Part shown: positions 1 to 64,000 of the stretch, in pieces
How the letters are laid out: each line of letters begins with the position of its first letter
How positions within the stretch are numbered: position 1 is the first letter of the stretch
Assembly (NCBI RefSeq): GCF_004010325.2
Contig: NZ_SADR02000018.1
Location: 1-64,000, forward strand
Direction: 5' to 3'
Source of the DNA: Mesorhizobium sp. M00.F.Ca.ET.216.01.1.1
Lineage (GTDB): Bacteria > Pseudomonadota > Alphaproteobacteria > Rhizobiales > Rhizobiaceae
Length of the DNA: 64,000 nt
Position numbers and translations under genes: made by a program
Notes under the pieces: generated by a model
What the model was told of the DNA's origin: nothing
Databases searched by the model: none
The model's input: the letters and a program-made list of their open reading frames with translations, nothing else

Positions 1-386
1 CAAGACGGATTACGGAAGTGCGGTAGCCAACCCGCGAATAAGAGCATGATCGACCGTCGTCTCAAGGGCTCATCCCGTCCCCGTGCTGTCCATCAACGGC
101 AAACATCCTGTGGCAAAGACATGGGGCGGAAAAGTTCATCTACCACGCTTGACCACGGTCATAAGAGCTATGTGGCTGGGCAACGGCCCAACGCCCGACT
201 CTAGACAAGGATAGCCCAAGACGGATTACGGAAGTGCGGTAGCCAACCCGCGAATAAGAGCATGATCGACCGTCGTCTCAAGGGCTCATCCCGTCCCCGT
301 GCTGTCCATCAACGGCAAACATCCTGTGGCAAAGACATGGGGCAGAAAAGTTCATCTACCACGCTTGACCACGGTCATAAGAGCTA
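1..386. repeat. Tandem 216-bp repeat unit (1.8 copies, cut by window edge)
   Basis: Bases 1-170 recur at 217-386 with a single mismatch that I can see (ggcgg against ggcag near 128/344), giving a period of 216 bp. The 46-bp spacer at 171-216 contains a small hairpin, TGGGC-AACG-GCCCA, at 177-190. The first copy is truncated by the start of the window, so more units may lie to the left. I see no convincing reading frame in the unit on either strand. It could be the non-coding end of an insertion sequence, a structured RNA or a simple duplication; the sequence alone does not decide. Confidence 0.85.
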
Positions 387-473
387 GCAGCGTCATGCCT
401 CGCAGTGTCGACGATTGACAACCGCCGGCTTCAGTTCATCCTCTGCGACCATCTCTTGGGGGAGATTCGGGGC

Positions 474-1457
474 ATGTGGGATTTCCAGATCGGCCGGTCG
501 GTGTCCATCATGGTGCGGACATGGCCCTTTATCGTCTTTCGCATGATCGTCTATTTCGGCATCACCCTGGCCTACATCGTGGCGACCGGCACCGGCGCCA
601 GCGTCGGTTATGGCGTCGGCCATATTTCCACCGATCCCGACGGCCCGTTGTCGTTTGCCCTGTGGGGCGGCGTGGTCGGAGTCGGCATCGTGTCGATCGC
701 CGTCTACTGGATCCGCGAATATATCCTCTACATCGTCAAGGCCGGCCATATCGCGGTGATGGTCCATCTGATCGACGGCCAAGACGTTCCCGGCGGCCAG
801 GACCAGATCTCCTACGCCAGGGATGTCGTGACCCAGCGTTTCGCTGAGGCCAACATCCTTTTCGTCGTAGACCAGTTGGTCAAGGGCGCCATCCGCGCCA
901 TCACCGGCCTGATCGGCGGCATTGCGGCGTTCCTGCCCATTCCCGGGCTCAGCGGCCTTGTCAGCTTCATCAACACGGTGATCCGCCTATCGCTGACCTA
1001 TGTCGACGAGATCATTCTCGGCTACAACATCCGCATCAATTCGGCTTCGCCGTTCGAGACGGCGCGGCAGGGCGTCGTGCTCTACGCACAGAACGGCAAG
1101 ACCATGGTCAAGAACGCCGTCTGGCTGGCGCTCATCATGTGGGGCGTGTCCTTCGTCATCTTCCTGCTGATGCTCGCGCCTGCCGGCGCCATCCTGTATG
1201 TCATGCCGGGGCAGCTCGGCGGCTGGGCCTTCGTGCTGGCCATCGTCTTCGCCTGGGCCTTCAAGGCGGCCTTCATCGAACCCTTCGCCATTGCTTCGCT
1301 GATGCAGGTCTATTTCAAGACCATCGAGGGCCAAGTGCCGGATCCGGACTGGGACCGGCGGCTGGCGGAGGCATCCTCGAAGTTCCGGGATCTCAGGGAC
1401 AAGGCGCTGACCTCGCTCGGTGGCTCGCGCTGGACCCAGCCTTCGCCCAGCACCTGA
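474..1457 (+). CDS. Multi-pass membrane protein of unknown function
   Basis: This 327-residue protein is not assigned to a family I can name. It has hydrophobic stretches around residues 15-45, 65-85, 130-165 and a strong pair between about 215 and 275, so it probably sits in the inner membrane with four to six spans. The C-terminus is charged and soluble. I chose the ATG at 474 because GGGGGAG lies about nine bases upstream. A GTG at 405 in the same frame would add 23 residues but begins only 19 bp after the 216-bp repeat and has no clear ribosome site. The repeat's closeness means the native promoter may be altered. It is followed by the deacetylase-like gene on the same strand. Confidence 0.75.
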   Translation: MWDFQIGRSVSIMVRTWPFIVFRMIVYFGITLAYIVATGTGASVGYGVGHISTDPDGPLSFALWGGVVGVGIVSIAVYWIREYILYIVKAGHIAVMVHLIDGQDVPGGQDQISYARDVVTQRFAEANILFVVDQLVKGAIRAITGLIGGIAAFLPIPGLSGLVSFINTVIRLSLTYVDEIILGYNIRINSASPFETARQGVVLYAQNGKTMVKNAVWLALIMWGVSFVIFLLMLAPAGAILYVMPGQLGGWAFVLAIVFAWAFKAAFIEPFAIASLMQVYFKTIEGQVPDPDWDRRLAEASSKFRDLRDKALTSLGGSRWTQPSPST

Positions 1458-1532
1458 CTAAACCCTGTTGAACATCATGCGAGCGAGGCGTGAAAATATG
1501 GTCAAAGCGGCCGGGTGCGCCTATATCGGGGC

Positions 1533-2459
1533 ATGGTCACAAGGCTTTACACCCATCCGATCTTCTTGGAGCACATAACCCCGCCCGGTCATCCGGAGCG
1601 GCCCGACCGCTTGCGCGCCATCGAACGAGCGCTCGACGACGAGGCCTTTGCGGGCCTCGATCGGGTCAAGGCACCGCAGGGTGACGAGGCGACCATTCTC
1701 TACGCACACCCGCAGGAATTCGTCGCGCATGTCCGCGCCGCTATTCCCGAGACTGGCATCGTCAGCATCGATGCCGACACCAGCGCCAGCCCGAAAAGCT
1801 GGCAGGCAGCTCTGACGGCGATCGGCGCCGCCAATGCCGCCGTCGACGACGTCTTCGATGGCCGCGCCGACAACGTCTTCGTTGCCGCCCGTCCGCCCGG
1901 CCATCATGCCGAAAAGACCACGGCGATGGGCTTCTGCCTCTTCAATACCGCTGCGATCGCGGCGCGCTACGCGCAACGGAAGCATCAGGCCGAGCGCGTC
2001 GCCATCGTCGACTGGGACGTGCATCACGGCAACGGCACGCAGGACATCTTCTGGGAAGATCCGTCGGTGCTCTACTGCTCGACGCATCAGATGCCGCTCT
2101 ATCCCGGCACCGGAGCTGTGGGCGAAACCGGCGCCGGCAACATCGTCAACGCGCCGCTGGCGCCGCAGACCGGCAGCAAGGTCTTCCGCGACGCCTTTCT
2201 GTCGCGCGTCTTGCCGGCGATCGACAATTTCGTGCCCGACCTCATCATCATTTCCGCCGGCTTCGACGCGCACCACCGGGATCCGTTGGCCCAAATCAAC
2301 CTGACCGAGGACGATTTCGACTGGGCCACCGGCCAGCTGTTGCAGCGTGCCGGGCGCCACAGCGACAACCGGGTCGTCAGCCTGCTCGAGGGCGGCTACG
2401 ATCTGCAGGGATTGGCATTTTCAGTCGCCGCCCATGTCGGGCGGCTGATGAAAGGATAG
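1533..2459 (+). CDS. Histone deacetylase family protein (acetoin utilization/APAH-like)
   Basis: A 308-residue zinc hydrolase of the arginase/deacetylase fold, class II HDAC-like branch. Visible family marks are HPERPDRL near the N-terminus, RPPGHHAE (the paired catalytic histidines), GFCLFN, the metal-binding DWDVHHGNG, STHQMPLYPGTG, and SAGFDAH with the third metal ligand, ending in LEGGYD. Bacterial members deacetylate acetylpolyamines or small acyl amides; the substrate here cannot be read. I start at ATG 1533, where the usual MxTRLYTHP opening of the family begins; a GTG 18 bp upstream is possible. The gene ends three bases before xseB, so the two are probably co-transcribed. Confidence 0.9.
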   Translation: MVTRLYTHPIFLEHITPPGHPERPDRLRAIERALDDEAFAGLDRVKAPQGDEATILYAHPQEFVAHVRAAIPETGIVSIDADTSASPKSWQAALTAIGAANAAVDDVFDGRADNVFVAARPPGHHAEKTTAMGFCLFNTAAIAARYAQRKHQAERVAIVDWDVHHGNGTQDIFWEDPSVLYCSTHQMPLYPGTGAVGETGAGNIVNAPLAPQTGSKVFRDAFLSRVLPAIDNFVPDLIIISAGFDAHHRDPLAQINLTEDDFDWATGQLLQRAGRHSDNRVVSLLEGGYDLQGLAFSVAAHVGRLMKG

Positions 2460-2462
2460 ACG

Positions 2463-2714
2463 ATGGCTGGCGAATTGAACGAAGACGTCAAGGCGATGAG
2501 CTTCGAGCAGGCGCTCGACGCGCTGGAGAAGATCGTCGATGATCTGGAGCGCGGCGACGTACCGCTCGATCAGTCGATCCGCATCTACGAGCGCGGCGAG
2601 GCGCTGAAGGCGCATTGCGACCGGCTGCTGAAGGCGGCCGAGGACAAGGTCGAGAAGATCAGGCTGTCGCGTGACGGCAAGCCGGTGGGGACAGAGCCGC
2701 TGGACGCGGAATAA
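2463..2714 (+). CDS. xseB: Exodeoxyribonuclease VII small subunit
   Basis: An 83-residue protein matching XseB in length and pattern: [37 protein letters not shown], then [15 protein letters not shown]. Several XseB helices pack on one XseA chain to form exonuclease VII, which degrades single-stranded DNA to oligonucleotides in mismatch repair and recombination. The partner xseA is not in this window. The start lies three bases after the deacetylase-family stop, which suggests translational coupling. In rhizobia xseB usually lies close to dxs, as it does here (dxs starts at 4088). Confidence 0.95.
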
Positions 2715-2760
2715 AATTAAGCCAAGCGCGTAAAAGGCGAGATAAGGAGGCTCGGAAGCG

Positions 2761-3027
2761 ATGTGCCGAAACATCAAGACCCTGTTCAATTTTGATCCGC
2801 CGGCAACTGATGAGGAGATCCGCGACGCGGCGCTTCAATTCGTCCGCAAGCTGAGCGGATCGACCCGGCCCTCGAAGCGAAATCAGGAGCCATTCGACCG
2901 CGCCGTCGATGCCATTGCTGCATCGGCGCGCGAACTTCTCGATTCCCTCGAAACCACGCATCATCCGCGCAATCGCGAGGAAGTGGCGGCCAGGGCGCGT
3001 GAAAAAGCGGCGATCCGCTTCGCCTGA
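2761..3027 (+). CDS. DUF2277 family protein
   Basis: An 88-residue protein that opens MCRNIKTLFNFDPPAT and continues EEIRDAALQFVRKLSGSTRPS, the recognisable pattern of DUF2277. No biochemical role is established for the family. The invariant MCRNIK start fixes the ATG, and AAGGAGG lies eleven bases upstream. The C-terminal part is mostly charged helix. It sits between xseB and the pirin gene on the same strand with short gaps, so it may be part of the same transcript. Confidence 0.88.
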   Translation: MCRNIKTLFNFDPPATDEEIRDAALQFVRKLSGSTRPSKRNQEPFDRAVDAIAASARELLDSLETTHHPRNREEVAARAREKAAIRFA

Positions 3028-3102
3028 TGCCCGGTTCGTGTCGTCTGCTGCCCGATCCGCTTGCCTGATGCGACGCGCGTTGCCCATTGACAAGGAGATC
3101 CC

Positions 3103-4023
3103 TTGAGCTTCTTCCCCGGAAACGATCCGCAGATGGGCGATGCCTTCGCCAGCGACCAGATCGAATTGATGGTCATTCCGAACGCCAAGGACATTGGCGG
3201 CTTCCAGGTTCGCCGCGCCTTGCCGACCGCCAGGCGCCGGCTGGTCGGACCCTTCATCTTCTTCGACCGCATGGGTCCGGCAATTTTGCGGGCCGGCCAG
3301 GCGCTCGATGTGCGGCCGCATCCACATATCGGCCTGTCGACCGTGACCTATTTGTTCGACGGCAAGATCAGGCATCGCGATTCGCTCGGCACCGAAATGG
3401 TCATCCAGCCCGGCGACGTGAATTTGATGACCGCCGGCCGCGGCATCGTCCATTCTGAACGCACGCCGGAGGAGTTGCGCGGTGCGCCGATGTCGGTCTC
3501 CGGCCTGCAGACATGGCTGGCGCTGCCGGACGGCAAGGAGGAGGTCGATCCGGTCTTCGAGAATACGACGGCCCTGCGTCTGCCCGAAATCGACGCCGAA
3601 GGCGTCAGCGGCCGCGTCATCATCGGTGCGTTTTCCGGGTTGCGGTCTCCAGTCGCGACTGCCTCGGAAACGCTTTATGCCGACCTCAGGCTGGCGCCGG
3701 GCGCCAGCCTGAAAATCCCGGCTGATGCCGAGGAGCGTGCTATCTATACGCTGGAGGGCGAGGTTTCGATCTCCGGCGACCGCTTTCCGGCAGAGCGGCT
3801 GCTGGTGTTCCGGCCCGGCGACGAAATTGTCGTGTCCTCGCAGGCTGGCGCCCATTTCATGCTGTTCGGCGGCGCGTCGCTTGGCTCGAAACGCTATATC
3901 TGGTGGAATTTCGTCTCATCGTCGAAGGAACGCATCGAACAGGCGAAAGAAGAATGGAAGACAGGCCGCTTCGATATCGTTCCTGGAGACGAAGATGAAT
4001 TCATTCCACTGCCGGACAATTAG
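3103..4023 (+). CDS. Pirin family protein
   Basis: A 306-residue bicupin of the pirin family. The N-terminal cupin carries RPHPHIGLSTVTYLFDG, whose histidines bind the metal, and then GDVNLMTAGRGIVHSERTPEE. The C-terminal cupin ends GASLGSKRYIWWNFVSSSKERIEQAKEEW, the typical pirin close. Bacterial pirins have been linked to quercetinase activity or redox sensing, and no specific role can be read here. The start is a TTG: AAGGAG lies five bases upstream, in the correct window, and no better ATG is present before MGDAFAS at residue 11. The gene follows DUF2277 and precedes dxs on the same strand. Confidence 0.9.
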   Translation: MSFFPGNDPQMGDAFASDQIELMVIPNAKDIGGFQVRRALPTARRRLVGPFIFFDRMGPAILRAGQALDVRPHPHIGLSTVTYLFDGKIRHRDSLGTEMVIQPGDVNLMTAGRGIVHSERTPEELRGAPMSVSGLQTWLALPDGKEEVDPVFENTTALRLPEIDAEGVSGRVIIGAFSGLRSPVATASETLYADLRLAPGASLKIPADAEERAIYTLEGEVSISGDRFPAERLLVFRPGDEIVVSSQAGAHFMLFGGASLGSKRYIWWNFVSSSKERIEQAKEEWKTGRFDIVPGDEDEFIPLPDN

Positions 4024-4087
4024 CGTTAGAACCTACCCGCGTCACTGACACGCATTTACATTCGCCGGCCAGCGGCATATTTCGCAC

Positions 4088-6028
4088 ATGAATAATAGGC
4101 AGGCCATTCCAACAGTGAACGCAAAGCTCCACACGCCACTTCTCGACAAGGTCCGCATTCCGGCCGACCTCAGGACGCTTGACGAAGGTGATCTGCCACG
4201 GCTGGCATCAGAGCTTCGCACCGAGCTGATCGACGCCGTATCCCACACAGGCGGACATCTCGGCGCCGGCCTCGGCGTGGTCGAACTGACCATAGCGCTG
4301 CACTACGTCTTCAACACGCCGGATGACCGCCTGATCTGGGATGTTGGCCATCAGGCCTATCCGCACAAGATCCTGACCGGCCGCCGCGACCGCATCCGCA
4401 CGCTGCGGCAGGAGGGAGGCCTTTCCGGCTTCACCCGGCGCGTCGAGAGCGAATACGATCCGTTCGGCGCCGCACACTCCTCAACCTCGATTTCCGCCGG
4501 CCTCGGCATGGCGATGGCGCGCGACCTCTCCGGCGGCCGCAACAATGTCATCGCCGTCATAGGCGACGGCGCCATGTCGGCCGGCATGGCCTATGAGGCG
4601 ATGAACAATGCCGGCGCGCTCGATGCCCGCCTCATCGTCATCCTCAACGATAACGACATGTCGATTGCCCCGCCGACCGGCGCCATGAGCGCCTACCTGG
4701 CGCGTCTGGCCTCAGGCAAGGCCTATCTGGGCCTGCGCGATTTCGGCAAGAAGCTGACCTCCTACCTCGGTGAGCGCGCCGATCGCGCCATCAAGCGGGC
4801 GGTTGAGCACGCGCGCGGCTACGTCACCGGCGGCACCTTGTTTGAGGAAATGGGCTTTTACCACATCGGGCCGATCGACGGGCACAATCTCGAGCACCTG
4901 ATCCCTGTGCTGAAGAACGTCCGCGACAATGCCGACGGCCCGGTGCTGATCCATGTCGTCACCCAGAAGGGCAAGGGCTATGGGCCGGCCGAGGCGGCAG
5001 CCGACAAATATCACGGCGTCAACAAGTTCGATGTCATCACCGGCGCACAGGCCAAGGCGCCGGCCAACGCTCCAAGCTACACGAAGGTCTTTGCCGAAAG
5101 CCTGATCCAGGAGGCCCGGGAGGACGACCGCATTGTCGCCATCACCGCCGCCATGCCGAGCGGCACCGGCCTCGATCTCTTCGGCGAGGCATTCCCGTCG
5201 AGGACCTTCGACGTCGGTATTGCTGAGCAACATGCGGTGACTTTCGCCGCCGGTCTCGCAACGGAAGGCTACAAACCTTTCGCCGCGATCTACTCGACTT
5301 TCCTGCAGCGCGCCTATGACCAGGTCGTCCACGACGTGGCGATCCAGAAATTGCCGGTGCGCTTTCCGATCGACCGCGCCGGTTTCGTCGGTGCCGACGG
5401 TGCGACCCATTGCGGTGCCTTCGACACCACCTTCCTGGCGACACTGCCCGGCTTTGTCGTGATGGCAGCGGCCGACGAGGCGGAACTGCGCCACATGGTG
5501 CGCACGGCGGCAAGCTATGATGACGGCCCCATCGCCTTCCGCTATCCCCGCGGCAACGGCGTCGGCGTCGACATGCCGGCACGCGGCTCGGTGCTCGAGA
5601 TCGGCAAGGGCCGCATCGTCAGGGAAGGCACCAAGGTCGCGCTGCTTTCCTTCGGCACGCGGCTGCAGGACTGCCTGGTGGCGGCCGAGGAGCTCGGCGC
5701 GGCCGGGCTTTCCACCACGGTTGCCGACGCTCGTTTCGCCAAGCCGCTCGACGAGGACCTGATCCGGCGGCTGGCCCGCTCGCATGAGGTACTGGTGACG
5801 GTGGAGGAGGGCGCGGTCGGCGGTTTCGCCAGCCACGTGCTGCAGTTCCTGGCCCATGAAGGACTGCTGGAAAACGGCCTGAAGGTACGTCCGCTGGTGC
5901 TGCCCGACGCCTTCGTCGATCACGCCAAGCCCGAAAAGATGTATGCCGATGCCGGGCTGGACAGCGCTGGCATCGTAGGCACCGTGTTCGTCGCGCTGGG
6001 GCATACAGCACAGGCCCAGCTCGCATAG
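4088..6028 (+). CDS. dxs: 1-deoxy-D-xylulose-5-phosphate synthase
   Basis: A 646-residue thiamine-diphosphate enzyme that condenses pyruvate and glyceraldehyde 3-phosphate, the first step of the MEP isoprenoid pathway. The length is normal. Visible marks are [16 protein letters not shown], the cofactor motif [18 protein letters not shown], and the pyrimidine-domain [12 protein letters not shown] with the activating glutamate. The transketolase C-terminal domain begins near residue 520. The pathway's last enzyme, IspH, is also in this window at 18.9 kb. The start at 4088 is supported by frame and conservation but has only a weak ribosome site. Confidence 0.97.
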
Positions 6029-6183
6029 GCTGAATCAAAAACTCAAGCCTCTGAATCGGTTTATCGCCCGACGGGTCGTAACGCATTGTTTACGTTGCCG
6101 TTTGGTGCTTTGCTTACCGTGTCCCTTGGCCGTATTTCAACGCCGCCCTGCTAGAAGCTCGTCCAAGCAGGGAGACAACAGCA

Positions 6184-6474
6184 ATGAGAACGCTTCTGTG
6201 TGGCGTGGCCCTTGCGGCCGCCATTGTCGCGCCGGCAGCGGCCGAAACGCGCTACGACCGCAACCTCGAAAAAGCCGTGATGGGCATTGTCGCCGGCAGG
6301 ATGGGCGATATCCGCGGCGGCTTTTCCTACACACAGGTGCCGCAGTTTGTCGTCTTGCCCGATGCCGTGTCGACGGCGTCTGTTCCCGAGCATCCACACA
6401 ACGAAGTCTCTGGCGACAGCCGCGATGGTCTGGCGCCGGCCGTCGACCGGGAGGTTTCGCGAACCATCTTCTAA
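6184..6474 (+). CDS. Small exported protein of unknown function
   Basis: A 96-residue protein with a clear signal peptide: a short basic start, a hydrophobic core at about residues 4-17, and a likely cleavage after APAAA. The mature part begins ETRYDRNLEKAVMGIVAGRMGDIRGGFSY and has no cysteine or other motif that I recognise. GGGAG lies about nine bases before the ATG. It lies between dxs and tlyA on the same strand; a short gene in this place is usual in Mesorhizobium-type genomes, which supports it being real. No function is proposed. Confidence 0.75.
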   Translation: MRTLLCGVALAAAIVAPAAAETRYDRNLEKAVMGIVAGRMGDIRGGFSYTQVPQFVVLPDAVSTASVPEHPHNEVSGDSRDGLAPAVDREVSRTIF

Positions 6475-6522
6475 ACTCGAAGAGTCCTTGCCTTCATCGC
6501 CGGCTTTCGCCAATGAAGGCCG

Positions 6523-7302
6523 ATGAATTCCCCTATGCCAGCCAGCGCACGCCAGCGGCTCGACGAATTGCTCGTCCAGCGCGGTCTGTTCGCCAGCCGT
6601 TCTCGCGCTCGCGATGCGATCGAGCGCGGCACGGTGACGGTCGATGGCAACCTCGCCCGCAAGCCTGGCCAGAGCGTCTCGCCCGATTGTCTCATCACCA
6701 TCGACGATCCAGCGCGAGGCTATGTCTCACGCGCGGCGCTGAAGCTGATCGCCGGGCTTGACCATTTCGGTCTCGATCCCGCCGGCAGCGAAGCGCTCGA
6801 CATCGGCGCCTCGACCGGCGGCTTCACCCAGGTTTTGCTCGAACGCGGCGCCGCGCATGTCACGGCGATCGACGTCGGGCATGGCCAGATGCATCCGGAC
6901 ATCGCCGGCGATCCGCGCGTCACGGTCATCGAGGGCCTCAACGCACGCGACCTTTCGGCCAGGGATATCGGCCGGCGCACTCCGGATTTCATCGTCTCCG
7001 ATGTCAGCTTCATTTCGCTTAGACTGGCGCTGCCGCCGGCGCTCGCCATTGCCAGGAGCGGCGCCCGCGCCGTGCTTCTGGTCAAGCCACAATTCGAGGC
7101 TGGCCGCGAGGCGATCGGCAAGGGCGGTTTGCTGAAAGACCCCTACGATGCGGCGCGTATCGCCGGCCTGCTGCAGGACTGGCTTGATGGCATCCCTGGC
7201 TGGCGCACGCTGGGGCTGCATCTGTCGCCGATCGAGGGCGGCGACGGCAACCGCGAGTTCCTGCTTGCCGGGATCAAGGACGCCGGAGTCGGGCTCCGAT
7301 GA
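6523..7302 (+). CDS. tlyA: TlyA family rRNA methyltransferase / hemolysin A-like
   Basis: A 259-residue protein with an N-terminal S4 RNA-binding domain (RLDELLVQRGLFASRSRARDAI, residues about 11-70) and an FtsJ-type methyltransferase domain (ALDIGASTGGFTQVLLERGA; DVGHGQMHP; VSDVSFISL; LVKPQFEAGRE). Family members 2'-O-methylate rRNA; in mycobacteria TlyA acts on 16S C1409 and 23S C1920. Older annotations as hemolysin are historical. The 3' end overlaps the next methyltransferase gene by four bases (ATGA), so the two are translationally coupled and form an rRNA-modification pair. Confidence 0.92.
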   Translation: MNSPMPASARQRLDELLVQRGLFASRSRARDAIERGTVTVDGNLARKPGQSVSPDCLITIDDPARGYVSRAALKLIAGLDHFGLDPAGSEALDIGASTGGFTQVLLERGAAHVTAIDVGHGQMHPDIAGDPRVTVIEGLNARDLSARDIGRRTPDFIVSDVSFISLRLALPPALAIARSGARAVLLVKPQFEAGREAIGKGGLLKDPYDAARIAGLLQDWLDGIPGWRTLGLHLSPIEGGDGNREFLLAGIKDAGVGLR

Positions 7303-8540
7303 GCGCGCGTTTCACGATCGCGAGACTAGGCTCGCAGGGTGACGGCATTGCTGAAACCGAAGCTGGCGAGGTTTTCATCCCTTTCACGCTGCCCGGTGAA
7401 ACCGTCACTGCCGCGCGCGAAAAGGACCGCGCCACGCTGATGTCGGTGCTGGAGGCCTCGCCGTTTCGCATAGATCCGGCCTGCCGGCATTTTGGCGTAT
7501 GCGGTGGCTGCGCGCTCCAGCATCTCGAGACCGAAGCCTATCGCCAATGGAAGCGCGAGAAAGTGGTCCACGCGCTGAAGATCAAGGGCATCGTGTGCGA
7601 CATTGGCGCCTTGGTGCCGTGCGCGCCGCAGACGCGCCGCCGTGTCGTGTTCTCCGCCCGTCGGACCGAGGCCGGGATGCAGCTCGGCTTCGTTCGCGCG
7701 CTGTCGTCTGAAATCATCCCCATTGAGGAATGCCCGATCTCGCTGCCCGAAATCGTCGCCGCGCTCGGCCGTCTGAAGGCGCTCGCCGGATTGATCTGCG
7801 CAACGACCAAATCGTTCCACATGACAGTCACGGTGACCGGCTCCGGCCTCGATGTCGCGGTTCACGAGTCCGGCAAGCTCGGCGAGAACCAGCGCCGCGT
7901 CGCCTCCAACTTCGTCATCGCCGAGGGTCTGGCAAGGCTTGCGATCGACGGCGAGATTATCGTCGAGCCGAAGAAGCCGGTGGTGCTGTTCGGCGGCGTC
8001 GCCGTCGCGGTGCCGCCGGGCGCCTTCCTGCAGGCGACCGCGGCCGCCGAGCAGGCGATGGCCGACATTGTCGGTCGGCATCTCGCGCGCGCCAAGAAGG
8101 TCGCCGATCTCTTCGCCGGCTGCGGCAGCTTTGCGCTGCGCCTGGCGGCGAAGTCGGAAGTCCATGCGGTGGAAGGGGATGCGGCAGCGCTTTCGGCGCT
8201 CGACCGGGCGTTCCGTTTTGCCAGCGGCCTGAGGCGGGTGACCAGCGAACGCCGCGACCTGTTCCGGCGGCCGCTCACTTTCAAGGAGTTGAATGCCTTC
8301 GATGGCCTTGTCTTCGATCCGCCCCGCGCCGGCGCTGAGGACCAATCCAAGCAGATCGCCCGTTCCGACGTGCCGTTTGTCGCCGCGGTCTCCTGCAATC
8401 CGGTGACGCTGGCGCGCGACCTGCGCATCCTCATCGACGGCGGCTATGCCCTGAAAAGCGTGACGCCGATCGACCAGTTCCTGTGGTCGCCGCATGTCGA
8501 GGCCGTGGCGCTGCTGGAGAAGCCGAAGCGACGGCGGTAA
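7299..8540 (+). CDS. RlmD/RumA-like 23S rRNA (uracil-5)-methyltransferase
   Basis: A 413-residue class I SAM enzyme of the TrmA/RlmCD superfamily. It has an N-terminal TRAM-like segment (RLGSQGDGIAE), an iron-sulphur cysteine set at residues 62, 68 and 71 (ACRHFGVCGGC), the SAM motif DLFAGCGSFALRLA, the DPPRAG motif, and the nucleophile in VSCNPVTLARDL. It should methylate uracil 5 in 23S rRNA, though the exact position cannot be told from sequence, so no symbol is given. The start ATG overlaps the tlyA stop. The C-terminus (LLEKPKRRR) is basic and family-typical. Confidence 0.92.
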   Translation: MSARFTIARLGSQGDGIAETEAGEVFIPFTLPGETVTAAREKDRATLMSVLEASPFRIDPACRHFGVCGGCALQHLETEAYRQWKREKVVHALKIKGIVCDIGALVPCAPQTRRRVVFSARRTEAGMQLGFVRALSSEIIPIEECPISLPEIVAALGRLKALAGLICATTKSFHMTVTVTGSGLDVAVHESGKLGENQRRVASNFVIAEGLARLAIDGEIIVEPKKPVVLFGGVAVAVPPGAFLQATAAAEQAMADIVGRHLARAKKVADLFAGCGSFALRLAAKSEVHAVEGDAAALSALDRAFRFASGLRRVTSERRDLFRRPLTFKELNAFDGLVFDPPRAGAEDQSKQIARSDVPFVAAVSCNPVTLARDLRILIDGGYALKSVTPIDQFLWSPHVEAVALLEKPKRRR

Positions 8541-8638
8541 GGCGAGCCGGCAATTCCGGCTGACATCTCTCGTTGAGCTTGAACTGTGCGCGAAATGAGG
8601 ACATCTTGGCCGTTCATCGAACTGTCCAAGAGAACGCC

Positions 8639-8973
8639 ATGCGCGCCGAGGAGCAGATGCCTACTTCGGCGGGACAGGTCGCTGAATCCCTAGGCGTCAA
8701 CCTGACCGAACTGGCGGGGCTGATTGGCGTCGAGCGCAACACGCTTGCCGCCAAGACCGGAGCTCGCGAGGTCGACGCAGCACTTGGCCCGATCTTCCGC
8801 ATTCTGGCGATGGCGGTCGAAATGGCCGGCAATGAGCAGCGCGCGGCGATCTGGTTCAAGCATGAGCCGATCCCGGCTGGGGAGGAAAGACCGCCTACGA
8901 TCTCGTCCGCAAGGGCAAGACCAACAAGGTGCTTGCCTATCTAGAGGCCGTCGGTTCCGGCATCTATGCCTGA
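8639..8973 (+). pseudogene. Frameshifted Xre/MbcA/ParS-type antitoxin gene
   Basis: The first 78 codons read as an antitoxin of the Xre/MbcA/ParS group (AESLGVNLTELAGLIGV, then AMAVEMAGNEQRAAIWFKHEPI). At about 8873-8875 the frame breaks. Shifting frame there restores the family ending (GWGGKTAYDLVRKGK and NKVLAYLEAVGSGIYA) up to the TGA at 8971-8973. A single missing C in a CCC run explains the break. In such modules the usual partner is a RES- or COG5654-type toxin directly downstream; none is present. This is either a decayed remnant or a sequencing error. The unshifted frame would end at 8944 with an unrelated tail. Confidence 0.75.
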
Positions 8974-9042
8974 GGCCAGTCTGATCCTGTGGCAGGCCTT
9001 CGTGGTTCGCTGAGCGGCATGAGAAAGTTGGCCGGAAGATCC

Positions 9043-9432
9043 CTATGCTTCTCGCACGCTGCCATGTCCAGCGGCCTTGGCGGCTTTGATGAACTTACGG
9101 TCAAAGGTCGCGAAGCCCTCACAGTGGGCGGACTTGCCCAGATGCAGCGCATCGGCGAAATCCATCCCTTTCTCCGCGAGGTCGAGCGCGGACGACACGA
9201 TCGCTGCGTCCTCCACCTCCACTGTGGGGAGTCCACCAAACGCCCGCAGCGTACGGGCTATTTCGAGCGGCGCGTAATCATAGGTGCTACGCAACACCCA
9301 TTCGACCTCTAGGATCACCGTGACGGCGACAAAGACCAGCTGGCCATCGATCAGCGCCCGGGCGCGGGGAGACTGCATTGGGGGATCGCCCGTCAGGTAG
9401 CGGACGATCAGGTCGGTATCAATCGCGAGCAT
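9043..9432 (-). CDS. vapC: VapC-type PIN-domain ribonuclease toxin
   Basis: A 129-residue PIN-domain protein, the usual VapC length. The acidic active-site set is visible: D5 in MLAIDTDLIVRYL, a glutamate in ILEVEWVLRS (residue 42 or 44), D94 in MDFADALHL, and D111 in FATFDRKF. VapC toxins cleave specific RNAs, often tRNA or rRNA, when the antitoxin is lost. I start at the ATG at 9432, where the PIN fold begins; the reading frame extends further upstream but that part overlaps the antitoxin and is not PIN-like. The start lies inside the end of vapB (14-bp overlap), the normal arrangement. Confidence 0.9.
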   Translation of the reverse strand: MLAIDTDLIVRYLTGDPPMQSPRARALIDGQLVFVAVTVILEVEWVLRSTYDYAPLEIARTLRAFGGLPTVEVEDAAIVSSALDLAEKGMDFADALHLGKSAHCEGFATFDRKFIKAAKAAGHGSVREA

Positions 9433-9694
9433 GGCGACGCCGTGCTTCGGCGAGCACACCGGCATCCATTTCTTCCAGCGTCTTGGGCCTGCCTTTATGG
9501 GGCAGGGACCCAAACACCTCTTCTGGCCGTGTCTCGGCGAAGACCGGCGCTGGCTTCAGCAGCACGCCCTCCGGGGTATCCTCGACCAGAAGGCGCGTGC
9601 CTGCGTCCCATCCCCTGCGTTTGCGGATCGCGCTAGGCAGGATGACCTGTCCCTTGGTCGAGACGGTAGTTATGAGTTTTCCTGGGGCAGCCAT
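9419..9694 (-). CDS. vapB: VapB-type antitoxin (AbrB/MazE swapped-hairpin fold)
   Basis: A 91-residue antitoxin. The N-terminal half reads KLITTVSTKGQVILPSAIRKRRGWDAGTRLLVE, the classic AbrB/SpoVT DNA-binding hairpin; the C-terminal half (RPEEVFGSLPHKGRPKTLEEMDAGVLAEA) should bind and inhibit VapC. ATG 9694 has AAGGGGA nine bases upstream; a GTG immediately before it is an alternative start. It overlaps vapC by 14 bp, so the pair is co-translated. VapB-VapC complexes usually repress their own promoter; see the direct repeat upstream at 9714-9730. Confidence 0.9.
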   Translation of the reverse strand: MAAPGKLITTVSTKGQVILPSAIRKRRGWDAGTRLLVEDTPEGVLLKPAPVFAETRPEEVFGSLPHKGRPKTLEEMDAGVLAEARRRHARD

Positions 9695-9713
9695 CACTGC
9701 TTGTCCCCTTGAT

Positions 9714-9730
9714 GTAAGACAAACGTAAGA
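9714..9730 (-). promoter_or_regulatory. Candidate VapBC operator: GTAAGA direct repeat
   Basis: GTAAGA occurs at 9714-9719 and again at 9725-9730, one helical turn (11 bp) apart, immediately upstream of vapB. The position fits an autoregulatory site for the VapBC complex, but the repeat is short and the assignment is inference. Confidence 0.35.
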
Positions 9731-9782
9731 TAGATGGAGACCGCGCCGAGTTCAAGACTATGAAGCGAGGTATCCGCTCTTA

Positions 9783-11195
9783 TCAAACCCTGGTGCCGCC
9801 GACCGTCATCTGGTTCATCCTGAGATGCGGCTGGCCGACGCCGACAGGCACACCCTGTCCGGCCTTGCCGCACATGCCGATGCCGGTGTCGAGCTTCATG
9901 TCGTTGCCGATCATCGAAACGCGATGCAAGGCGTCCGGCCCGTTGCCGATCAGCATGGCGCCCTTGATCGGCTGCGTCACCTTGCCGTTCTCGATCATGT
10001 AGGCCTCGGTGCAGCCGAACACGAATTTTCCCGAGGTGATGTCGACCTGGCCGCCGCCGAAGGAAACGGCATAGATGCCGTTCTTGACCGAGGCGATGAT
10101 CTCGTCCGGCTCCATGTCGCCTGATGTCATATAGGTGTTGGTCATGCGCGGCATCGGCTGGTGCGCGTAGCCTTCGCGCCGCCCGTTGCCGGTAGCCTTC
10201 ATGCCCATCAGCCGGGCGTTCTGGCGATCCTGCATGTAGCCGACCAGCTTGCCGTCGTCGATCAGCACGTTGCGGGCCGAAGGCGTGCCTTCGTCGTCGA
10301 CCGTCAGCGAGCCGCGCCGCTCGGTCATGGTGCCGTCGTCGACGACGGTGACTCCCTTCGCCGCCACTTGCTGGCCCATCAGGCCGGCGAAGGCAGAGGT
10401 CTTCTTGCGGTTGAAGTCGCCTTCCAGCCCATGGCCGACCGCTTCGTGCAGCATGACGCCCGGCCAGCCGCTGGACAGCACGATGTCGAAGGTGCCGGCG
10501 GGCGCCGGAATGGCCTCGAGGTTGACCAGTGCCTGCCGCAGCGCCTCCTCGGCCGCATGCTTCCAGCTCTCCTCTACCAGGAATTCGCCAAAACCCTTGC
10601 GTCCGCCCATGCCGTAGGAGCCGCTCTCCTGGCGATCACCATTGCCGACCACCACCTGGACGTTGAGACGAACCAGCGGGCGGATGTCGCGCACCACCTG
10701 GCCGTCGGCGCGCACGATCTCGACATGCTGCCAGGAGGCGGCGAGCGAGGCTGTCACCTGGCGCACGCGCGGGTCCCTGGCGCGCAGCCAGGCGTCGATT
10801 TCCTGAAGCAGCTTGGCCTTGGTCTCGAAGGAGGGCGAGGGGATGGGGTTTTCGTCGCCATAGAGATAGCGGTTGGTGCGGGCGGGCGCCGCGGCAAGCG
10901 TGCCGGAGTAACCGCCCTTGACCGTCGAGACGGCATCGGCCGCACGCAGCAGCGATGCTTCGGAAAGATCGCTGGAATGCGCGTAGCCGCTGGCCTCGCC
11001 GGCGACGGCGCGCAGCCCAAAGCCCTGGTCGGTGTTGAAGTTGGCGGTCTTCAGCCGGCCATTGTCGAACATCAGCGCCTCGCTCTCGCTGTATTCGAGG
11101 AACAATTCGCCGTCGTCGGCGCCGTTGATGGTCTCGGCGACGATCTGCTTGATGCGATCGTCGGAAATGTCGAATTGGCCGATCAGGCTGTTCAT
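9783..11195 (-). CDS. tldD: Metalloprotease TldD
   Basis: A 470-residue TldD of normal length. The zinc-binding HExxxH motif is at residues 250-255 (MLHEAVGHGLEGD). Other family marks are LSSGWPGVMLHEA, DDGTMTERRGSLTVDDEGTP and SVKNGIYAVSFGGGQVDITSGKFVFGCTEAYMI. TldD pairs with TldE (PmbA) to degrade unfolded peptides and mature microcins; the TldE partner is not in this window. I use ATG 11195 (MNSLIGQFDI), since the 22 residues upstream in frame are not family-like. It is transcribed away from the IalB-family gene with a gap of about 145 bp. Confidence 0.95.
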   Translation of the reverse strand: MNSLIGQFDISDDRIKQIVAETINGADDGELFLEYSESEALMFDNGRLKTANFNTDQGFGLRAVAGEASGYAHSSDLSEASLLRAADAVSTVKGGYSGTLAAAPARTNRYLYGDENPIPSPSFETKAKLLQEIDAWLRARDPRVRQVTASLAASWQHVEIVRADGQVVRDIRPLVRLNVQVVVGNGDRQESGSYGMGGRKGFGEFLVEESWKHAAEEALRQALVNLEAIPAPAGTFDIVLSSGWPGVMLHEAVGHGLEGDFNRKKTSAFAGLMGQQVAAKGVTVVDDGTMTERRGSLTVDDEGTPSARNVLIDDGKLVGYMQDRQNARLMGMKATGNGRREGYAHQPMPRMTNTYMTSGDMEPDEIIASVKNGIYAVSFGGGQVDITSGKFVFGCTEAYMIENGKVTQPIKGAMLIGNGPDALHRVSMIGNDMKLDTGIGMCGKAGQGVPVGVGQPHLRMNQMTVGGTRV

Positions 11196-11341
11196 AGCGG
11201 GTCCGTCCGTGGCAAAGGTGATTGTCCCTGACGATGTAGGCGCGAAGCCGCGCCCAGACAATCGGCAATGACAATTGTCATCACCGGAGGGCCGATCAAC
11301 AACCGTTTTCGTTGGAAAGGATTTGGGGTTTGGACGCGGTT

Positions 11342-11872
11342 TCAGGGCAGGGCGGCGAAACCGTCAGCAAAGCCCTTGAGGTCGACGGGAATGCCGATGC
11401 CTTCTTCCGGCGTCTGGAAGACGATGAAGGTGGCCGACGTTCCGGTCTTCAGCGTGTCGAGCAGCGGCTTTTCGAGAATGACCTCGGCGTAGCAGCCGTC
11501 CTGGAAGCAGCGCACGAAATAGGCGCGGCCGATGTCCTTGCCGTCGACGTTGAGGCCAAGCCCGTTGGGCAGCAGCACGCCGAGCGGCGCCAGCACGCGC
11601 AGGATCTCGGCCTTGTTGTCGGCGGTGCGCAGCACGACGACGGAAAGACCCATCTCGGGACGGTCCTCGGCGACGACATTCTGCATCATCACGCATTGTT
11701 CGGACGTGGCGCCGGCCGGCGTATCGCAGATGATCGACCACGCCCCATGCGTCGACTTGACCGTGCCGCTTGGCTGCCCGGCGTTGGACAGGCCGATGCC
11801 AGACAAGCCGACACCAAATACGGCGGCCAGAAAGATGACCTTCGCCAAGGGTCTCGAAAGCCAAGAGTTCAT
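11342..11872 (-). CDS. Invasion-associated locus B (IalB) family protein
   Basis: A 176-residue exported protein with a signal peptide (hydrophobic stretch VIFLAAVFGVGLSGIGL) and the IalB-family core: HGAWSIICDTP, CVMMQNV, a pair of cysteines in VRCFQDGCYAEV, and a beta-rich C-terminal half ending GFADGFAALP. IalB was named in Bartonella for erythrocyte invasion, but the family is widespread in free-living Rhizobiales, where its role is unclear. ATG 11872 is preceded by GGAG at five bases; the first in-frame start, 21 bp upstream, lacks this. The gene diverges from the cytochrome oxidase operon. Confidence 0.87.
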   Translation of the reverse strand: MNSWLSRPLAKVIFLAAVFGVGLSGIGLSNAGQPSGTVKSTHGAWSIICDTPAGATSEQCVMMQNVVAEDRPEMGLSVVVLRTADNKAEILRVLAPLGVLLPNGLGLNVDGKDIGRAYFVRCFQDGCYAEVILEKPLLDTLKTGTSATFIVFQTPEEGIGIPVDLKGFADGFAALP

Positions 11873-12245
11873 GACGGCTCCATTGCGAATCACGGCACTT
11901 TAAGCCGCGCCAAAGCCAAGTAAAGGACGAGACCGTCGCCGGTCTGCCCCGACGGCGGCGATAATGCGCTTTTCCGTGTCAAATTCGCCCGAATTGCGAC
12001 CGCTCGGCGCATTGCGCCACGCATTCGGCTGCGATAGAGCCGTCGCCCGGACTGCGATGATCCTCAAGGACGCGCTCACCGCAAAAGCCGCAACGACGCC
12101 TGCGCGCAAAAATGCCGCACGGTTTCCTCCGCTCCTTTCTTGCGGAGGCAAATAGAGTATGGTTTGAACCAGCCTCGGGACTGTCCGGGATTCCCGTCCC
12201 GGCTTGGTTCGATATTCTTGCGGTTCGATCGCGAGGAACTGGGAG
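11873..12245. promoter_or_regulatory. Intergenic region between IalB gene and cytochrome oxidase operon
   Basis: This 373-bp divergent region must hold the promoters for the IalB gene (minus) and the ctaC operon (plus). I see a perfect hairpin, CCTCCGC with GCGGAGG, at 12126-12148, and a GC-rich inverted stretch around 12185-12202. A 63-codon frame at 11964-12155 has no supporting ribosome site or recognisable content and I do not call it. No promoter boxes stand out clearly. Confidence 0.45.
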
Positions 12246-13136
12246 ATGATGAGGGCGATGAGAAAATTCCTAGCAAGCGCCAATTTTCTAGCAGGGGCCG
12301 CCGCTACAGTCTTCGCTGGTGGATCCGCCCATGCAGCCCAGCCGGCGCCCTGGGAGATAAACTTCCAGCCTGCCGCGACCGACATCATGCGGCAGATCAC
12401 GTGGTTCGAGCAATACACGCTGTGGTTCGTCGTGCCGATCACGCTTTTGGTGCTGGTCCTTCTCGCCTATTGCATCTGGAAATTCCGCGCCAGCGTCAAC
12501 CCGACCCCGTCGCGCACCAGCCACAACACGCTGATCGAGGTGATCTGGACCGTTGGACCGGTCGTCATCCTGCTCTGTCTCGCCATTCCCTCGTTCCAGC
12601 TGCTGACCTCGCAATACACGCCGCCGGAAGAGGCCAAGCTGACCATCAAGGCGACCGGCAACCAGTGGAACTGGGACTACGAGTACCAGACCGGCGACAC
12701 GCTTTCCTTCAATTCGGCGATCCTGCCGGATTCTGACCGCGCAGCAGCCGGCAAGGAAGATCGCGCCGTCTATCCGCGCCTGCTTGCCGTCGACAACGAG
12801 ATGGTGGTGCCGGTCAACACCATGACCCGCGTGCTGGTAACGGCGACCGACGTGATCCACGCCTTTGCCATGCCGTCCTTCGGCATCAAGACCGATGCGG
12901 TCCCGGGCCGCATCAACGAGGTCTGGTTCAAGGCCGAGAAGGAAGGCCTCTATTACGGCCAGTGCTCGGAGTTGTGCGGCAAGGACCACGCCTTCATGCC
13001 GATCGCGATCCGCGTCGTCTCCGACGCACAGTACAAGGCCTGGGCGGCGGCAGCCAAGAACGACCTCCCCGGCGCCAACAAAGCGCTGATGGCCGAGGTC
13101 GACGGCACAAACAAGGTAGCGGCCGCCGGCAACTGA
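12246..13136 (+). CDS. ctaC: Cytochrome c oxidase subunit II
   Basis: A 296-residue CuA subunit of the aa3-type terminal oxidase. It has a signal peptide ending near GGSAHAA, two membrane spans (LWFVVPITLLVLVLLAYCIW and IEVIWTVGPVVILLCLAI), the aromatic cytochrome c-docking patch NQWNWDYEYQ, and the CuA ligands in VIHAFAMPSFG, QCSELCGKDHAFM. The first in-frame ATG with a good ribosome site (GAGGAA, seven bases away) is 12246; ATG 12258 is also possible. It opens the cta operon and lies 36 bp before ctaD. Confidence 0.96.
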   Translation: MMRAMRKFLASANFLAGAAATVFAGGSAHAAQPAPWEINFQPAATDIMRQITWFEQYTLWFVVPITLLVLVLLAYCIWKFRASVNPTPSRTSHNTLIEVIWTVGPVVILLCLAIPSFQLLTSQYTPPEEAKLTIKATGNQWNWDYEYQTGDTLSFNSAILPDSDRAAAGKEDRAVYPRLLAVDNEMVVPVNTMTRVLVTATDVIHAFAMPSFGIKTDAVPGRINEVWFKAEKEGLYYGQCSELCGKDHAFMPIAIRVVSDAQYKAWAAAAKNDLPGANKALMAEVDGTNKVAAAGN

Positions 13137-14825
<1,689 letters not shown>

Positions 14826-14849
14826 GCGGCTGCCCGCACGAATACGAAG

Positions 14850-14870
14850 CCGCCGGCCGTCCGGCGGTTT
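14850..14870 (+). terminator. Hairpin between ctaD and ctaB
   Basis: CCGCCGG and CCGGCGG form a seven-pair stem around a CCGT loop, followed by TTT. It lies 25 bp after the ctaD stop and may partly end transcription, lowering expression of the assembly genes compared with the structural subunits. The poor T run suggests an attenuator rather than a full stop. Confidence 0.45.
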
Positions 14871-14901
14871 CGGCCAACGGAATGATGGACTTGAAGTACG
14901 C

Positions 14902-15846
14902 ATGGCCCTTGCCGACAACACATTGATTGACGAGCCGCGCTTTCGCATGTCGGAAGCCACGGCGGGCGATTTCTTCGCCCTGCTGAAGCCGCGCGTCATG
15001 TCGCTGGTGGTGTTCACCGCCTTTGTCGGCCTGGTGGCGGCGCCGGTGACTATCAATCCGCTGCTGGCGGTGATCGCCGTCCTGGCTATTGCCATAGGTG
15101 CTGGCGCCTCCGGCGCGCTCAACATGTGGTATGACGCCGACATCGATGCGGTGATGACCAGAACCGCAAGCCGCCCGGTGCCCGCCGGCCGCATCCTGCC
15201 GGGCGAGGCGCTGAGCTTCGGCCTGGTGCTGTCGGTGCTGTCGGTGATGACGCTCGGCGTCCTCGTCAATTGGCTGTCGGCGGCGCTTCTCGCCTTCACC
15301 ATCTTCTTCTATGCCGTCGTCTATACGATGTGGCTGAAGCGCTGGACGCCGCAGAACATCGTCATCGGCGGCGCCGCCGGCGCCATCCCTCCTGTCATCG
15401 GCTGGGCGGCGGTGACCGGATCGGTCAGCCTGGAAAGCCTTGTGCTGTTCCTGATCATCTTCCTGTGGACGCCGCCGCATTTCTGGGCGCTCGCGCTGTT
15501 CAAGTCCGACGACTATGCCAGGGCCGGCATCCCGATGATGCCGAATGTCGCCGGCCAGGCTTCGACCAGGCGCCAGATCTTTTCCTATGCGCTGATCCTT
15601 GCGCCGGTCGGTGTGCTGCCGTGGGCGCTTGGCTTCACCACGCCAGCCTATGGTGTGGTCGCGCTGCTGCTCGGCACCGGCTTCGTCTGGTATGCGTGGA
15701 AGGTGCTGCGGATGGCGGATGACGACCGTGCCATGCAGCCGGCCAAGGCCTTGTTCGGCTATTCGCTGCTCTACCTCTTCGCCATCTTCGCCGCCTACCT
15801 CGGCGACTGCGTCGTCGGTCGCGCGCTCGCCATGGGGGGAGCATGA
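14902..15846 (+). CDS. ctaB: Protoheme IX farnesyltransferase (heme O synthase)
   Basis: A 314-residue UbiA-superfamily prenyltransferase that adds a farnesyl group to heme b to make heme o, the precursor of heme a for the aa3 oxidase. The polyprenyl-diphosphate motif [25 protein letters not shown] is intact (N, two D, M-R-T), and a second aspartate region follows at [16 protein letters not shown]. About nine hydrophobic spans are visible. The stop overlaps the next small gene by four bases. The heme a synthase partner (CtaA) is not in this window. Confidence 0.96.
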
Positions 15847-16010
15847 TCGTGGCCGACAAGAAGCTTGAACTGGTAACGCTGACGGAACGCCAGCAGAAGG
15901 CACGGCGCAATCGTTCGGTCGCTATCGGAGTGGCGCTGGCGGTGCTTGTTGCCATCTTCTATGTCGCCACCATCGTGAAATTCGGTCACAACCTCCCCGG
16001 GGCGATGTGA
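15843..16010 (+). CDS. CoxF-like small single-span membrane protein
   Basis: A 55-residue gene too short for most automatic cut-offs. It starts [18 protein letters not shown], has a basic patch (KARRNR) and one membrane span ([21 protein letters not shown]), and ends [10 protein letters not shown]. Its ATG overlaps the ctaB stop (ATGA), and its own stop is eight bases before ctaG. A short open frame with these features between ctaB and ctaG is usual in alphaproteobacteria and is called CoxF or a cytochrome oxidase assembly protein; no biochemical function is settled. The tight overlaps and constant position make it a confident gene. Confidence 0.85.
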
Positions 16011-16018
16011 GGCCGACG

Positions 16019-16651
16019 ATGAACCGCGTGACAGTCACCGATCCCACCAAGAAGAACACCAACCGCATCGTCGCTGGCGTCTGCATTGCCTTTTTCGGCG
16101 GCATGATCGGCATGGCCTACGCCGCGGTGCCGCTCTACACGATGTTCTGCCAGGCCACCGGCTATGGCGGCACGGTGAAGCGCGCGACGCAGCAATATGC
16201 CGACCGCGTGCTCGACCGCGACATCACCATTCGCTTCGATGCCAACACCGCCGGCGTCCCCTGGCAGTTCCAGCCGGCCGCGCGCTCGATCACCATCAAG
16301 ATCGGCGAGACAGCGCAGGCGCATTACAGCGCGACCAACAAGTTCGACCGCGCCATCACCGGCCGCGCGACCTTCAACGTGCAACCGGAGATGGCCGGCC
16401 CATACTTCAACAAGGTCGAGTGCTTCTGCTTCACCGACACCACGCTGAAGCCCGGCGAGACGCTGGACATGCCGGTCGTGTTCTATGTGGATCCCGACAT
16501 CGTCAACGTGCCGGAACTGAAGGACCTGAAGACGATCACGCTGTCCTACACGATGTTCCCGGTCGAGAACAACAAGCCGGTCGCGTCGTCAGGGCCGGTC
16601 AAAGGCAAGAGCAACAAAGTTTCACATACCGAAGGAAGCCTCGGGGGTTGA
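16019..16651 (+). CDS. ctaG: Cytochrome c oxidase assembly protein CtaG/Cox11
   Basis: A 210-residue Cox11-type copper chaperone that delivers copper to the CuB site of subunit I. One N-terminal membrane anchor ([24 protein letters not shown], followed by the conserved CQATGYGG) leads to a periplasmic immunoglobulin-like domain with the copper-binding CFCF motif in [13 protein letters not shown]. The C-terminal YTMFPVEN is also typical. The start is ATG 16019; a GTG at 16007 that overlaps the previous stop is an alternative. It ends one base before ctaE. Confidence 0.95.
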
Positions 16652-16652
16652 T

Positions 16653-17534
16653 ATGGCAGACGCGCACGCAAAACCACAACATGACTACCATCTCGTCGAC
16701 CCGAGCCCTTGGCCTTTCCTGGGCTCTGTAGGGGCGCTGGTGACCGCGATCGGCGGCGTCTGCCTAATGCAATATCTAAAGGCCGGCAACGTCCCGATCT
16801 TCGGTTTCAACGTCGCCAATCCGTGGCTGTTCTTCATTGGCCTGCTGATCGTCCTCTACACGATGTATGCCTGGTGGTCGGATACCATCAAGGAAGCACA
16901 TGAGGGCCACCATACCCGCGTCGTGTCGCTGCATCTGCGCTACGGCATGATTATGTTCATCGCCTCCGAGGTGATGTTCTTCGTCGCGTGGTTCTGGGCC
17001 TTCTTCGACGCCAGCCTGTTTCCCGGCGAGGCGCAGCAATACGCCCGCACCGCCTTTACCGGCGGCGTCTGGCCGCCGAAGGGCCTCGAGGTTCTCGATC
17101 CTTTCCACCTGCCGCTCTACAATACCATTATCCTGCTTCTGTCGGGCACGACGGTCACCTGGGCACACCACTCGCTCATCCACGGCGACCGCAAGGGGCT
17201 GGTCAACGGCCTGGTGCTGACCGTCGCCCTCGGCATGCTGTTCACCATGGTGCAGGCCTACGAGTACATGCACGCGCCGTTCGGCTTCAAGGATTCCATC
17301 TACGGCGCAACCTTCTTCATGGCGACCGGCTTCCATGGTTTCCATGTCATCATCGGCACCATCTTCCTGCTGGTCTGCCTGGTCCGCGCCATGAAGGGTG
17401 ATTTCACGCCCAAGCAGCATTTCGGCTTCGAGGCGGCGGCCTGGTACTGGCACTTCGTCGACGTGGTCTGGCTGTTCCTGTTCACGTCGATCTATGTTTG
17501 GGCATCGAGCGGCGCGATGATCGAACCGCACTGA
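16653..17534 (+). CDS. ctaE: Cytochrome c oxidase subunit III
   Basis: A 293-residue, seven-span subunit of the aa3 oxidase. It opens [21 protein letters not shown], and carries [58 protein letters not shown] and the closing [25 protein letters not shown], all standard. It stabilises subunit I and binds lipids, and does not hold redox metals. Its ATG comes one base after ctaG, so it is coupled to it. A terminator-like hairpin follows at 17557. Confidence 0.97.
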
Positions 17535-17556
17535 CGTCAATCCGAGGAAAGCGATG

Positions 17557-17590
17557 AGGCGGCTGCGGCGACGTGGCCGCCTTATCTTTT
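17557..17590 (+). terminator. Terminator-like hairpin after ctaE
   Basis: AGGCGGC (17557-17563) pairs with GCCGCCT (17576-17582), followed by TATCTTTT. It probably ends or reduces the cta transcript before DUF983 and surf1. Confidence 0.6.
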
Positions 17591-17613
17591 GCGGTCAATG
17601 GTTCTAAGGTTCC

Positions 17614-17664
17614 GAAGCATGATCCCGAAAAGTGGGATCCGGTTTTCGGGCAAGATCATGCTTC
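17614..17664. repeat. Rhizobial intergenic palindromic repeat (REP/RIME-like)
   Basis: GAAGCATGATC at the left end is mirrored by GATCATGCTTC at the right, with an inner stem CCGAAAA / TTTTCGG. The same inner stem recurs at 24188-24209 and in weaker form at 45010-45027. Such mosaics are common between genes in rhizobia. It ends 15 bp before the DUF983 start and may act as an RNA processing or stability element. Confidence 0.7.
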
Positions 17665-17679
17665 AAGGGAAATGGTTGC

Positions 17680-18066
17680 ATGAGCGACGACAAGGCGATC
17701 TGGCCACCCATCGATCCGATTTCGGCCGGCCTGCACGGGCGCTGCCCGCGCTGCGGCGAGGGACGGCTGTTTTCGGGATTTCTCAGCGTCGGCAACCGCT
17801 GCACCAATTGCGGCCTCGACTATTCCTTCGCCGATGCAGGCGATGGACCTGCAGTGTTCGTCATCCTCATCATCGGCTTCATCGTTGTCGGGCTGGCATT
17901 GTGGATGGAGGTGACGCTGAACCCGCCGCTTTGGCTGCATCTGGTGCTGTGGATACCACTGACACTGGTGCTGTGCCTGACCGCACTGAGGCTGATCAAG
18001 GGCGTGCTTTTGACGCTGCAATACCGCAACAAGGCGGCCGAGGGCAGGCTGGACAGCGGCGAATGA
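17680..18066 (+). CDS. DUF983 family membrane protein
   Basis: A 128-residue protein of the DUF983 family. An N-terminal zinc-ribbon-like part carries two CxxC pairs (GRCPRCGEGRLFSGFLSVGNRC and TNCG), followed by two membrane spans (AVFVILIIGFIVVGLALWM and LVLWIPLTLVLCLTALRL). DUF983 genes are regularly found with cytochrome oxidase genes in alphaproteobacteria, and a role in oxidase assembly is suspected, not shown. I use ATG 17680 (MSDDKAIWPP); the frame upstream falls in the palindromic repeat. The stop overlaps the surf1 start by four bases. Confidence 0.88.
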   Translation: MSDDKAIWPPIDPISAGLHGRCPRCGEGRLFSGFLSVGNRCTNCGLDYSFADAGDGPAVFVILIIGFIVVGLALWMEVTLNPPLWLHLVLWIPLTLVLCLTALRLIKGVLLTLQYRNKAAEGRLDSGE

Positions 18067-18818
18067 GCGAGGCATCCGGTTTGGTTGCAGGCCGTTCGCG
18101 GCCGAAGACGGCATTGATGCTCGGCCTCGGCCTTGTGCTGTTCTTCGTCCTGCTGGGGCTCGGCACCTGGCAGGTCCAGCGCCTTTACTGGAAGGAAGGC
18201 CTCCTCCAGACCATCGACCAGCGCACGCATTCCGCGCCGCGGCCGCTGGCCGATGTCGAAAGAGAGTTCACGTCCACCGGCGACGTTGACTACACGCCTG
18301 TGACGGTGACCGGCACGTTCCTGCACCGTGGCGAGCGGCATTTCTTCGCCACCTGGGAAGGCGCCTCCGGCTTCGATGTCTTCACGCCGCTGCAGCTGGA
18401 CGACGGCCGCTTTGTTCTCATTAACCGCGGCTTCGTACCCTACGACCTCAAGGACGCTGCCAGGCGTCCTCAGGGGCAGGTGGCGGGCAAGGTGACGGTG
18501 ACCGGGCTCGCCCGCAATCCGCTGCCGGCGAAGCCCTCGATGATGCTTCCCGACAATGATGCGCAAAAGAACATCTTCTACTGGAAGGACCGCGACGCGA
18601 TGGCGACGAGCGCCGGCCTGCCGGCCGGCGCCGGCCTGGTGCCGTTCTTCATCGACGTAAATGCCGCGCCGAACCCCGGCGGTTTGCCGGTCGGCGGCGT
18701 CACCGTCATCGACCTGCCGAACAGCCATTTGCAATATGCGATAACCTGGTACGGCCTTGCCGCAGCACTTGCCGGCGTTTTGGTCTTCAGGCTTCGCCGG
18801 CCGGCGAAACAGGCATGA
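18063..18818 (+). CDS. SURF1 family cytochrome oxidase assembly protein
   Basis: A 251-residue SURF1 (Shy1) homologue that supports insertion of heme a into subunit I. It has the two-span layout: an N-terminal span (TALMLGLGLVLFFVLLGLGTWQVQRLYWK) and a C-terminal one (LQYAITWYGLAAALAGVLVF), with a periplasmic domain between. Family marks include LGTWQ, FDVFTPL, VLINRGFVP and the final NSHLQYAITWYGLA. The ATG overlaps the DUF983 stop (ATGA). It continues the oxidase assembly set, then the strand runs on into ispH. Confidence 0.94.
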   Translation: MSEASGLVAGRSRPKTALMLGLGLVLFFVLLGLGTWQVQRLYWKEGLLQTIDQRTHSAPRPLADVEREFTSTGDVDYTPVTVTGTFLHRGERHFFATWEGASGFDVFTPLQLDDGRFVLINRGFVPYDLKDAARRPQGQVAGKVTVTGLARNPLPAKPSMMLPDNDAQKNIFYWKDRDAMATSAGLPAGAGLVPFFIDVNAAPNPGGLPVGGVTVIDLPNSHLQYAITWYGLAAALAGVLVFRLRRPAKQA

Positions 18819-18888
18819 TCGCCACCACCGCCCTTGACATGGCAGGTGTGCGCACCTCATTTCGGCTTTGATCAACCGGCTCGGAATC

Positions 18889-19899
18889 ATGCTTCATACG
18901 ACCACGAAGCCACCACTGATGATACGGCTCTGCCAGCCGCGCGGCTTCTGCGCCGGCGTCGACCGCGCCATCCAGATCGTCGTGCTGGCGTTGAAGAAAT
19001 ACGGCGCGCCGGTCTATGTCCGCCACGAGATCGTGCACAACCGCTATGTCGTCGAAGGGCTGCAGAGCCTCGGCGCGGTGTTCATCGAGGAACTGTCCGA
19101 GATCCCGGCTGAGCACCGCCAGAGCCCGGTCGTCTTTTCGGCGCATGGCGTGCCGAAATCGGTGCCCGCGGATGCTCAGGCGCGCAATCTCTTTTATCTC
19201 GATGCCACCTGTCCGCTGGTCTCGAAGGTCCACAAGCAGGCGATGCGCCATCAGCGGCTCGGCCGTCATGTGCTTTTGATCGGCCATGCCGGCCATCCGG
19301 AAGTCATCGGTACGATGGGCCAACTGCCGGACGGCGCGGTCACGCTGATCGAGACCGAAGCCGATGCCGCGACCTTTGTGCCCGCCGACCCGGCAGCGCT
19401 CGGCTTCGTCACCCAGACGACGCTGTCGGTCGAGGATACCGCCGGCATCATCCGCGCTTTGCAGGATCGTTTCCCCGAATTGCATGCGCCGGCCGCCGAA
19501 TCGATCTGCTATGCCACCACCAATCGCCAGGAAGCGGTCAAGGAGACCGCCGCGGGCGCTGATCTCTTCCTGGTCGTCGGCGCCCCCAATTCCTCCAACT
19601 CGCGGCGTCTTGTCGAAGTGGCGGAACGCGCCGGCGCCTCGATGTCGCTTCTCGTACAGCGCGCCTCCGAGATTCCATGGAATGATATCGCCGGCATCTC
19701 GACGCTCGGCCTGTCGGCGGGCGCGTCGGCGCCGGAAATCATCGTCGACGAGATCGTCGATGCGTTCCGGCAGCGCTTCGACGTGACGATCGAGTTGGCG
19801 GTCACGGCGACGGAAACGGAGGATTTTCCGGTCATGCGGGTTCTGCGCGATGTCGAACTGACGGCGGCCGACATGGCCTTCGTCAACGGGGCCGCGTAA
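18889..19899 (+). CDS. ispH: 4-hydroxy-3-methylbut-2-enyl diphosphate reductase
   Basis: A 336-residue iron-sulphur enzyme, the last step of the MEP pathway, yielding IPP and DMAPP. The three cluster cysteines lie in [23 protein letters not shown] and [11 protein letters not shown]. Substrate-binding histidines are in [14 protein letters not shown] and GHAGHPEV, and the catalytic glutamate follows in family position. I start at ATG 18889; [10 protein letters not shown] at residue 11 and a TTG at 18868 are alternatives. It lies after surf1, in the usual rhizobial order surf1-ispH-thrB-rnhA, and complements dxs at 4.1 kb. Confidence 0.96.
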
Positions 19900-19904
19900 C
19901 GCGC

Positions 19905-20867
19905 ATGGCGGTCTACACCGACGTCAATGAAGGCGAACTCGGCGCGTTCCTGAAGGCCTACCCAGTCGGCGATCTCCTGTCCTACAAGGGCATCGCCGAA
20001 GGCACCGAGAACTCGAACTTTCTGCTGCACACCACCAGTGGCGCCTACATACTGACGCTCTATGAAAAGCGCGTCGACAAGGCGGACCTGCCGTTCTTCC
20101 TCGGCCTCATGGGCCATCTCGCGAGGAAGGGCATTTCCTGCCCGCTTCCAGTGACCGCGCATGATGGCGGCGTCATCGGCACGCTGGCCGGCCGGCCGGC
20201 GGTCATCATCACCTTCCTCGAAGGCCTTTCGCTGCGGCGGCCGACGGCAGCGCATTGCGGTGAGGTCGGCAAGGCGCTGGCGGCACTGCATCTTGCCGGC
20301 CAGGACTTTCCGATGACGCGTCCGAACGCCCTCGCCATCGATGGCTGGCGCAAGCTTTGGGACGCGTCGCACGCCCGCGCCGACGAGGTCGAGCCAGGAC
20401 TGGCGGCCGAGGTCGACGCCGATTTCGCCGATTTCGAGCGGAACTGGCCGAAAGACCTGCCACAAGGCATCATCCATGCCGATCTTTTCCCGGACAATGT
20501 CTTCTTCCTCGGCGAAAAACTATCCGGGCTGATCGACTTCTATTTCGCCTGCAACGATCTTTACGCCTATGATGTCGCCACTTGCCTCAACGCCTGGTGC
20601 TTCGAGAAGGATTTCTCCTTCAACCTGACCAAGGGCACAGCGCTGCTTGCCGGCTATCAGGGCGTGCGGCCCTTGAGCGGTGACGAGAAGGCAGCGCTGC
20701 CGATGCTGGCGCGCGGTTCGGCGCTGCGCTTCATGCTGACCCGGCTCTATGACTGGTTGACCATTCCCGACGGTGGGCTGGTCATGAAACGCGACCCGAC
20801 CGAATACATCCGCAGGATGCGCTTCCATCGGGCGATCAGATCTCCTTCGGAATACGGGCTGACATGA
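19905..20867 (+). CDS. thrB: Homoserine kinase (APH-fold type)
   Basis: A 320-residue homoserine kinase of the aminoglycoside-phosphotransferase fold, the form used by alphaproteobacteria in place of the GHMP type. Visible are the glycine-rich start ([15 protein letters not shown]), the catalytic loop [14 protein letters not shown] with the aspartate, and the metal-binding [10 protein letters not shown]. It phosphorylates homoserine in threonine synthesis; the next enzyme, ThrC, is at 29.1-30.5 kb on the other strand. The stop overlaps rnhA by four bases. Confidence 0.95.
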
Positions 20868-21406
20868 CCAAGCGTGTTGAAATCTTTACTGATGGCGCCT
20901 GTTCGGGCAATCCCGGGCCCGGCGGCTGGGGCGCGGTGCTGCGCTTCAACGACGTCATCAAGGAGTTGTCGGGAGGCGAGGCCCATACCACCAACAACCG
21001 CATGGAACTGCTGGCCGCCATCTCGGCGCTCAATGCGCTCAAGGAGCCCTGCGCGGTCGATCTTTATACCGACAGCAACTACGTCAAGGACGGCATTTTC
21101 GGCTGGATCGACGGCTGGAAGCGCAATGGCTGGAAGACCGCCGCCAAGCAGCCGGTGAAGAATGCCGAGATGTGGCAGGCGCTCGACGAGGCCCGCAATC
21201 GCCATCAGGTCACCTGGCACTGGGTCAAGGGCCATGCCGGCCACCCGGAAAACGAGCGCGCCGACGAACTGGCGCGGCTGGGCATGGCGCCGTTCAAGAA
21301 CAAGCTGGCAAGGCCGGTGCCCGCTGCTGCTGCGGAGGAAGGCGCTCAGGCTCAGGCCAGAAAGCCGGCGTCAAAAGCCGTCCGGCGTTCGACCCAGAGC
21401 TATTGA
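20864..21406 (+). CDS. rnhA: Ribonuclease HI
   Basis: A 180-residue RNase HI that removes RNA from RNA-DNA hybrids. The catalytic acids are in place: D in [17 protein letters not shown] in [11 protein letters not shown] in [11 protein letters not shown], and the late D in NERADELA. The core ends near residue 145; about 35 extra residues rich in Ala, Lys and Arg ([16 protein letters not shown]...) follow, longer than in E. coli, where the protein is 155 residues. ATG overlaps the thrB stop. The next gene is convergent. Confidence 0.96.
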
Positions 21407-21422
21407 CCGGGCTCCACGGTAT

Positions 21423-21902
21423 TCAGCGGATCAGCAAGGCTGTGCCGAAAAGTCCGAGCGCGAACACCGTATGCGATATGAGGTTGAGGGCGCGGATCTG
21501 CATGGGATTGGGGCGCTTTGATGCTGCCCAGCCGGCCCCCATGCCGGGCGCCAGCAGAAACCAGCCGGCGCCGACGGTCACCATGCCGAGGATGAAGGCC
21601 GGCAGGAAGGTCGGCGCGGCCAGCCACGCCGTTCCCGCCAGTGCTACCAGGATGATGCCGTAGACGATGCCGACGAGATAGTGGAAGGCCCAGCCCAGGG
21701 CCGTTTCATGTGCGTAAGGCGTGGCCTCGCCGATGTCTTCATGAAAGATCTTGTTCCTGAGATGCCAGACCCAGCGGCCGACCAGTCCCCAATTCGACCG
21801 CGGCTGGGCAAATGCCGCGTTCAGGAAAATCGCCCAGACATCCATCAGCACCGTGGCGCCGATGCCGATCACCACACTGCGCCATAAAATGTCAAACATC
21901 AT
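21423..21902 (-). CDS. DUF2938 family membrane protein
   Basis: A 159-residue protein with about four membrane spans (VVIGIGATVLMDVWAIFL; WAFHYLVGIVYGIILVALAG; LPAFILGMVTVGAGWFLLAPGMGAG; ISHTVFALGLFGTALLI). The pattern ATVLMDVWA, the WVWHLR and HE stretch, and LAPGMGAGWAASKRPNP match DUF2938, a family without a known role. It is convergent with rnhA, 16 bp apart, and stands upstream of the peroxiredoxin gene on the other side of a 100-bp gap. Confidence 0.85.
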   Translation of the reverse strand: MMFDILWRSVVIGIGATVLMDVWAIFLNAAFAQPRSNWGLVGRWVWHLRNKIFHEDIGEATPYAHETALGWAFHYLVGIVYGIILVALAGTAWLAAPTFLPAFILGMVTVGAGWFLLAPGMGAGWAASKRPNPMQIRALNLISHTVFALGLFGTALLIR

Positions 21903-22005
21903 AGAGGTCCAGAAAGAGAGCAGCCCTGCAGAGCCGATGCAAACATGTCATGTCAGGTCAGAGGAATACAACATCCTTGGCCCGCCGCGCCGGCATCGCC
22001 AAAAT

Positions 22006-22488
22006 CTAAAGCTGTCCCAGAATGTGGGCGGCGCCGGACTCGTCGACGCCGGGCTTGGTCTCGACGTTGAGCGCGGTCACCTTGCCGTCGTCGACGATCA
22101 TCGAAAAGCGCTTCGAACGCAGCCCCATACCACCGCTGGAGAAGTCGGCATCGAGGCCGATCGACTTGGCGAAATCGCCATTGCCATCGGCAAGGTAGAG
22201 CATCTTGCCCTCACCACCGGTGAAGCGGGCCCACGCTCCCATGACGTGAACATCGTTGACCGAGACGACGGCGATGGTGTCGACGCCGCGCGCCAGGATG
22301 GCGTCGTGGTTCTCGAGATAGCTGGGCAGATGGTTGTTGCTGCAGGTCGGCGTGAAAGCGCCGGGAACGCCGAACAGCACGACCTTCTTTCCCGAGAAGA
22401 TCTCAGCCGTCGTGATCGCCTTTGCGCCGTCGGCGGTCATCGTCTTGAAGGTCGCATCGGGCAGTTTGTCGCCAACGGAAATCGTCAT
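22006..22488 (-). CDS. Peroxiredoxin (Prx5 type)
   Basis: A 160-residue Prx5-type peroxiredoxin. The peroxidatic cysteine is C49 in the intact motif PGAFTPTCSNNHLPSY; no obvious resolving cysteine follows, so it is probably a 1-Cys or glutathione/glutaredoxin-coupled enzyme. The family's VNDVHVMGAWA and DFSSGGMGLRSKRFSMIVDDGKV are present. It reduces hydrogen or organic peroxides in the cytosol. ATG 22488 has GAGGAA seven bases upstream; the reading frame extends 37 codons further but is not family-like. It is followed by nothing on the same strand before the DUF2938 gene. Confidence 0.93.
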   Translation of the reverse strand: MTISVGDKLPDATFKTMTADGAKAITTAEIFSGKKVVLFGVPGAFTPTCSNNHLPSYLENHDAILARGVDTIAVVSVNDVHVMGAWARFTGGEGKMLYLADGNGDFAKSIGLDADFSSGGMGLRSKRFSMIVDDGKVTALNVETKPGVDESGAAHILGQL

Positions 22489-22576
22489 GAAGTTCCTCTC
22501 TTTGAAAGAATGGCAGGAAGTATCCTTGCGATAGCGAACCGGGACAGCTCCCGCAACCCGCCGAGACGCCTGGAGC

Positions 22577-22601
22577 AAAAGGATGTTCGACCTGAACATC
22601 C
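22577..22601 (-). terminator. Rho-independent terminator for the DsbD-domain gene
   Basis: GGATGTTC (22581-22588) pairs with GAACATCC (22594-22601); on the minus strand TTTT follows directly. It lies 13 bp after the stop of the gene at 22614-23420 and separates it from the peroxiredoxin gene. Confidence 0.75.
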
Positions 22602-22613
22602 TTTGCTAGGGCA

Positions 22614-23420
22614 TCAAGGGAAAGGCAGCAGGCCTTCGACCGCGCCTTCGGCACTTGTCAGCGTGTAATACAGCCCGCCATCCGTCGGCGTTGTCGACGG
22701 CCGGTCGAGGATCGGCACCGTAAAGACCAGCTTGCCGTCCTTTTCGCTGCGAACCGGGGCGCCGAACATGTAGTCCCGTTCGCCGGCAACGAAGAAATCC
22801 GCCGCCTCCGGATTGCCCGGAAAGCTTGCCTCGACAACCAGTGTCTCATGGTCGCCGGGCAGGACATTGATGCCGAAATCTGGCTTTGCGGGAGCGGGCA
22901 GGGTCGCAAGCGCCGCCTTCACCAGTGCTACGTCCTTGGCATTGTCCGGATCGGAGCCGGGATCCAGGGTCAGCCTGGTCTGCACCGGGATGCAGATCGT
23001 CTCGCAGATGCCGAGGAAAATATTGGCGTCGATGACGGCCGGCTCTCCCGGATCCGACAGCGTAAATGTCACCGGCAGCGAAACCGGATGGTCGTAACCG
23101 GCCCATTTGCTGTAGCCGTCATCGTGGCGTTGCGGCGCCGGAAACGAAAACGTCGCATCGGAGATGTTGGTGCTGGCCGAGATATCGAGCTGCGGCGGCA
23201 CGCCGGCGTCGCCCGGGTCGCGCCAATAGGTCTTCCAGCCGGGCTTGAGTGCAATGTCGAGGACGCCGTGGAGGCGTCCGGCCTCGTCGGGCTTACCGCT
23301 GGTCACAAGCCGCACCTTGCCACCTTCGCTGTTGTACCAGACCGAGGAGGAGGCTGCGGCGGGAAGGCATGGTCCCAATCCAACAGCGGCGCCGAGCAGC
23401 AGGATTTTCAAGCTTTGCAT
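22614..23420 (-). CDS. Exported protein with DsbD N-terminal-like domain
   Basis: A 268-residue exported protein with a signal peptide (MQSLKILLLGAAVGLGPCLPAAA). The body resembles the DsbD alpha domain, which passes electrons to periplasmic partners: HGVLDIALKPGWKTYWRDPGDAGVPPQL, SFPAPQRH, and the redox pair in FLGICETICIPVQ. The eight-span and thioredoxin parts of full DsbD are absent, so it acts alone or with a separate membrane partner such as CcdA, not seen here. A domain of this kind on its own is common in Rhizobiales. A terminator follows at 22577. Confidence 0.82.
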   Translation of the reverse strand: MQSLKILLLGAAVGLGPCLPAAASSSVWYNSEGGKVRLVTSGKPDEAGRLHGVLDIALKPGWKTYWRDPGDAGVPPQLDISASTNISDATFSFPAPQRHDDGYSKWAGYDHPVSLPVTFTLSDPGEPAVIDANIFLGICETICIPVQTRLTLDPGSDPDNAKDVALVKAALATLPAPAKPDFGINVLPGDHETLVVEASFPGNPEAADFFVAGERDYMFGAPVRSEKDGKLVFTVPILDRPSTTPTDGGLYYTLTSAEGAVEGLLPFP

Positions 23421-23568
23421 GACGGTGATTTGATCGTCAGTTCATGGCTGTGCAATGATTTCATGGCGTCGCTGGTATCATATTTGCGTGACTTTCGGGC
23501 TGTAACCTTGGTCAAATCAAACATAGCGCATCTTTTCGACGCCTTGGAAACGCGTTAGGCTCCCTGTC

Positions 23569-24177
23569 ATGGACTTGCTGCGCCACAAGAAGACGGCTGC
23601 CAGACGCGGCTTTCTCGACGACCAGTTCCTGATTGCCATGCCCGGCATGAAGGACGACCGCTTCACGCGCTCCGTCATCTACGTTTGCGCGCATAGCGAC
23701 GAAGGCGCGATGGGCATCATCATCAACCAGACGCAGCAGATGCTGTTTCCGGACCTGCTTGTGCAACTCGGCATCATGAACGAGCAGGAGGCGATCCGCC
23801 TGCCGGCGCAGACCCGCGATTTCGTCGTGCGCAATGGCGGGCCGGTGGATCGCAGCCGCGGCTTTGTCCTGCATTCGGGCGACTACCGAGTGGAATCGTC
23901 GCTGAGCGTTTCCGACGACATCTGCCTGACCGCGACCGTCGACATATTGCGCGCCATTTCGTCGGGGCGCGGGCCCCGGCACGCGCTGATGGCGCTCGGC
24001 TATTCGGGCTGGGGCGCCGGCCAGCTGGAGAGCGAGATCGCCGAGAACGGCTGGCTGACCTGCCCGGCAACTCCCGAGCTTCTGTTCGACACCGACATCG
24101 AGCGCAAATACGACCGCATCCTCGCCTCGATCGGCATCGATCTGGCGCATCTCAGCGTAGCTGCAGGTCACGCCTAG
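23569..24177 (+). CDS. YqgE/AlgH family protein
   Basis: A 202-residue protein of the YqgE/AlgH family. It shows [40 protein letters not shown], then the [17 protein letters not shown] stretch and the late [24 protein letters not shown]. Despite the AlgH name (alginate regulation in Pseudomonas), the molecular function is not established. The ATG is fixed by family alignment. It stands alone on the plus strand between two minus-strand genes, and is followed by a triple hairpin mosaic. Confidence 0.93.
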
Positions 24178-24324
24178 CGCATAACCCCGAAAATCGGAAC
24201 GATTTTCGGAAAGGATCATGCGCAGAATCAAAATTTTACAGCGTCCTTTGCGCGTCCGAAAGGATGCGCGGCGCTGTAATGCATGTCGCCCAAAGTGCGT
24301 AGCGGTTTTGGGACGACGACATGC
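24178..24324. repeat. Three-hairpin intergenic mosaic element (RIME-like)
   Basis: Three adjoining palindromes fill the gap between the yqgE gene and the GGDEF/EAL gene. Module 1 (about 24177-24224) has GCGCAT/ATGCGC ends and an inner CCGAAAATCG / CGATTTTCGG stem. Module 2 (24236-24279) pairs TTACAGCG with CGCTGTAA. Module 3 (24281-24324) pairs GCATGTCG and CCCAAA with TTTGGG and CGACATGC. Such composite units are known between genes in rhizobia as RIME elements; the name here is inferred from form. It may serve as a two-sided transcription stop for convergent genes. Confidence 0.7.
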
Positions 24325-24330
24325 ACAAAA

Positions 24331-27219
24331 TCAAGCCTGAGTCAGCGGATACTGTTCCTTCAGCGTCTTCAATACGTGATCGCCGGGCATCGGCGCGCCG
24401 AACATGAAGCTCTGCACGTATTCGCAGCCCATCTGGCGCAGTTCCAGGGCATCGCTTTCGTCGGAGATGCCTTCGGCCACCACCGAGAGACCGAGTTCAT
24501 GCGCCATGTTGACCATGGATTTGAGCAGCACCGCGCGCTTCGGCGTCGCATCGTCGACGAAACTCTTGTCGATCTTGATGGTGTCGAACGGGAAACGCGT
24601 CAAATAGGCCAGCGATGAATAGCCGGTGCCGAAATCGTCCAGCGACAGGCCGATGCCGAGCTGCTTCAGCTTGTTCAGCACATGCGATGTCTGCTCGGGA
24701 TTGTCCATCACCAGCGATTCGGTGAGCTCCAGCCGGAAGCAGCGCGGCTTCAGATTGGCCCGCGCGATGACCGAGCGAACATCGCTGACCAGATCGCGGC
24801 GGATAAGCTGGCGGCTCGACAAATTGACCGAAACCGACAAAGGCGCATCGCCGATCTGCTTTTGCCAAGTTGCGAGGTCTTCGGCGGCCTGCTGCATGGC
24901 GAACAGGCCAAGCTGCACGATCAGGCCGCAATTTTCGGCGACCGGGATGAAATCCGCCGGCGGGATCATGCCACGGCGCGGATGGTCCCAGCGCAGCAGC
25001 GCCTCGAATCCGGCGACGCTGCCGTCCTCCAGCCGCACGATCGGCTGGTAGGCGAGCGTGAACTCGCGCCGTTCGATGGCGCGACGCAAGTCGGACTCGA
25101 ACTGCAGTCGATCGGTACCGACGGTGCGGAAGGCGGGCCGGAACGGCTCGATCCTGTCACCGCCGAATCGTTTGGATTGGTGCATGGCAAGCTCGGCGTC
25201 CTTGACCATGTCCTCGGCCGAGCTCTGCGCCGTGGTCCAGGTGATCAGCCCAATCGAAGCGGTCAGCACGATCTCGCGCTTGGCGAAGGTGATCGGGTTG
25301 TTGATCGCATGCTTGATGGCATCGGCGACTGCCGCGATACGAGCCGGGTCCTGCTCCGACAGAAGCATCAGCGCGAACTGGTCGCCGGCAAAGCGCGACA
25401 GCGAATCCTTCGGCTTCAGCAGGCGGTGCAGCCGGCGTGCAATGGTCAAGAGGATGGTGTCGCCGGCCGAGATGCCGAGCCCGTCATTGACCTGCTTGAA
25501 GCGGTCGATGTCGATGACGAAGACGGTCGGGCGCACCTTGTCTTCGGTGCGGGCGATCGAGATGATCGCTTCCAGCCGGTTCATGAACAATTCGCGGTTC
25601 GGCAGGCCGGTCAGATTGTCGTGCACCGCATCGTGCAGCAATCTTTCCTCTGACTTCTTCTGCTCCGTCACGTCGACCATGGTGCCGACGCAGCGGATGA
25701 CCTCGCCGTCCGAGCCGATCACCGGCCGCGCGCGCAGCGAGAACCAGTGATAGTGCCCGTCGGCCCCGCGCAGTCGGAAATTCTGCGAGACCCTGCCGCG
25801 CCGGTGCTCAAGCACCACGTCGAGCGTGGTGCGGAACGTATCGCGATCGTCAGCATGCAGCACCGGCAGCCAGTTGCGGGCAGCCCCGCCGAGGCTGTTG
25901 GGCGCAAGCCCGAGCTGCAGGCTGACATCCGGTCTGGTGACGACGCGGTCGCGCAACACGTCCCAGTCCCACACCGTGTCGCCCGATCCGGCAACGGCCA
26001 GCGCCTGCCGTTCGAGGTCAGAGAACAGGCCTTGATGCAGCGCGCCGCCGGCAAAGGCATGCTGCATGACGGTGAAGCCGATCAACAGGATGATGAGGAT
26101 AAGCCCGCCGCCCAGCGCCGGCTGGGCGATGTCGTTGTCGAGCATGCCGGTGATAGCCATCCACGACCCGCATAGCCACAAAAGCACCATCACCCAACTG
26201 GGCACTAGCATGATGGCGCGGTCGTAGCCGCGTATGCCGAGGAAGATGATCAGGCCGAGCCCGGTCAGCGCAGTGGCGGCAAAGGACAGCCGGGCGATGC
26301 CGGCTGCAACCGCCGGGTCGATGATGGCGACGCCGGCGATCAGCACCAGCCCCAGGATCCAGACCAGCGCGCCATAGCTGAAATGGCCGTGCCAGCGATT
26401 GAGGTTGAGATAGGCGAACAGGAACACCACGAAGGTAGCTGCAAGTGCCACCTCGGTTCCTGCCCGCCACATCTGCTCATTGCCTGGCGATATCTCTATG
26501 ATCTTGTTGAGAAAGCCGAAATCGACGCAGATATAGGCCAGCACCGCCCAGGCGAGCGCTGCCGTTGCCGGGAACATGGAGGTTCCCTTGACGACGAAAA
26601 GGATGGTCAGGAACAGCGCCAGCAGGCCGGCGATGCCGATGACGATGCCGCGAAACAGCGTGTAGGAGTTGACCGAATCCTTGTAGGATTCGGGATCCCA
26701 CAGATAGACCTGCGGCAGTTTGGGCGAGGCGAGCTCGGCTATGAAGGTGATCACCGTGCCGGGGTTCAGCGTCACCCGGAACACGTCGGCGTCGGGGCTG
26801 GTCTGGCGGTCGAGCGCGAAGCCCTCGCTGGGCGTGATCGCCGCGATGCGGGTCGAGCCGAGATCGGGCCAGAACAGGCCGGAGTTCACCAGCCGGAAAT
26901 GTGGTGCGACGATCAGCCTGTCGAGCTGTTGGTCGGTGGTGTTGGCAAGCGCGAACACCGCCCAGTCGCCGGTCGAGCGCGCGTCATTGGCCTCGACCTC
27001 GATGCGCCGCACGATGCCGTCGGGGCCAGGTGCGGTCGACACCTGGAAGTTCTCGCCCTGGTTCCGGTAGATCTCGACGGCGCCAGAAAGGTCGAGCGCC
27101 ACATCGTCGCGGGCGATCTTGATCGGTTCGACGGCGAAGGCGGACGACGCGGCGCAGAGCGTGACGATTGCCGCCAGGACAAAAGCGAACAGCCACCCGA
27201 TTCGCAGGAAATTAGTCAA
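24331..27219 (-). CDS. Membrane sensor with PAS, degenerate GGDEF and EAL domains
   Basis: A 962-residue cyclic-di-GMP protein. Layout: signal peptide (1-29), periplasmic sensor (about 30-185), seven or so spans (about 186-395), a PAS/PAC region (about 405-525), GGDEF (about 530-690) and EAL (about 705-955). The GGDEF active loop reads AGDQF at 611-615, so the catalytic Gly and Glu are replaced. The EAL site looks intact: E739-A-L, N799, E831 or E834, D861-D862, K882 and E916. It should therefore act as a phosphodiesterase, perhaps with a regulatory GGDEF. The start is TTG, with AAGGA seven bases upstream inside the preceding GNAT gene. Confidence 0.92.
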   Translation of the reverse strand: MTNFLRIGWLFAFVLAAIVTLCAASSAFAVEPIKIARDDVALDLSGAVEIYRNQGENFQVSTAPGPDGIVRRIEVEANDARSTGDWAVFALANTTDQQLDRLIVAPHFRLVNSGLFWPDLGSTRIAAITPSEGFALDRQTSPDADVFRVTLNPGTVITFIAELASPKLPQVYLWDPESYKDSVNSYTLFRGIVIGIAGLLALFLTILFVVKGTSMFPATAALAWAVLAYICVDFGFLNKIIEISPGNEQMWRAGTEVALAATFVVFLFAYLNLNRWHGHFSYGALVWILGLVLIAGVAIIDPAVAAGIARLSFAATALTGLGLIIFLGIRGYDRAIMLVPSWVMVLLWLCGSWMAITGMLDNDIAQPALGGGLILIILLIGFTVMQHAFAGGALHQGLFSDLERQALAVAGSGDTVWDWDVLRDRVVTRPDVSLQLGLAPNSLGGAARNWLPVLHADDRDTFRTTLDVVLEHRRGRVSQNFRLRGADGHYHWFSLRARPVIGSDGEVIRCVGTMVDVTEQKKSEERLLHDAVHDNLTGLPNRELFMNRLEAIISIARTEDKVRPTVFVIDIDRFKQVNDGLGISAGDTILLTIARRLHRLLKPKDSLSRFAGDQFALMLLSEQDPARIAAVADAIKHAINNPITFAKREIVLTASIGLITWTTAQSSAEDMVKDAELAMHQSKRFGGDRIEPFRPAFRTVGTDRLQFESDLRRAIERREFTLAYQPIVRLEDGSVAGFEALLRWDHPRRGMIPPADFIPVAENCGLIVQLGLFAMQQAAEDLATWQKQIGDAPLSVSVNLSSRQLIRRDLVSDVRSVIARANLKPRCFRLELTESLVMDNPEQTSHVLNKLKQLGIGLSLDDFGTGYSSLAYLTRFPFDTIKIDKSFVDDATPKRAVLLKSMVNMAHELGLSVVAEGISDESDALELRQMGCEYVQSFMFGAPMPGDHVLKTLKEQYPLTQA

Positions 27220-27222
27220 AAA

Positions 27223-27819
27223 TCAGTCCTTCGTTCCAACGCCCGGCGGATCGTCCGCGATCCGGGCGTAGAGGTAGTGATCCTGCCAGATGCCGTTGAT
27301 CCTGAGATAGGATCGCAGAAGTCCTTCGCGCTGGAATCCGGCTTTTTCAAGCACGCGGATCGACCGGGCGTTGTCGGGAATACAGGCAGCTTCGATCCGG
27401 TGCAACCGCAGCGTATCGAAGGCAAATCGCGTCACCACCTTGACCGCGTCGGTCATCAGACCGCGGCCGCTGTAGCGTTCGCCGATCCAGTAGCCGATGT
27501 GGCCGCTTTGCGCGACGCCGTGGCGGATGTTGCCAAGCGTTATACCGCCGACAAGCTTGCCGCTGCTTTTTTCGAAGATGAAAAAGGCGATCGCCGTGCC
27601 CTGCGCGTAGTCCTCGCGGTAGCGGCTGATGCGATGGCGCCATGCCGTGCGGTCGAGCTCGTCAGGGGTCCAGCGCGGCTCCCAGGGCTCCAGGAAGGCG
27701 CGGCTTTCCCCGCGCAGCGCCGACCATTCGCGGTAGTCGTTGGTCAGCGGCACGCGCAGCGTGACCCGGTCGCCCTTCAATGCCGGCAGGTCACGGCGAA
27801 AGAAAGGGAGCGCGAACAC
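27223..27819 (-). CDS. GNAT N-acetyltransferase (RimJ/RimL type)
   Basis: A 198-residue acetyltransferase of the RimJ/RimL group. The acetyl-CoA loop is seen in GYWIGERYSGRGLMTDAVKVVTRFAF, followed by LRLHRIEAACIPDNARSIRVLEKAGFQREGLLRSYLRINGIWQDHYLYA, the typical end. Family members acetylate N-termini of ribosomal proteins or other amines; the substrate is unknown. It begins 15 bp after the M16 peptidase stop and ends three bases before the GGDEF/EAL gene, so all belong to one transcript led by thrC. Confidence 0.92.
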   Translation of the reverse strand: MFALPFFRRDLPALKGDRVTLRVPLTNDYREWSALRGESRAFLEPWEPRWTPDELDRTAWRHRISRYREDYAQGTAIAFFIFEKSSGKLVGGITLGNIRHGVAQSGHIGYWIGERYSGRGLMTDAVKVVTRFAFDTLRLHRIEAACIPDNARSIRVLEKAGFQREGLLRSYLRINGIWQDHYLYARIADDPPGVGTKD

Positions 27820-27834
27820 GGCGCTTTGGTTGAT

Positions 27835-29127
27835 CTAGACGGCGAGCTTTCGGGCCGTGGTCTGCGTGCCCGAAAGCGAGTCGAGGATCGCCTCGTAGGG
27901 CGCTAACGTACCCACTGGACCGACGGCGGTGAGCGTCGGCCTGGTCGAAAACAGCCGTGACGACAGGTCCGTCAGCCGCTCGACCGTCAGTGCAGCCAAC
28001 CGCTCCATCAGCTCTTCCTTGGCGATCGGACGGCCGAACAGCAGCAGTTGGCGGGCGATCTGCGAGGCACGGCTGGCCGGGCTTTCAGCAGACATGATCA
28101 GCCCGGCGCGGTACTGCGCGCGTGCCCGGTCGAGTTCGTCCTGCTTGATGCTCTCACCGGCCTTCTGCAGCTCGTCGATGATCACCGGCACAAGTTCGGC
28201 GATGTCGCTCTGCCCGGTCGCGGCATGGACGCCGAATATCCCGGTGTCGGAAAAGCCCCAGTGGAAGGCATAGACCGAATAGCACAGCCCGCGCTTTTCG
28301 CGGACCTCCTGGAAAAGACGAGACGACATGCCGCCGCCAAGGATCATCGACAGGACCTGCGAGGCGTAAAAATCGCGGACATGGTAGGCGCGGCCTTCGA
28401 ATCCCAGCACGATCTGCGCGTCCATCAGGTCGCGATCCTCGCGGAAATCGCCGCCGACATACTGCGCATATTGCGGAATGTTGCTCTCCGCCTTGGTGCG
28501 GAAGCCGCCGAGATGCTTTTCGACCTCGCGCACGAAATTGTCATGCTTGATGTCGCCGGCGGCGACGATCACCATGCGCTCGGCGCCGTATTGCCGTTCG
28601 ATGAAATTGTGCAGCTGCTTGGAGGTGAAGGATTTGACCGTATCCGGCGTGCCGAGGATGGAGCGGCCGATCGTCTGGTGGCGAAAGGCCGTCTCGGTGA
28701 AACGGTCGAAGACGATATCGTCAGGCGTATCGTGCGCAGCGCCGATCTCCTGCAGGATCACATGCTGCTCGCGCTCCAGCTCCTGCGGGTCGAACTCGGA
28801 CTCCTGCAGGATATCGGAGAGGATGTCGACCGCCAGCGGCACGTCGTCGCTCAGCACCCTTGCATAGTAAGAGGTCGTCTCGACGCTGGTGGCGGCGTTG
28901 ATCTCGCCGCCGACATCCTCGATTTCCGAGGCGATCTCGAAGGCGGTTCGCCTTTTGGTTCCCTTGAACGCCATGTGCTCAAGCAGGTGGGCCATTCCGT
29001 GCTCTTCGTCACGTTCGTTTCGGGCGCCTGACTTGACCCAGGCACCAAGAGCAACGGATTCGAGGCTTGGAAGGGTTTCGGTGGCGACTGTCAGGCCGTT
29101 CGACAGACGGCTTACCTCAACACCCAT
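27835..29127 (-). CDS. M16 family zinc peptidase (processing-peptidase-like)
   Basis: A 430-residue M16 peptidase, close in sequence to mitochondrial processing peptidase beta. The inverted zinc motif HxxEH is at residues 47-51 (GMAHLLEHMAFKGT), with the distant glutamate in the EIEDVGGEINAATS region. The glycine-rich loop and the inactive C-terminal half (GFEGRAYHVRDFYASQVLSMILGGGMSSRLFQEVREKRGLCYSVYAF) are complete. ATG 29127 gives the usual MGVEVSRLSNGLTVATE opening; a TTG at 29145 is possible. It begins 14 bp after thrC, a pairing that recurs in rhizobia. Confidence 0.94.
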   Translation of the reverse strand: MGVEVSRLSNGLTVATETLPSLESVALGAWVKSGARNERDEEHGMAHLLEHMAFKGTKRRTAFEIASEIEDVGGEINAATSVETTSYYARVLSDDVPLAVDILSDILQESEFDPQELEREQHVILQEIGAAHDTPDDIVFDRFTETAFRHQTIGRSILGTPDTVKSFTSKQLHNFIERQYGAERMVIVAAGDIKHDNFVREVEKHLGGFRTKAESNIPQYAQYVGGDFREDRDLMDAQIVLGFEGRAYHVRDFYASQVLSMILGGGMSSRLFQEVREKRGLCYSVYAFHWGFSDTGIFGVHAATGQSDIAELVPVIIDELQKAGESIKQDELDRARAQYRAGLIMSAESPASRASQIARQLLLFGRPIAKEELMERLAALTVERLTDLSSRLFSTRPTLTAVGPVGTLAPYEAILDSLSGTQTTARKLAV

Positions 29128-29141
29128 ATAGCTAGTACTCC

Positions 29142-30539
29142 TCAACGTGCCGCCCGCGTGTGGTGGCTAACATAATCTTCCACCATTTTCAGGTCGGATG
29201 GAAGTACCGTGTATTTTTCCTCGGAAGTCATCAACCCGCCTAGCCATGCGGGCAGGGCGGGCAACACGCCGCTGGCGGCCTCGACGGCGGCCGGAAACTT
29301 TGCCGGATGGGCAGTGCCCAGCACCACCATCGGTACGGCATCGGCGGCCTTCGAGGCGGCGACATGCATGGCCGCCGCCGTGTGCGGGTCGAGCAGATAG
29401 TCGCTGGCTGCGAGCGTCGAGCGGATGGTGGCGGCGACTTCATCCATGGTCGAGCGGCCGGCGTCGAATTCTGAGCGGATCCTTGCGATTTCATCGGCCT
29501 CGATGGTGAAGGCGCCGGATTGCTTGAGGCCGCTCATGTAGCGCCGCACGGTCGTCGCATCGCGGCCGGACGTCTCGAACAGCAAGCGTTCGAAATTCGA
29601 CGACACCTGGATGTCCATTGACGGCGAGGTTGTCGGCAAGACGCCCTTCGTGCGGTATTCGCCGGTCGCCAGCGTGCGCGCCAAAATGTCGTTGTCGTTG
29701 GTGGCAATGATCAGCCGCTCGATCGGCAGGCCCATCTTCTTGGCGGCGTAACCAGCAAAGATGTCGCCGAAATTGCCGGTCGGAACGGTGAAGGAAACCG
29801 GCCGGTCGGGTGCGCCGAGCGACAGCGCCGACGAAAAATAATAGACGATCTGGGCCATGATGCGGGCCCAGTTGATCGAATTGACGCCGGACAGCGACAC
29901 TTGGTCGCGAAATCCGTGATCGTTGAACATGTCCTTCACCAGACCCTGGCAATCATCGAAATTGCCTTCGATCGCCAGCGCATGGACGTTGGCGGCGGTG
30001 GATGTCGTCATCTGCCGCTGCTGCACCGGCGAGACGCGGCCGTGCGGGAAAAGCACGAAGATGTCGGTGCGGTTGCGCCCGGCAAAGGCATCGATGGCAG
30101 CCCCGCCGGTATCGCCGGAGGTGGCGCCGACGATGCTGGCGCGCTGGTCGCGTTCGGCCAGCACATGGTCCATCAGCCGGGCAAGAAGCTGCATCGCCAC
30201 GTCCTTGAAGGCGAGCGTCGGACCGTGGAAGAGCTCCAGGATGAAGCTGTTCGAGCCGGTCTGCACCAGCGGGCAGACGGCCTCGTGGCGGAAGGTCGCA
30301 TAGGCTTCACGCACCAGACGCTCGAACACCGGCATTGCGATCTCGCCGCCGACAAACGGTGACAGCAGCCGGATGGCAAGATCGGGATAGGCAAGGCCGC
30401 GCATGGCGCGGATCTCGGACGCCGAAAACTGCGGCCAGCTGCTCGGCACGTAAAGTCCGCCGTCGCGCCCCAGTCCCGCCAGTACCGCGTCGGAAAATCC
30501 CAGCACGGGCGCTTCCCCGCGGGTACTCACATATTGCAT
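29142..30539 (-). CDS. thrC: Threonine synthase
   Basis: A 465-residue PLP enzyme that turns O-phosphohomoserine into threonine. It opens MQYVSTRGEAPVLGFSDAVLAGLGRDGGLYVP, has the PLP-lysine in FHGPTLAFKDVAMQLL, SGDTGGAAIDAF for phosphate binding, and the SFTVPTGNFGDIFAGYAAKKMGLP stretch. The length is normal for the bacterial long form. It leads the minus-strand run thrC > M16 peptidase > GNAT > GGDEF/EAL. The substrate is made by ThrB, encoded at 19.9 kb. Confidence 0.96.
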   Translation of the reverse strand: MQYVSTRGEAPVLGFSDAVLAGLGRDGGLYVPSSWPQFSASEIRAMRGLAYPDLAIRLLSPFVGGEIAMPVFERLVREAYATFRHEAVCPLVQTGSNSFILELFHGPTLAFKDVAMQLLARLMDHVLAERDQRASIVGATSGDTGGAAIDAFAGRNRTDIFVLFPHGRVSPVQQRQMTTSTAANVHALAIEGNFDDCQGLVKDMFNDHGFRDQVSLSGVNSINWARIMAQIVYYFSSALSLGAPDRPVSFTVPTGNFGDIFAGYAAKKMGLPIERLIIATNDNDILARTLATGEYRTKGVLPTTSPSMDIQVSSNFERLLFETSGRDATTVRRYMSGLKQSGAFTIEADEIARIRSEFDAGRSTMDEVAATIRSTLAASDYLLDPHTAAAMHVAASKAADAVPMVVLGTAHPAKFPAAVEAASGVLPALPAWLGGLMTSEEKYTVLPSDLKMVEDYVSHHTRAAR

Positions 30540-30668
30540 CGTCGCATATCCATTGCTGCCGGGCGTCTTTGTTCGCGGCCAGGTGGTTAATTTCTATGCT
30601 TGCCTCAGTCGCATTTTTGCCGCGCGGTTGATATACGTCACCGGCTTTGCGAGAGGGAAGAGCAGTTC

Positions 30669-31379
30669 ATGACGTTTCATTCATTCAAGGGTCGTTTTGT
30701 CGCGGGTCTGGCGCTCACTGGCTTTATGCTTGCCGCCGCCGGCTGCCAATCAAGCGACAATGGCATTCTCGGCTTCGGCAAGAAGGACACGACACCGCCA
30801 CCGCCGCCAGATCCCAAGGTCCTTGCCAGCCAGTTGCAGGCCTATTGTCCGAAAGTGACGCTGCGCGATGGCACAGCCTTCTTCAACACCTATGCCAAGG
30901 GCAGCCAGAAGCCCAGGAAAAAGGCCGACGCCGCCCAGGATGCACTGGCCACCCCGGCGGCCCAGCCCGCGCCGAACGGCGCCATCGTCGATCCGGATCG
31001 CGACCCGACAAAGATCATCTATCAGGCCTCGATCACCGATGTGACCCGCGATTGCAGCCGCGCCAATGGCCAGCTGGCGATGAAGATCGCAGTCGCCGGC
31101 AAGGTCGTGCCGGGACCGATGTTCACCCCCGGCACCATCACCATGCCGATCCGTGTCGCCGTGATGCACGGCACCGAGGTGCTTTACTCGCAGCTTCACT
31201 CGTATCAGGTCCAGGTTAGCGACCCTTCGACGGCCACGCAGTTCGTCTTCACCGACTCCAATGTCGCCGTCCCGGAGCCCACTGCGCAGGATTACCAGGC
31301 CTTTGCCGGATATGACGAGAGCGCGCCGAAAGGCATGACGGACAAGCCGAGGAAGAAGAAGACCGTCGCGACGAATTAG
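30669..31379 (+). CDS. Putative lipoprotein of unknown function
   Basis: A 236-residue protein with a lipoprotein signal: hydrophobic core GLALTGFMLAAAGC with the lipidated cysteine at residue 26. After a proline run (TTPPPPPDP) come a cysteine-containing ASQLQAYCPKVTLRDGTAFFNTYAKG, a low-complexity Lys/Ala/Pro linker, and a beta-rich domain (IIYQASITDVTRDCSRANGQLAMKIAVAGKVVPGP). The C-terminus is basic. It probably lies at the outer membrane facing the periplasm. ATG 30669 has GGGAAG in the upstream window. No family name is certain. Confidence 0.78.
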   Translation: MTFHSFKGRFVAGLALTGFMLAAAGCQSSDNGILGFGKKDTTPPPPPDPKVLASQLQAYCPKVTLRDGTAFFNTYAKGSQKPRKKADAAQDALATPAAQPAPNGAIVDPDRDPTKIIYQASITDVTRDCSRANGQLAMKIAVAGKVVPGPMFTPGTITMPIRVAVMHGTEVLYSQLHSYQVQVSDPSTATQFVFTDSNVAVPEPTAQDYQAFAGYDESAPKGMTDKPRKKKTVATN

Positions 31380-31423
31380 GCGGGCCAGCATCGAAGCCGT
31401 GCATCTGCTCGGAGAACCGCGCC

Positions 31424-32113
31424 TCAAGCGTCCGCTGACCATTCCGACAGGGCTGCAATCACGCTTTTCAGCTCCGCCCAGCGGCGGATGACGGTTTCGG
31501 CGCCGGCTTCGGTCAGCGCATCGGCATGGCCGGGATAGCTGTGTGCCGCGCCGGTGAAGCCGATCACCCGCATGCCGGCCGTCCTGGCGCCGGTAACGCC
31601 GTGCACGGAATCCTCGATGACGAAGGTGTTCGCCGGATCTGCCTTGAGCTTTTCCGCGGCAAACAGGAACACGTCGGGCGCCGGCTTGGTTTTGCCGGAC
31701 GGTGTTTCCAGCGCCGAAAAAATGCGGCCAGCAAAAAACGGCAGCAGCTGCACCTTCTCCAGCATGAATTCGATCCGCTCCGAGCGAGAATTCGAGCAGA
31801 CACAGCGCGGAGCGGTGACCGCGGCAGCCGCCTCGCGTGCCCCATCGACGACGCGCACGTCGTTGCGCAGCCTGCGGTCGACCAGGCTTTCGGCACGGTC
31901 GATCAGCGAGGCCTGGAAGGGGATGCGCGACTTTTCCTCGATCCGCATCATGATGTCCTTGAAGGTCAGCCCGGCATAGGTTTCGAAAATCTCTTCGGCC
32001 GATATCTCGTATCCCGCAGAGGTCAAAAGTTCGGCTTCGACGCGTGCGGCGATGATTTCGGAATCGACGAGCACGCCGTCGCAATCGAAGATGACAAGGT
32101 CTGGCTGGGGCAT
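31424..32113 (-). CDS. HAD-superfamily hydrolase (phosphatase/phosphomutase type)
   Basis: A 229-residue HAD hydrolase, subfamily IA. Motif I is FDCDGVLVDSE, motif II lies in CVCSNSRSERI, motif III in GKTKPAPDVF, and motif IV in VIEDSVHGVTGARTAGM. The cap is helical, as in phosphoglycolate phosphatase and beta-phosphoglucomutase; the substrate is not clear. It is convergent with the lipoprotein gene (44-bp gap) and divergent from ccrM. A second HAD gene lies on the other side of ccrM. Confidence 0.88.
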   Translation of the reverse strand: MPQPDLVIFDCDGVLVDSEIIAARVEAELLTSAGYEISAEEIFETYAGLTFKDIMMRIEEKSRIPFQASLIDRAESLVDRRLRNDVRVVDGAREAAAAVTAPRCVCSNSRSERIEFMLEKVQLLPFFAGRIFSALETPSGKTKPAPDVFLFAAEKLKADPANTFVIEDSVHGVTGARTAGMRVIGFTGAAHSYPGHADALTEAGAETVIRRWAELKSVIAALSEWSADA

Positions 32114-32260
32114 GGTGATCCGGAACGTGGGGTGAAAGGATTGGCCAGCAGGACATGGTCCAAAACGGCTCAGGCGGGCGCGACATACACCAACAGCCAG
32201 GGCTTCGCAAATTGCAGCGGTTGCGGACCCACGACCTTCACCGAATATTTACGCTGATCG

Positions 32261-32268
32261 GTAACCAT
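32261..32268 (+). promoter_or_regulatory. Possible CtrA half-site upstream of ccrM
   Basis: GTAACCAT lies 39 bp before the ccrM start and differs by one base from TTAACCAT, the CtrA-type motif of Rhizobiales. In Caulobacter CtrA activates ccrM. Related TAA-rich elements (AGTAAACAGTAAC) follow downstream. The assignment is an inference from position and sequence. Confidence 0.35.
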
Positions 32269-32280
32269 AACGGACAGTAA

Positions 32281-33441
<1,161 letters not shown>

Positions 33442-34065
33442 TCAGGCTTCAGACCACACCTTGATTCCCAGCCGATCGAGATCCGCCTCGAGCGTCTTGG
33501 CGCCGGTGAACAGCACGGCTTGCCAGCCGGCCGCTTTGGCACCGTCGACATTCTTCTGGCTATCGTCGATGAACAGCGAAGCCGCCGGATCGAGGCCAAA
33601 CGACGCGACATGGTGGTCGTAGATTCTGTGATCCGGCTTGATCAGGCCGATCTCGGCGGACACGGTTATGCCGCGCGGACGATCAAGAAACGGAAAACGG
33701 CCGCGGGCTTCGCTGAACGTGTCGGCCGCCCAGTTGGTCAGCAGCGTCACGTCGTGGCCCGTGTCGATCAGGCGCTCCATCAGGGCAACGCTGTCATCAT
33801 AGGCATGCGGTGCCATTTCGTGCCAATGGCGGCGGAAATTGCGAATGTTTTCAGCGTGATCGGGATGCGCCGCGATTGCCAGCGCCTCGGCCTCTTCCCA
33901 GGTCCGGCCGCGATCCTGCTCGATGTTCCAGTCATGCGTGCAGACATTGTCGAAGAACCACTTCCGCTCCTCGGCATCGGGAATGAGGCGGCTGAACGGA
34001 ATGTCCGGGTCGTAGTGGATCAGCACCTTGCCGATGTCGAAAACGATGTGGCGGATTTCAGTCAT
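33442..34065 (-). CDS. HAD-superfamily hydrolase (subfamily IA)
   Basis: A 207-residue HAD hydrolase. Motif I reads VFDIGKVLIHYDP, so the first aspartate is kept and the second position is Gly-Lys rather than Asp-Gly, as in the YihX/haloacid-dehalogenase-like group. Motif II is LLTNWAADTF, motif III lies at GLIKPDHRIYDHH, and motif IV at FIDDSQKNVDGAKAAGW. The likely activity is a small sugar-phosphate or nucleotide phosphatase. ATG 34065 has GAGGAC six bases upstream; an ATG at 34077 abuts the mutY stop. It is the second gene of a mutY-HAD operon. Confidence 0.85.
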   Translation of the reverse strand: MTEIRHIVFDIGKVLIHYDPDIPFSRLIPDAEERKWFFDNVCTHDWNIEQDRGRTWEEAEALAIAAHPDHAENIRNFRRHWHEMAPHAYDDSVALMERLIDTGHDVTLLTNWAADTFSEARGRFPFLDRPRGITVSAEIGLIKPDHRIYDHHVASFGLDPAASLFIDDSQKNVDGAKAAGWQAVLFTGAKTLEADLDRLGIKVWSEA

Positions 34066-34077
34066 TTTAGTCCTCAT

Positions 34078-35244
34078 TCAATGCGGGTGCTGCTTCTTCA
34101 TTGCGCCCGGTATCGCCGCTTCGATTACCTTTTTCATGACAGTCGGCAGCGCTTCCCCGGAAATTTCATGGACCAGCGACCAGAAATACCCCCTCGGCGC
34201 ATCACCGTTGACATGGGCATGAAAGACGTCGAGTTCGAGCGCGAAATGGGTGAAGACGTGCGCGATCCGCCCGGCGCGCCGCCAGTCGCCCGCCATGGGC
34301 GCCGCGGCATCCGTGGTGGCGCCGTCGACACGCGCCGTCCAGCCGGTGGTCGGCACCTCGGTCATGCCGCCGAGCAGGCCTTTTTCCGAGCGCTTGCGCA
34401 AAAGAATGGCGCCGTCGCTCCTGACCGCCACAAAAGCAGCGCCGCGCCGCAATGGTTTCTCGCCCTTCGGCAGCCGGACTGGGAAACGCTCGGGATCGCC
34501 GGACGCTGTCGCGCTGCAATCCTCGCGCAGCGGGCACAGCATGCAGCGCGGCCGGCGCGGCGTGCAGATCGTCGCGCCGAGATCCATCATCGCCTGGGCG
34601 AAGTCGCCCGGCCTTGTCCTGGGAACCACGCGCCCGACCAGAGCGCGTATCTCGCCCTTGGCTTCGCTCAGCGGCGTGGCGACTGAAAACAGCCGTGAGA
34701 CCACTCGCTCGACATTGCCGTCGACGACCGCGGCGCGCTGGTCGAAGGCGATCGCCGCGATCGCAGCCGCCGTGTAGGTGCCGATGCCCGGCAACTCTTT
34801 GAGGCCGGCTTCGGTCTCCGGAAACCTGCCGCCACCAAGTGCGACGAGATCGGCACAGGCCTTGAGATTGCGCGCGCGGGAATAGTAACCAAGCCCGGCC
34901 CAGGCCTTCATGACATCTTCGGTTGCTGCCGCAGCCAGCGCCTCGACCGTCGGCCATCTTTCGACAAAGGCGCGAAAATAGGCTTTTACCGCTTCGACTG
35001 TCGTCTGCTGCAGCATGACCTCGGAGAGCCAGACACGGTAGGGATCGGGTTTTCCGCCACCAGCCAGCACGCGCGGCGGCATGCGCCACGGCAGGTCGCG
35101 GTGATGTGCATCGTACCAGCCAAGCAGGCGGGACCTGATCTCGCCGCTACCGTTATCCCCGGATGCAGCTTTGCTGCTATCCCCGGATGCAGCTCTGCCA
35201 CTGTCTGTGGATACGGCCTTGCGGGTCTGGTCGTGCAGTGCCAT
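34078..35244 (-). CDS. mutY: A/G-specific adenine glycosylase
   Basis: A 388-residue base-excision enzyme that removes adenine paired with 8-oxoguanine. Seen are the helix-hairpin-helix LKELPGIGTYTAAAIAAIAF, the catalytic aspartate in VVDGNVERVVSRLF, the iron-sulphur set C-x6-C-x2-C-x5-C (CTPRRPRCMLCPLREDC), and the C-terminal Nudix-like domain that senses 8-oxoG. The first 35 residues carry repeated SxxAASGDxSKAASGD material from a 24-bp DNA duplication. I use ATG 35244; 36 further codons upstream are open but not family-like. It is divergent from the DUF721 gene. Confidence 0.95.
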   Translation of the reverse strand: MALHDQTRKAVSTDSGRAASGDSSKAASGDNGSGEIRSRLLGWYDAHHRDLPWRMPPRVLAGGGKPDPYRVWLSEVMLQQTTVEAVKAYFRAFVERWPTVEALAAAATEDVMKAWAGLGYYSRARNLKACADLVALGGGRFPETEAGLKELPGIGTYTAAAIAAIAFDQRAAVVDGNVERVVSRLFSVATPLSEAKGEIRALVGRVVPRTRPGDFAQAMMDLGATICTPRRPRCMLCPLREDCSATASGDPERFPVRLPKGEKPLRRGAAFVAVRSDGAILLRKRSEKGLLGGMTEVPTTGWTARVDGATTDAAAPMAGDWRRAGRIAHVFTHFALELDVFHAHVNGDAPRGYFWSLVHEISGEALPTVMKKVIEAAIPGAMKKQHPH

Positions 35245-35300
35245 TGATCGAGGACTGGCCTTAATACGTTCGCGGTGACGGTGCTGACTGGAGAACGCAC

Positions 35301-35801
35301 ATGGCAGGGAAAAGGCCCTTCGGCAATCCCGTTCCGGTGAGCGATCTCGCAACAGAGATCCTCGATCCGGTGCTGCGCAAGCGAGCCGGGATTTCGATCG
35401 GGCTCGTCCAATCGTGGGAAGAGATTGCCGGACCTCGGCTCGCCAGCCACTCGCGCCCTGAAAAGATCCAGTGGCCGCGCCGCATGCATGAGGATGACCC
35501 GTTCGAGCCGGCGGTGCTGGTCATCGCCTGTGAAGGCATGGCTGCGCTGCATTTGCAGCACGAGACCGGCGAGATCATCAACCGGGTCAACGCCTTCCTC
35601 GGTTTCACCGCCATCGGCCGCATCAGGATCGTGCAGAAGCCGGTGACGAGCGACAAAGGACGGGCCAAACCAAGCTTCAGGCCACTAACCGCGGCCGAGA
35701 AGGCAAAACTGTCTGATACCGTCGGGCAGATCGAGGATGAGGGCTTGCGCGCCTCGCTGGAGCGGCTCGGTGCCAGCATTCTTGGCGAAAGGAAGCGGTA
35801 A
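35301..35801 (+). CDS. DUF721 (DciA-like) family protein
   Basis: A 166-residue DUF721 protein. The core LRKRAGISIGLVQSWEEIAGPRLASHSRPEKIQWPR and the later LVIACEGMAALHLQHETGEIINRVNAFLGFTAIGRIRIVQ are typical. Some DUF721 members (DciA) recruit the replicative helicase in bacteria that lack DnaC; whether this one does so is inferred only from family. It starts 56 bp from the divergent mutY and is followed by the DsbA-family lipoprotein, then smc, an order seen in other rhizobia. Confidence 0.88.
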   Translation: MAGKRPFGNPVPVSDLATEILDPVLRKRAGISIGLVQSWEEIAGPRLASHSRPEKIQWPRRMHEDDPFEPAVLVIACEGMAALHLQHETGEIINRVNAFLGFTAIGRIRIVQKPVTSDKGRAKPSFRPLTAAEKAKLSDTVGQIEDEGLRASLERLGASILGERKR

Positions 35802-35953
35802 TCCTGGTGAAATGGCCGCGCTGATCTCGCGCTTTCGTGATAGCGCCCCTAAATTTGGCGATTGGAATGGGGACGGCAATGCCTTAATTCGCGCCAACTC
35901 TCGCCTTTTCTAGCCTTTGCGTTGCAAAATCCAACCATTGTCAGGTGATTCGT

Positions 35954-36685
35954 ATGATCCGTTCGTTGTCTCGCAGAAACCTCCTGTCTTCGCTGGCCGC
36001 CATTCCGGCGGTGGCTCTGCTCGCTGCATGCAGCGACTCGGGCGAGGAAGCCAAGGCGGCGAATACAAAGCCGGCGGATACGAAGCCTGCGGCTCCCGCC
36101 GATCCTGCGAAGCCGGCCAAGCCGGCCCCCGAGGCACAAGGCACGGTGGATATGGCGGAATTGTTGAAGCCGGGCGCATTGCCCGACAAGCAGCTCGGCA
36201 AGGACGACGCCAAGGTCACCATCGTCGAGTATGCCTCGATGACCTGCCCGCATTGTGCACATTTCGCCGCAACTACCTTCCCGGAGCTGAAGACCAAATA
36301 TATCGACACCGGCAAGGCCCGTTACATCCTGCGCGAATTTCCGTTCGACCCCAGCGCCGAGGCCGGTTTCATGCTGGCGCGCTGCGCCAAGGACAATTAC
36401 TTCCCGATGGTCGACGTGCTGTTCAAGCAGCAGGCGAACTGGGTCGGCGTCGCAAATACCAAGGATGCGCTGCTACAAATCTCCAAGCTTGCCGGTTTTA
36501 CACAGGAGTCCTTCGAGGCCTGCTTGACGGACCAGAAACTTCTGGACGATGTGAGATCGGTCCAGAAGCGTGGCGCCGATGAATTCAAGGTCGACTCGAC
36601 GCCAACTTTCTTCATCAATGGAAAGACCTACAAAGGGGCGATGTCGATTGAGGAAATGTCGGCCATCATCGACCCTCTGCTCTGA
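35954..36685 (+). CDS. DsbA-family thiol oxidoreductase lipoprotein
   Basis: A 243-residue thioredoxin-fold protein with a basic start (MIRSLSRRNLLSS), a lipobox ALLAAC (lipidated C26), a long Ala/Pro/Lys linker (about 30-63), and a DsbA/BdbD-like domain. The active CPHC is at 98-101 (SMTCPHCAHF) and the cis-proline loop is STPTFFINGKTYKG. It should form or isomerise disulphides at the periplasmic face of the membrane. ATG 35954 is used; a GTG at 35945 is possible. A strong hairpin follows at 36697 before smc. Confidence 0.93.
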   Translation: MIRSLSRRNLLSSLAAIPAVALLAACSDSGEEAKAANTKPADTKPAAPADPAKPAKPAPEAQGTVDMAELLKPGALPDKQLGKDDAKVTIVEYASMTCPHCAHFAATTFPELKTKYIDTGKARYILREFPFDPSAEAGFMLARCAKDNYFPMVDVLFKQQANWVGVANTKDALLQISKLAGFTQESFEACLTDQKLLDDVRSVQKRGADEFKVDSTPTFFINGKTYKGAMSIEEMSAIIDPLL

Positions 36686-36696
36686 CGCTCCAGCAG

Positions 36697-36720
36697 CGCC
36701 GAAGCGGCTGCGCTTCGGCG
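36697..36720 (+). terminator. Terminator-like hairpin before smc
   Basis: CGCCGAAGC (36697-36705) pairs perfectly with GCTTCGGCG (36712-36720), 12 bp after the DsbA-family stop. No T run follows, so termination would be partial or Rho-assisted. It may separate smc expression from the genes upstream. Confidence 0.5.
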
Positions 36721-36802
36721 TACGTGCCCGTTTGTCTTGCCGCGGGTTCTTATCGCAAAACCGCGGAACACTTTTGCCGAACCCGCTTGTGGGGTGGCGC
36801 GA

Positions 36803-39800
36803 ATGAAGTTCTCGCGCCTTCGCCTGCTCGGTTTCAAGTCCTTCGTCGAACCCGGTGAGTTCGTCATCGAGCGCGGTCTGACCGGCATCGTCGGGCCGAA
36901 CGGCTGCGGCAAGTCGAACCTGGTCGAGGCGCTGCGCTGGGTTATGGGCGAAAGCTCGTACAAGAACATGCGTGCGTCCGGCATGGACGACGTGATCTTT
37001 TCCGGCTCAGGAACGCGTCCGGCCCGCAACACCGCCGAAGTGACACTTTTCCTCGACAACAGCGACCGCTCCGCGCCCGCCGCCTTCAACGACGCCGACG
37101 AGTTGCAGGTCTCGCGCCGCATCGAGCGCGAGGCCGGCTCGCTCTACCGCATCAATGGCAAGGAGGCCCGCGCCAAGGACGTGCAGCTGCTTTTCGCCGA
37201 CCAGTCGACCGGCGCGCGCTCGCCATCGATGGTCGGGCAGGGGCGCATCGGCGAGCTGATCCAGGCAAAGCCGCAGGCCCGACGTGCGCTTTTGGAAGAA
37301 GCGGCCGGCATTTCGGGCCTGCACACGCGCCGCCATGAAGCCGAATTGCGCCTCAAGGCTGCCGAACAGAATCTCGAACGGCTGGACGACGTCGTCGGCG
37401 AGTTGGAAAGCCAGATCGAAAGCCTGAGGCGCCAGGCGCGCCAGGCGTCGCGCTTCAAGAACCTGTCGGCAGATATCCGCAAGGCCGAAGCGACGCTGCT
37501 GCATCTGCGCTGGACGCTGGCCAAGACGCAGGAAGGCGAAGCGCGCTCGGCGCTGGCGGTTGCCACGGCACTAGTCGGCGACCGCGCCGCGGCCCAGATG
37601 GCTGCCGCCAGGGAGCAAGGCATCGGCGCCCACCGGCTGCCGGACCTGCGCGACGCGGAAGCCGCCGCCGCCGCCGCTTTCCAGCGCCTGTCGATCGCCA
37701 AGGCGCAGATCGAGGAGGAAGCGGGCCGCGTCCGCGCCCGCCAGGCGGAACTTGACCGCCGGCTGCAGCAGCTCGACGGCGACATCGCCCGCGAGGAGCG
37801 CATGGTGCGCGACAATGCGGATATCCTCGAACGCCTTGCCGCCGAAGAAGCCGCGCTCAATGCTGAAAATGCCGGCGCCGCCGAGCGCGAAGCTGCCACC
37901 CGGGCGGCTTTCGAACAGGCAGCAGCGACGCTGGCCGCGAGCGAAGCCAAGCTGGCCGCGCTGACCGCCGAACGGGCGGAGGCGGCCGCCTCGCGCAACC
38001 AGATCGAACGGACGCTGCGCGATACCGCCGAGCGCCGCGACCGTTTCGCCCGCCAGCTTGCCGATGTCGACCGGGAATTGTCCGAGATTGCCTCCAGGGT
38101 TGCCGGCCTGCCCGACCCCGCCGAGAAGCGGCTTCTGGTCGAACAGGCGCAGGCGCTGCTTGAGGAGACCGAGGCCGCTGCGATTGCGGCTGAACAGGCG
38201 GTCGCCGAGGCGCGTGCGGCGGAAAGTGCCGCTCGCCCGCCGCTCCAGGACGCCAAGGCTGAGCTGGCGCGGATCGAAACCGAGGCTCGCACGCTGGCCA
38301 AGATCCTGAACGCGGCCAGTGGTGACCTCTTCCCGTCCGTCCTCGAGCAGATCAGCGTCGAGCGCGGCTATGAGACCGCACTCGGTGCCGCCCTTGGTGA
38401 AGACCTCGACGTGCCTCTCGACCGCAGCGCGCCGGTGCATTGGGGCCAGAGCGAAATCCAGCCCGGCGATGCCGCTTTGCCCGAAGGCATCAGAAGCCTT
38501 GCCAGCGTAGTACGTGCGCCGGCACAGCTCGCCCGCCGGCTGGCTCAGATCGGCATTGTCGAGAGCGCTGACGGAAGGCGGCTGCAAGCGCTGCTTTCGC
38601 CGGGACAACGGCTGGTCGGCCGCGAAGGGGCGCTCTGGCGCTGGGACGGCTTCACCGCCAGTGCCGACGCGCCGACCGCTGCGGCGCAGCGGCTGGCGCA
38701 GAAGAACCGGCTGGCCGAGCTCGATGCCGAGGCGGTGCATGCGACGCGGGTCCTGCGCGAAGCCGAAGAGGCACTTGCCCGTGCCGAACAAGCGCTTGCC
38801 CGGAGCAGCGAAGCTGAACGCAATGCCCGCCAGGCCGGGCGCGATGCTCAGCATGGGCTGGATGCCGCCCGCAACGCGCTGGCCGAAGCGGAAAAGGCAG
38901 GCGGCGAACTGGTAAGCCGGCGCGCCGCGCTCGACGAGGCGCGTGCGCGCATCGTCGACAGCCACGAGGAGACGGCGGCCGCCTTCGCCGAGGCGGAAAT
39001 GCTGCTGCAAAACGCTCCCGACCTTGGTGATCTGCAATTGCAGCTCGAACAGTCGGCCGCCAATGTTGCCCGCGACCGCGCCACGCTTGCCGATGCACGT
39101 GCCGTTCACGACGGTCTGAAGCGGGAAGCCGAGGCGCGGACGCGCCGCCTCGAAGCCATCGGCGTCGAACGCCGCAACTGGCTGGAGCGCGCCGAAAACG
39201 CGTCGACGCAGATCGCCGCCCTTGGTGAGCGCAAGGCAGAGGCCGAGGCCGAGCGCGAAAGGCTTGCCGACGCACCCGACGAGATCGACGCCAAGCGGCG
39301 GGCGCTGCTGTCGCAGCTTGCCGAAGCGGAAAGCCTGCGCCAGGCGGCGGGCGACCGCCTGCAGGAGGCGGAGAACAGGCAGGCCGAGCTCGACAAGGCT
39401 GCGACCGCCGCGATCCAGTTTCTGGCCGAGGCGCGCGAATCGCGCGTCCGCGCCGAAGAGCGGCTGACGGCCGCCGACGAGCGGCGGCTGGAAGTCGAGG
39501 CGCGCATCCAGGAGACGTTGAACACGCCGCCGCATCTGGTCATCCGCCATACCGGACTTGAAGCCGACAGCCCGATGCCGGAGATGGCCGAGGTCGAGCG
39601 TCAGCTCGACCGTCTGAAGATCGAGCGCGAGCGGCTTGGCGCCGTCAACCTGCGCGCCGAGGAAGAACAGAAGGAACTGTCCGACCGGCTGGAGACCATT
39701 GTTTCCGAGCGCGAGGACATCATCGAGGCCATTCGCAAGCTGAGGCAGGCGATCCAGAGCCTGAACCGCGAGGGCCGCGAGCGACTGCTTTCCGCCTTCG

Positions 39801-40261
39801 ACGTGGTCAACGGTCATTTCCAGCGGCTGTTTTCGCATCTGTTCGGCGGCGGCACCGCGGAACTGCAGCTGATCGAATCCGACGATCCGCTCGAAGCCGG
39901 ACTGGAAATCCTTGCGCGCCCGCCCGGCAAGAAGCCGCAGACCATGACGCTGCTGTCCGGCGGCGAGCAGGCATTGACGGCGATGTCGCTGATCTTCGCC
40001 GTGTTCCTGACCAATCCGGCGCCGATCTGCGTGCTCGATGAGGTCGATGCACCGCTCGACGACCACAATGTCGAGCGTTTCTGCAATCTGATGGACGAAA
40101 TGGCCGCCACCACCGAAACGCGCTTCGTCATCATCACCCACAACCCGATCACCATGGCGCGCATGAACCGGCTGTTCGGGGTGACCATGGCCGAGCAAGG
40201 CGTCAGCCAGCTGGTGTCGGTCGACCTGCAGGCGGCCGAGGCGATGCGCGAGGCAAGCTGA
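36803..40261 (+). CDS. smc: Chromosome segregation protein SMC
   Basis: A 1152-residue SMC ATPase of normal length that compacts and separates chromosomes with ScpA and ScpB (neither in this window). The N-terminal Walker A is [23 protein letters not shown]; long Ala/Glu/Arg-rich coiled coils flank a hinge near residues 510-650; the C-terminal head carries the signature [18 protein letters not shown] and Walker B [19 protein letters not shown]. ATG 36803 is the family start; 22 codons upstream are open but not conserved. The repetitive coiled-coil codons produce long false frames on both strands. Confidence 0.96.
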   Translation: [1152 protein letters not shown]

Positions 40262-40369
40262 AGTCTCGCAAGGTGTGGCCGTTGGCTCGCATTTCGGCTA
40301 TAGCACGACCTGAAACTGATCGGCTCTGGTTCCTTTCGACAGAGCCCGCTAAGCCTGTGGGGGGCCTCA

Positions 40370-41356
40370 TTGCCTGTACTCGTCACCGGAGCTGCGGGGT
40401 TCATCGGCAGCCACGTTTGCCACCACCTCCTCGACAGGGGGGAGGCGGTTGTCGGCGTCGACAACATGAACGACTATTACGACCTGTCGCTTAAAAAAGG
40501 CCGGCTCGCCCGCCTTCAACCCCACAAGGATTTTTCATTTCACCAGATCGACATCGCTGAACAGGGTGCGCTCGCCGCCGCTCTGGCCGGGCAAGGCATA
40601 AGCAGGATTGTCCACCTCGCCGCGCAGGCGGGCGTACGCCATTCGCTCGACAATCCGCGCGTCTATGTCCGTTCCAATGTGGTGGGCCACCTCGAAGTGC
40701 TCGAATTCTGCCGCGCTGAGCCGGCGTTCGAGCATCTGGTCTATGCCTCGTCGAGCTCGGTCTATGGCGGCAACCGCAAAGTGCCGTTCAGCGAGACCGA
40801 TCAGGTCGACAGGCCTGTTTCTCTCTACGCCGCGACCAAGAAAGCCGATGAATTGATGAGCCATACCTACGCCCATCTGTTCGGCATACCGCAGACAGGC
40901 TTGCGATTTTTCACCGTCTACGGTCCATGGGGCCGGCCCGACATGGCCTATTGGATCTTCACCAAGGCGATGCTTGAGGGCAAGCCGATCCGGGTGTTCA
41001 ACAATGGCGAGATGTGGCGCGATTTCACCTACGTAGACGATGTGGTGAGGGCGGTCGTTGCCGTGCTCGACAAGCCGCCTGCGACCGAGGTTCCGCCCAG
41101 CAGGCTTTACAATGTCGGCAACAACCGGCCGGTGCGGCTCGGCGATTTCATCGACACTCTGGAGAAGCTGCTTGGCGTGAAAGCGATCCGCCACAGCGAG
41201 CCGATGCAGACCAGCGATGTCGAGCGGACCTATGCCGACATGACGGCGCTGGAGCGGGATTTCGGCTTCAAGCCGAGCGTTTCGACCGAAGATGGGCTGA
41301 AGAAATTCGTCGACTGGTACCGGTCGGAATGGTTGGCGGGATCGGGAAGAGGCTGA
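40370..41356 (+). CDS. NAD-dependent epimerase (UDP-glucuronate 4-epimerase type)
   Basis: A 328-residue extended short-chain dehydrogenase. The NAD site is VTGAAGFIGSHVCHHLLDRG (residues 4-23), the catalytic Tyr and Lys are in SLYAATKKADELMSHTYAHLFG, and GLRFFTVYGPWGRPDMAYWIFTKAMLEGKPI is the pattern of UDP-glucuronate 4-epimerases such as LpsL and Cap1J. It would supply UDP-galacturonate for LPS or exopolysaccharide. The start is TTG at 40370, with GGGGGG upstream and no ATG in reach. The gene is alone on its strand with the tRNA following in the opposite sense. Confidence 0.88.
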   Translation: MPVLVTGAAGFIGSHVCHHLLDRGEAVVGVDNMNDYYDLSLKKGRLARLQPHKDFSFHQIDIAEQGALAAALAGQGISRIVHLAAQAGVRHSLDNPRVYVRSNVVGHLEVLEFCRAEPAFEHLVYASSSSVYGGNRKVPFSETDQVDRPVSLYAATKKADELMSHTYAHLFGIPQTGLRFFTVYGPWGRPDMAYWIFTKAMLEGKPIRVFNNGEMWRDFTYVDDVVRAVVAVLDKPPATEVPPSRLYNVGNNRPVRLGDFIDTLEKLLGVKAIRHSEPMQTSDVERTYADMTALERDFGFKPSVSTEDGLKKFVDWYRSEWLAGSGRG

Positions 41357-41410
41357 CGACAAAAAAGCGGCTGGTCTTCAGCCGTCGAGCCGACCGGATC
41401 CCGGTACGGT

Positions 41411-41448
41411 CCGTAACCCATGTCTTCGACATGGACCGTTACCCATGT
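41411..41448. repeat. Short repeats and hairpin beside tRNA-Gln
   Basis: A 13-mer, CCGTAACCCATGT at 41411-41423, recurs with one change as CCGTTACCCATGT at 41436-41448. Between them CCATGTC and GACATGG form a hairpin with a TTC loop (41418-41434). It lies 24 bp from the 3' end of the tRNA. It may be a fragment of an insertion-sequence end or part of the tRNA terminator. Confidence 0.55.
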
Positions 41449-41472
41449 GTCCAGAATGGACCCATCAGCGCT

Positions 41473-41546
41473 TGGCTGGGGCGCCAGGATTCGAACCTGG
41501 GATGTCGGTACCAAAAACCGATGCCTTACCACTTGGCGACGCCCCA
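41473..41546 (-). tRNA. tRNA-Gln (anticodon TTG)
   Basis: The minus strand folds into a full cloverleaf of 74 nt including an encoded CCA. Acceptor TGGGGCG pairs with CGCCCCA; the discriminator is G, as in tRNA-Gln. The anticodon stem is TCGGT/ACCGA around loop TTTTGGT, giving anticodon TTG (reads CAA). The T arm is CCAGG-TTCGAAT-CCTGG. No mobile-element integrase lies next to it. Confidence 0.95.
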
Positions 41547-41692
41547 ACAGCCGGAACGTGCCCGCTGCGCGCGGCCTTATAGGACGCGCCGACGGAAAGC
41601 TCAATGCCGAGATTGTGACTATGCGCGACTGATCCACTGGTCAGATACGCGTGTTGTCTGGGACTATCATCTCGATGCGAGGTTGTTTGCGT

Positions 41693-42037
41693 CTACTCTC
41701 CCCAGACCGCAAGCTCGTTGCCGGCCGGGTCGACGAAATGGAAGCGCCTGCCGCCGGGGAATGAAAAGATCGGCTTGACGATCGTGCCGCCGGCGCTCTC
41801 GACGGCGGCAAGGGTTTCTTCCAGATCCTCGGAATAAAGCACAGGGAGCGGCTTTGCGGGCGCTTCGCCGGCGTCGGCCTGAAAGCCGCCGTCAAGCCCT
41901 TCGGCAAAGGCCGAATAGGTCGGCCCGTAGTCTGTGAATGACCAGGAAAAGGCGGTGCTGTAGAAAGCCTTCAGCCTGTCCAGCGTTCCGCCGGTAGCCG
42001 GCATTTCCAGATAATCGAGTTTTCCGGTCAGTCTCAT
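41693..42037 (-). CDS. VOC family (glyoxalase/bleomycin-resistance-like) protein
   Basis: A 114-residue single VOC-fold protein. The pattern KLDYLEMPATGGTLDRLKAFYSTAFSWSFTDYGPTYSAF, then ETLAAVESAGGTIVKPIFSFPGGRRFHFVDPAGNELAVWGE is typical of the glyoxalase-like group. Its metal ligands and substrate are uncertain; members range from lactoylglutathione lyase to resistance proteins. It lies between tRNA-Gln and ppdK, facing away from ppdK, with no linked gene. Confidence 0.88.
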   Translation of the reverse strand: MRLTGKLDYLEMPATGGTLDRLKAFYSTAFSWSFTDYGPTYSAFAEGLDGGFQADAGEAPAKPLPVLYSEDLEETLAAVESAGGTIVKPIFSFPGGRRFHFVDPAGNELAVWGE

Positions 42038-42250
42038 CGCTCTGCCTTACGTTCTTGTTATGTTCTATCCCCGAGATGCCTGGTCCACAAGTCTTTTTGC
42101 CATCGCTTTTTCTTAATCGATTGTAGAAGCCGCCCGGCTTTGCCGACGCCTTGCCTTTCGCAGTGCAGCATAATATCGCTCGGGTTAGGCTGGCGAGACC
42201 TTGGTTTCACCAATCTTTTCTTCCAATCTCCGACCAACTGGAGAGCAAGC

Positions 42251-44965
<2,715 letters not shown>

Positions 44966-45009
44966 TTTTGCGTTTGCCCGCGACCCTTCCGACCCGAAGG
45001 TTCGCGCGC

Positions 45010-45057
45010 AAAACCGATTCCGGTTTTCGCTGACGCGGACCCTCGGTTCGGGTCTTT
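45010..45057. repeat. Palindrome pair after ppdK (terminator or REP-like)
   Basis: AAAACCG pairs with CGGTTTT at 45010-45027, like the inner stem of the repeats at 17.6 and 24.2 kb. A second stem, GACCC/GGGTC, at 45038-45054 is followed by TTT. The 278-bp gap between ppdK and the glycosyltransferase gene (44966-45243) holds little else; a frame through it that would extend the next gene is not family-like. Confidence 0.55.
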
Positions 45058-45243
45058 GCGCGGTAGCGCGCAGATTTGACGATAGCTCGGCTTCGCAAAA
45101 GCCGGGAGCAACGAACGATCCCGTGTGAGTGCCGCCGCTCTGCGTTCACGCGCGAGTTCACGCGAACGTGCTTTGGCACCTCGCAATGTCGACACCGTCC
45201 CTTTCCAATTTGCGGCCGCCTCGCAACCCGCCCGATCGCCCAG

Positions 45244-46347
45244 ATGTTGCAGATTTCGCCCGCCCAGTTGCGCTCTATCCTGATCCTTCAGATGAAATTC
45301 ATCGGCGACATTGTTCTCGCCTCCACACTCGCGAAGAACCTGCAACTCGAATATCCCGGCGTCCGCATCGTGTTCCTCTGCGAGGCTCGTTTCGCCAGTT
45401 TCCTGACCGCTCACGGTATCGCCTCGGAGGTTGTCGCGTTCAGGCGTGCCCGCATGCGAGGCAGCCCGCTGGAGCGCGGCAGCGAGCTCTATATGATGGT
45501 GCGGACGCTGCGCCGGTTTCGTTTCGATCTGACGATCGACCTGACCGATTCAAAAACCTCGCGGATCATCGTCGGGTTCGTCAATGCCAAGACCCGGGTG
45601 GGCTATGATCCTCCCGAGAGGCCGTTGCGCCGGCTAGAGCGTCAGCCCGCCAATGTTCCGGCCAAGCCGTTTGGCTTCGGCGAACGGCACTATCTGTACC
45701 GCTATCTTTCGCCGCTCGAGGCGCTCGGCGTGGACCTGCGCGTCAGAGTGCCATCTATTCGGCCGCTGCCGCTTGAAACGGCGAGAGCACTGGCGTTGCT
45801 GGACAGGCACCATCTCAGGCGCAAGGCCTTCATCGCCGTGCATGCGGGCGCAAGCTTTCAGGGGAGGCGGTGGCAGCCGGAACGCTTTGCCGCCGTGGTC
45901 GACGAGATTTCACGGGAGTCCGGATTGGACTTCGTGCTTGTCGGCGGGCCCGATGAGCACAAGCCGGCCGAGCAGATCCTCGCCAGAGCCGCCTCGCCGG
46001 TCGTCGACCTCGTCGGGGCGTTGTCGCTCGAAACGCTGCTGGCGTTCCTGAGACAGGCGCGCCTGTTTCTCGGCAACGAGAGCGGCCCGATGCACATGGC
46101 TGCGGCCGCGGGATCTCCGGTTGTCGGGCTCTTCGGGCTGACCAGTCCAATCAATTGGGGGCCGGTGGGCGTACTCAGCGTTGCCCTGCAACCGTTCATG
46201 CCTTGCGAGTGCGTGGTAGGGAATCTGTGCCGGTGGCCGGACCCCAGCAAGGCTTGCTGGGTCTGGCGTCTGGCCGTCGAACCCGTCGTTGGCGCGGTGC
46301 GCGAAATCCTCTCCAGAACGGAAGTGGGCCTGGAGCACGCTCTCTGA
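45244..46347 (+). CDS. Glycosyltransferase family 9 (heptosyltransferase-like)
   Basis: A 367-residue GT9 protein related to the LPS heptosyltransferases RfaC/RfaF. The N-terminal domain reads SILILQMKFIGDIVLASTLAKNLQLEYPGVRIVFLCEARF, the C-terminal nucleotide-sugar part has FIAVHAGASFQGRRWQPERFAAVVDEI and LFLGNESGPMHMAAAAGSPVVGLFGLTSPINWGP. It most likely acts on LPS core or another cell-surface glycan at the cytosolic membrane face. I use ATG 45244; the open frame reaches 45076 but the extra residues are in the repeat zone. The next gene, a deacetylase, may serve the same surface pathway. Confidence 0.87.
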   Translation: MLQISPAQLRSILILQMKFIGDIVLASTLAKNLQLEYPGVRIVFLCEARFASFLTAHGIASEVVAFRRARMRGSPLERGSELYMMVRTLRRFRFDLTIDLTDSKTSRIIVGFVNAKTRVGYDPPERPLRRLERQPANVPAKPFGFGERHYLYRYLSPLEALGVDLRVRVPSIRPLPLETARALALLDRHHLRRKAFIAVHAGASFQGRRWQPERFAAVVDEISRESGLDFVLVGGPDEHKPAEQILARAASPVVDLVGALSLETLLAFLRQARLFLGNESGPMHMAAAAGSPVVGLFGLTSPINWGPVGVLSVALQPFMPCECVVGNLCRWPDPSKACWVWRLAVEPVVGAVREILSRTEVGLEHAL

Positions 46348-46479
46348 TCCGATCGTTTGGCCGAAGCAGAAGGCAAATTGTCGCGGTGAACGCTTTTCGC
46401 CTTCGCGCGGTCCCGATTTTCGCCTTGATGACGGCCTTGGGATGACGCGCTTTGACGTGCCGGACGGGGGAAATCAGAT

Positions 46480-47220
46480 ATGCGCCTGCTGCAAAAACAT
46501 CTCTGCGCGATCGCGATGTCGCTATGGGCGGTCTCGGCAGGTCATGCCGCGCCGCTCGTCCAGCCGACGCTGCACATCAAGCCGGATGCAAGCGGCAGCG
46601 GCCGCGTTGCGCTGACGCTCGATGCCTGCGGCGGCAAGACCGACACAAGGATACTCTCGGCGCTGGTCGAAAACGGGATTCCCGCCACCATTTTTGTCAC
46701 CGGCATCTGGCTGAAGCGCAACGCCGACGCCGTTGCCATCATGCTGGCGCATCCCGATTTGTTTGAGCTGGAAAACCATGGCGGCCGTCACGTCCCGGCC
46801 GTCGACACGCCGCAAAAGATCTATGGTATCCGCAGCGCCGGCAGCGCGGACGCCGTGCTGGCCGAGGTCGAGTCGGGTGCCGCCGCTCTTGCCGGGACCG
46901 GCGAGCCGGCGCCGAAATGGTTTCGCGGCGCGACCGCCGAGTACAGCCCGTCCGCCATCGCCATGATCCGCAAGCTTGGCTTCAAGGTCGCCGGCTTCTC
47001 GATAAACGGTGATGGCGGCTCATTGCTGGGCGCCAGGGAGACCGCCCGGCGCATTGCCGCCGCCAAGGACGGTGACGTCATCATCGCTCATATCAATCAG
47101 CCGACCCACGCGGCCGGCGAAGGCGTGGTGCAGGGGCTTCTGGCGCTCAAGCAGAAAGGCCTGACCTTCGTGCGCCTCGATGATGTCGATGATGTCGGCG
47201 ACGACGGCACCACCGACTAG
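46480..47220 (+). CDS. Exported polysaccharide deacetylase-like protein
   Basis: A 246-residue exported protein with a signal peptide (LCAIAMSLWAVSAGHA) and a NodB-like (CE4) fold. Motif 1 reads ALTLDACGGK, with alanine where most CE4 enzymes have a second, metal-binding aspartate. Motif 2 is ENHGGRHVP (H-x3-H) and motif 3 is KWFRGATAEYS. The late IIAHINQP histidine is kept. It may be a divergent active deacetylase, or altered in metal use; the target polymer is unknown. It follows the GT9 gene with a gap of about 130 bp. Confidence 0.82.
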   Translation: MRLLQKHLCAIAMSLWAVSAGHAAPLVQPTLHIKPDASGSGRVALTLDACGGKTDTRILSALVENGIPATIFVTGIWLKRNADAVAIMLAHPDLFELENHGGRHVPAVDTPQKIYGIRSAGSADAVLAEVESGAAALAGTGEPAPKWFRGATAEYSPSAIAMIRKLGFKVAGFSINGDGGSLLGARETARRIAAAKDGDVIIAHINQPTHAAGEGVVQGLLALKQKGLTFVRLDDVDDVGDDGTTD

Positions 47221-47374
47221 GCCGCCTCGCTGGGTGCCATTTCCAGGGGCATTGTCTTTCCTGCCTATCACCTGAGAAGATTTCTGACCCGCACCGATGA
47301 TTTCCGCCCGCCTGCGTTGTCCTGATCAATAGGCGCGCCTGGATGGTCCAGCGGCCCGGATAGCGAGGTGGTCC

Positions 47375-48121
47375 ATGGGATCGTTGCAAGGTCAGAATGT
47401 CGTCGTCGTCGGAGGCAGCCGTGGTGTCGGCCGCTCAATTGCAGAAGCTGCCCTCGGCGAGGGAGCGACTGTGCTCGCCGTCGCTCGCGGCGAACAGGCG
47501 CTGGCGGAATTTGCCTGGGAGACTTCGGGCATAAAGACGTTAGCGGTCGATGCAACTGTGGACTCCGCCCCCGATCAGGTCTTCGCCGCGCTGGAGCCGG
47601 ACGTCCTGGTGATCTGCGCAGGCGCACTCCCGCCCGCCGCGCCCGTGCATGAACTGAGCTGGGAGGCGTTCTCGGCGAACTGGGAAACGGACGTCAAGGC
47701 GTCGTTCCTGTTTTGCAGGGCCGCGCTGCGACGTCCGCTCAAGCCGGGGAGCCGGATCGTTCTGATCTCCAGTGGCGCGGCCTTGAGCGGGGGGCCACCG
47801 TTTTGCGGCGGCTATGCCGGCGCAAAACGCATGCAGATGTTCCTGGCAGGCTACAGCCAGAAAGAATCGGATCGGCTTGGACTGGACCTGCGCTTCATGG
47901 ACCTCGCGCCTATGCGCATCATGCCCGGCACCGGCGTGGGCAAGGCCGGCATCGATGGCTTTGAGAACTATGCAGGCATCCGGCCCGCGGACTTCATCGC
48001 GGCCATGACCGACATGCAAACGCCGGCCGATGTGGGAAGAGCGGTGGTCGCACTCGCCACCGGGAAATCACAAGGCAGTTCCTTCATGGTGAGCGGGAGC
48101 GGGCTTGCGCCGGCCGCCTGA
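47375..48121 (+). CDS. Short-chain dehydrogenase/reductase
   Basis: A 248-residue classical SDR. The cofactor loop is VVVGGSRGVGRSIAEAAL, the NAG-like region reads VICAGALPPAAP, and the active site has the serine in VLISSGAALSGGPPFCGGYAGAK with Tyr and Lys in Y-x-x-x-K. Substrate is not predictable. It is followed, after 10 bp, by an ECF sigma factor gene on the same strand, so the two may be co-transcribed. ATG 47375 has AGGTGG in the right window. Confidence 0.88.
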   Translation: MGSLQGQNVVVVGGSRGVGRSIAEAALGEGATVLAVARGEQALAEFAWETSGIKTLAVDATVDSAPDQVFAALEPDVLVICAGALPPAAPVHELSWEAFSANWETDVKASFLFCRAALRRPLKPGSRIVLISSGAALSGGPPFCGGYAGAKRMQMFLAGYSQKESDRLGLDLRFMDLAPMRIMPGTGVGKAGIDGFENYAGIRPADFIAAMTDMQTPADVGRAVVALATGKSQGSSFMVSGSGLAPAA

Positions 48122-48131
48122 GGCGCGCGTA

Positions 48132-49217
48132 ATGCAAACCAGACTAAAAGAGCTGCAGATCCGCATGACAAACCCTCAGGCACCTCTCGAGCCAGCACCC
48201 CAGCAGGGCCAGCCGATCCTCGACCGGCTGGCCTTCGAGAAGCTCACGGCGGCCCACCGCCGCGAGCTCAAGCTCCACTGCTATCGCATGATGGGCTCGC
48301 TGCACGAGGCGGACGACCTCGTCCAGGACACGCTTCTTCGCGCCTGGCGTGCAAGGTCGGAGTTCGACGGGCGGGGTTCGGTCCGCGGTTGGCTCTACAC
48401 GATCGCCACCAACAGTTGCCTCAACGCCCTCAAGGCGCGGGCCAGGGGACGTCGCATTCTCCAGCAGCCGGGACAGCCTCCCTCCCACGGGCCGGCCACA
48501 GGCGGGCCCGAAGCCGAGGTCACCTGGCTTGAGCCTTACCCGGATATGGAGCTTCCAGGCCTCGCTGACAGCGAGCCAGGTCCGGAAGCGCGGTACGAGA
48601 CCCGCGAAGCCGTCCAGCTCGCCTTCGTCGCCGCGATCCAGGATCTGCCGCCCAGGCAGCGCGCCGCCCTGCTGCTTGCCGACGTCCTCGGGTGGTCGGC
48701 TGCCGAGACGGCGCAATTGCTGGGCGGATCGACAGCTTCGATCAACAGCGCATTGCAGCGGGCCCGCGCAACTCTGGCGGCGCGATATCCTCGGGGACGT
48801 CCCGCGGGTCGATCGCAGCCCAGCTCCGAACAAGGCCTGCTGCTCGAACGTTACATGCAAGCCTGGCAGGCCGCCAATCTCGACGGCTTGATCGAACTCC
48901 TGCGCGAGGACGCCACCTATCGCATGCCGCCCTGGCGTGAATGGTACCAGGGACGCGAGGCGATCCGCGGTTTCTTCGAGACCATCTGGAGCAAATTTGG
49001 CGGCTTCCGCACGGTGGCCATCGGGGCCAATGCCCAGCCGGCGGTCGGGGTCTATTCCCGCAGCCATCATGACCTTGGGTGGCGAGCCCATTCCCTGCAT
49101 GTGATCGAACCCGCCGAGGGTGGGATCGCCGCGCTGACGGTCTATGTGGGGCCGCTCGGCCCCAGCTTGTTTCCGGCCTTCGGCCTGCCGCCAACCTGGC
49201 AGGGCGCGTACCTATAA
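48132..49217 (+). CDS. ECF sigma factor with C-terminal SnoaL-like domain
   Basis: A 361-residue sigma-70 factor of the extracytoplasmic function type. Region 2 is ELKLHCYRMMGSLHEADDLVQDTLLRAWRARSEFDGRGSVRGWLYTIATNSCLNAL; a linker with WLEPYPD follows; region 4 is LPPRQRAALLLADVLGWSAAETAQLLGGSTASINSALQRARATL. The last about 120 residues (ERYMQAWQAANLDGLIELLREDATYRMPPWREWYQG) form a SnoaL-like domain, a layout of ECF41/ECF56-like groups that lack an anti-sigma factor. GAGG lies eight bases before ATG 48132; ATG 48165 is an alternative. It follows an SDR gene. Confidence 0.88.
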   Translation: MQTRLKELQIRMTNPQAPLEPAPQQGQPILDRLAFEKLTAAHRRELKLHCYRMMGSLHEADDLVQDTLLRAWRARSEFDGRGSVRGWLYTIATNSCLNALKARARGRRILQQPGQPPSHGPATGGPEAEVTWLEPYPDMELPGLADSEPGPEARYETREAVQLAFVAAIQDLPPRQRAALLLADVLGWSAAETAQLLGGSTASINSALQRARATLAARYPRGRPAGRSQPSSEQGLLLERYMQAWQAANLDGLIELLREDATYRMPPWREWYQGREAIRGFFETIWSKFGGFRTVAIGANAQPAVGVYSRSHHDLGWRAHSLHVIEPAEGGIAALTVYVGPLGPSLFPAFGLPPTWQGAYL

Positions 49218-49253
49218 ATCTGACTGAAATGGTGCGGGGCCATCGGCGCCGGC

Positions 49254-49643
49254 CTAGTCCGGCGTGGCTTCGATCGTCACCTTGTTGGGATAGAACGCGC
49301 CGTGATTGCGGATTTCCGCCATCTCGTCGAAAGGCTGCTCATAGGCCCACATCGCGTCCTTGCCTGCTTCCGCCGCGGGCAGCACGCTCCAGTAGCTCGC
49401 ATCGCCCTTGTAGGGGCAATGGGTCGTAAGGTCGGTTTTGCCCAGCTGGCCGAAATCGATGTCTTCGAACGGAATGTAGAATACAGGAGAGTAGGGCGGT
49501 TCGGACAACAGCTTTGCTTTCGTCGAGGAAGCGACGACCGTCTCACCGGCGCGCACCACGACGGTGCCGCGATAGGCCTCGACGGTGATCACCTTGTCGG
49601 GATTGCGTTGAAAGCCGGGCGAACGGTTTGCGATCTGATCCAT
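49254..49643 (-). CDS. DUF427 family protein
   Basis: A 129-residue DUF427 protein. The family pattern is clear: ITVEAYRGTVVVRAGETVVASSTKAKLLSEPPYSPVFYIPFEDI, then TTHCPYKGDASYWSV and the close WAYEQPFDEMAEIRNHGAFYPNKVTIEA. The fold is a small beta-sandwich and the function is unknown. A strong ribosome site (AAGGAG) precedes the ATG. It is convergent with the sigma factor gene, 36 bp apart. Confidence 0.9.
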   Translation of the reverse strand: MDQIANRSPGFQRNPDKVITVEAYRGTVVVRAGETVVASSTKAKLLSEPPYSPVFYIPFEDIDFGQLGKTDLTTHCPYKGDASYWSVLPAAEAGKDAMWAYEQPFDEMAEIRNHGAFYPNKVTIEATPD

Positions 49644-49801
49644 GACTGGTTCTCCTTGGTCCGGTACCAGGACGTGCGTCCGCTATAGGTATGTCGGGTA
49701 TAGGTGTGTCGGACGGGCGCATTGCGCAAGGCCGCCGCCGCAAGCAAAAGCGACCAGACGAGGTTTCGCTGGTCTGGTCGGGCCGTCCCGCCTATCAACA
49801 A

Positions 49802-50158
49802 TCAGGCAGCAGTCTGGAACGCGTCCATCAGCCCGGCATAGGCAGCGGCAATGCCAGCCACCGGGTTGGTGCTTCTCGAAGCGGTTTCGACCTTCAGCGC
49901 GCCGCCGCCGGTCGGCAACGTCAGCAGCAGGAACTGGCGATTGCCGCCGTCGCCAACGCATGCCGCGGCGACATGCTGGGCTTCGCCTTCGTTTGGAACG
50001 CACATCTTGAACAGCAGCGTGCCGCCGACGGCTTCAAGGGCGCCGCCGACGACCTCGACGAATTCATCTTCGGAAACGGTTTTGGTCTCCGGCACCAAAT
50101 CGGTCAGGCTTTCGGCAAGCGTATTTTCGAGGGTTTTGTCGTCGAGCTGCGCGTCCAT
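49802..50158 (-). CDS. Small acidic protein of unknown function
   Basis: A 118-residue cytosolic protein without a signal peptide or membrane span. It opens MDAQLDDKTLENTLAESLTDLVPETKTVSEDEFVEVVGGALEAVGGTLLFKMCVPNEGE and has a glycine-rich middle (LPTGGGALKVETAS). I do not recognise a family. ATG 50158 has AGAGG six bases upstream; an ATG 15 bp before it is also open. It is divergent from the acyl-CoA synthetase gene (gap about 155 bp). The 158-bp stretch between it and DUF427 shows only short TATAGGT direct repeats. Confidence 0.68.
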   Translation of the reverse strand: MDAQLDDKTLENTLAESLTDLVPETKTVSEDEFVEVVGGALEAVGGTLLFKMCVPNEGEAQHVAAACVGDGGNRQFLLLTLPTGGGALKVETASRSTNPVAGIAAAYAGLMDAFQTAA

Positions 50159-50313
50159 GCGAACCTCTTTCATTCGCCAATCGCGCCCCGCCAGCGAACA
50201 GATTTCACGCCGACGATGGCCGGATTGTGGCGGCTTTCCCATCATTTCGATCAATACTGGACAATCCGTCGGTTCGCTCCACAATGGAAAGAAAAACCAA
50301 TGGGAGGAACGAC

Positions 50314-51942
50314 ATGCTTGGACTGATGCAGGAATGGCCGCTGCTTTGCCACAAGCTGATCGACAATGCGGAGCGGCAGCATGGCAAACGCGAGATCGTG
50401 TCGCGCTCGATCGAGGGGCCGATCGTCCGCACCACTTACGCCGAAATTCACCGCCGCGCCTTGAAGGTCGCCCAGCGGCTCGAACGCGACGGCTTTGGGC
50501 TGGGCGACCGCATCGCGACGCTGGCCTGGAATACCGCGCGCCACATCGAGGCCTGGTACGGCATCATGGGGGTTGGCGCGATCTATCATACGCTCAATCC
50601 GCGCCTCTTTCCCGAGCAGATCGTCTGGATCATGAACAATGCCGAAGACAAGGCGATCTTCGTCGACCTGACATTCATGCCGCTGCTTGAAAAGATCGCC
50701 GGCGCGGTCAAATCGCTGACCAAGGTGATCGTGCTGACCGACAAGGCGCACATGCCGCAAACGGCGCTGCCGAACGTCGTCGCCTATGAAGAATGGCTTG
50801 ACGAAGCCGATGGCGATTTCGCCTGGATGACGTTCGATGAAAATACCGCCGCCGGCATGTGCTACACATCGGGCACCACAGGCGATCCGAAAGGCGTCGT
50901 CTACAGCCATCGATCAAACGTGCTTCATGCCATGATTGCTGCGATGCCCGACGCGATGGGACTGTCGTCGCGCGATACGATACTGCCGGTCGTGCCGATG
51001 TTCCACGCCAATGCCTGGGGGCTTGGCCAGAGCGCGCCGATGATCGGCGCCAAGCTGGTCATGCCGGGCTGCAAGATGGACGGCGCCTCGATCTACGAAT
51101 TGCTCGATACCGAGAAGGTGAGCTTCAGCGCCGCCGTGCCGACGGTGTGGATGATGCTGCTGCAATATCTGGAGGAGACCGGCAAGAAGCTTCCCTATCT
51201 GCAGAAAGTCGTCATCGGCGGCTCGTCCTGCCCGCGCGCCATCACCACGAAGTTCCAGGACAATTACGATGTCCAGGTCGTCCATGCCTGGGGCATGACC
51301 GAGATGTCGCCGCTCGGCACGCTGTGCACCATGAAACCGGAATATGCCGAACTCAAGGGCGAAGCCCGGCTCGATCTCCAGTGCAAGCAAGGCTATCCAC
51401 CCTTCGGCGTCGAAATGAAGGTGACCGACGACGACAACAACGAACTGCCTTGGGACGGCAAGACCTTCGGGCGGCTGAAAGTGCGCGGGCCGGCTATCGC
51501 CCGCGCCTATTATGGCGGCGTCGGGTCCGAGCAGTTCGATGAAGACGGCTGGTTCGATACCGGTGATGTCGCCCATATCGACCTGGGCGGCTACATGCAG
51601 ATCACCGATCGCGCCAAGGACGTCATCAAGTCGGGCGGCGAATGGATCTCGACCATCGATCTCGAAAACCTCGCGGTCGGTCATCCCGATGTCGCCGAGG
51701 CAGCCGCAATCGGTGTTCCCCATTCGAAATGGGGCGAGCGGCCCTTGCTTGTCGTCGTCCGCAAGCCGGGCAAGGAGCCGACCAAAACCGATATCCTGGC
51801 CTTCATGAGCGGCAAGGTGGCGAAGTGGTGGATGCCGGACGATATCGCTTTCGTCGGCGAAATCCCCCACACCGCGACCGGCAAGATCCAGAAGATCACC
51901 TTGCGCCAGCAATTCAAGGATTATCGGCTGCCGACGGATTGA
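50314..51942 (+). CDS. Fatty acyl-CoA synthetase (AMP-forming)
   Basis: A 542-residue ANL-superfamily enzyme that activates a carboxylic acid with ATP and CoA. The P-loop is CYTSGTTGDPKGVVYSHRSNVLH; motif A5 is VVHAWGMTEMSPLGTL; DGWFDTGDVAHIDLGGYMQITDRAKDVIKSGGEWIS covers the hinge, and the catalytic lysine is in TATGKIQKITLRQQF. It is closest to medium- or long-chain fatty acid ligases such as AlkK. ATG 50314 has GGGAGGA at seven bases. A DUF1499 gene follows 49 bp downstream on the same strand. Confidence 0.92.
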   Translation: MLGLMQEWPLLCHKLIDNAERQHGKREIVSRSIEGPIVRTTYAEIHRRALKVAQRLERDGFGLGDRIATLAWNTARHIEAWYGIMGVGAIYHTLNPRLFPEQIVWIMNNAEDKAIFVDLTFMPLLEKIAGAVKSLTKVIVLTDKAHMPQTALPNVVAYEEWLDEADGDFAWMTFDENTAAGMCYTSGTTGDPKGVVYSHRSNVLHAMIAAMPDAMGLSSRDTILPVVPMFHANAWGLGQSAPMIGAKLVMPGCKMDGASIYELLDTEKVSFSAAVPTVWMMLLQYLEETGKKLPYLQKVVIGGSSCPRAITTKFQDNYDVQVVHAWGMTEMSPLGTLCTMKPEYAELKGEARLDLQCKQGYPPFGVEMKVTDDDNNELPWDGKTFGRLKVRGPAIARAYYGGVGSEQFDEDGWFDTGDVAHIDLGGYMQITDRAKDVIKSGGEWISTIDLENLAVGHPDVAEAAAIGVPHSKWGERPLLVVVRKPGKEPTKTDILAFMSGKVAKWWMPDDIAFVGEIPHTATGKIQKITLRQQFKDYRLPTD

Positions 51943-51991
51943 CGCAGATGGCAAGACTTTTCGCCTTCAAGCCGCCTGCAAAAGGCTCTAA

Positions 51992-52807
51992 GTGTCGGAT
52001 CGGGTTGGGGTGGTGCTGAAAATATTGGAAATTTCCGAGCGACAGACGTCGAGGGCGGCCGGCTGGTCGCGGCGGACAGGGGCTTTTTCGGCGGTCCTGC
52101 TGCTCACCGTCCTCATCGGCCATCGATACGACCTTGTCGAAACGCCGGCCTTCCTGTGGGTGCTGGCCATCGTCGCGCTGCTTGCCGCCTTGGCGCTGCT
52201 GTTCGCCGGATTTGCCTTCTCCAGGCTATGGAATTTCGGCGACCGCGGCGGTCGCGATCTCAGCGTCGGCGCCCTGTTGGCGCTTCTGGTGCTCACTCCC
52301 TACGGCGTTGCTGCCTACTGGGCGGCGACCTACCCGCCGCTCCGCGACATCTCGACGGATTTCGACGATCCACCGGCGCTCGACATATCCACCCGGACCA
52401 GGGATATGAATCTGCTTTCGCCGCCGACGCCCGGGGCGCAGCGCCTGCAGACCGAAACCTATCCGCTCGTCACCGGGCGCAGCTACAATCTGCCCTTCGA
52501 CAGCGTGCTCGACGCGGTCGAGACCGTGCTCGGCCGGCGCGACTGGCAATTTGCGGCGCCGTTTCCCGACGCGGAAGGGCAAAGTGAGGTGACGATCAAC
52601 GCCGTGGCCAAGAGCTTCGTTCTTGGCCTGCCTGCCGATGTCGCGATTCGTGTGAGCAACGACGGCGATGCGATCATCGTCGACATGCGCTCGGCCTCGC
52701 GCTACGGCCGCTACGACCTTGGCGACAACGCAGCCCGCATTGTTGATTTCCTCGCCGAGCTCGATCAGCAAGTCGCTGGCCAGGTCGGCGTCGCGCCGAC
52801 CGAGTGA
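51992..52807 (+). CDS. DUF1499 family membrane protein
   Basis: A 271-residue protein with about three N-terminal spans (TGAFSAVLLLTVLIGHRY; FLWVLAIVALLAALALLFAGFAF; VGALLALLVLTPYGVAAYWAAT) and a C-terminal DUF1499 domain (PPLRDISTDFDDPPALD; VETVLGRRDWQFA; ADVAIRVSNDGDAIIVDMRSASRYGRYDLGDNAARIVDFLAEL). The role is unknown; the name rests on those patterns. The start is GTG at 51992 with AAAGG seven bases upstream; GTG codons at 52010 and 52013 are alternatives. It ends convergent with the LacI-type gene. Confidence 0.86.
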   Translation: MSDRVGVVLKILEISERQTSRAAGWSRRTGAFSAVLLLTVLIGHRYDLVETPAFLWVLAIVALLAALALLFAGFAFSRLWNFGDRGGRDLSVGALLALLVLTPYGVAAYWAATYPPLRDISTDFDDPPALDISTRTRDMNLLSPPTPGAQRLQTETYPLVTGRSYNLPFDSVLDAVETVLGRRDWQFAAPFPDAEGQSEVTINAVAKSFVLGLPADVAIRVSNDGDAIIVDMRSASRYGRYDLGDNAARIVDFLAELDQQVAGQVGVAPTE

Positions 52808-52853
52808 TATCGCTTGGCACCGCAAAAAAATGCGGCTTGAGTCTACGGACAGA

Positions 52854-53867
52854 CTATTCGGCCGGGTGGAATCTGGCTTGCAGCAAGACTGTCGCGACCG
52901 GCCCAAGCGGATTGGCGATCCGGCTCTCCAGGACCTCGATAAGTTTGTGCCCGACGTCTGCCATGTCTACGGAATGAACGCCGATCTTCGCTGGCAGGAA
53001 GCGCGCCAGACGTGTGCTGTCACGGGCGACGATGTGGACGTCGCGGCCCGGTGCAAGACCTCTTCTGCCAAGAGCGTGTAACGCCCCCAGAAGGCCCAGT
53101 TCGTTGGCGCATGCCAAGCCTGTCGGCGGATCTGACGACGCCAGCAAGCGATCGAACCAGGCTGCGCTCGATTCCATGGTGAACATGCCATGACCGATCA
53201 GCGATTGATCGATCGGAATACCGGCCTCGGCCATTGCCCTTCCATACCCGGAAAGACGCATGGCGCTCGCCTGATCCTCCGGAACGAGAAGTTGCAGCGC
53301 AATGCGTCGACAGCCCTTATCCATGAGCTGTCGGGTCGCATCGTAGGCAATCTGCTCATTGTCGATATCGACATAGGGATACGCGATGTCCAGGTCGGTT
53401 CTTCCAAACGCGACGAACGGTATGCGTTGGTCCAGCAGCAGCTTGACGCGCGGATCACCCGAGACCATGCGTGTGATGATCAGGCCGTCTGCGCTGCGCG
53501 CCTGAAGCAGGCGCCGCACACTTTCGACAGGATCGTCGTCGGGTGTGGTGGAATAGATGGACAGGCTATAACCTGCTTGCCGCGCCGCCAGGGTCATGCC
53601 TTCGATCAAAGGAAGCTTCGCCAGATCGCACAGATAGTCGCGCGTTTCCATCGGCAGCACTGCCGTTAGCGTCAGGGTTTGTCCGGTTTTGAGCGCCCGG
53701 CCGTGATGATTTGGTACATAGCCGACCCGCTGCGCCACCTCCTTGACGCGCGCCACGGTTGAGGGATGCACTTCCGGCCCTTCCTTCAGAGCGCGGGATA
53801 CGGTGGTCACCGAAAGGGAAAGTTCCGCCGCGATTTGTTTCAGATTGGCCATATCGCCCGACTTCAT
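52854..53867 (-). CDS. LacI-family transcriptional regulator
   Basis: A 337-residue repressor of the LacI/GalR family. The N-terminal helix-turn-helix and hinge helix are MANLKQIAAELSLSVTTVSRALKEGPEVHPSTVARVKEVAQRVGYVPNHHGRALKTG, and the rest is a periplasmic-binding-protein-like ligand domain ending LESRIANPLGPVATVLLQARFHPAE. It is divergent from the ABC importer operon and probably represses both at the two GTAACGTTAC sites; the effector is likely the imported compound or its product. ATG 53867 and ATG 53852 (MANLKQ) are both possible; the second is the more usual family start. Confidence 0.92.
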   Translation of the reverse strand: MKSGDMANLKQIAAELSLSVTTVSRALKEGPEVHPSTVARVKEVAQRVGYVPNHHGRALKTGQTLTLTAVLPMETRDYLCDLAKLPLIEGMTLAARQAGYSLSIYSTTPDDDPVESVRRLLQARSADGLIITRMVSGDPRVKLLLDQRIPFVAFGRTDLDIAYPYVDIDNEQIAYDATRQLMDKGCRRIALQLLVPEDQASAMRLSGYGRAMAEAGIPIDQSLIGHGMFTMESSAAWFDRLLASSDPPTGLACANELGLLGALHALGRRGLAPGRDVHIVARDSTRLARFLPAKIGVHSVDMADVGHKLIEVLESRIANPLGPVATVLLQARFHPAE

Positions 53868-53900
53868 TTGCGAAAGCGCCGGCTGTTTTTGCTGAGCGTC

Positions 53901-53931
53901 GTAACGTTACCGGATTCGACCGAACGGTCAA
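53901..53931 (-). promoter_or_regulatory. LacI-type operator O1 overlapping the regulator's own promoter
   Basis: The palindrome GTAACGTTAC is at 53901-53910. On the minus strand TTGACC (53926-53931) and TAACGT (53904-53909) make -35 and -10 boxes 16 bp apart, so the operator covers the -10 of the regulator gene. A second inverted repeat, GACCGAACGGTC, lies at 53918-53929. The centre CG is typical of LacI-family sites. Confidence 0.7.
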
Positions 53932-53973
53932 ATCCAAGCGCACTGCAAATGAACGGACCCGCTTGGAAGGAGC

Positions 53974-54013
53974 TTGACTCCGAGGCGTTTCGCAGTAATC
54001 GTAACGTTACGAT
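53974..54013 (+). promoter_or_regulatory. Importer promoter with LacI-type operator O2
   Basis: TTGACT (53974-53979) and TAATCG (53996-54001) form a promoter with a 16-bp spacer. The perfect 16-bp palindrome ATCGTAACGTTACGAT at 53998-54013 covers the -10 and start region. Its 10-bp core is identical to O1 and lies exactly 100 bp from it. Binding of the LacI-type protein here should block the importer operon. Confidence 0.75.
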
Positions 54014-54067
54014 TAAAAAAAATGCCCATCTAAGCGACATTTTGATGAATCCGGAGGAGGAGAACCT

Positions 54068-55108
54068 ATGTCCTGGCTACGCATTTCCTTGGCAGTGGTC
54101 GCAGTCTCGGCCGCCTTGCCCGTCCATGCCCAAACAGTCACCATCACGACCGCAGGCGGCGACTATGGCAACGCCATCAAGGAGGCCATGTGGGGCCCCG
54201 CCGCAAAAGAGCTTGGCTATGATGTCCGCGAGGAGACGCAGAGCGACGGCCTGGCCGCCCTGAAGATGCAGGTCACTTCGGGTGCAGTCACCACCGACAT
54301 CATCCATCTGGGTTCGCCGGAAGGCGCGCAGGCGGCCGCACAGTCGCTGCTGGAGCCACTCGACTACAAGATCATCGATCCCAAATCCGTGCCGGACGGC
54401 GCAAAGTCCGACTACTGCTATCCGTTCGATTCCTATGGCACCGTCATGTCGTGGAATACCAAGACCTATGGCGAGAACCCGCCGAAGACCTGGGCGGAAT
54501 TCTGGGACGTTGCCAAATTCTCGGGCAGCCGCGCCCTGCGCGCCAACGCGCAAGACCTGATTGAGATCGCGCTTCTCTCCGATGGCGTGACGCCGGCGGA
54601 CGTCTATCCCGTGCTCAGCACGCCGGAAGGTCTGGAGCGCGCTATCAAGCGGCTTGAAGCGATCAAACCAAATGTCTCGGTGTGGTGGACATCGGGAGCT
54701 CAGTCCGCGCAGTTGCTGAAAGACGGCGAAGCGGATTTGGTCGTTACCTGGAACGGACGGGCCCAAACCGTGAAAGCGGATGGCGGCGCGGTTGACTACA
54801 CGTTTAAGGGTTCCGTCATCGGCACGGACTGCCTTGGGGTGCCGAAGGGAGCTGCGAACAAGGAAGCGGCCATGAAGCTCATCGCAGGGATGACGCAGCC
54901 CGCGCGCGTCGCGAGGCTGACCGATTTCATCGCCTATGGCCCGGTCAATCCCGCGGCATATAAGGGTGGCCTTATCCCCGAAGACCGTCTGAAGACCTTG
55001 GCGACCGCGCCTGAGAATGCTGGCACTTCGGTGTTTTCGAATGCGGACTGGTGGGTCAGGAACGGCGAGGCCGCCCAAAAAGCCTTCGATGAAATGATGA
55101 ACCGCTGA
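54068..55108 (+). CDS. ABC transporter substrate-binding protein (spermidine/putrescine-type)
   Basis: A 346-residue exported binding protein. The signal peptide is MSWLRISLAVVAVSAALPVHAQ; the mature part opens TVTITTAGGDYGNAIKEAMWGPAAKELGY and shows DSYGTVMSWNTKTYGENPPKTWAEFWDVAKFSG, a pattern of the PotD/AfuA-like class of polyamine, iron or small-anion binders. The ligand cannot be told from sequence. GGAGGAGGAG sits upstream of the ATG, a strong ribosome site fitting a protein needed in excess. It is the first gene of the LacI-controlled operon. Confidence 0.9.
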   Translation: MSWLRISLAVVAVSAALPVHAQTVTITTAGGDYGNAIKEAMWGPAAKELGYDVREETQSDGLAALKMQVTSGAVTTDIIHLGSPEGAQAAAQSLLEPLDYKIIDPKSVPDGAKSDYCYPFDSYGTVMSWNTKTYGENPPKTWAEFWDVAKFSGSRALRANAQDLIEIALLSDGVTPADVYPVLSTPEGLERAIKRLEAIKPNVSVWWTSGAQSAQLLKDGEADLVVTWNGRAQTVKADGGAVDYTFKGSVIGTDCLGVPKGAANKEAAMKLIAGMTQPARVARLTDFIAYGPVNPAAYKGGLIPEDRLKTLATAPENAGTSVFSNADWWVRNGEAAQKAFDEMMNR

Positions 55109-55141
55109 GTCTCGAGTTCATCAGCTCTAAGGCTGGGGCAC

Positions 55142-56182
55142 ATGATGAAGTCGCTCTCGATCACCATCGACAGCGTGCGTAAGGCCTATGGGTCCTACGT
55201 CGCGCTGGACGACGTTTCGCTCGGCATTCAAGCTGGCGAATTCCTCACGCTGCTGGGGCCGTCCGGATCGGGTAAGACCACGTTGCTCATGGCTCTGGCC
55301 GGTTTTGTCCGGCCCGATTCCGGTAAAGTCTTGTTGGGTGATCGGGACATCACCCGTCTGGCCCCCAACAAGCGGGACATCGGCATAGTATTCCAGAACT
55401 ACGCCCTATTTCCCCACATGAACGTCCTGGCGAATGTCGAATATCCGCTGGCGCTGCGCAAGACGCCGAGAGCGGAGGCCCGTCAGCGGGCGTTTGACAC
55501 CTTGGCCCGCGTGAAGCTGGAAGGTCTGTCGGAGCGCAGCATTGCCGCACTGTCCGGCGGCCAGCGCCAGCGAGTGGCACTAGCGCGGGCGATCGTATTC
55601 GAACCACGCGTGATGTTGATGGACGAGCCGCTGTCGGCGCTCGACAAGAATCTGCGCGAAACCATGCAGTACGAAATTCGGCGTCTGCACGATGATCTGG
55701 GGATAACCACAATTTATGTGACCCATGACCAGCGCGAAGCGTTGATCATGTCTGATCGGATTGCGGTGATGAATTGCGGCCGCATCCAGCAGATCGATAC
55801 GCCGCAGCGAATTTATGATCGTCCATCGACCCGCTTCGTCGCGGAGTTCATGGGCGAGGCCAACATTATGGCCCCGGGTTCAGTGCGCAGAATCGACGGC
55901 TCCGAAGCGTTACGCGAAACTTTGATGATTCGCGCCGAAAGCTTCCATCTTGATGCGAAGCTCGTCGGGCGAGACGGAGTGGCTCTCGAAGGAATACTGC
56001 GCGCCAAGGCGTTTCGCGGCGAAAACTGGCTTTTGACGCTGACGCTTGACGGTGGGCAAGAGGTTCTTGTCTGCATTCCGGCAGCGCTGGCCGGCGGCTG
56101 CGCCGAACTCGCCGTCGACCAGCGGCTGACCGCATATGCACCGGCGGCGAAAGTTCACGCGATACCGGGAGCGATCGCGTGA
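55142..56182 (+). CDS. ABC transporter ATP-binding protein (PotA type)
   Basis: A 346-residue ATPase. Walker A is LLGPSGSGKTTLLMALAGF, the Q-loop FQNYALFPHMNV, the signature LSGGQRQRVALARAIVF, Walker B VMLMDEPLSALD, and the H-loop YVTHDQREALIMSDR. After residue 240 comes a TOBE-like regulatory domain, as in PotA and FbpC. It hydrolyses ATP to drive import with the two permeases. Two ATG codons open the gene; the second may be the real start. The stop overlaps the next gene by four bases (GTGA). Confidence 0.95.
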   Translation: MMKSLSITIDSVRKAYGSYVALDDVSLGIQAGEFLTLLGPSGSGKTTLLMALAGFVRPDSGKVLLGDRDITRLAPNKRDIGIVFQNYALFPHMNVLANVEYPLALRKTPRAEARQRAFDTLARVKLEGLSERSIAALSGGQRQRVALARAIVFEPRVMLMDEPLSALDKNLRETMQYEIRRLHDDLGITTIYVTHDQREALIMSDRIAVMNCGRIQQIDTPQRIYDRPSTRFVAEFMGEANIMAPGSVRRIDGSEALRETLMIRAESFHLDAKLVGRDGVALEGILRAKAFRGENWLLTLTLDGGQEVLVCIPAALAGGCAELAVDQRLTAYAPAAKVHAIPGAIA

Positions 56183-57066
56183 CCGTCGCCGTGGATCCCG
56201 CGCTCGCCGCAGATGCGCGACGCGAGCGGCGGTTCTTCCTTTCGCTTTCGCTCCCAGCGCTGTTCATCGTTGGACTGGCGGCGATACTGCCCATCCTCTG
56301 GATCATCCGGCAATCCTTCCTGACCACCGGAGGTGAGTATACCGTCGGCAATTACGAGAAGGTGCTTTCGAGCGGACTGACATGGTCGGCGCTCGCAACG
56401 ACCGTTGAGCTGTCCTTGGGGACGCTGGCGGTCTGCATTCTTCTCGGCACCCCCCTGGCGCTCGCTCTGGCCAGCGCCAGACCAAGGGTGGCCAACGTGC
56501 TGATGGCCTTCGTCATGCTGCCGTTGTGGACCTCTATTCTGGTGCGCACCTATGGTTGGCTCGTGCTCTTGCGGCGCGATGGCCTGATCAACGCGGCTTT
56601 GACAGGTTCAGGGCTGACAGCCGAGCCATTGCCGCTGGTCTACAACTTCACGGGAACGCTCATCGGCATGGTTCACTACATGCTGCCGCTCTTTCTGCTG
56701 CCCGTTTATGCCGCGATGCGCGATATCGACGCAAACCTCATCCGCGCGGCGGCGAGCATGGGAGCCACTCTCGGGCAGGTGGTCCGCACGGTCATTCTGC
56801 CTCTTTCGGCCGGCGGCATCTTCTCAGGTTCTACGATCGTCTTCATCTACACCATAGGTTTTTTCATCACGCCGGCGGTGCTTGGCGGCGGCAAGGTAAA
56901 TCCTCTCTCCATCCGGATCGAGCGCACGCTGTCGACCTTTCAGGACTGGGGTTCGGCGAGCGTCTTGGGCATTCTGCTCCTCGTTCTGATGGCGCTGATC
57001 GGTGTGATGTTCCTGGCGGCAAGACGGCTGATGACGCGCAACAAAGTCGGTGTGGCCCATGCTTGA
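56179..57066 (+). CDS. ABC transporter permease (PotB type)
   Basis: A 295-residue inner-membrane permease with six spans after a charged N-terminus. The EAA loop, which contacts the ATPase, reads NLIRAAASMGATLGQVVRTVILPLSAGGIFSG. The start is GTG 56179, whose TG is shared with the ATPase stop, so the two are coupled. The family is the PotB/PotH group, matching the PotC-like permease that follows. It belongs to the LacI-controlled importer. Confidence 0.93.
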   Translation: MTVAVDPALAADARRERRFFLSLSLPALFIVGLAAILPILWIIRQSFLTTGGEYTVGNYEKVLSSGLTWSALATTVELSLGTLAVCILLGTPLALALASARPRVANVLMAFVMLPLWTSILVRTYGWLVLLRRDGLINAALTGSGLTAEPLPLVYNFTGTLIGMVHYMLPLFLLPVYAAMRDIDANLIRAAASMGATLGQVVRTVILPLSAGGIFSGSTIVFIYTIGFFITPAVLGGGKVNPLSIRIERTLSTFQDWGSASVLGILLLVLMALIGVMFLAARRLMTRNKVGVAHA

Positions 57067-57850
57067 AGCCTATCCGCACAACAGGCTGGCCCGTATCCTG
57101 CTGTGGGGCTTTTCTGGGCTCGTAATGGCGTTTTTGATGCTGCCGACGCTGGTGGTCGTGCCGCTCTCCTTTTCGGCGTCCGATCTTCTCGAGTTTCCGC
57201 CGCGCGCATATTCGTTGCACTGGTACGAGAATTTCTTCGGTTCAGCGACATGGATGGCCGCGCTCAGGACGAGCCTGATCCTTGGGACATTGACAGCGAC
57301 GGTCGCGGTGCCCTTGGCGCTGCTGGCCTGCATCTCGATGAATCGGCTCGGCGGAAAGGCTGCGGCGACCATTCAGGGCGTTCTGCTCACCCCCTCAGTC
57401 GTGCCAGGAATTCTGCTTGCGATCGGTCTCTTCTTCGTGCTGGCGGCGCAAGGTCTGATCGGAACGCTGTTCGGCGTGCTGGTCGGGCATGTGGTGCTGG
57501 CCATTCCGGTCGTGTGTATTGTGTTGTTGCCCGCTCTGGCCCGCTTTGACTGGAACCAGGTTCAGGCGGCGCGTAGCCTTGGCGCAGACTGGGCAAGAGC
57601 CATTGGCGGAATAGTTGTTCCGCAACTTCAGATCAGCTTGTTGTCGGCAACATTGATGGCCTTCCTGACGTCGCTCGATGAGTCTGTCATTTCGATCTTC
57701 GTCGCAAGTGGTCGCAACAGCACGCTGCCGAAGCTCATGTTCCTGTCGCTGCGCGATCAGATCGATCCGACCATTGCGGCGATCTCGACATTGTGGACCG
57801 CCATCGTCGTGGCCGTCGTCCTGATTGTGACCCTTCGCCAAAAATCCTGA
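57059..57850 (+). CDS. ABC transporter permease (PotC type)
   Basis: A 263-residue permease with six spans, the PotC/PotI-type partner of the preceding gene. The EAA loop is QVQAARSLGADWARAIGGIVVPQLQISLLS; the N-terminal span (ILLWGFSGLVMAFLMLPTLVVVPLSFSAS) and the late TSLDESVISIFVASGRNSTLPK are typical. ATG 57059 overlaps the previous stop by eight bases; a GTG at 57050 is also open. The next gene, a nucleoside phosphorylase, begins 14 bp downstream on the same strand. Confidence 0.93.
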   Translation: MLEAYPHNRLARILLWGFSGLVMAFLMLPTLVVVPLSFSASDLLEFPPRAYSLHWYENFFGSATWMAALRTSLILGTLTATVAVPLALLACISMNRLGGKAAATIQGVLLTPSVVPGILLAIGLFFVLAAQGLIGTLFGVLVGHVVLAIPVVCIVLLPALARFDWNQVQAARSLGADWARAIGGIVVPQLQISLLSATLMAFLTSLDESVISIFVASGRNSTLPKLMFLSLRDQIDPTIAAISTLWTAIVVAVVLIVTLRQKS

Positions 57851-57864
57851 CCGAGACTGGAAAC

Positions 57865-58785
57865 ATGCCCACCAATCACCAAGCAGCCGACGATCTGACG
57901 GATCATTCGACGGACATACCCCAGGTGGAGCTGGCGATCATCACCGGGTCGGCAAACTGGGGGCTTGCGTTCCCGGAAGATGTCGAGGTCGATGGCGTGC
58001 GCACCTTGCGGCGGGACATGAGTTTTGAAACGCCTTTCGGTCGCACCGACAACTGGAAGCTGCTCCAGTTCGATGCGTCGATTACCGCCGAAGGCAAAAC
58101 GAAACGGGCCTTGTGCATGTATTCGCACGGCAATCCCCGCGACCATATTGACCATTCCTGCCATCGCCGCGCGTTCTGGGTATTGATGAAAGCGGGTGTA
58201 CGGCAAGTCCTGGCCTGCTCGACCATTGGCGCCGTCAACAAGGCGATCAAGCCCGGCGACATGGTGGTGAACGCCGATATCATCGAACTGACGCAGACCC
58301 CGTTTTCACTGCTTCCCGGCCGCCAGAGCTTCGACTGCTCGGGCAAGCAGATCGTATGTCCAAGATGTGCGGCAGTTCTGGTCGAAACCGCCCGCCGTCA
58401 TTGGCCGGCCGAATGCCGCGTTCATGGCATCGAACAGCAATTGGTGGCTGCCCACTGTTACGGGCCGCGACTGACAACCCCAGCCGAAGCCTTGGCGTTT
58501 CGCAGCATGGGGGCGGATGTACTCAACCATTCGATCGCCCCTGAGGCCACCTTGTCGCGCGAGATCGGCGCATGTTTCGTGCCCTGCGCCTTCGTAACGG
58601 CAGGATTCAACGATTATATGGACCGTAATCGCCAGAAGTTGCTGCAGGAGGACGTGTTGCCGAACCTCTCCATAATAGCCTCGCGAGTTGCGCTGGAAAC
58701 CGCCGCACGACTTCCGGCTAATCCGGAATGCTCTTGCCAGGGTTTGAAGTCGCCTCAACCAGCAGAGCGTTCCAGCCGTTTCTGA
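57865..58785 (+). CDS. MTAP/PNP-family nucleoside phosphorylase
   Basis: A 306-residue phosphorylase-fold protein of the MTAP/PNP group. The alignable parts are AIITGSANWGL, YSHGNPRDHIDHSCHRRAFWVLMKAGVRQVLACSTIGAVN, and MGADVLNHSIAPEATLSREIGACFVPCAFVTAGFNDYMD. Where MTAPs have MT before the PE, it has NHS. It is rich in cysteine (a CPRC pair, and CSC at 289-291, which recalls the CxC motif of archaeal MTAP II and PNP). It probably cleaves a nucleoside or methylthioadenosine with phosphate. It is the last gene of the importer operon, so it likely acts on the imported compound. Confidence 0.82.
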   Translation: MPTNHQAADDLTDHSTDIPQVELAIITGSANWGLAFPEDVEVDGVRTLRRDMSFETPFGRTDNWKLLQFDASITAEGKTKRALCMYSHGNPRDHIDHSCHRRAFWVLMKAGVRQVLACSTIGAVNKAIKPGDMVVNADIIELTQTPFSLLPGRQSFDCSGKQIVCPRCAAVLVETARRHWPAECRVHGIEQQLVAAHCYGPRLTTPAEALAFRSMGADVLNHSIAPEATLSREIGACFVPCAFVTAGFNDYMDRNRQKLLQEDVLPNLSIIASRVALETAARLPANPECSCQGLKSPQPAERSSRF

Positions 58786-58822
58786 GGTATCAGGAGTGTA
58801 GGGCGAACTCGTTGGCGAGGTC

Positions 58823-59731
58823 TTAGCCAGCCGGTTCGAAAACGCCGTCGATGGCCGGGTCGCCGTCGGTGCTGACGAGGCCACGCGCCACCAGATCCTC
58901 CAAATGGGCAAGCACCGACAGGCCGGCCGCACCATGCAGGCGCGGGTCGGTATCGCGATAGATCGCCTCGACCATATCCCTGATCGTGCGGTCGCCACTC
59001 CCGATGCGTTCGAGGATCGCCTGCTCGCGCATCTGGCGGTGCGCCTTCAACTCACGCATGAAGCTCAGCGGCGCGGTTACCGGCCCGCCATGGCCGGGCA
59101 GCAGCAGGCGGTCGTCGCGCTCGATCAGGCGATCGAGCGAGGCCATGTAGTCGGCCATCGCGCCATCCGGCGGCGCGACGATCGAGGTCGACCATGCCAT
59201 GACGTGGTCGGCCGAAAACAGCACGCCGGTTCCCTCCAGCGCAAAAGCCGCGTGATTGGCGGTATGGCCCGGCGTCAGCACCGTCCTGATCGCCCAGCCA
59301 TCGCCGCTGGTCACCGTATCGTCGGGCAAAACGACATCCGGGGTAAAGCCGGTGTCGGCACTGGCATCGAGCGGATTGACCTCGCCGATGTGCAACGGCC
59401 GCGCCGGGCGGTGCGGGCCTTCGGCCAGGATAGCGGCACCCGTACGCTGCTTCAGCCGGGCCGCCAGCGGAGAATGGTCGCGATGGGTGTGGCTGACGAA
59501 AATGTGGCTGACCGGCCTGTTTGCGATCACCTCGAGCAATGTCTGGAGATGCGCATCGTCATCCGGACCCGGATCGATTACCGCCAGCGTCTCGCGGCCG
59601 ATGACGTAGCTGTTTGTTCCGTGAAAGGTGAACGGGCTGGGGTTCTTGGCAGTGACGCGCTGCACGCCGGGCGCCACGGTCACGCCCTGGCCGTAGGCCG
59701 GATCGAAGCGCGTGTCGAATTTGAGGGCCAT
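58823..59731 (-). CDS. MBL-fold metallo-hydrolase (LACTB2-like)
   Basis: A 302-residue metallo-beta-lactamase-fold hydrolase. The metal motif HxHxDH reads SHTHRDHSPLAARL, the later ligands are in TPGHTANHAAF, SADHVMAWSTS and LPGHGGPV, and a C-terminal winged helix (residues about 215-300) completes the LACTB2/RNase Z-like layout. Substrate is not clear; LACTB2 is an endoribonuclease, while others act on thioesters. ATG 59731 gives MALKFDTRFDPAYGQGV; a much longer open frame upstream is false. It is divergent from bioY and convergent with the phosphorylase gene. Confidence 0.9.
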   Translation of the reverse strand: MALKFDTRFDPAYGQGVTVAPGVQRVTAKNPSPFTFHGTNSYVIGRETLAVIDPGPDDDAHLQTLLEVIANRPVSHIFVSHTHRDHSPLAARLKQRTGAAILAEGPHRPARPLHIGEVNPLDASADTGFTPDVVLPDDTVTSGDGWAIRTVLTPGHTANHAAFALEGTGVLFSADHVMAWSTSIVAPPDGAMADYMASLDRLIERDDRLLLPGHGGPVTAPLSFMRELKAHRQMREQAILERIGSGDRTIRDMVEAIYRDTDPRLHGAAGLSVLAHLEDLVARGLVSTDGDPAIDGVFEPAG

Positions 59732-59848
59732 GGCAGAAGGCGTTGAACTCTGTTCCAGGAGACGGCAAAACCGATTGCCGCATAACACGGAAGCCAATAT
59801 AGGAAAATGCGAGCCCGCAACCAGCGGCAGTCCGGAATGGGGAAGATC

Positions 59849-60442
59849 ATGGCAATTACAACAACGATGCGTCCGCTCATCTCTCTCGCTCTGCCCGAAA
59901 AGGGCGCGGCCCGCCTGGTGACGCAGCTTTTGCTGGCGATCGCTGGAACCCTGGTGCTGACCTTGTCGGCAAAGACCAAGGTTGTGCTCGGACCGGTCGA
60001 TATCTCGATGCAGACCTTGGCCGTCTTCCTGATCGCCGCGGCCTTCGGCATGCGCCTTGGCGTCGCCACGCTGCTTCTTTACATGGCCGAGGGCGCGATG
60101 GGCTTTCCGGTTTTCCAGAGCACGCCGGAAAAGGGCATCGGCATCGCCTACATGCTCGGCTCGACCGGCGGTTATCTGGCCGGTTTCGTGGTCATGGCGG
60201 CAATCGTCGGCTGGGCCGCCGACCGCGGCTGGGATCGCCATCCGGTCAAGCTCTTCAATGCGATGCTGGTGGCCGAGATCGTCATGATGGCAATGGGCTT
60301 TGCCTGGCTGGCACTGCTGATCGGCCCGGAAAAGTCATGGCAGTTCGGCGTCGTGCCGTTCATCGTCGGCGACCTGATCAAGGTGGCACTGGCCGCAAGC
60401 CTGGTGCCGGCCGTCTGGTCACTGCTGCCGAAACACCCCTGA
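59849..60442 (+). CDS. bioY: Biotin transporter BioY
   Basis: A 197-residue BioY, the substrate-binding S component of a biotin ECF importer. Spans and motifs include LVTQLLLAIAGTLVLTLSAKTKVVLGPVDISMQTLAVFLIAAAFGMRLGVATLLLYMAEGAMGFPVF and GSTGGYLAGFVVMAAIVGWAAD. BioM and BioN are not seen nearby; many BioY act alone or with a shared energy unit. ATG 59849 has GGGGAAG upstream; ATG 59837 is possible. A hairpin at 60467 follows. It is the last gene before the conjugation cluster. Confidence 0.94.
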   Translation: MAITTTMRPLISLALPEKGAARLVTQLLLAIAGTLVLTLSAKTKVVLGPVDISMQTLAVFLIAAAFGMRLGVATLLLYMAEGAMGFPVFQSTPEKGIGIAYMLGSTGGYLAGFVVMAAIVGWAADRGWDRHPVKLFNAMLVAEIVMMAMGFAWLALLIGPEKSWQFGVVPFIVGDLIKVALAASLVPAVWSLLPKHP

Positions 60443-60466
60443 AATCTGATTGAACGGAATATAGCC

Positions 60467-60489
60467 GGCAGCCACTTGAAGTGGCTGCC
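60467..60489 (+). terminator. Terminator-like hairpin after bioY
   Basis: GGCAGCCACT (60467-60476) pairs perfectly with AGTGGCTGCC (60480-60489), 24 bp after the bioY stop. No clear T run follows. A second small stem, CAGACG/CGTCTG, lies at 60493-60511. Confidence 0.6.
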
Positions 60490-60524
60490 TTCCAGACGGA
60501 GCATACGTCTGAATTTTCGCGGCG

Positions 60525-60541
60525 GTTGTGAGCTTCACAAC
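60525..60541. terminator. Palindrome at the 3' end of the relaxase gene
   Basis: GTTGTGA and TCACAAC form a seven-pair stem at 60525-60541, overlapping the last codons of the relaxase gene. It may serve as that gene's transcription end, or mark an element junction; no target-site duplication is visible. Confidence 0.35.
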
Positions 60542-62271
60542 CCGACGCCGCGCTTCCTTCCAAAATTCCAAGTCACGCCGTCGCCGCGCGCCACCCCAGA
60601 AAGATGATTGCCGAGTCGTTTTTCGAGCGACGGCGACCAGGGCACGAGCCTAAAACCGAGCCCGTCATCGATCATCGCGAAACGGCCGGAAGCGAGCGAG
60701 AAACGCCGCCGGTAGATGCCGGCCACACGATCGCCATCTACGGCCTTCGTGAAGGACAGACCGGTTTCGGCGGCGAGTTTAGTGCCGAGCGCATCGACCT
60801 CTCGGCTACGCAGCGTGTCGATCAGGTTGCGCGCAACAATGACGCGCTGTCCCTCGCGCCTGGCCAGATCGTGCCTGACAAGGTGATCGACCCGATCCTC
60901 CAGCGCCTGTCTTACGTCCTGGCTAAAGCCACCATCGCCGAGCTCGGCTGGCTCGCGCGCAACGAGTTGCCGGTCGAGCCACGTCGCGCCACCGGCATGG
61001 ATCTGTTCTTTGATCGAAAGGTCGGAGCAGACGGCGAGCGCGACACGGCCACGGCCCTTCGCATCCTCGTAACGGCGCAACTCCACGATCGAGCCCGGTG
61101 CGGAATCTCCGGTTGCGTCGAGATCATGAAAGCGGATGTGATGTGTGCTTCCGTCGATGCCGTCGACGATGGCATAAGCCGAACCGCGCAGTTCGTCATC
61201 AAAGCCACATTCGAGCAGCCGACCGATGACTGGCGTCTCGATCTGCTCGGCCGCGAGAACATAGCCCGATGTTCCCCTGTCGATGCCGTGCTCGGCGAGA
61301 CTGCGGTGCATGCGCTTGATGATATCGCCTCGTTCGCCGAGAGAGCGCATCGTCGCCTCGGCTTCTTCGGCCATCATCCATGCGCCGGGACGGATCTCGT
61401 TGGCGAGGCCGAGGCTTTCGAGCCTGCGGAGCCGCCCAACCTTAATTGTCAGGAACTCGTCGGGCTGGCTGTCCAGGTGCGGCGCGAGATCGACGAGGCC
61501 ATGACGATCCATGTCGCGGGCAAGCTGGCGGTCAAGCTGTGTCCAGCGCTCAGTATCGACCTGCCGCTCGATGGTTTGGCGGATGTCCTGGTCGGTGCGG
61601 AGCCCCAGCGTCTGGGTGAGAATTTCGCCTGCGCGGTCGCGCATGCCCTGGCGGATATAGTCGCGTGAGATGACGAGATTCTCGCCGTCATCGGCGACAC
61701 CGCGAACGAGGATATGAACATGGGGGTGTTGGGTGTTCCAGTGGTCGATGCCGGTCCAGTCGAGTTTTGTGCCGAGATCGCGCTGCATGTCACCCATTAG
61801 GTTGCGGGCGAAGCCTTTCAGGTCGCCCAGTTCGACAGCGTCATCAGGTGAGACGACAAAACGAAAATGATGCCGGTCATCTTTGCATCGATCACAGAAG
61901 GCATCATGATCAGTCTCGTCCGTATCAGGACCAAACATCTTCGCCGTCTTGCCGTCGCGCGTCACGCCCTCGCGGCGGAGATATTTGAGGTGGGACGCCA
62001 CAGATGTGACGCGGCCGAACTGACGCACCACGCGCGCCTTGACGACGGCGCCGCGCGAGCGGCTGGTGATGAGGCGATTGGCGCGGATGCTCGCCGTCCG
62101 GCCACGTCCAAAAGTCGAGAGGCGCGGCGAGATCAAATGGCCTTCGCGTGAAATGTTCCCACCGGCACGCTGTGCGGCCGCGAGCGCCTGAAAGGTGAAA
62201 GGACGCGCGCGCAGACCGGCCTTCGAACGGATACGACCAGGCCGCACGCGGAAGTCGTCATCACGGTTCAT
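60535..62271 (-). CDS. DUF3363-type relaxase/mobilization nuclease (RlxS-like)
   Basis: A 578-residue MOB-family relaxase of the kind carried by Mesorhizobium integrative elements (RlxS-like). The DNA-nicking centre is seen in the three-histidine motif QHPHVHILVRG (H182, H184, H186) and a candidate catalytic tyrosine at Y97 in VASHLKYLRREG. The C-terminal half is the DUF3363 domain. It would nick the element at oriT and lead the strand through a mating pore. The ATG overlaps the stop of the 84-residue gene upstream (ATGA). No traG/virD4 or integrase gene is present on the bioY side. Confidence 0.88.
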   Translation of the reverse strand: MNRDDDFRVRPGRIRSKAGLRARPFTFQALAAAQRAGGNISREGHLISPRLSTFGRGRTASIRANRLITSRSRGAVVKARVVRQFGRVTSVASHLKYLRREGVTRDGKTAKMFGPDTDETDHDAFCDRCKDDRHHFRFVVSPDDAVELGDLKGFARNLMGDMQRDLGTKLDWTGIDHWNTQHPHVHILVRGVADDGENLVISRDYIRQGMRDRAGEILTQTLGLRTDQDIRQTIERQVDTERWTQLDRQLARDMDRHGLVDLAPHLDSQPDEFLTIKVGRLRRLESLGLANEIRPGAWMMAEEAEATMRSLGERGDIIKRMHRSLAEHGIDRGTSGYVLAAEQIETPVIGRLLECGFDDELRGSAYAIVDGIDGSTHHIRFHDLDATGDSAPGSIVELRRYEDAKGRGRVALAVCSDLSIKEQIHAGGATWLDRQLVAREPAELGDGGFSQDVRQALEDRVDHLVRHDLARREGQRVIVARNLIDTLRSREVDALGTKLAAETGLSFTKAVDGDRVAGIYRRRFSLASGRFAMIDDGLGFRLVPWSPSLEKRLGNHLSGVARGDGVTWNFGRKRGVGL

Positions 62272-62522
62272 GCCCGTCGCTCCGGTGAGGTGCGGTATCT
62301 ATTTGGAATAGGTTGAGAAGTGGCGATTGCGCACATCGCAGATTTCCGACACACATCGCAAAGCGAGGCGAGAACCATAAGAAAAACAGCCGATCGGCCG
62401 AGCCGCACATCGCGGTCCTTTATCCTGCCGCTCCTCTCGGCTCGCTCTGCGTCCGACCCTCCCTCCGCAATTTCCGCGACGAAACAGACCGGAATGCGAT
62501 GGACCAGGAATGCGGCGATCAT
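62268..62522 (-). CDS. Small protein between transglycosylase and relaxase
   Basis: An 84-residue frame that shares four bases with both neighbours (ATGA at each end), the mark of a coupled operon gene and not of chance. The sequence opens MIAAFLVHRIPVCFVAEIAEG, has a basic, charged middle, a short hydrophobic stretch with two cysteines (AVFLMVLASLCDVCRKSAMC), and ends NRYRTSPERRA. I do not recognise a family. It may be an accessory protein of the relaxosome. Codon content is plain enough that a non-coding explanation cannot be ruled out. Confidence 0.6.
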   Translation of the reverse strand: MIAAFLVHRIPVCFVAEIAEGGSDAERAERSGRIKDRDVRLGRSAVFLMVLASLCDVCRKSAMCAIATSQPIPNRYRTSPERRA

Positions 62523-63613
62523 CGCGGTCTCAGTGACGAACGCTGAATGAACAGGCTAGGAACAACGGGTTTCGACACCGATCCAGTTTCGCCCGGTTGT
62601 GGCTCGACCGCTGTCAGGTCAACCACAGCAACGCCCTCCGGCGACCTCATAGTAGCCAAATGGATCCTCGCGAAGATGGTCTCAGCCTCAACATCCGCGT
62701 TGCGCTTGCCATGCGATGCTGCGACATTCCGGATGTCGCTAGAGTGCACGAAAATGGCCGCATCGAGTGCGCTCGTTCTGCCCGCCGCTTGCTGTGCGCG
62801 CGACAGCGTGGTGATTGTTCCGTTGATCAGCGGCGCGAGTTTCCTGACGTAGTCGATCGTCTCGCGCGGCAGCGGACGGCCTGCTGAAAGGTGCTCTTCG
62901 TATCGCCCGGGGCCGGCATTGTAGGCAGCGAGGAAGCCGTTGCGACCGAAGCGGTCGAGCATCTCGCGGAGGTAAGCTGCACCGGCAAGAATGTTGTCGC
63001 GCGGCTGATAAGGATCGTCGCCCAGATGATGCTTGATGCGCAGTTCTTCCCATGTCGCCGGCATGATCTGCATCAGGCCCATCGCACCCTTCCGCGACAC
63101 AGCATGAACATCTCCAACGCTCTCGACATGCATGACGGCGCGAAGCAACTGTTCAGGAATGGCAAAACGTTTCGCCGCCTCCCGGATATGCGCCGACCAG
63201 GGATCGCCGGATGAAGTCTCGCTGTTCGAGCGCACCGGCCGCTCACTATGCGCGGGAGGTTCTGCGCAAACAACGGTCACGGAAAGGGTAAGCATGACGC
63301 ATGCAGAAAGCGCTGTGACGCCTTGGCAGATAACTGCGTAAGCACTGCCGTCCCGACGCACCAGCAGCCTGCCACCGTGCTCGCTGCCGTCAAGGGCAAG
63401 GCTTCGCCGGCCGCACTTGCTTGCCGCAAATTGCGGCGCGATGAACATCCTGAACGACGGGCAAGCGTCCGGCCGCCTTTGACCTTCGTTGTGTGCGGCA
63501 GCCGCCCGACGGGCGATCGGGTCGAAGGGTTTGACCGGCACCCGATCGATCAAAGGGTTTGATGCAGAAAGTTCGCTGAGGCGCAATCGGAGCATCCGAT
63601 CAGCCTTGCTCAT
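62519..63613 (-). CDS. Lytic transglycosylase (conjugation-associated)
   Basis: A 364-residue SLT-type transglycosylase. The catalytic domain reads IPEQLLRAVMHVESVGDVHAVSRKGAMGLMQIMPATWEELRIKH, with the catalytic glutamate in HVES, and continues DNILAGAAYLREMLDRFGRNGFLAAYNAGPGRYEEH. About 100 residues lie before a hydrophobic signal-like stretch (VICQGVTALSACVMLTLSVTVVCA), unusually far in. Such enzymes open peptidoglycan for a type IV mating pore. I use ATG 63613, overlapping DUF736 by 14 bp; starts at 63664 or 63595 are possible. Confidence 0.85.
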   Translation of the reverse strand: MSKADRMLRLRLSELSASNPLIDRVPVKPFDPIARRAAAAHNEGQRRPDACPSFRMFIAPQFAASKCGRRSLALDGSEHGGRLLVRRDGSAYAVICQGVTALSACVMLTLSVTVVCAEPPAHSERPVRSNSETSSGDPWSAHIREAAKRFAIPEQLLRAVMHVESVGDVHAVSRKGAMGLMQIMPATWEELRIKHHLGDDPYQPRDNILAGAAYLREMLDRFGRNGFLAAYNAGPGRYEEHLSAGRPLPRETIDYVRKLAPLINGTITTLSRAQQAAGRTSALDAAIFVHSSDIRNVAASHGKRNADVEAETIFARIHLATMRSPEGVAVVDLTAVEPQPGETGSVSKPVVPSLFIQRSSLRPR

Positions 63614-63926
63614 CGCGCTTCGACGGCCGGCTCCAGTGCAAGGCCCAGACACTTTTCTCGGCATCGAACTGGAACAAATTGGCGCGGATCGGCTGCGTGA
63701 AGGACGGGTCGTCTATGGAAACAGAGAGATAGTTGCCAGCCTTCTCGCCGGTACGTTCCCACGCCGCGCCGATCTGCATGCCTTCGCAGAAGATGCGATG
63801 GTCCGGCGCGTTTTCGGCATCCGATTTCTCGGCAGGCAGGATGGCGAGCTTCGCGTCGAGCGTCAGCGTTGAGATGTTGCCGAAGAAGCCGTCATCGTTG
63901 CGGGTGAAGCTGCCGATCTGGGCCAT
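63600..63926 (-). CDS. DUF736 family protein
   Basis: A 108-residue DUF736 protein. It opens MAQIGSFTRNDDGFFGNISTLTLDAKLAILPAE, continues HRIFCEGMQIGAAWERTGEKAGNYLSVSIDDPSF and ends in ANLFQFDAEKSVWALHWSR, a plain match. DUF736 genes are typical of conjugative elements and plasmids in alphaproteobacteria, beside relaxase genes; function is unknown. AGGAA precedes the ATG. Its last codons overlap the transglycosylase start. The final 74 bases of the window, upstream of it, hold no gene I can call. Confidence 0.9.
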   Translation of the reverse strand: MAQIGSFTRNDDGFFGNISTLTLDAKLAILPAEKSDAENAPDHRIFCEGMQIGAAWERTGEKAGNYLSVSIDDPSFTQPIRANLFQFDAEKSVWALHWSRPSKRDEQG

Positions 63927-64000
63927 TGCGGTGTTCCTTTCTTGAGCGTTGATACGGGTTGGTGCGAGCCGTCACGGCTTGCCAGGAGCCGGTACGCCGC

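Follow-up and report, generated by a model that had tools for sequence, protein, structure and literature searches.

A relaxase cluster beside bioY in a Mesorhizobium genome as the probable rearranged edge of an ICEMlSymR7A-type element

In one Mesorhizobium genome (G000), an ICE of the ICEMlSymR7A type abuts the host core gene bioY with its relaxase end, while its integrase and attachment core lie internally. On balance, we regard the junction with bioY as a breakpoint, not an att site, of an ICE of the tRNA-Pro(CGG) class that has been rearranged and can probably no longer excise. The window analysed is a stretch of 64 000 nucleotides, bases 1-64000 of a 140 816-base contig (C98) in an assembly of 7.24 Mb and 690 contigs; positions beyond it carry the contig name.

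The relaxase cluster and its junction with bioY

Three genes on the minus strand head towards bioY (59837-60442, plus strand; Pfam BioY, 5.6e-35), which directly adjoins them: a DUF736 gene (msi110-like; 63600-63926; Pfam, 4.4e-37), a lytic transglycosylase gene (msi107-like; 62519-63664; Pfam SLT, 4.6e-26) and a gene for an rlxS-like MOBP relaxase of 578 aa (60535-62271; DUF3363, 1.8e-89), whose frame is open without stops. The relaxase matches the NCBIfam RlxS profile NF041267 at E 2.5e-168, with a score of 562 bits that lies under the curated cut-off of 850, and relatives of rlxS are present in 131 of 146 genomes, G000 counted. The transglycosylase ORF overlaps the DUF736 gene and its true start is uncertain. 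The window closes with the 3' end of a traF-like S26 peptidase gene (63972-64000; whole gene C98:63972-64523, minus strand). The preliminary description had read the cluster as one operon with a further small gene; three family-supported genes do lie on one strand, but the small gene (62268-62522) is not supported: it has no Pfam match, and shifts or stops break the reading frame in most relatives that can still be aligned there.

The interval between the transglycosylase gene and rlxS (62272-62518) is likely non-coding and, judged from a conserved motif in a frame that is not conserved, is likely the oriT. It holds a nic-like TATCCTG (62421-62427, plus strand) within CTTTATCCTG/CC, which we take to resemble the MOBP nic consensus. 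Among 48 loci, some of which are one genome under two names, the exact motif is present in 29, at 153-156 nt upstream of rlxS in 28 and at 164 nt in one, and absent from 19; in control windows tiling the same loci, the tested interval included, it is found anywhere in 75 of 1171. RlxS would still be expected to nick this candidate oriT at ~62427/62428 and to lead the DNA rightward. A nic site at the 3' end of rlxS was considered and dropped, as the conserved nic-like site lies upstream of the gene. In ICEMlSymR7A, oriT is placed downstream of traF-msi107 and beside rlxS in the excerpted text of PMC11963761.

The outer edge of the cluster, at first set at 60443, is better placed at ~60490, at the end of a hairpin (60467-60489, plus strand) with a 10-bp stem and a predicted fold of -21.1 kcal/mol (z -3.65; equalled by 0 of 200 shuffles). 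We infer that this hairpin is the native bioY terminator, with its T-run replaced by element DNA: in five sister-clade genomes, bioY is followed in this position by a terminator that reads AGCCGGC..GCCGGCTTTTT. A simple terminator scan in which a T tail is required did not list it. Native bioY homology stops at ~60469, the element homology of relatives starts at ~60475-60487 and element sequence runs from about 60490, so that the rlxS stop lies ~45 bp beyond the junction. The junction zone (60487-60493) reads GCCTTCC, which also occurs at C98:76146.

An assembly misjoin at ~60490 is very improbable. The assembly is a 690-contig draft, C98 has an N run and duplicated sequence near 113.6 kb, and there is a palindrome at the join; against this, the join itself contains no N, both sides continue for tens of kilobases, and relatives have the same rlxS end abutting other DNA.

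The order rlxS-bioY, which if shared by every sister genome would have refuted the preliminary reading of a recent element edge, is not conserved among them. A strong bioY DNA match (E <= 2e-126) was obtained in 138 of 145 other genomes of the genus, the seven with weak matches alone being left out of the judgement on the junction, and among the matches listed none passes query base 770 (window 60469) towards rlxS. Relatives of rlxS are instead placed elsewhere. In G014, G087 and G142, a relaxase 82-84% identical lies on the same contig as bioY, ~63 kb away. In G014, G087, G096 and G097, the end of rlxS is at most ~250 bp from DNA carrying the 3' end of a gene that by its sequence, without a family search, is taken for an oligopeptide ABC ATPase gene, and in G142 it is ~2.9 kb away. 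With no bioY-to-rlxS match among those listed and rlxS relatives at other sites, the bioY junction is thus not a fixed locus.

The remainder of the element and its attachment core

The other ICE genes are on C98 to the right of the window, the integrase and coupling protein genes lying 8 to 22 kb past its end. After the S26/TraF peptidase come an rdfS-like HTH_17 gene (C98:64593-64883, minus strand), a RovC-type DNA-binding protein, a second DUF736 protein, a SLOG-domain protein, a toprim/DUF7146 protein, the integrase (C98:72471-73781, plus strand; Phage_integrase, 1.7e-8; open without stops), HipA, a sugar-transport block (identified by eye), the coupling protein gene traG (C98:86314-88311, plus strand; T4SS-DNA_transf) and trbB-trbI (C98:88931-98527, plus strand). 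Five trb-region genes were tested for family membership (TrbL, CagX, TrbI and T2SSE matched, and TrbE weakly), the other trb genes being assigned by position and name alone. The HTH_17, S26 peptidase and SLT genes stand in the order rdfS-traF-msi107 upstream of the candidate oriT and rlxS, and an RlxS relaxase, a traG/trb T4SS and a site-specific integrase are all present; the traF, rdfS-like, integrase, traG and trb genes on C98 thus identify an ICEMlSymR7A-type ICE.

These genes agree with the preliminary description in its view of the cluster as an ICE edge akin to the transfer region of Mesorhizobium symbiosis islands, and they supply the integrase and coupling protein that it proposed to seek rightward. 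Its remark that no integrase, tRNA or traG lies at this side is right for the left, but an integrase, a tRNA-Pro fragment and traG/trb are found to the right, outside the window. It had also left a choice between a cryptic boundary and a remnant. With an integrase gene, an rdfS-like gene, traF, traG and trb genes all lying past the window's end, a cryptic, non-att boundary is the better fit. That the element is a long-decayed remnant unable to transfer is the least probable of the readings considered: the genome has no second core apart from the tRNA gene, which would suit decay, but rlxS and the integrase gene are open without stops, and family matches were obtained for traF, the rdfS-like gene, traG and all five of the trb-region genes tested.

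The integrase is of the tRNA-Pro(CGG) class. A relative at E <= 1e-60 occurs in 40 of 144 genomes, G000 counted; six integrase stretches (G047, G077, G103, G007, G125 and G053) start at the oligopeptide ABC locus, and in G047 a second integrase of this class adjoins an intact tRNA-Pro(CGG). On C98, a 49-bp tRNA-Pro fragment (C98:76097-76145, plus strand) is 98% identical over its length to the host tRNA-Pro gene (C221:275756-275804). The host gene is free on its 3' side, where the ABC gene lies ~220 bp off with no element between, and ~6 kb of other genes on its 5' side relative to G003. The element of G000 does not adjoin tRNA-Pro. Its core lies internally, past the integrase and away from the bioY edge, and is the single ICE tRNA-Pro core found in the genome besides the tRNA gene.

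A search for direct repeats of the left edge, which the preliminary description had proposed, gave nothing beyond chance length on C98, C187 and part of C221. The right end of the element was not found in the 690-contig assembly. The final 17 kb of C98 resemble accessory DNA, and C98:124001-140000 gave pieces of 0.5-1.3 kb at 86-91% identity and a transport operon at ~70% (G026 and G116), with no long syntenic match among 10 relatives. The right flank of the G041 element matched five of eight genomes, over up to ~1.9 kb at 65-73%, none of which fixes the right end. A GAACTGGCAT repeat at both ends of the G087 element was rejected, being 10 bp only and having its right copy in DNA that looks similar in G014 too. 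No convincing tRNA-Gln or tRNA-Pro fragment was seen at the rlxS-side junction of relatives; a 21-bp tRNA-Gln-like match in G131 was discarded, as it is at the left extremity of the stretch examined, away from the junction.

The ICE might alternatively have integrated in the 3' end of bioY, with a 180-bp bioY fragment at C187:35085-35263 as the other att site. This fragment is 85% identical to bioY, on the same strand and just upstream of a block found downstream of bioY in G003, G114, G006 and G035, and part of C187 also bears a gene related to one in the right-hand part of the elements of G014 and G087. Nevertheless, we think this improbable: the copy has indels as well as its 15% divergence, the genes immediately to its left look like polysaccharide-biosynthesis genes (by eye) and not ICE genes, the rlxS end of the relatives compared has no bioY piece, and the junction lies past the bioY stop.

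Gene order in relatives and a rearranged module

Gene order was compared in 21 stretches, with entries restricted to matches above set identity and length limits. G046, which has rlxS but in which neither an integrase of this kind nor traG was seen in 40 kb, was left out; for G041, G052, G055 and G131 the strand was chosen so that rlxS reads left, and only adjacency is meaningful there. The integrase, core and rlxS occur together in 11 stretches, nine of which have traG/trb at the core end: the core is followed by traG and trb in G000, G041, G087, G014, G142 and G131, by traG alone in the stretch compared in G055, and by trb in G047 and G077, where traG sits at the opposite end, that of rlxS. 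The G052 stretch stops after the core. G103 alone has rlxS followed by traG and trb, with its core at the other end, on the ABC-gene side. Within the stretches compared, G007, G125 and G053 have core and integrase oriented as in G103 and lack rlxS, G096 and G097 have rlxS and rdfS only, G040 has the integrase without core or rlxS, and G116, G018, G144 and G036 are without this integrase and have traG on the 3' side of rlxS, with 5-16 kb of other genes in between in three cases. More widely, traG directly follows rlxS in 12 of 30 loci (by eye) and lies at most ~200 nt after it in six of nine named loci, some of which are the same genomes again.

We take the order of G103, with att core and integrase beside host DNA and rlxS reading into traG/trb, as the ordinary one; on this reading the rlxS-oriT-traF-rdfS-...-int-core module has probably been reversed relative to traG/trb in G000, with a breakpoint ~50 bp past rlxS. 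Such a reversal would bring the relaxase end into contact with the host and leave the att core internal, before traG/trb. The fusion to the bioY terminator would then be a recombination breakpoint rather than an att site. As no second tRNA-Pro core was seen besides the tRNA gene, the integrase could probably not excise the element as one unit. The supposed ordinary order of core, integrase and rlxS is joined in one stretch, that of G103, so the ancestral order is not fixed by the comparison.

G000 (at bioY), the ABC-gene group and G041 have the rlxS-side end at almost one and the same point, ~45 bp past the stop; in G041 it faces the smc/VanZ side after ~150 bp of unplaced DNA. This near-constancy counts against a random breakpoint. 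G052, G055 and G131 are at a TRAP-transporter/dehydrogenase locus (named by eye), where the rlxS-end motif is not recognisable. In G003, a stretch of ~70 kb takes in smc, bioY and the ABC gene; that these three contexts are neighbours is a hint that DNA was rearranged locally and not inserted independently at each.

A site-specific insertion of a unit spanning 60487-76152, or longer, into the bioY terminator by way of a short integrase core would account for the 7-bp direct repeat GCCTTCC at 60487 and 76146, for a (C)ATTCCAGA-like rlxS-side terminus in G014, G041, G096, G097 and G142 (with small changes in G000 and G087), and for the hairpin at the junction, the centre of which is TTGAA. We nevertheless judge it unlikely. 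In all four other genomes tested, repeats of 7-8 bp fall at other, unmatched places; G052, G055 and G131 have no recognisable terminus motif at their rlxS end; in G041, G087 and G077 the internal core retains a complete tRNA-Pro 3' end together with ACCAGA; and no matching end repeat lies rightward on C98, C187 or part of C221.

Beyond the breakpoint reading preferred for G000, it is conceivable, though rather unlikely, that the relaxase-integrase module of tRNA-Pro ICEs repeatedly flips or relocates as a unit, with the relaxase end outermost at several host loci, and serves as a locking switch or a second integration route. The host loci in question are bioY, the oligopeptide ABC gene, the smc side and the TRAP/dehydrogenase locus. 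If modules do flip, ICEs stranded away from their tRNA site would also be explained.

Comparison with known elements

The kind of element is already known; its gene order and the bioY site look new. A search of a library of PMC articles returned no paper on bioY as a Mesorhizobium integration site. In the sections consulted of Colombi et al. (2021; PMC8627217), Mesorhizobium ICEs are delineated by integrase genes and flanking repeats, and 16 integration sites, tRNA-Pro among them, are given for 41 genomes; its main text contains neither the term bioY nor the term inversion. Where integrase and att core are internal and the relaxase is beside the host, delineation by integrase and repeats would mis-draw the element in this lineage.

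The ICEMlSymR7A-type ICEs of PMC8627217 share with the G000 element the rdfS-traF-msi107(SLT)-oriT-rlxS layout, DUF736 in duplicate, traG and the trb T4SS; the G000 element differs from them in its place beside bioY, its internal tRNA-Pro core and an rlxS that adjoins host DNA. The tripartite ICE3 (ICEMcSym1271) has the same transfer genes, and its boundaries may also look unmatched at first sight, but it requires three integrases and att pairs. The tRNA-Pro elements of G047 and G103 have an integrase of the same family (64-65% aa identity) and a tRNA-Pro core. Unlike G000, G047 has traG beside rlxS and a second integrase adjoining an intact tRNA-Pro, whereas G103 has its core and integrase on the host side and an rlxS that reads into traG.

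Surroundings of bioY in the window and in other genomes

To the left of bioY (59837-60442, +), a block comprising a LacI-type regulator, an ABC transporter and a phosphorylase occupies 52806-58838 of the window; this block was missing from the corresponding point in four same-genus genomes (G074, G087, G142 and G042). In another genome of the genus, G040, the bioY neighbourhood (contig C82, about 245-285 kb) is broken by a 19-kb stretch that carries an integrase of the same family as that at 72471-73781 (+) of C98, the contig of the window, and that sits at the end of a metallo-beta-lactamase gene. The BLAST overlap at this interruption suggests a 38-bp repeat of C98:58831-58868.

Partial copies in the source genome

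An 85% copy of the final ~150 bp of bioY and ~30 bp downstream lies at 35085-35263 of contig C187, followed by a polysaccharide/cys block (named by eye) that comes after bioY in sister genomes. The 3' end of a cysQ-like gene is also duplicated there, with the second copy (C187:46736-47311) ~2 kb past the intact gene. On contig C11, 160667-160928 is an isolated 263-bp copy (85%) of window 63351-63613, i.e. the 5' part of the SLT transglycosylase gene as far as the DUF736 overlap. Within C98 itself, a duplicated segment (108547-113795) surrounds a run of N at 113578-113675; the duplication is probably an assembly artefact.

The rlxS-traG interval in relatives

Between rlxS and traG, the coupling-protein gene of the R7A-type ICE, 5-16 kb of other genes are found in the same-genus genomes G116, G144 and G036, including a thiamine operon (named by eye) in G144.
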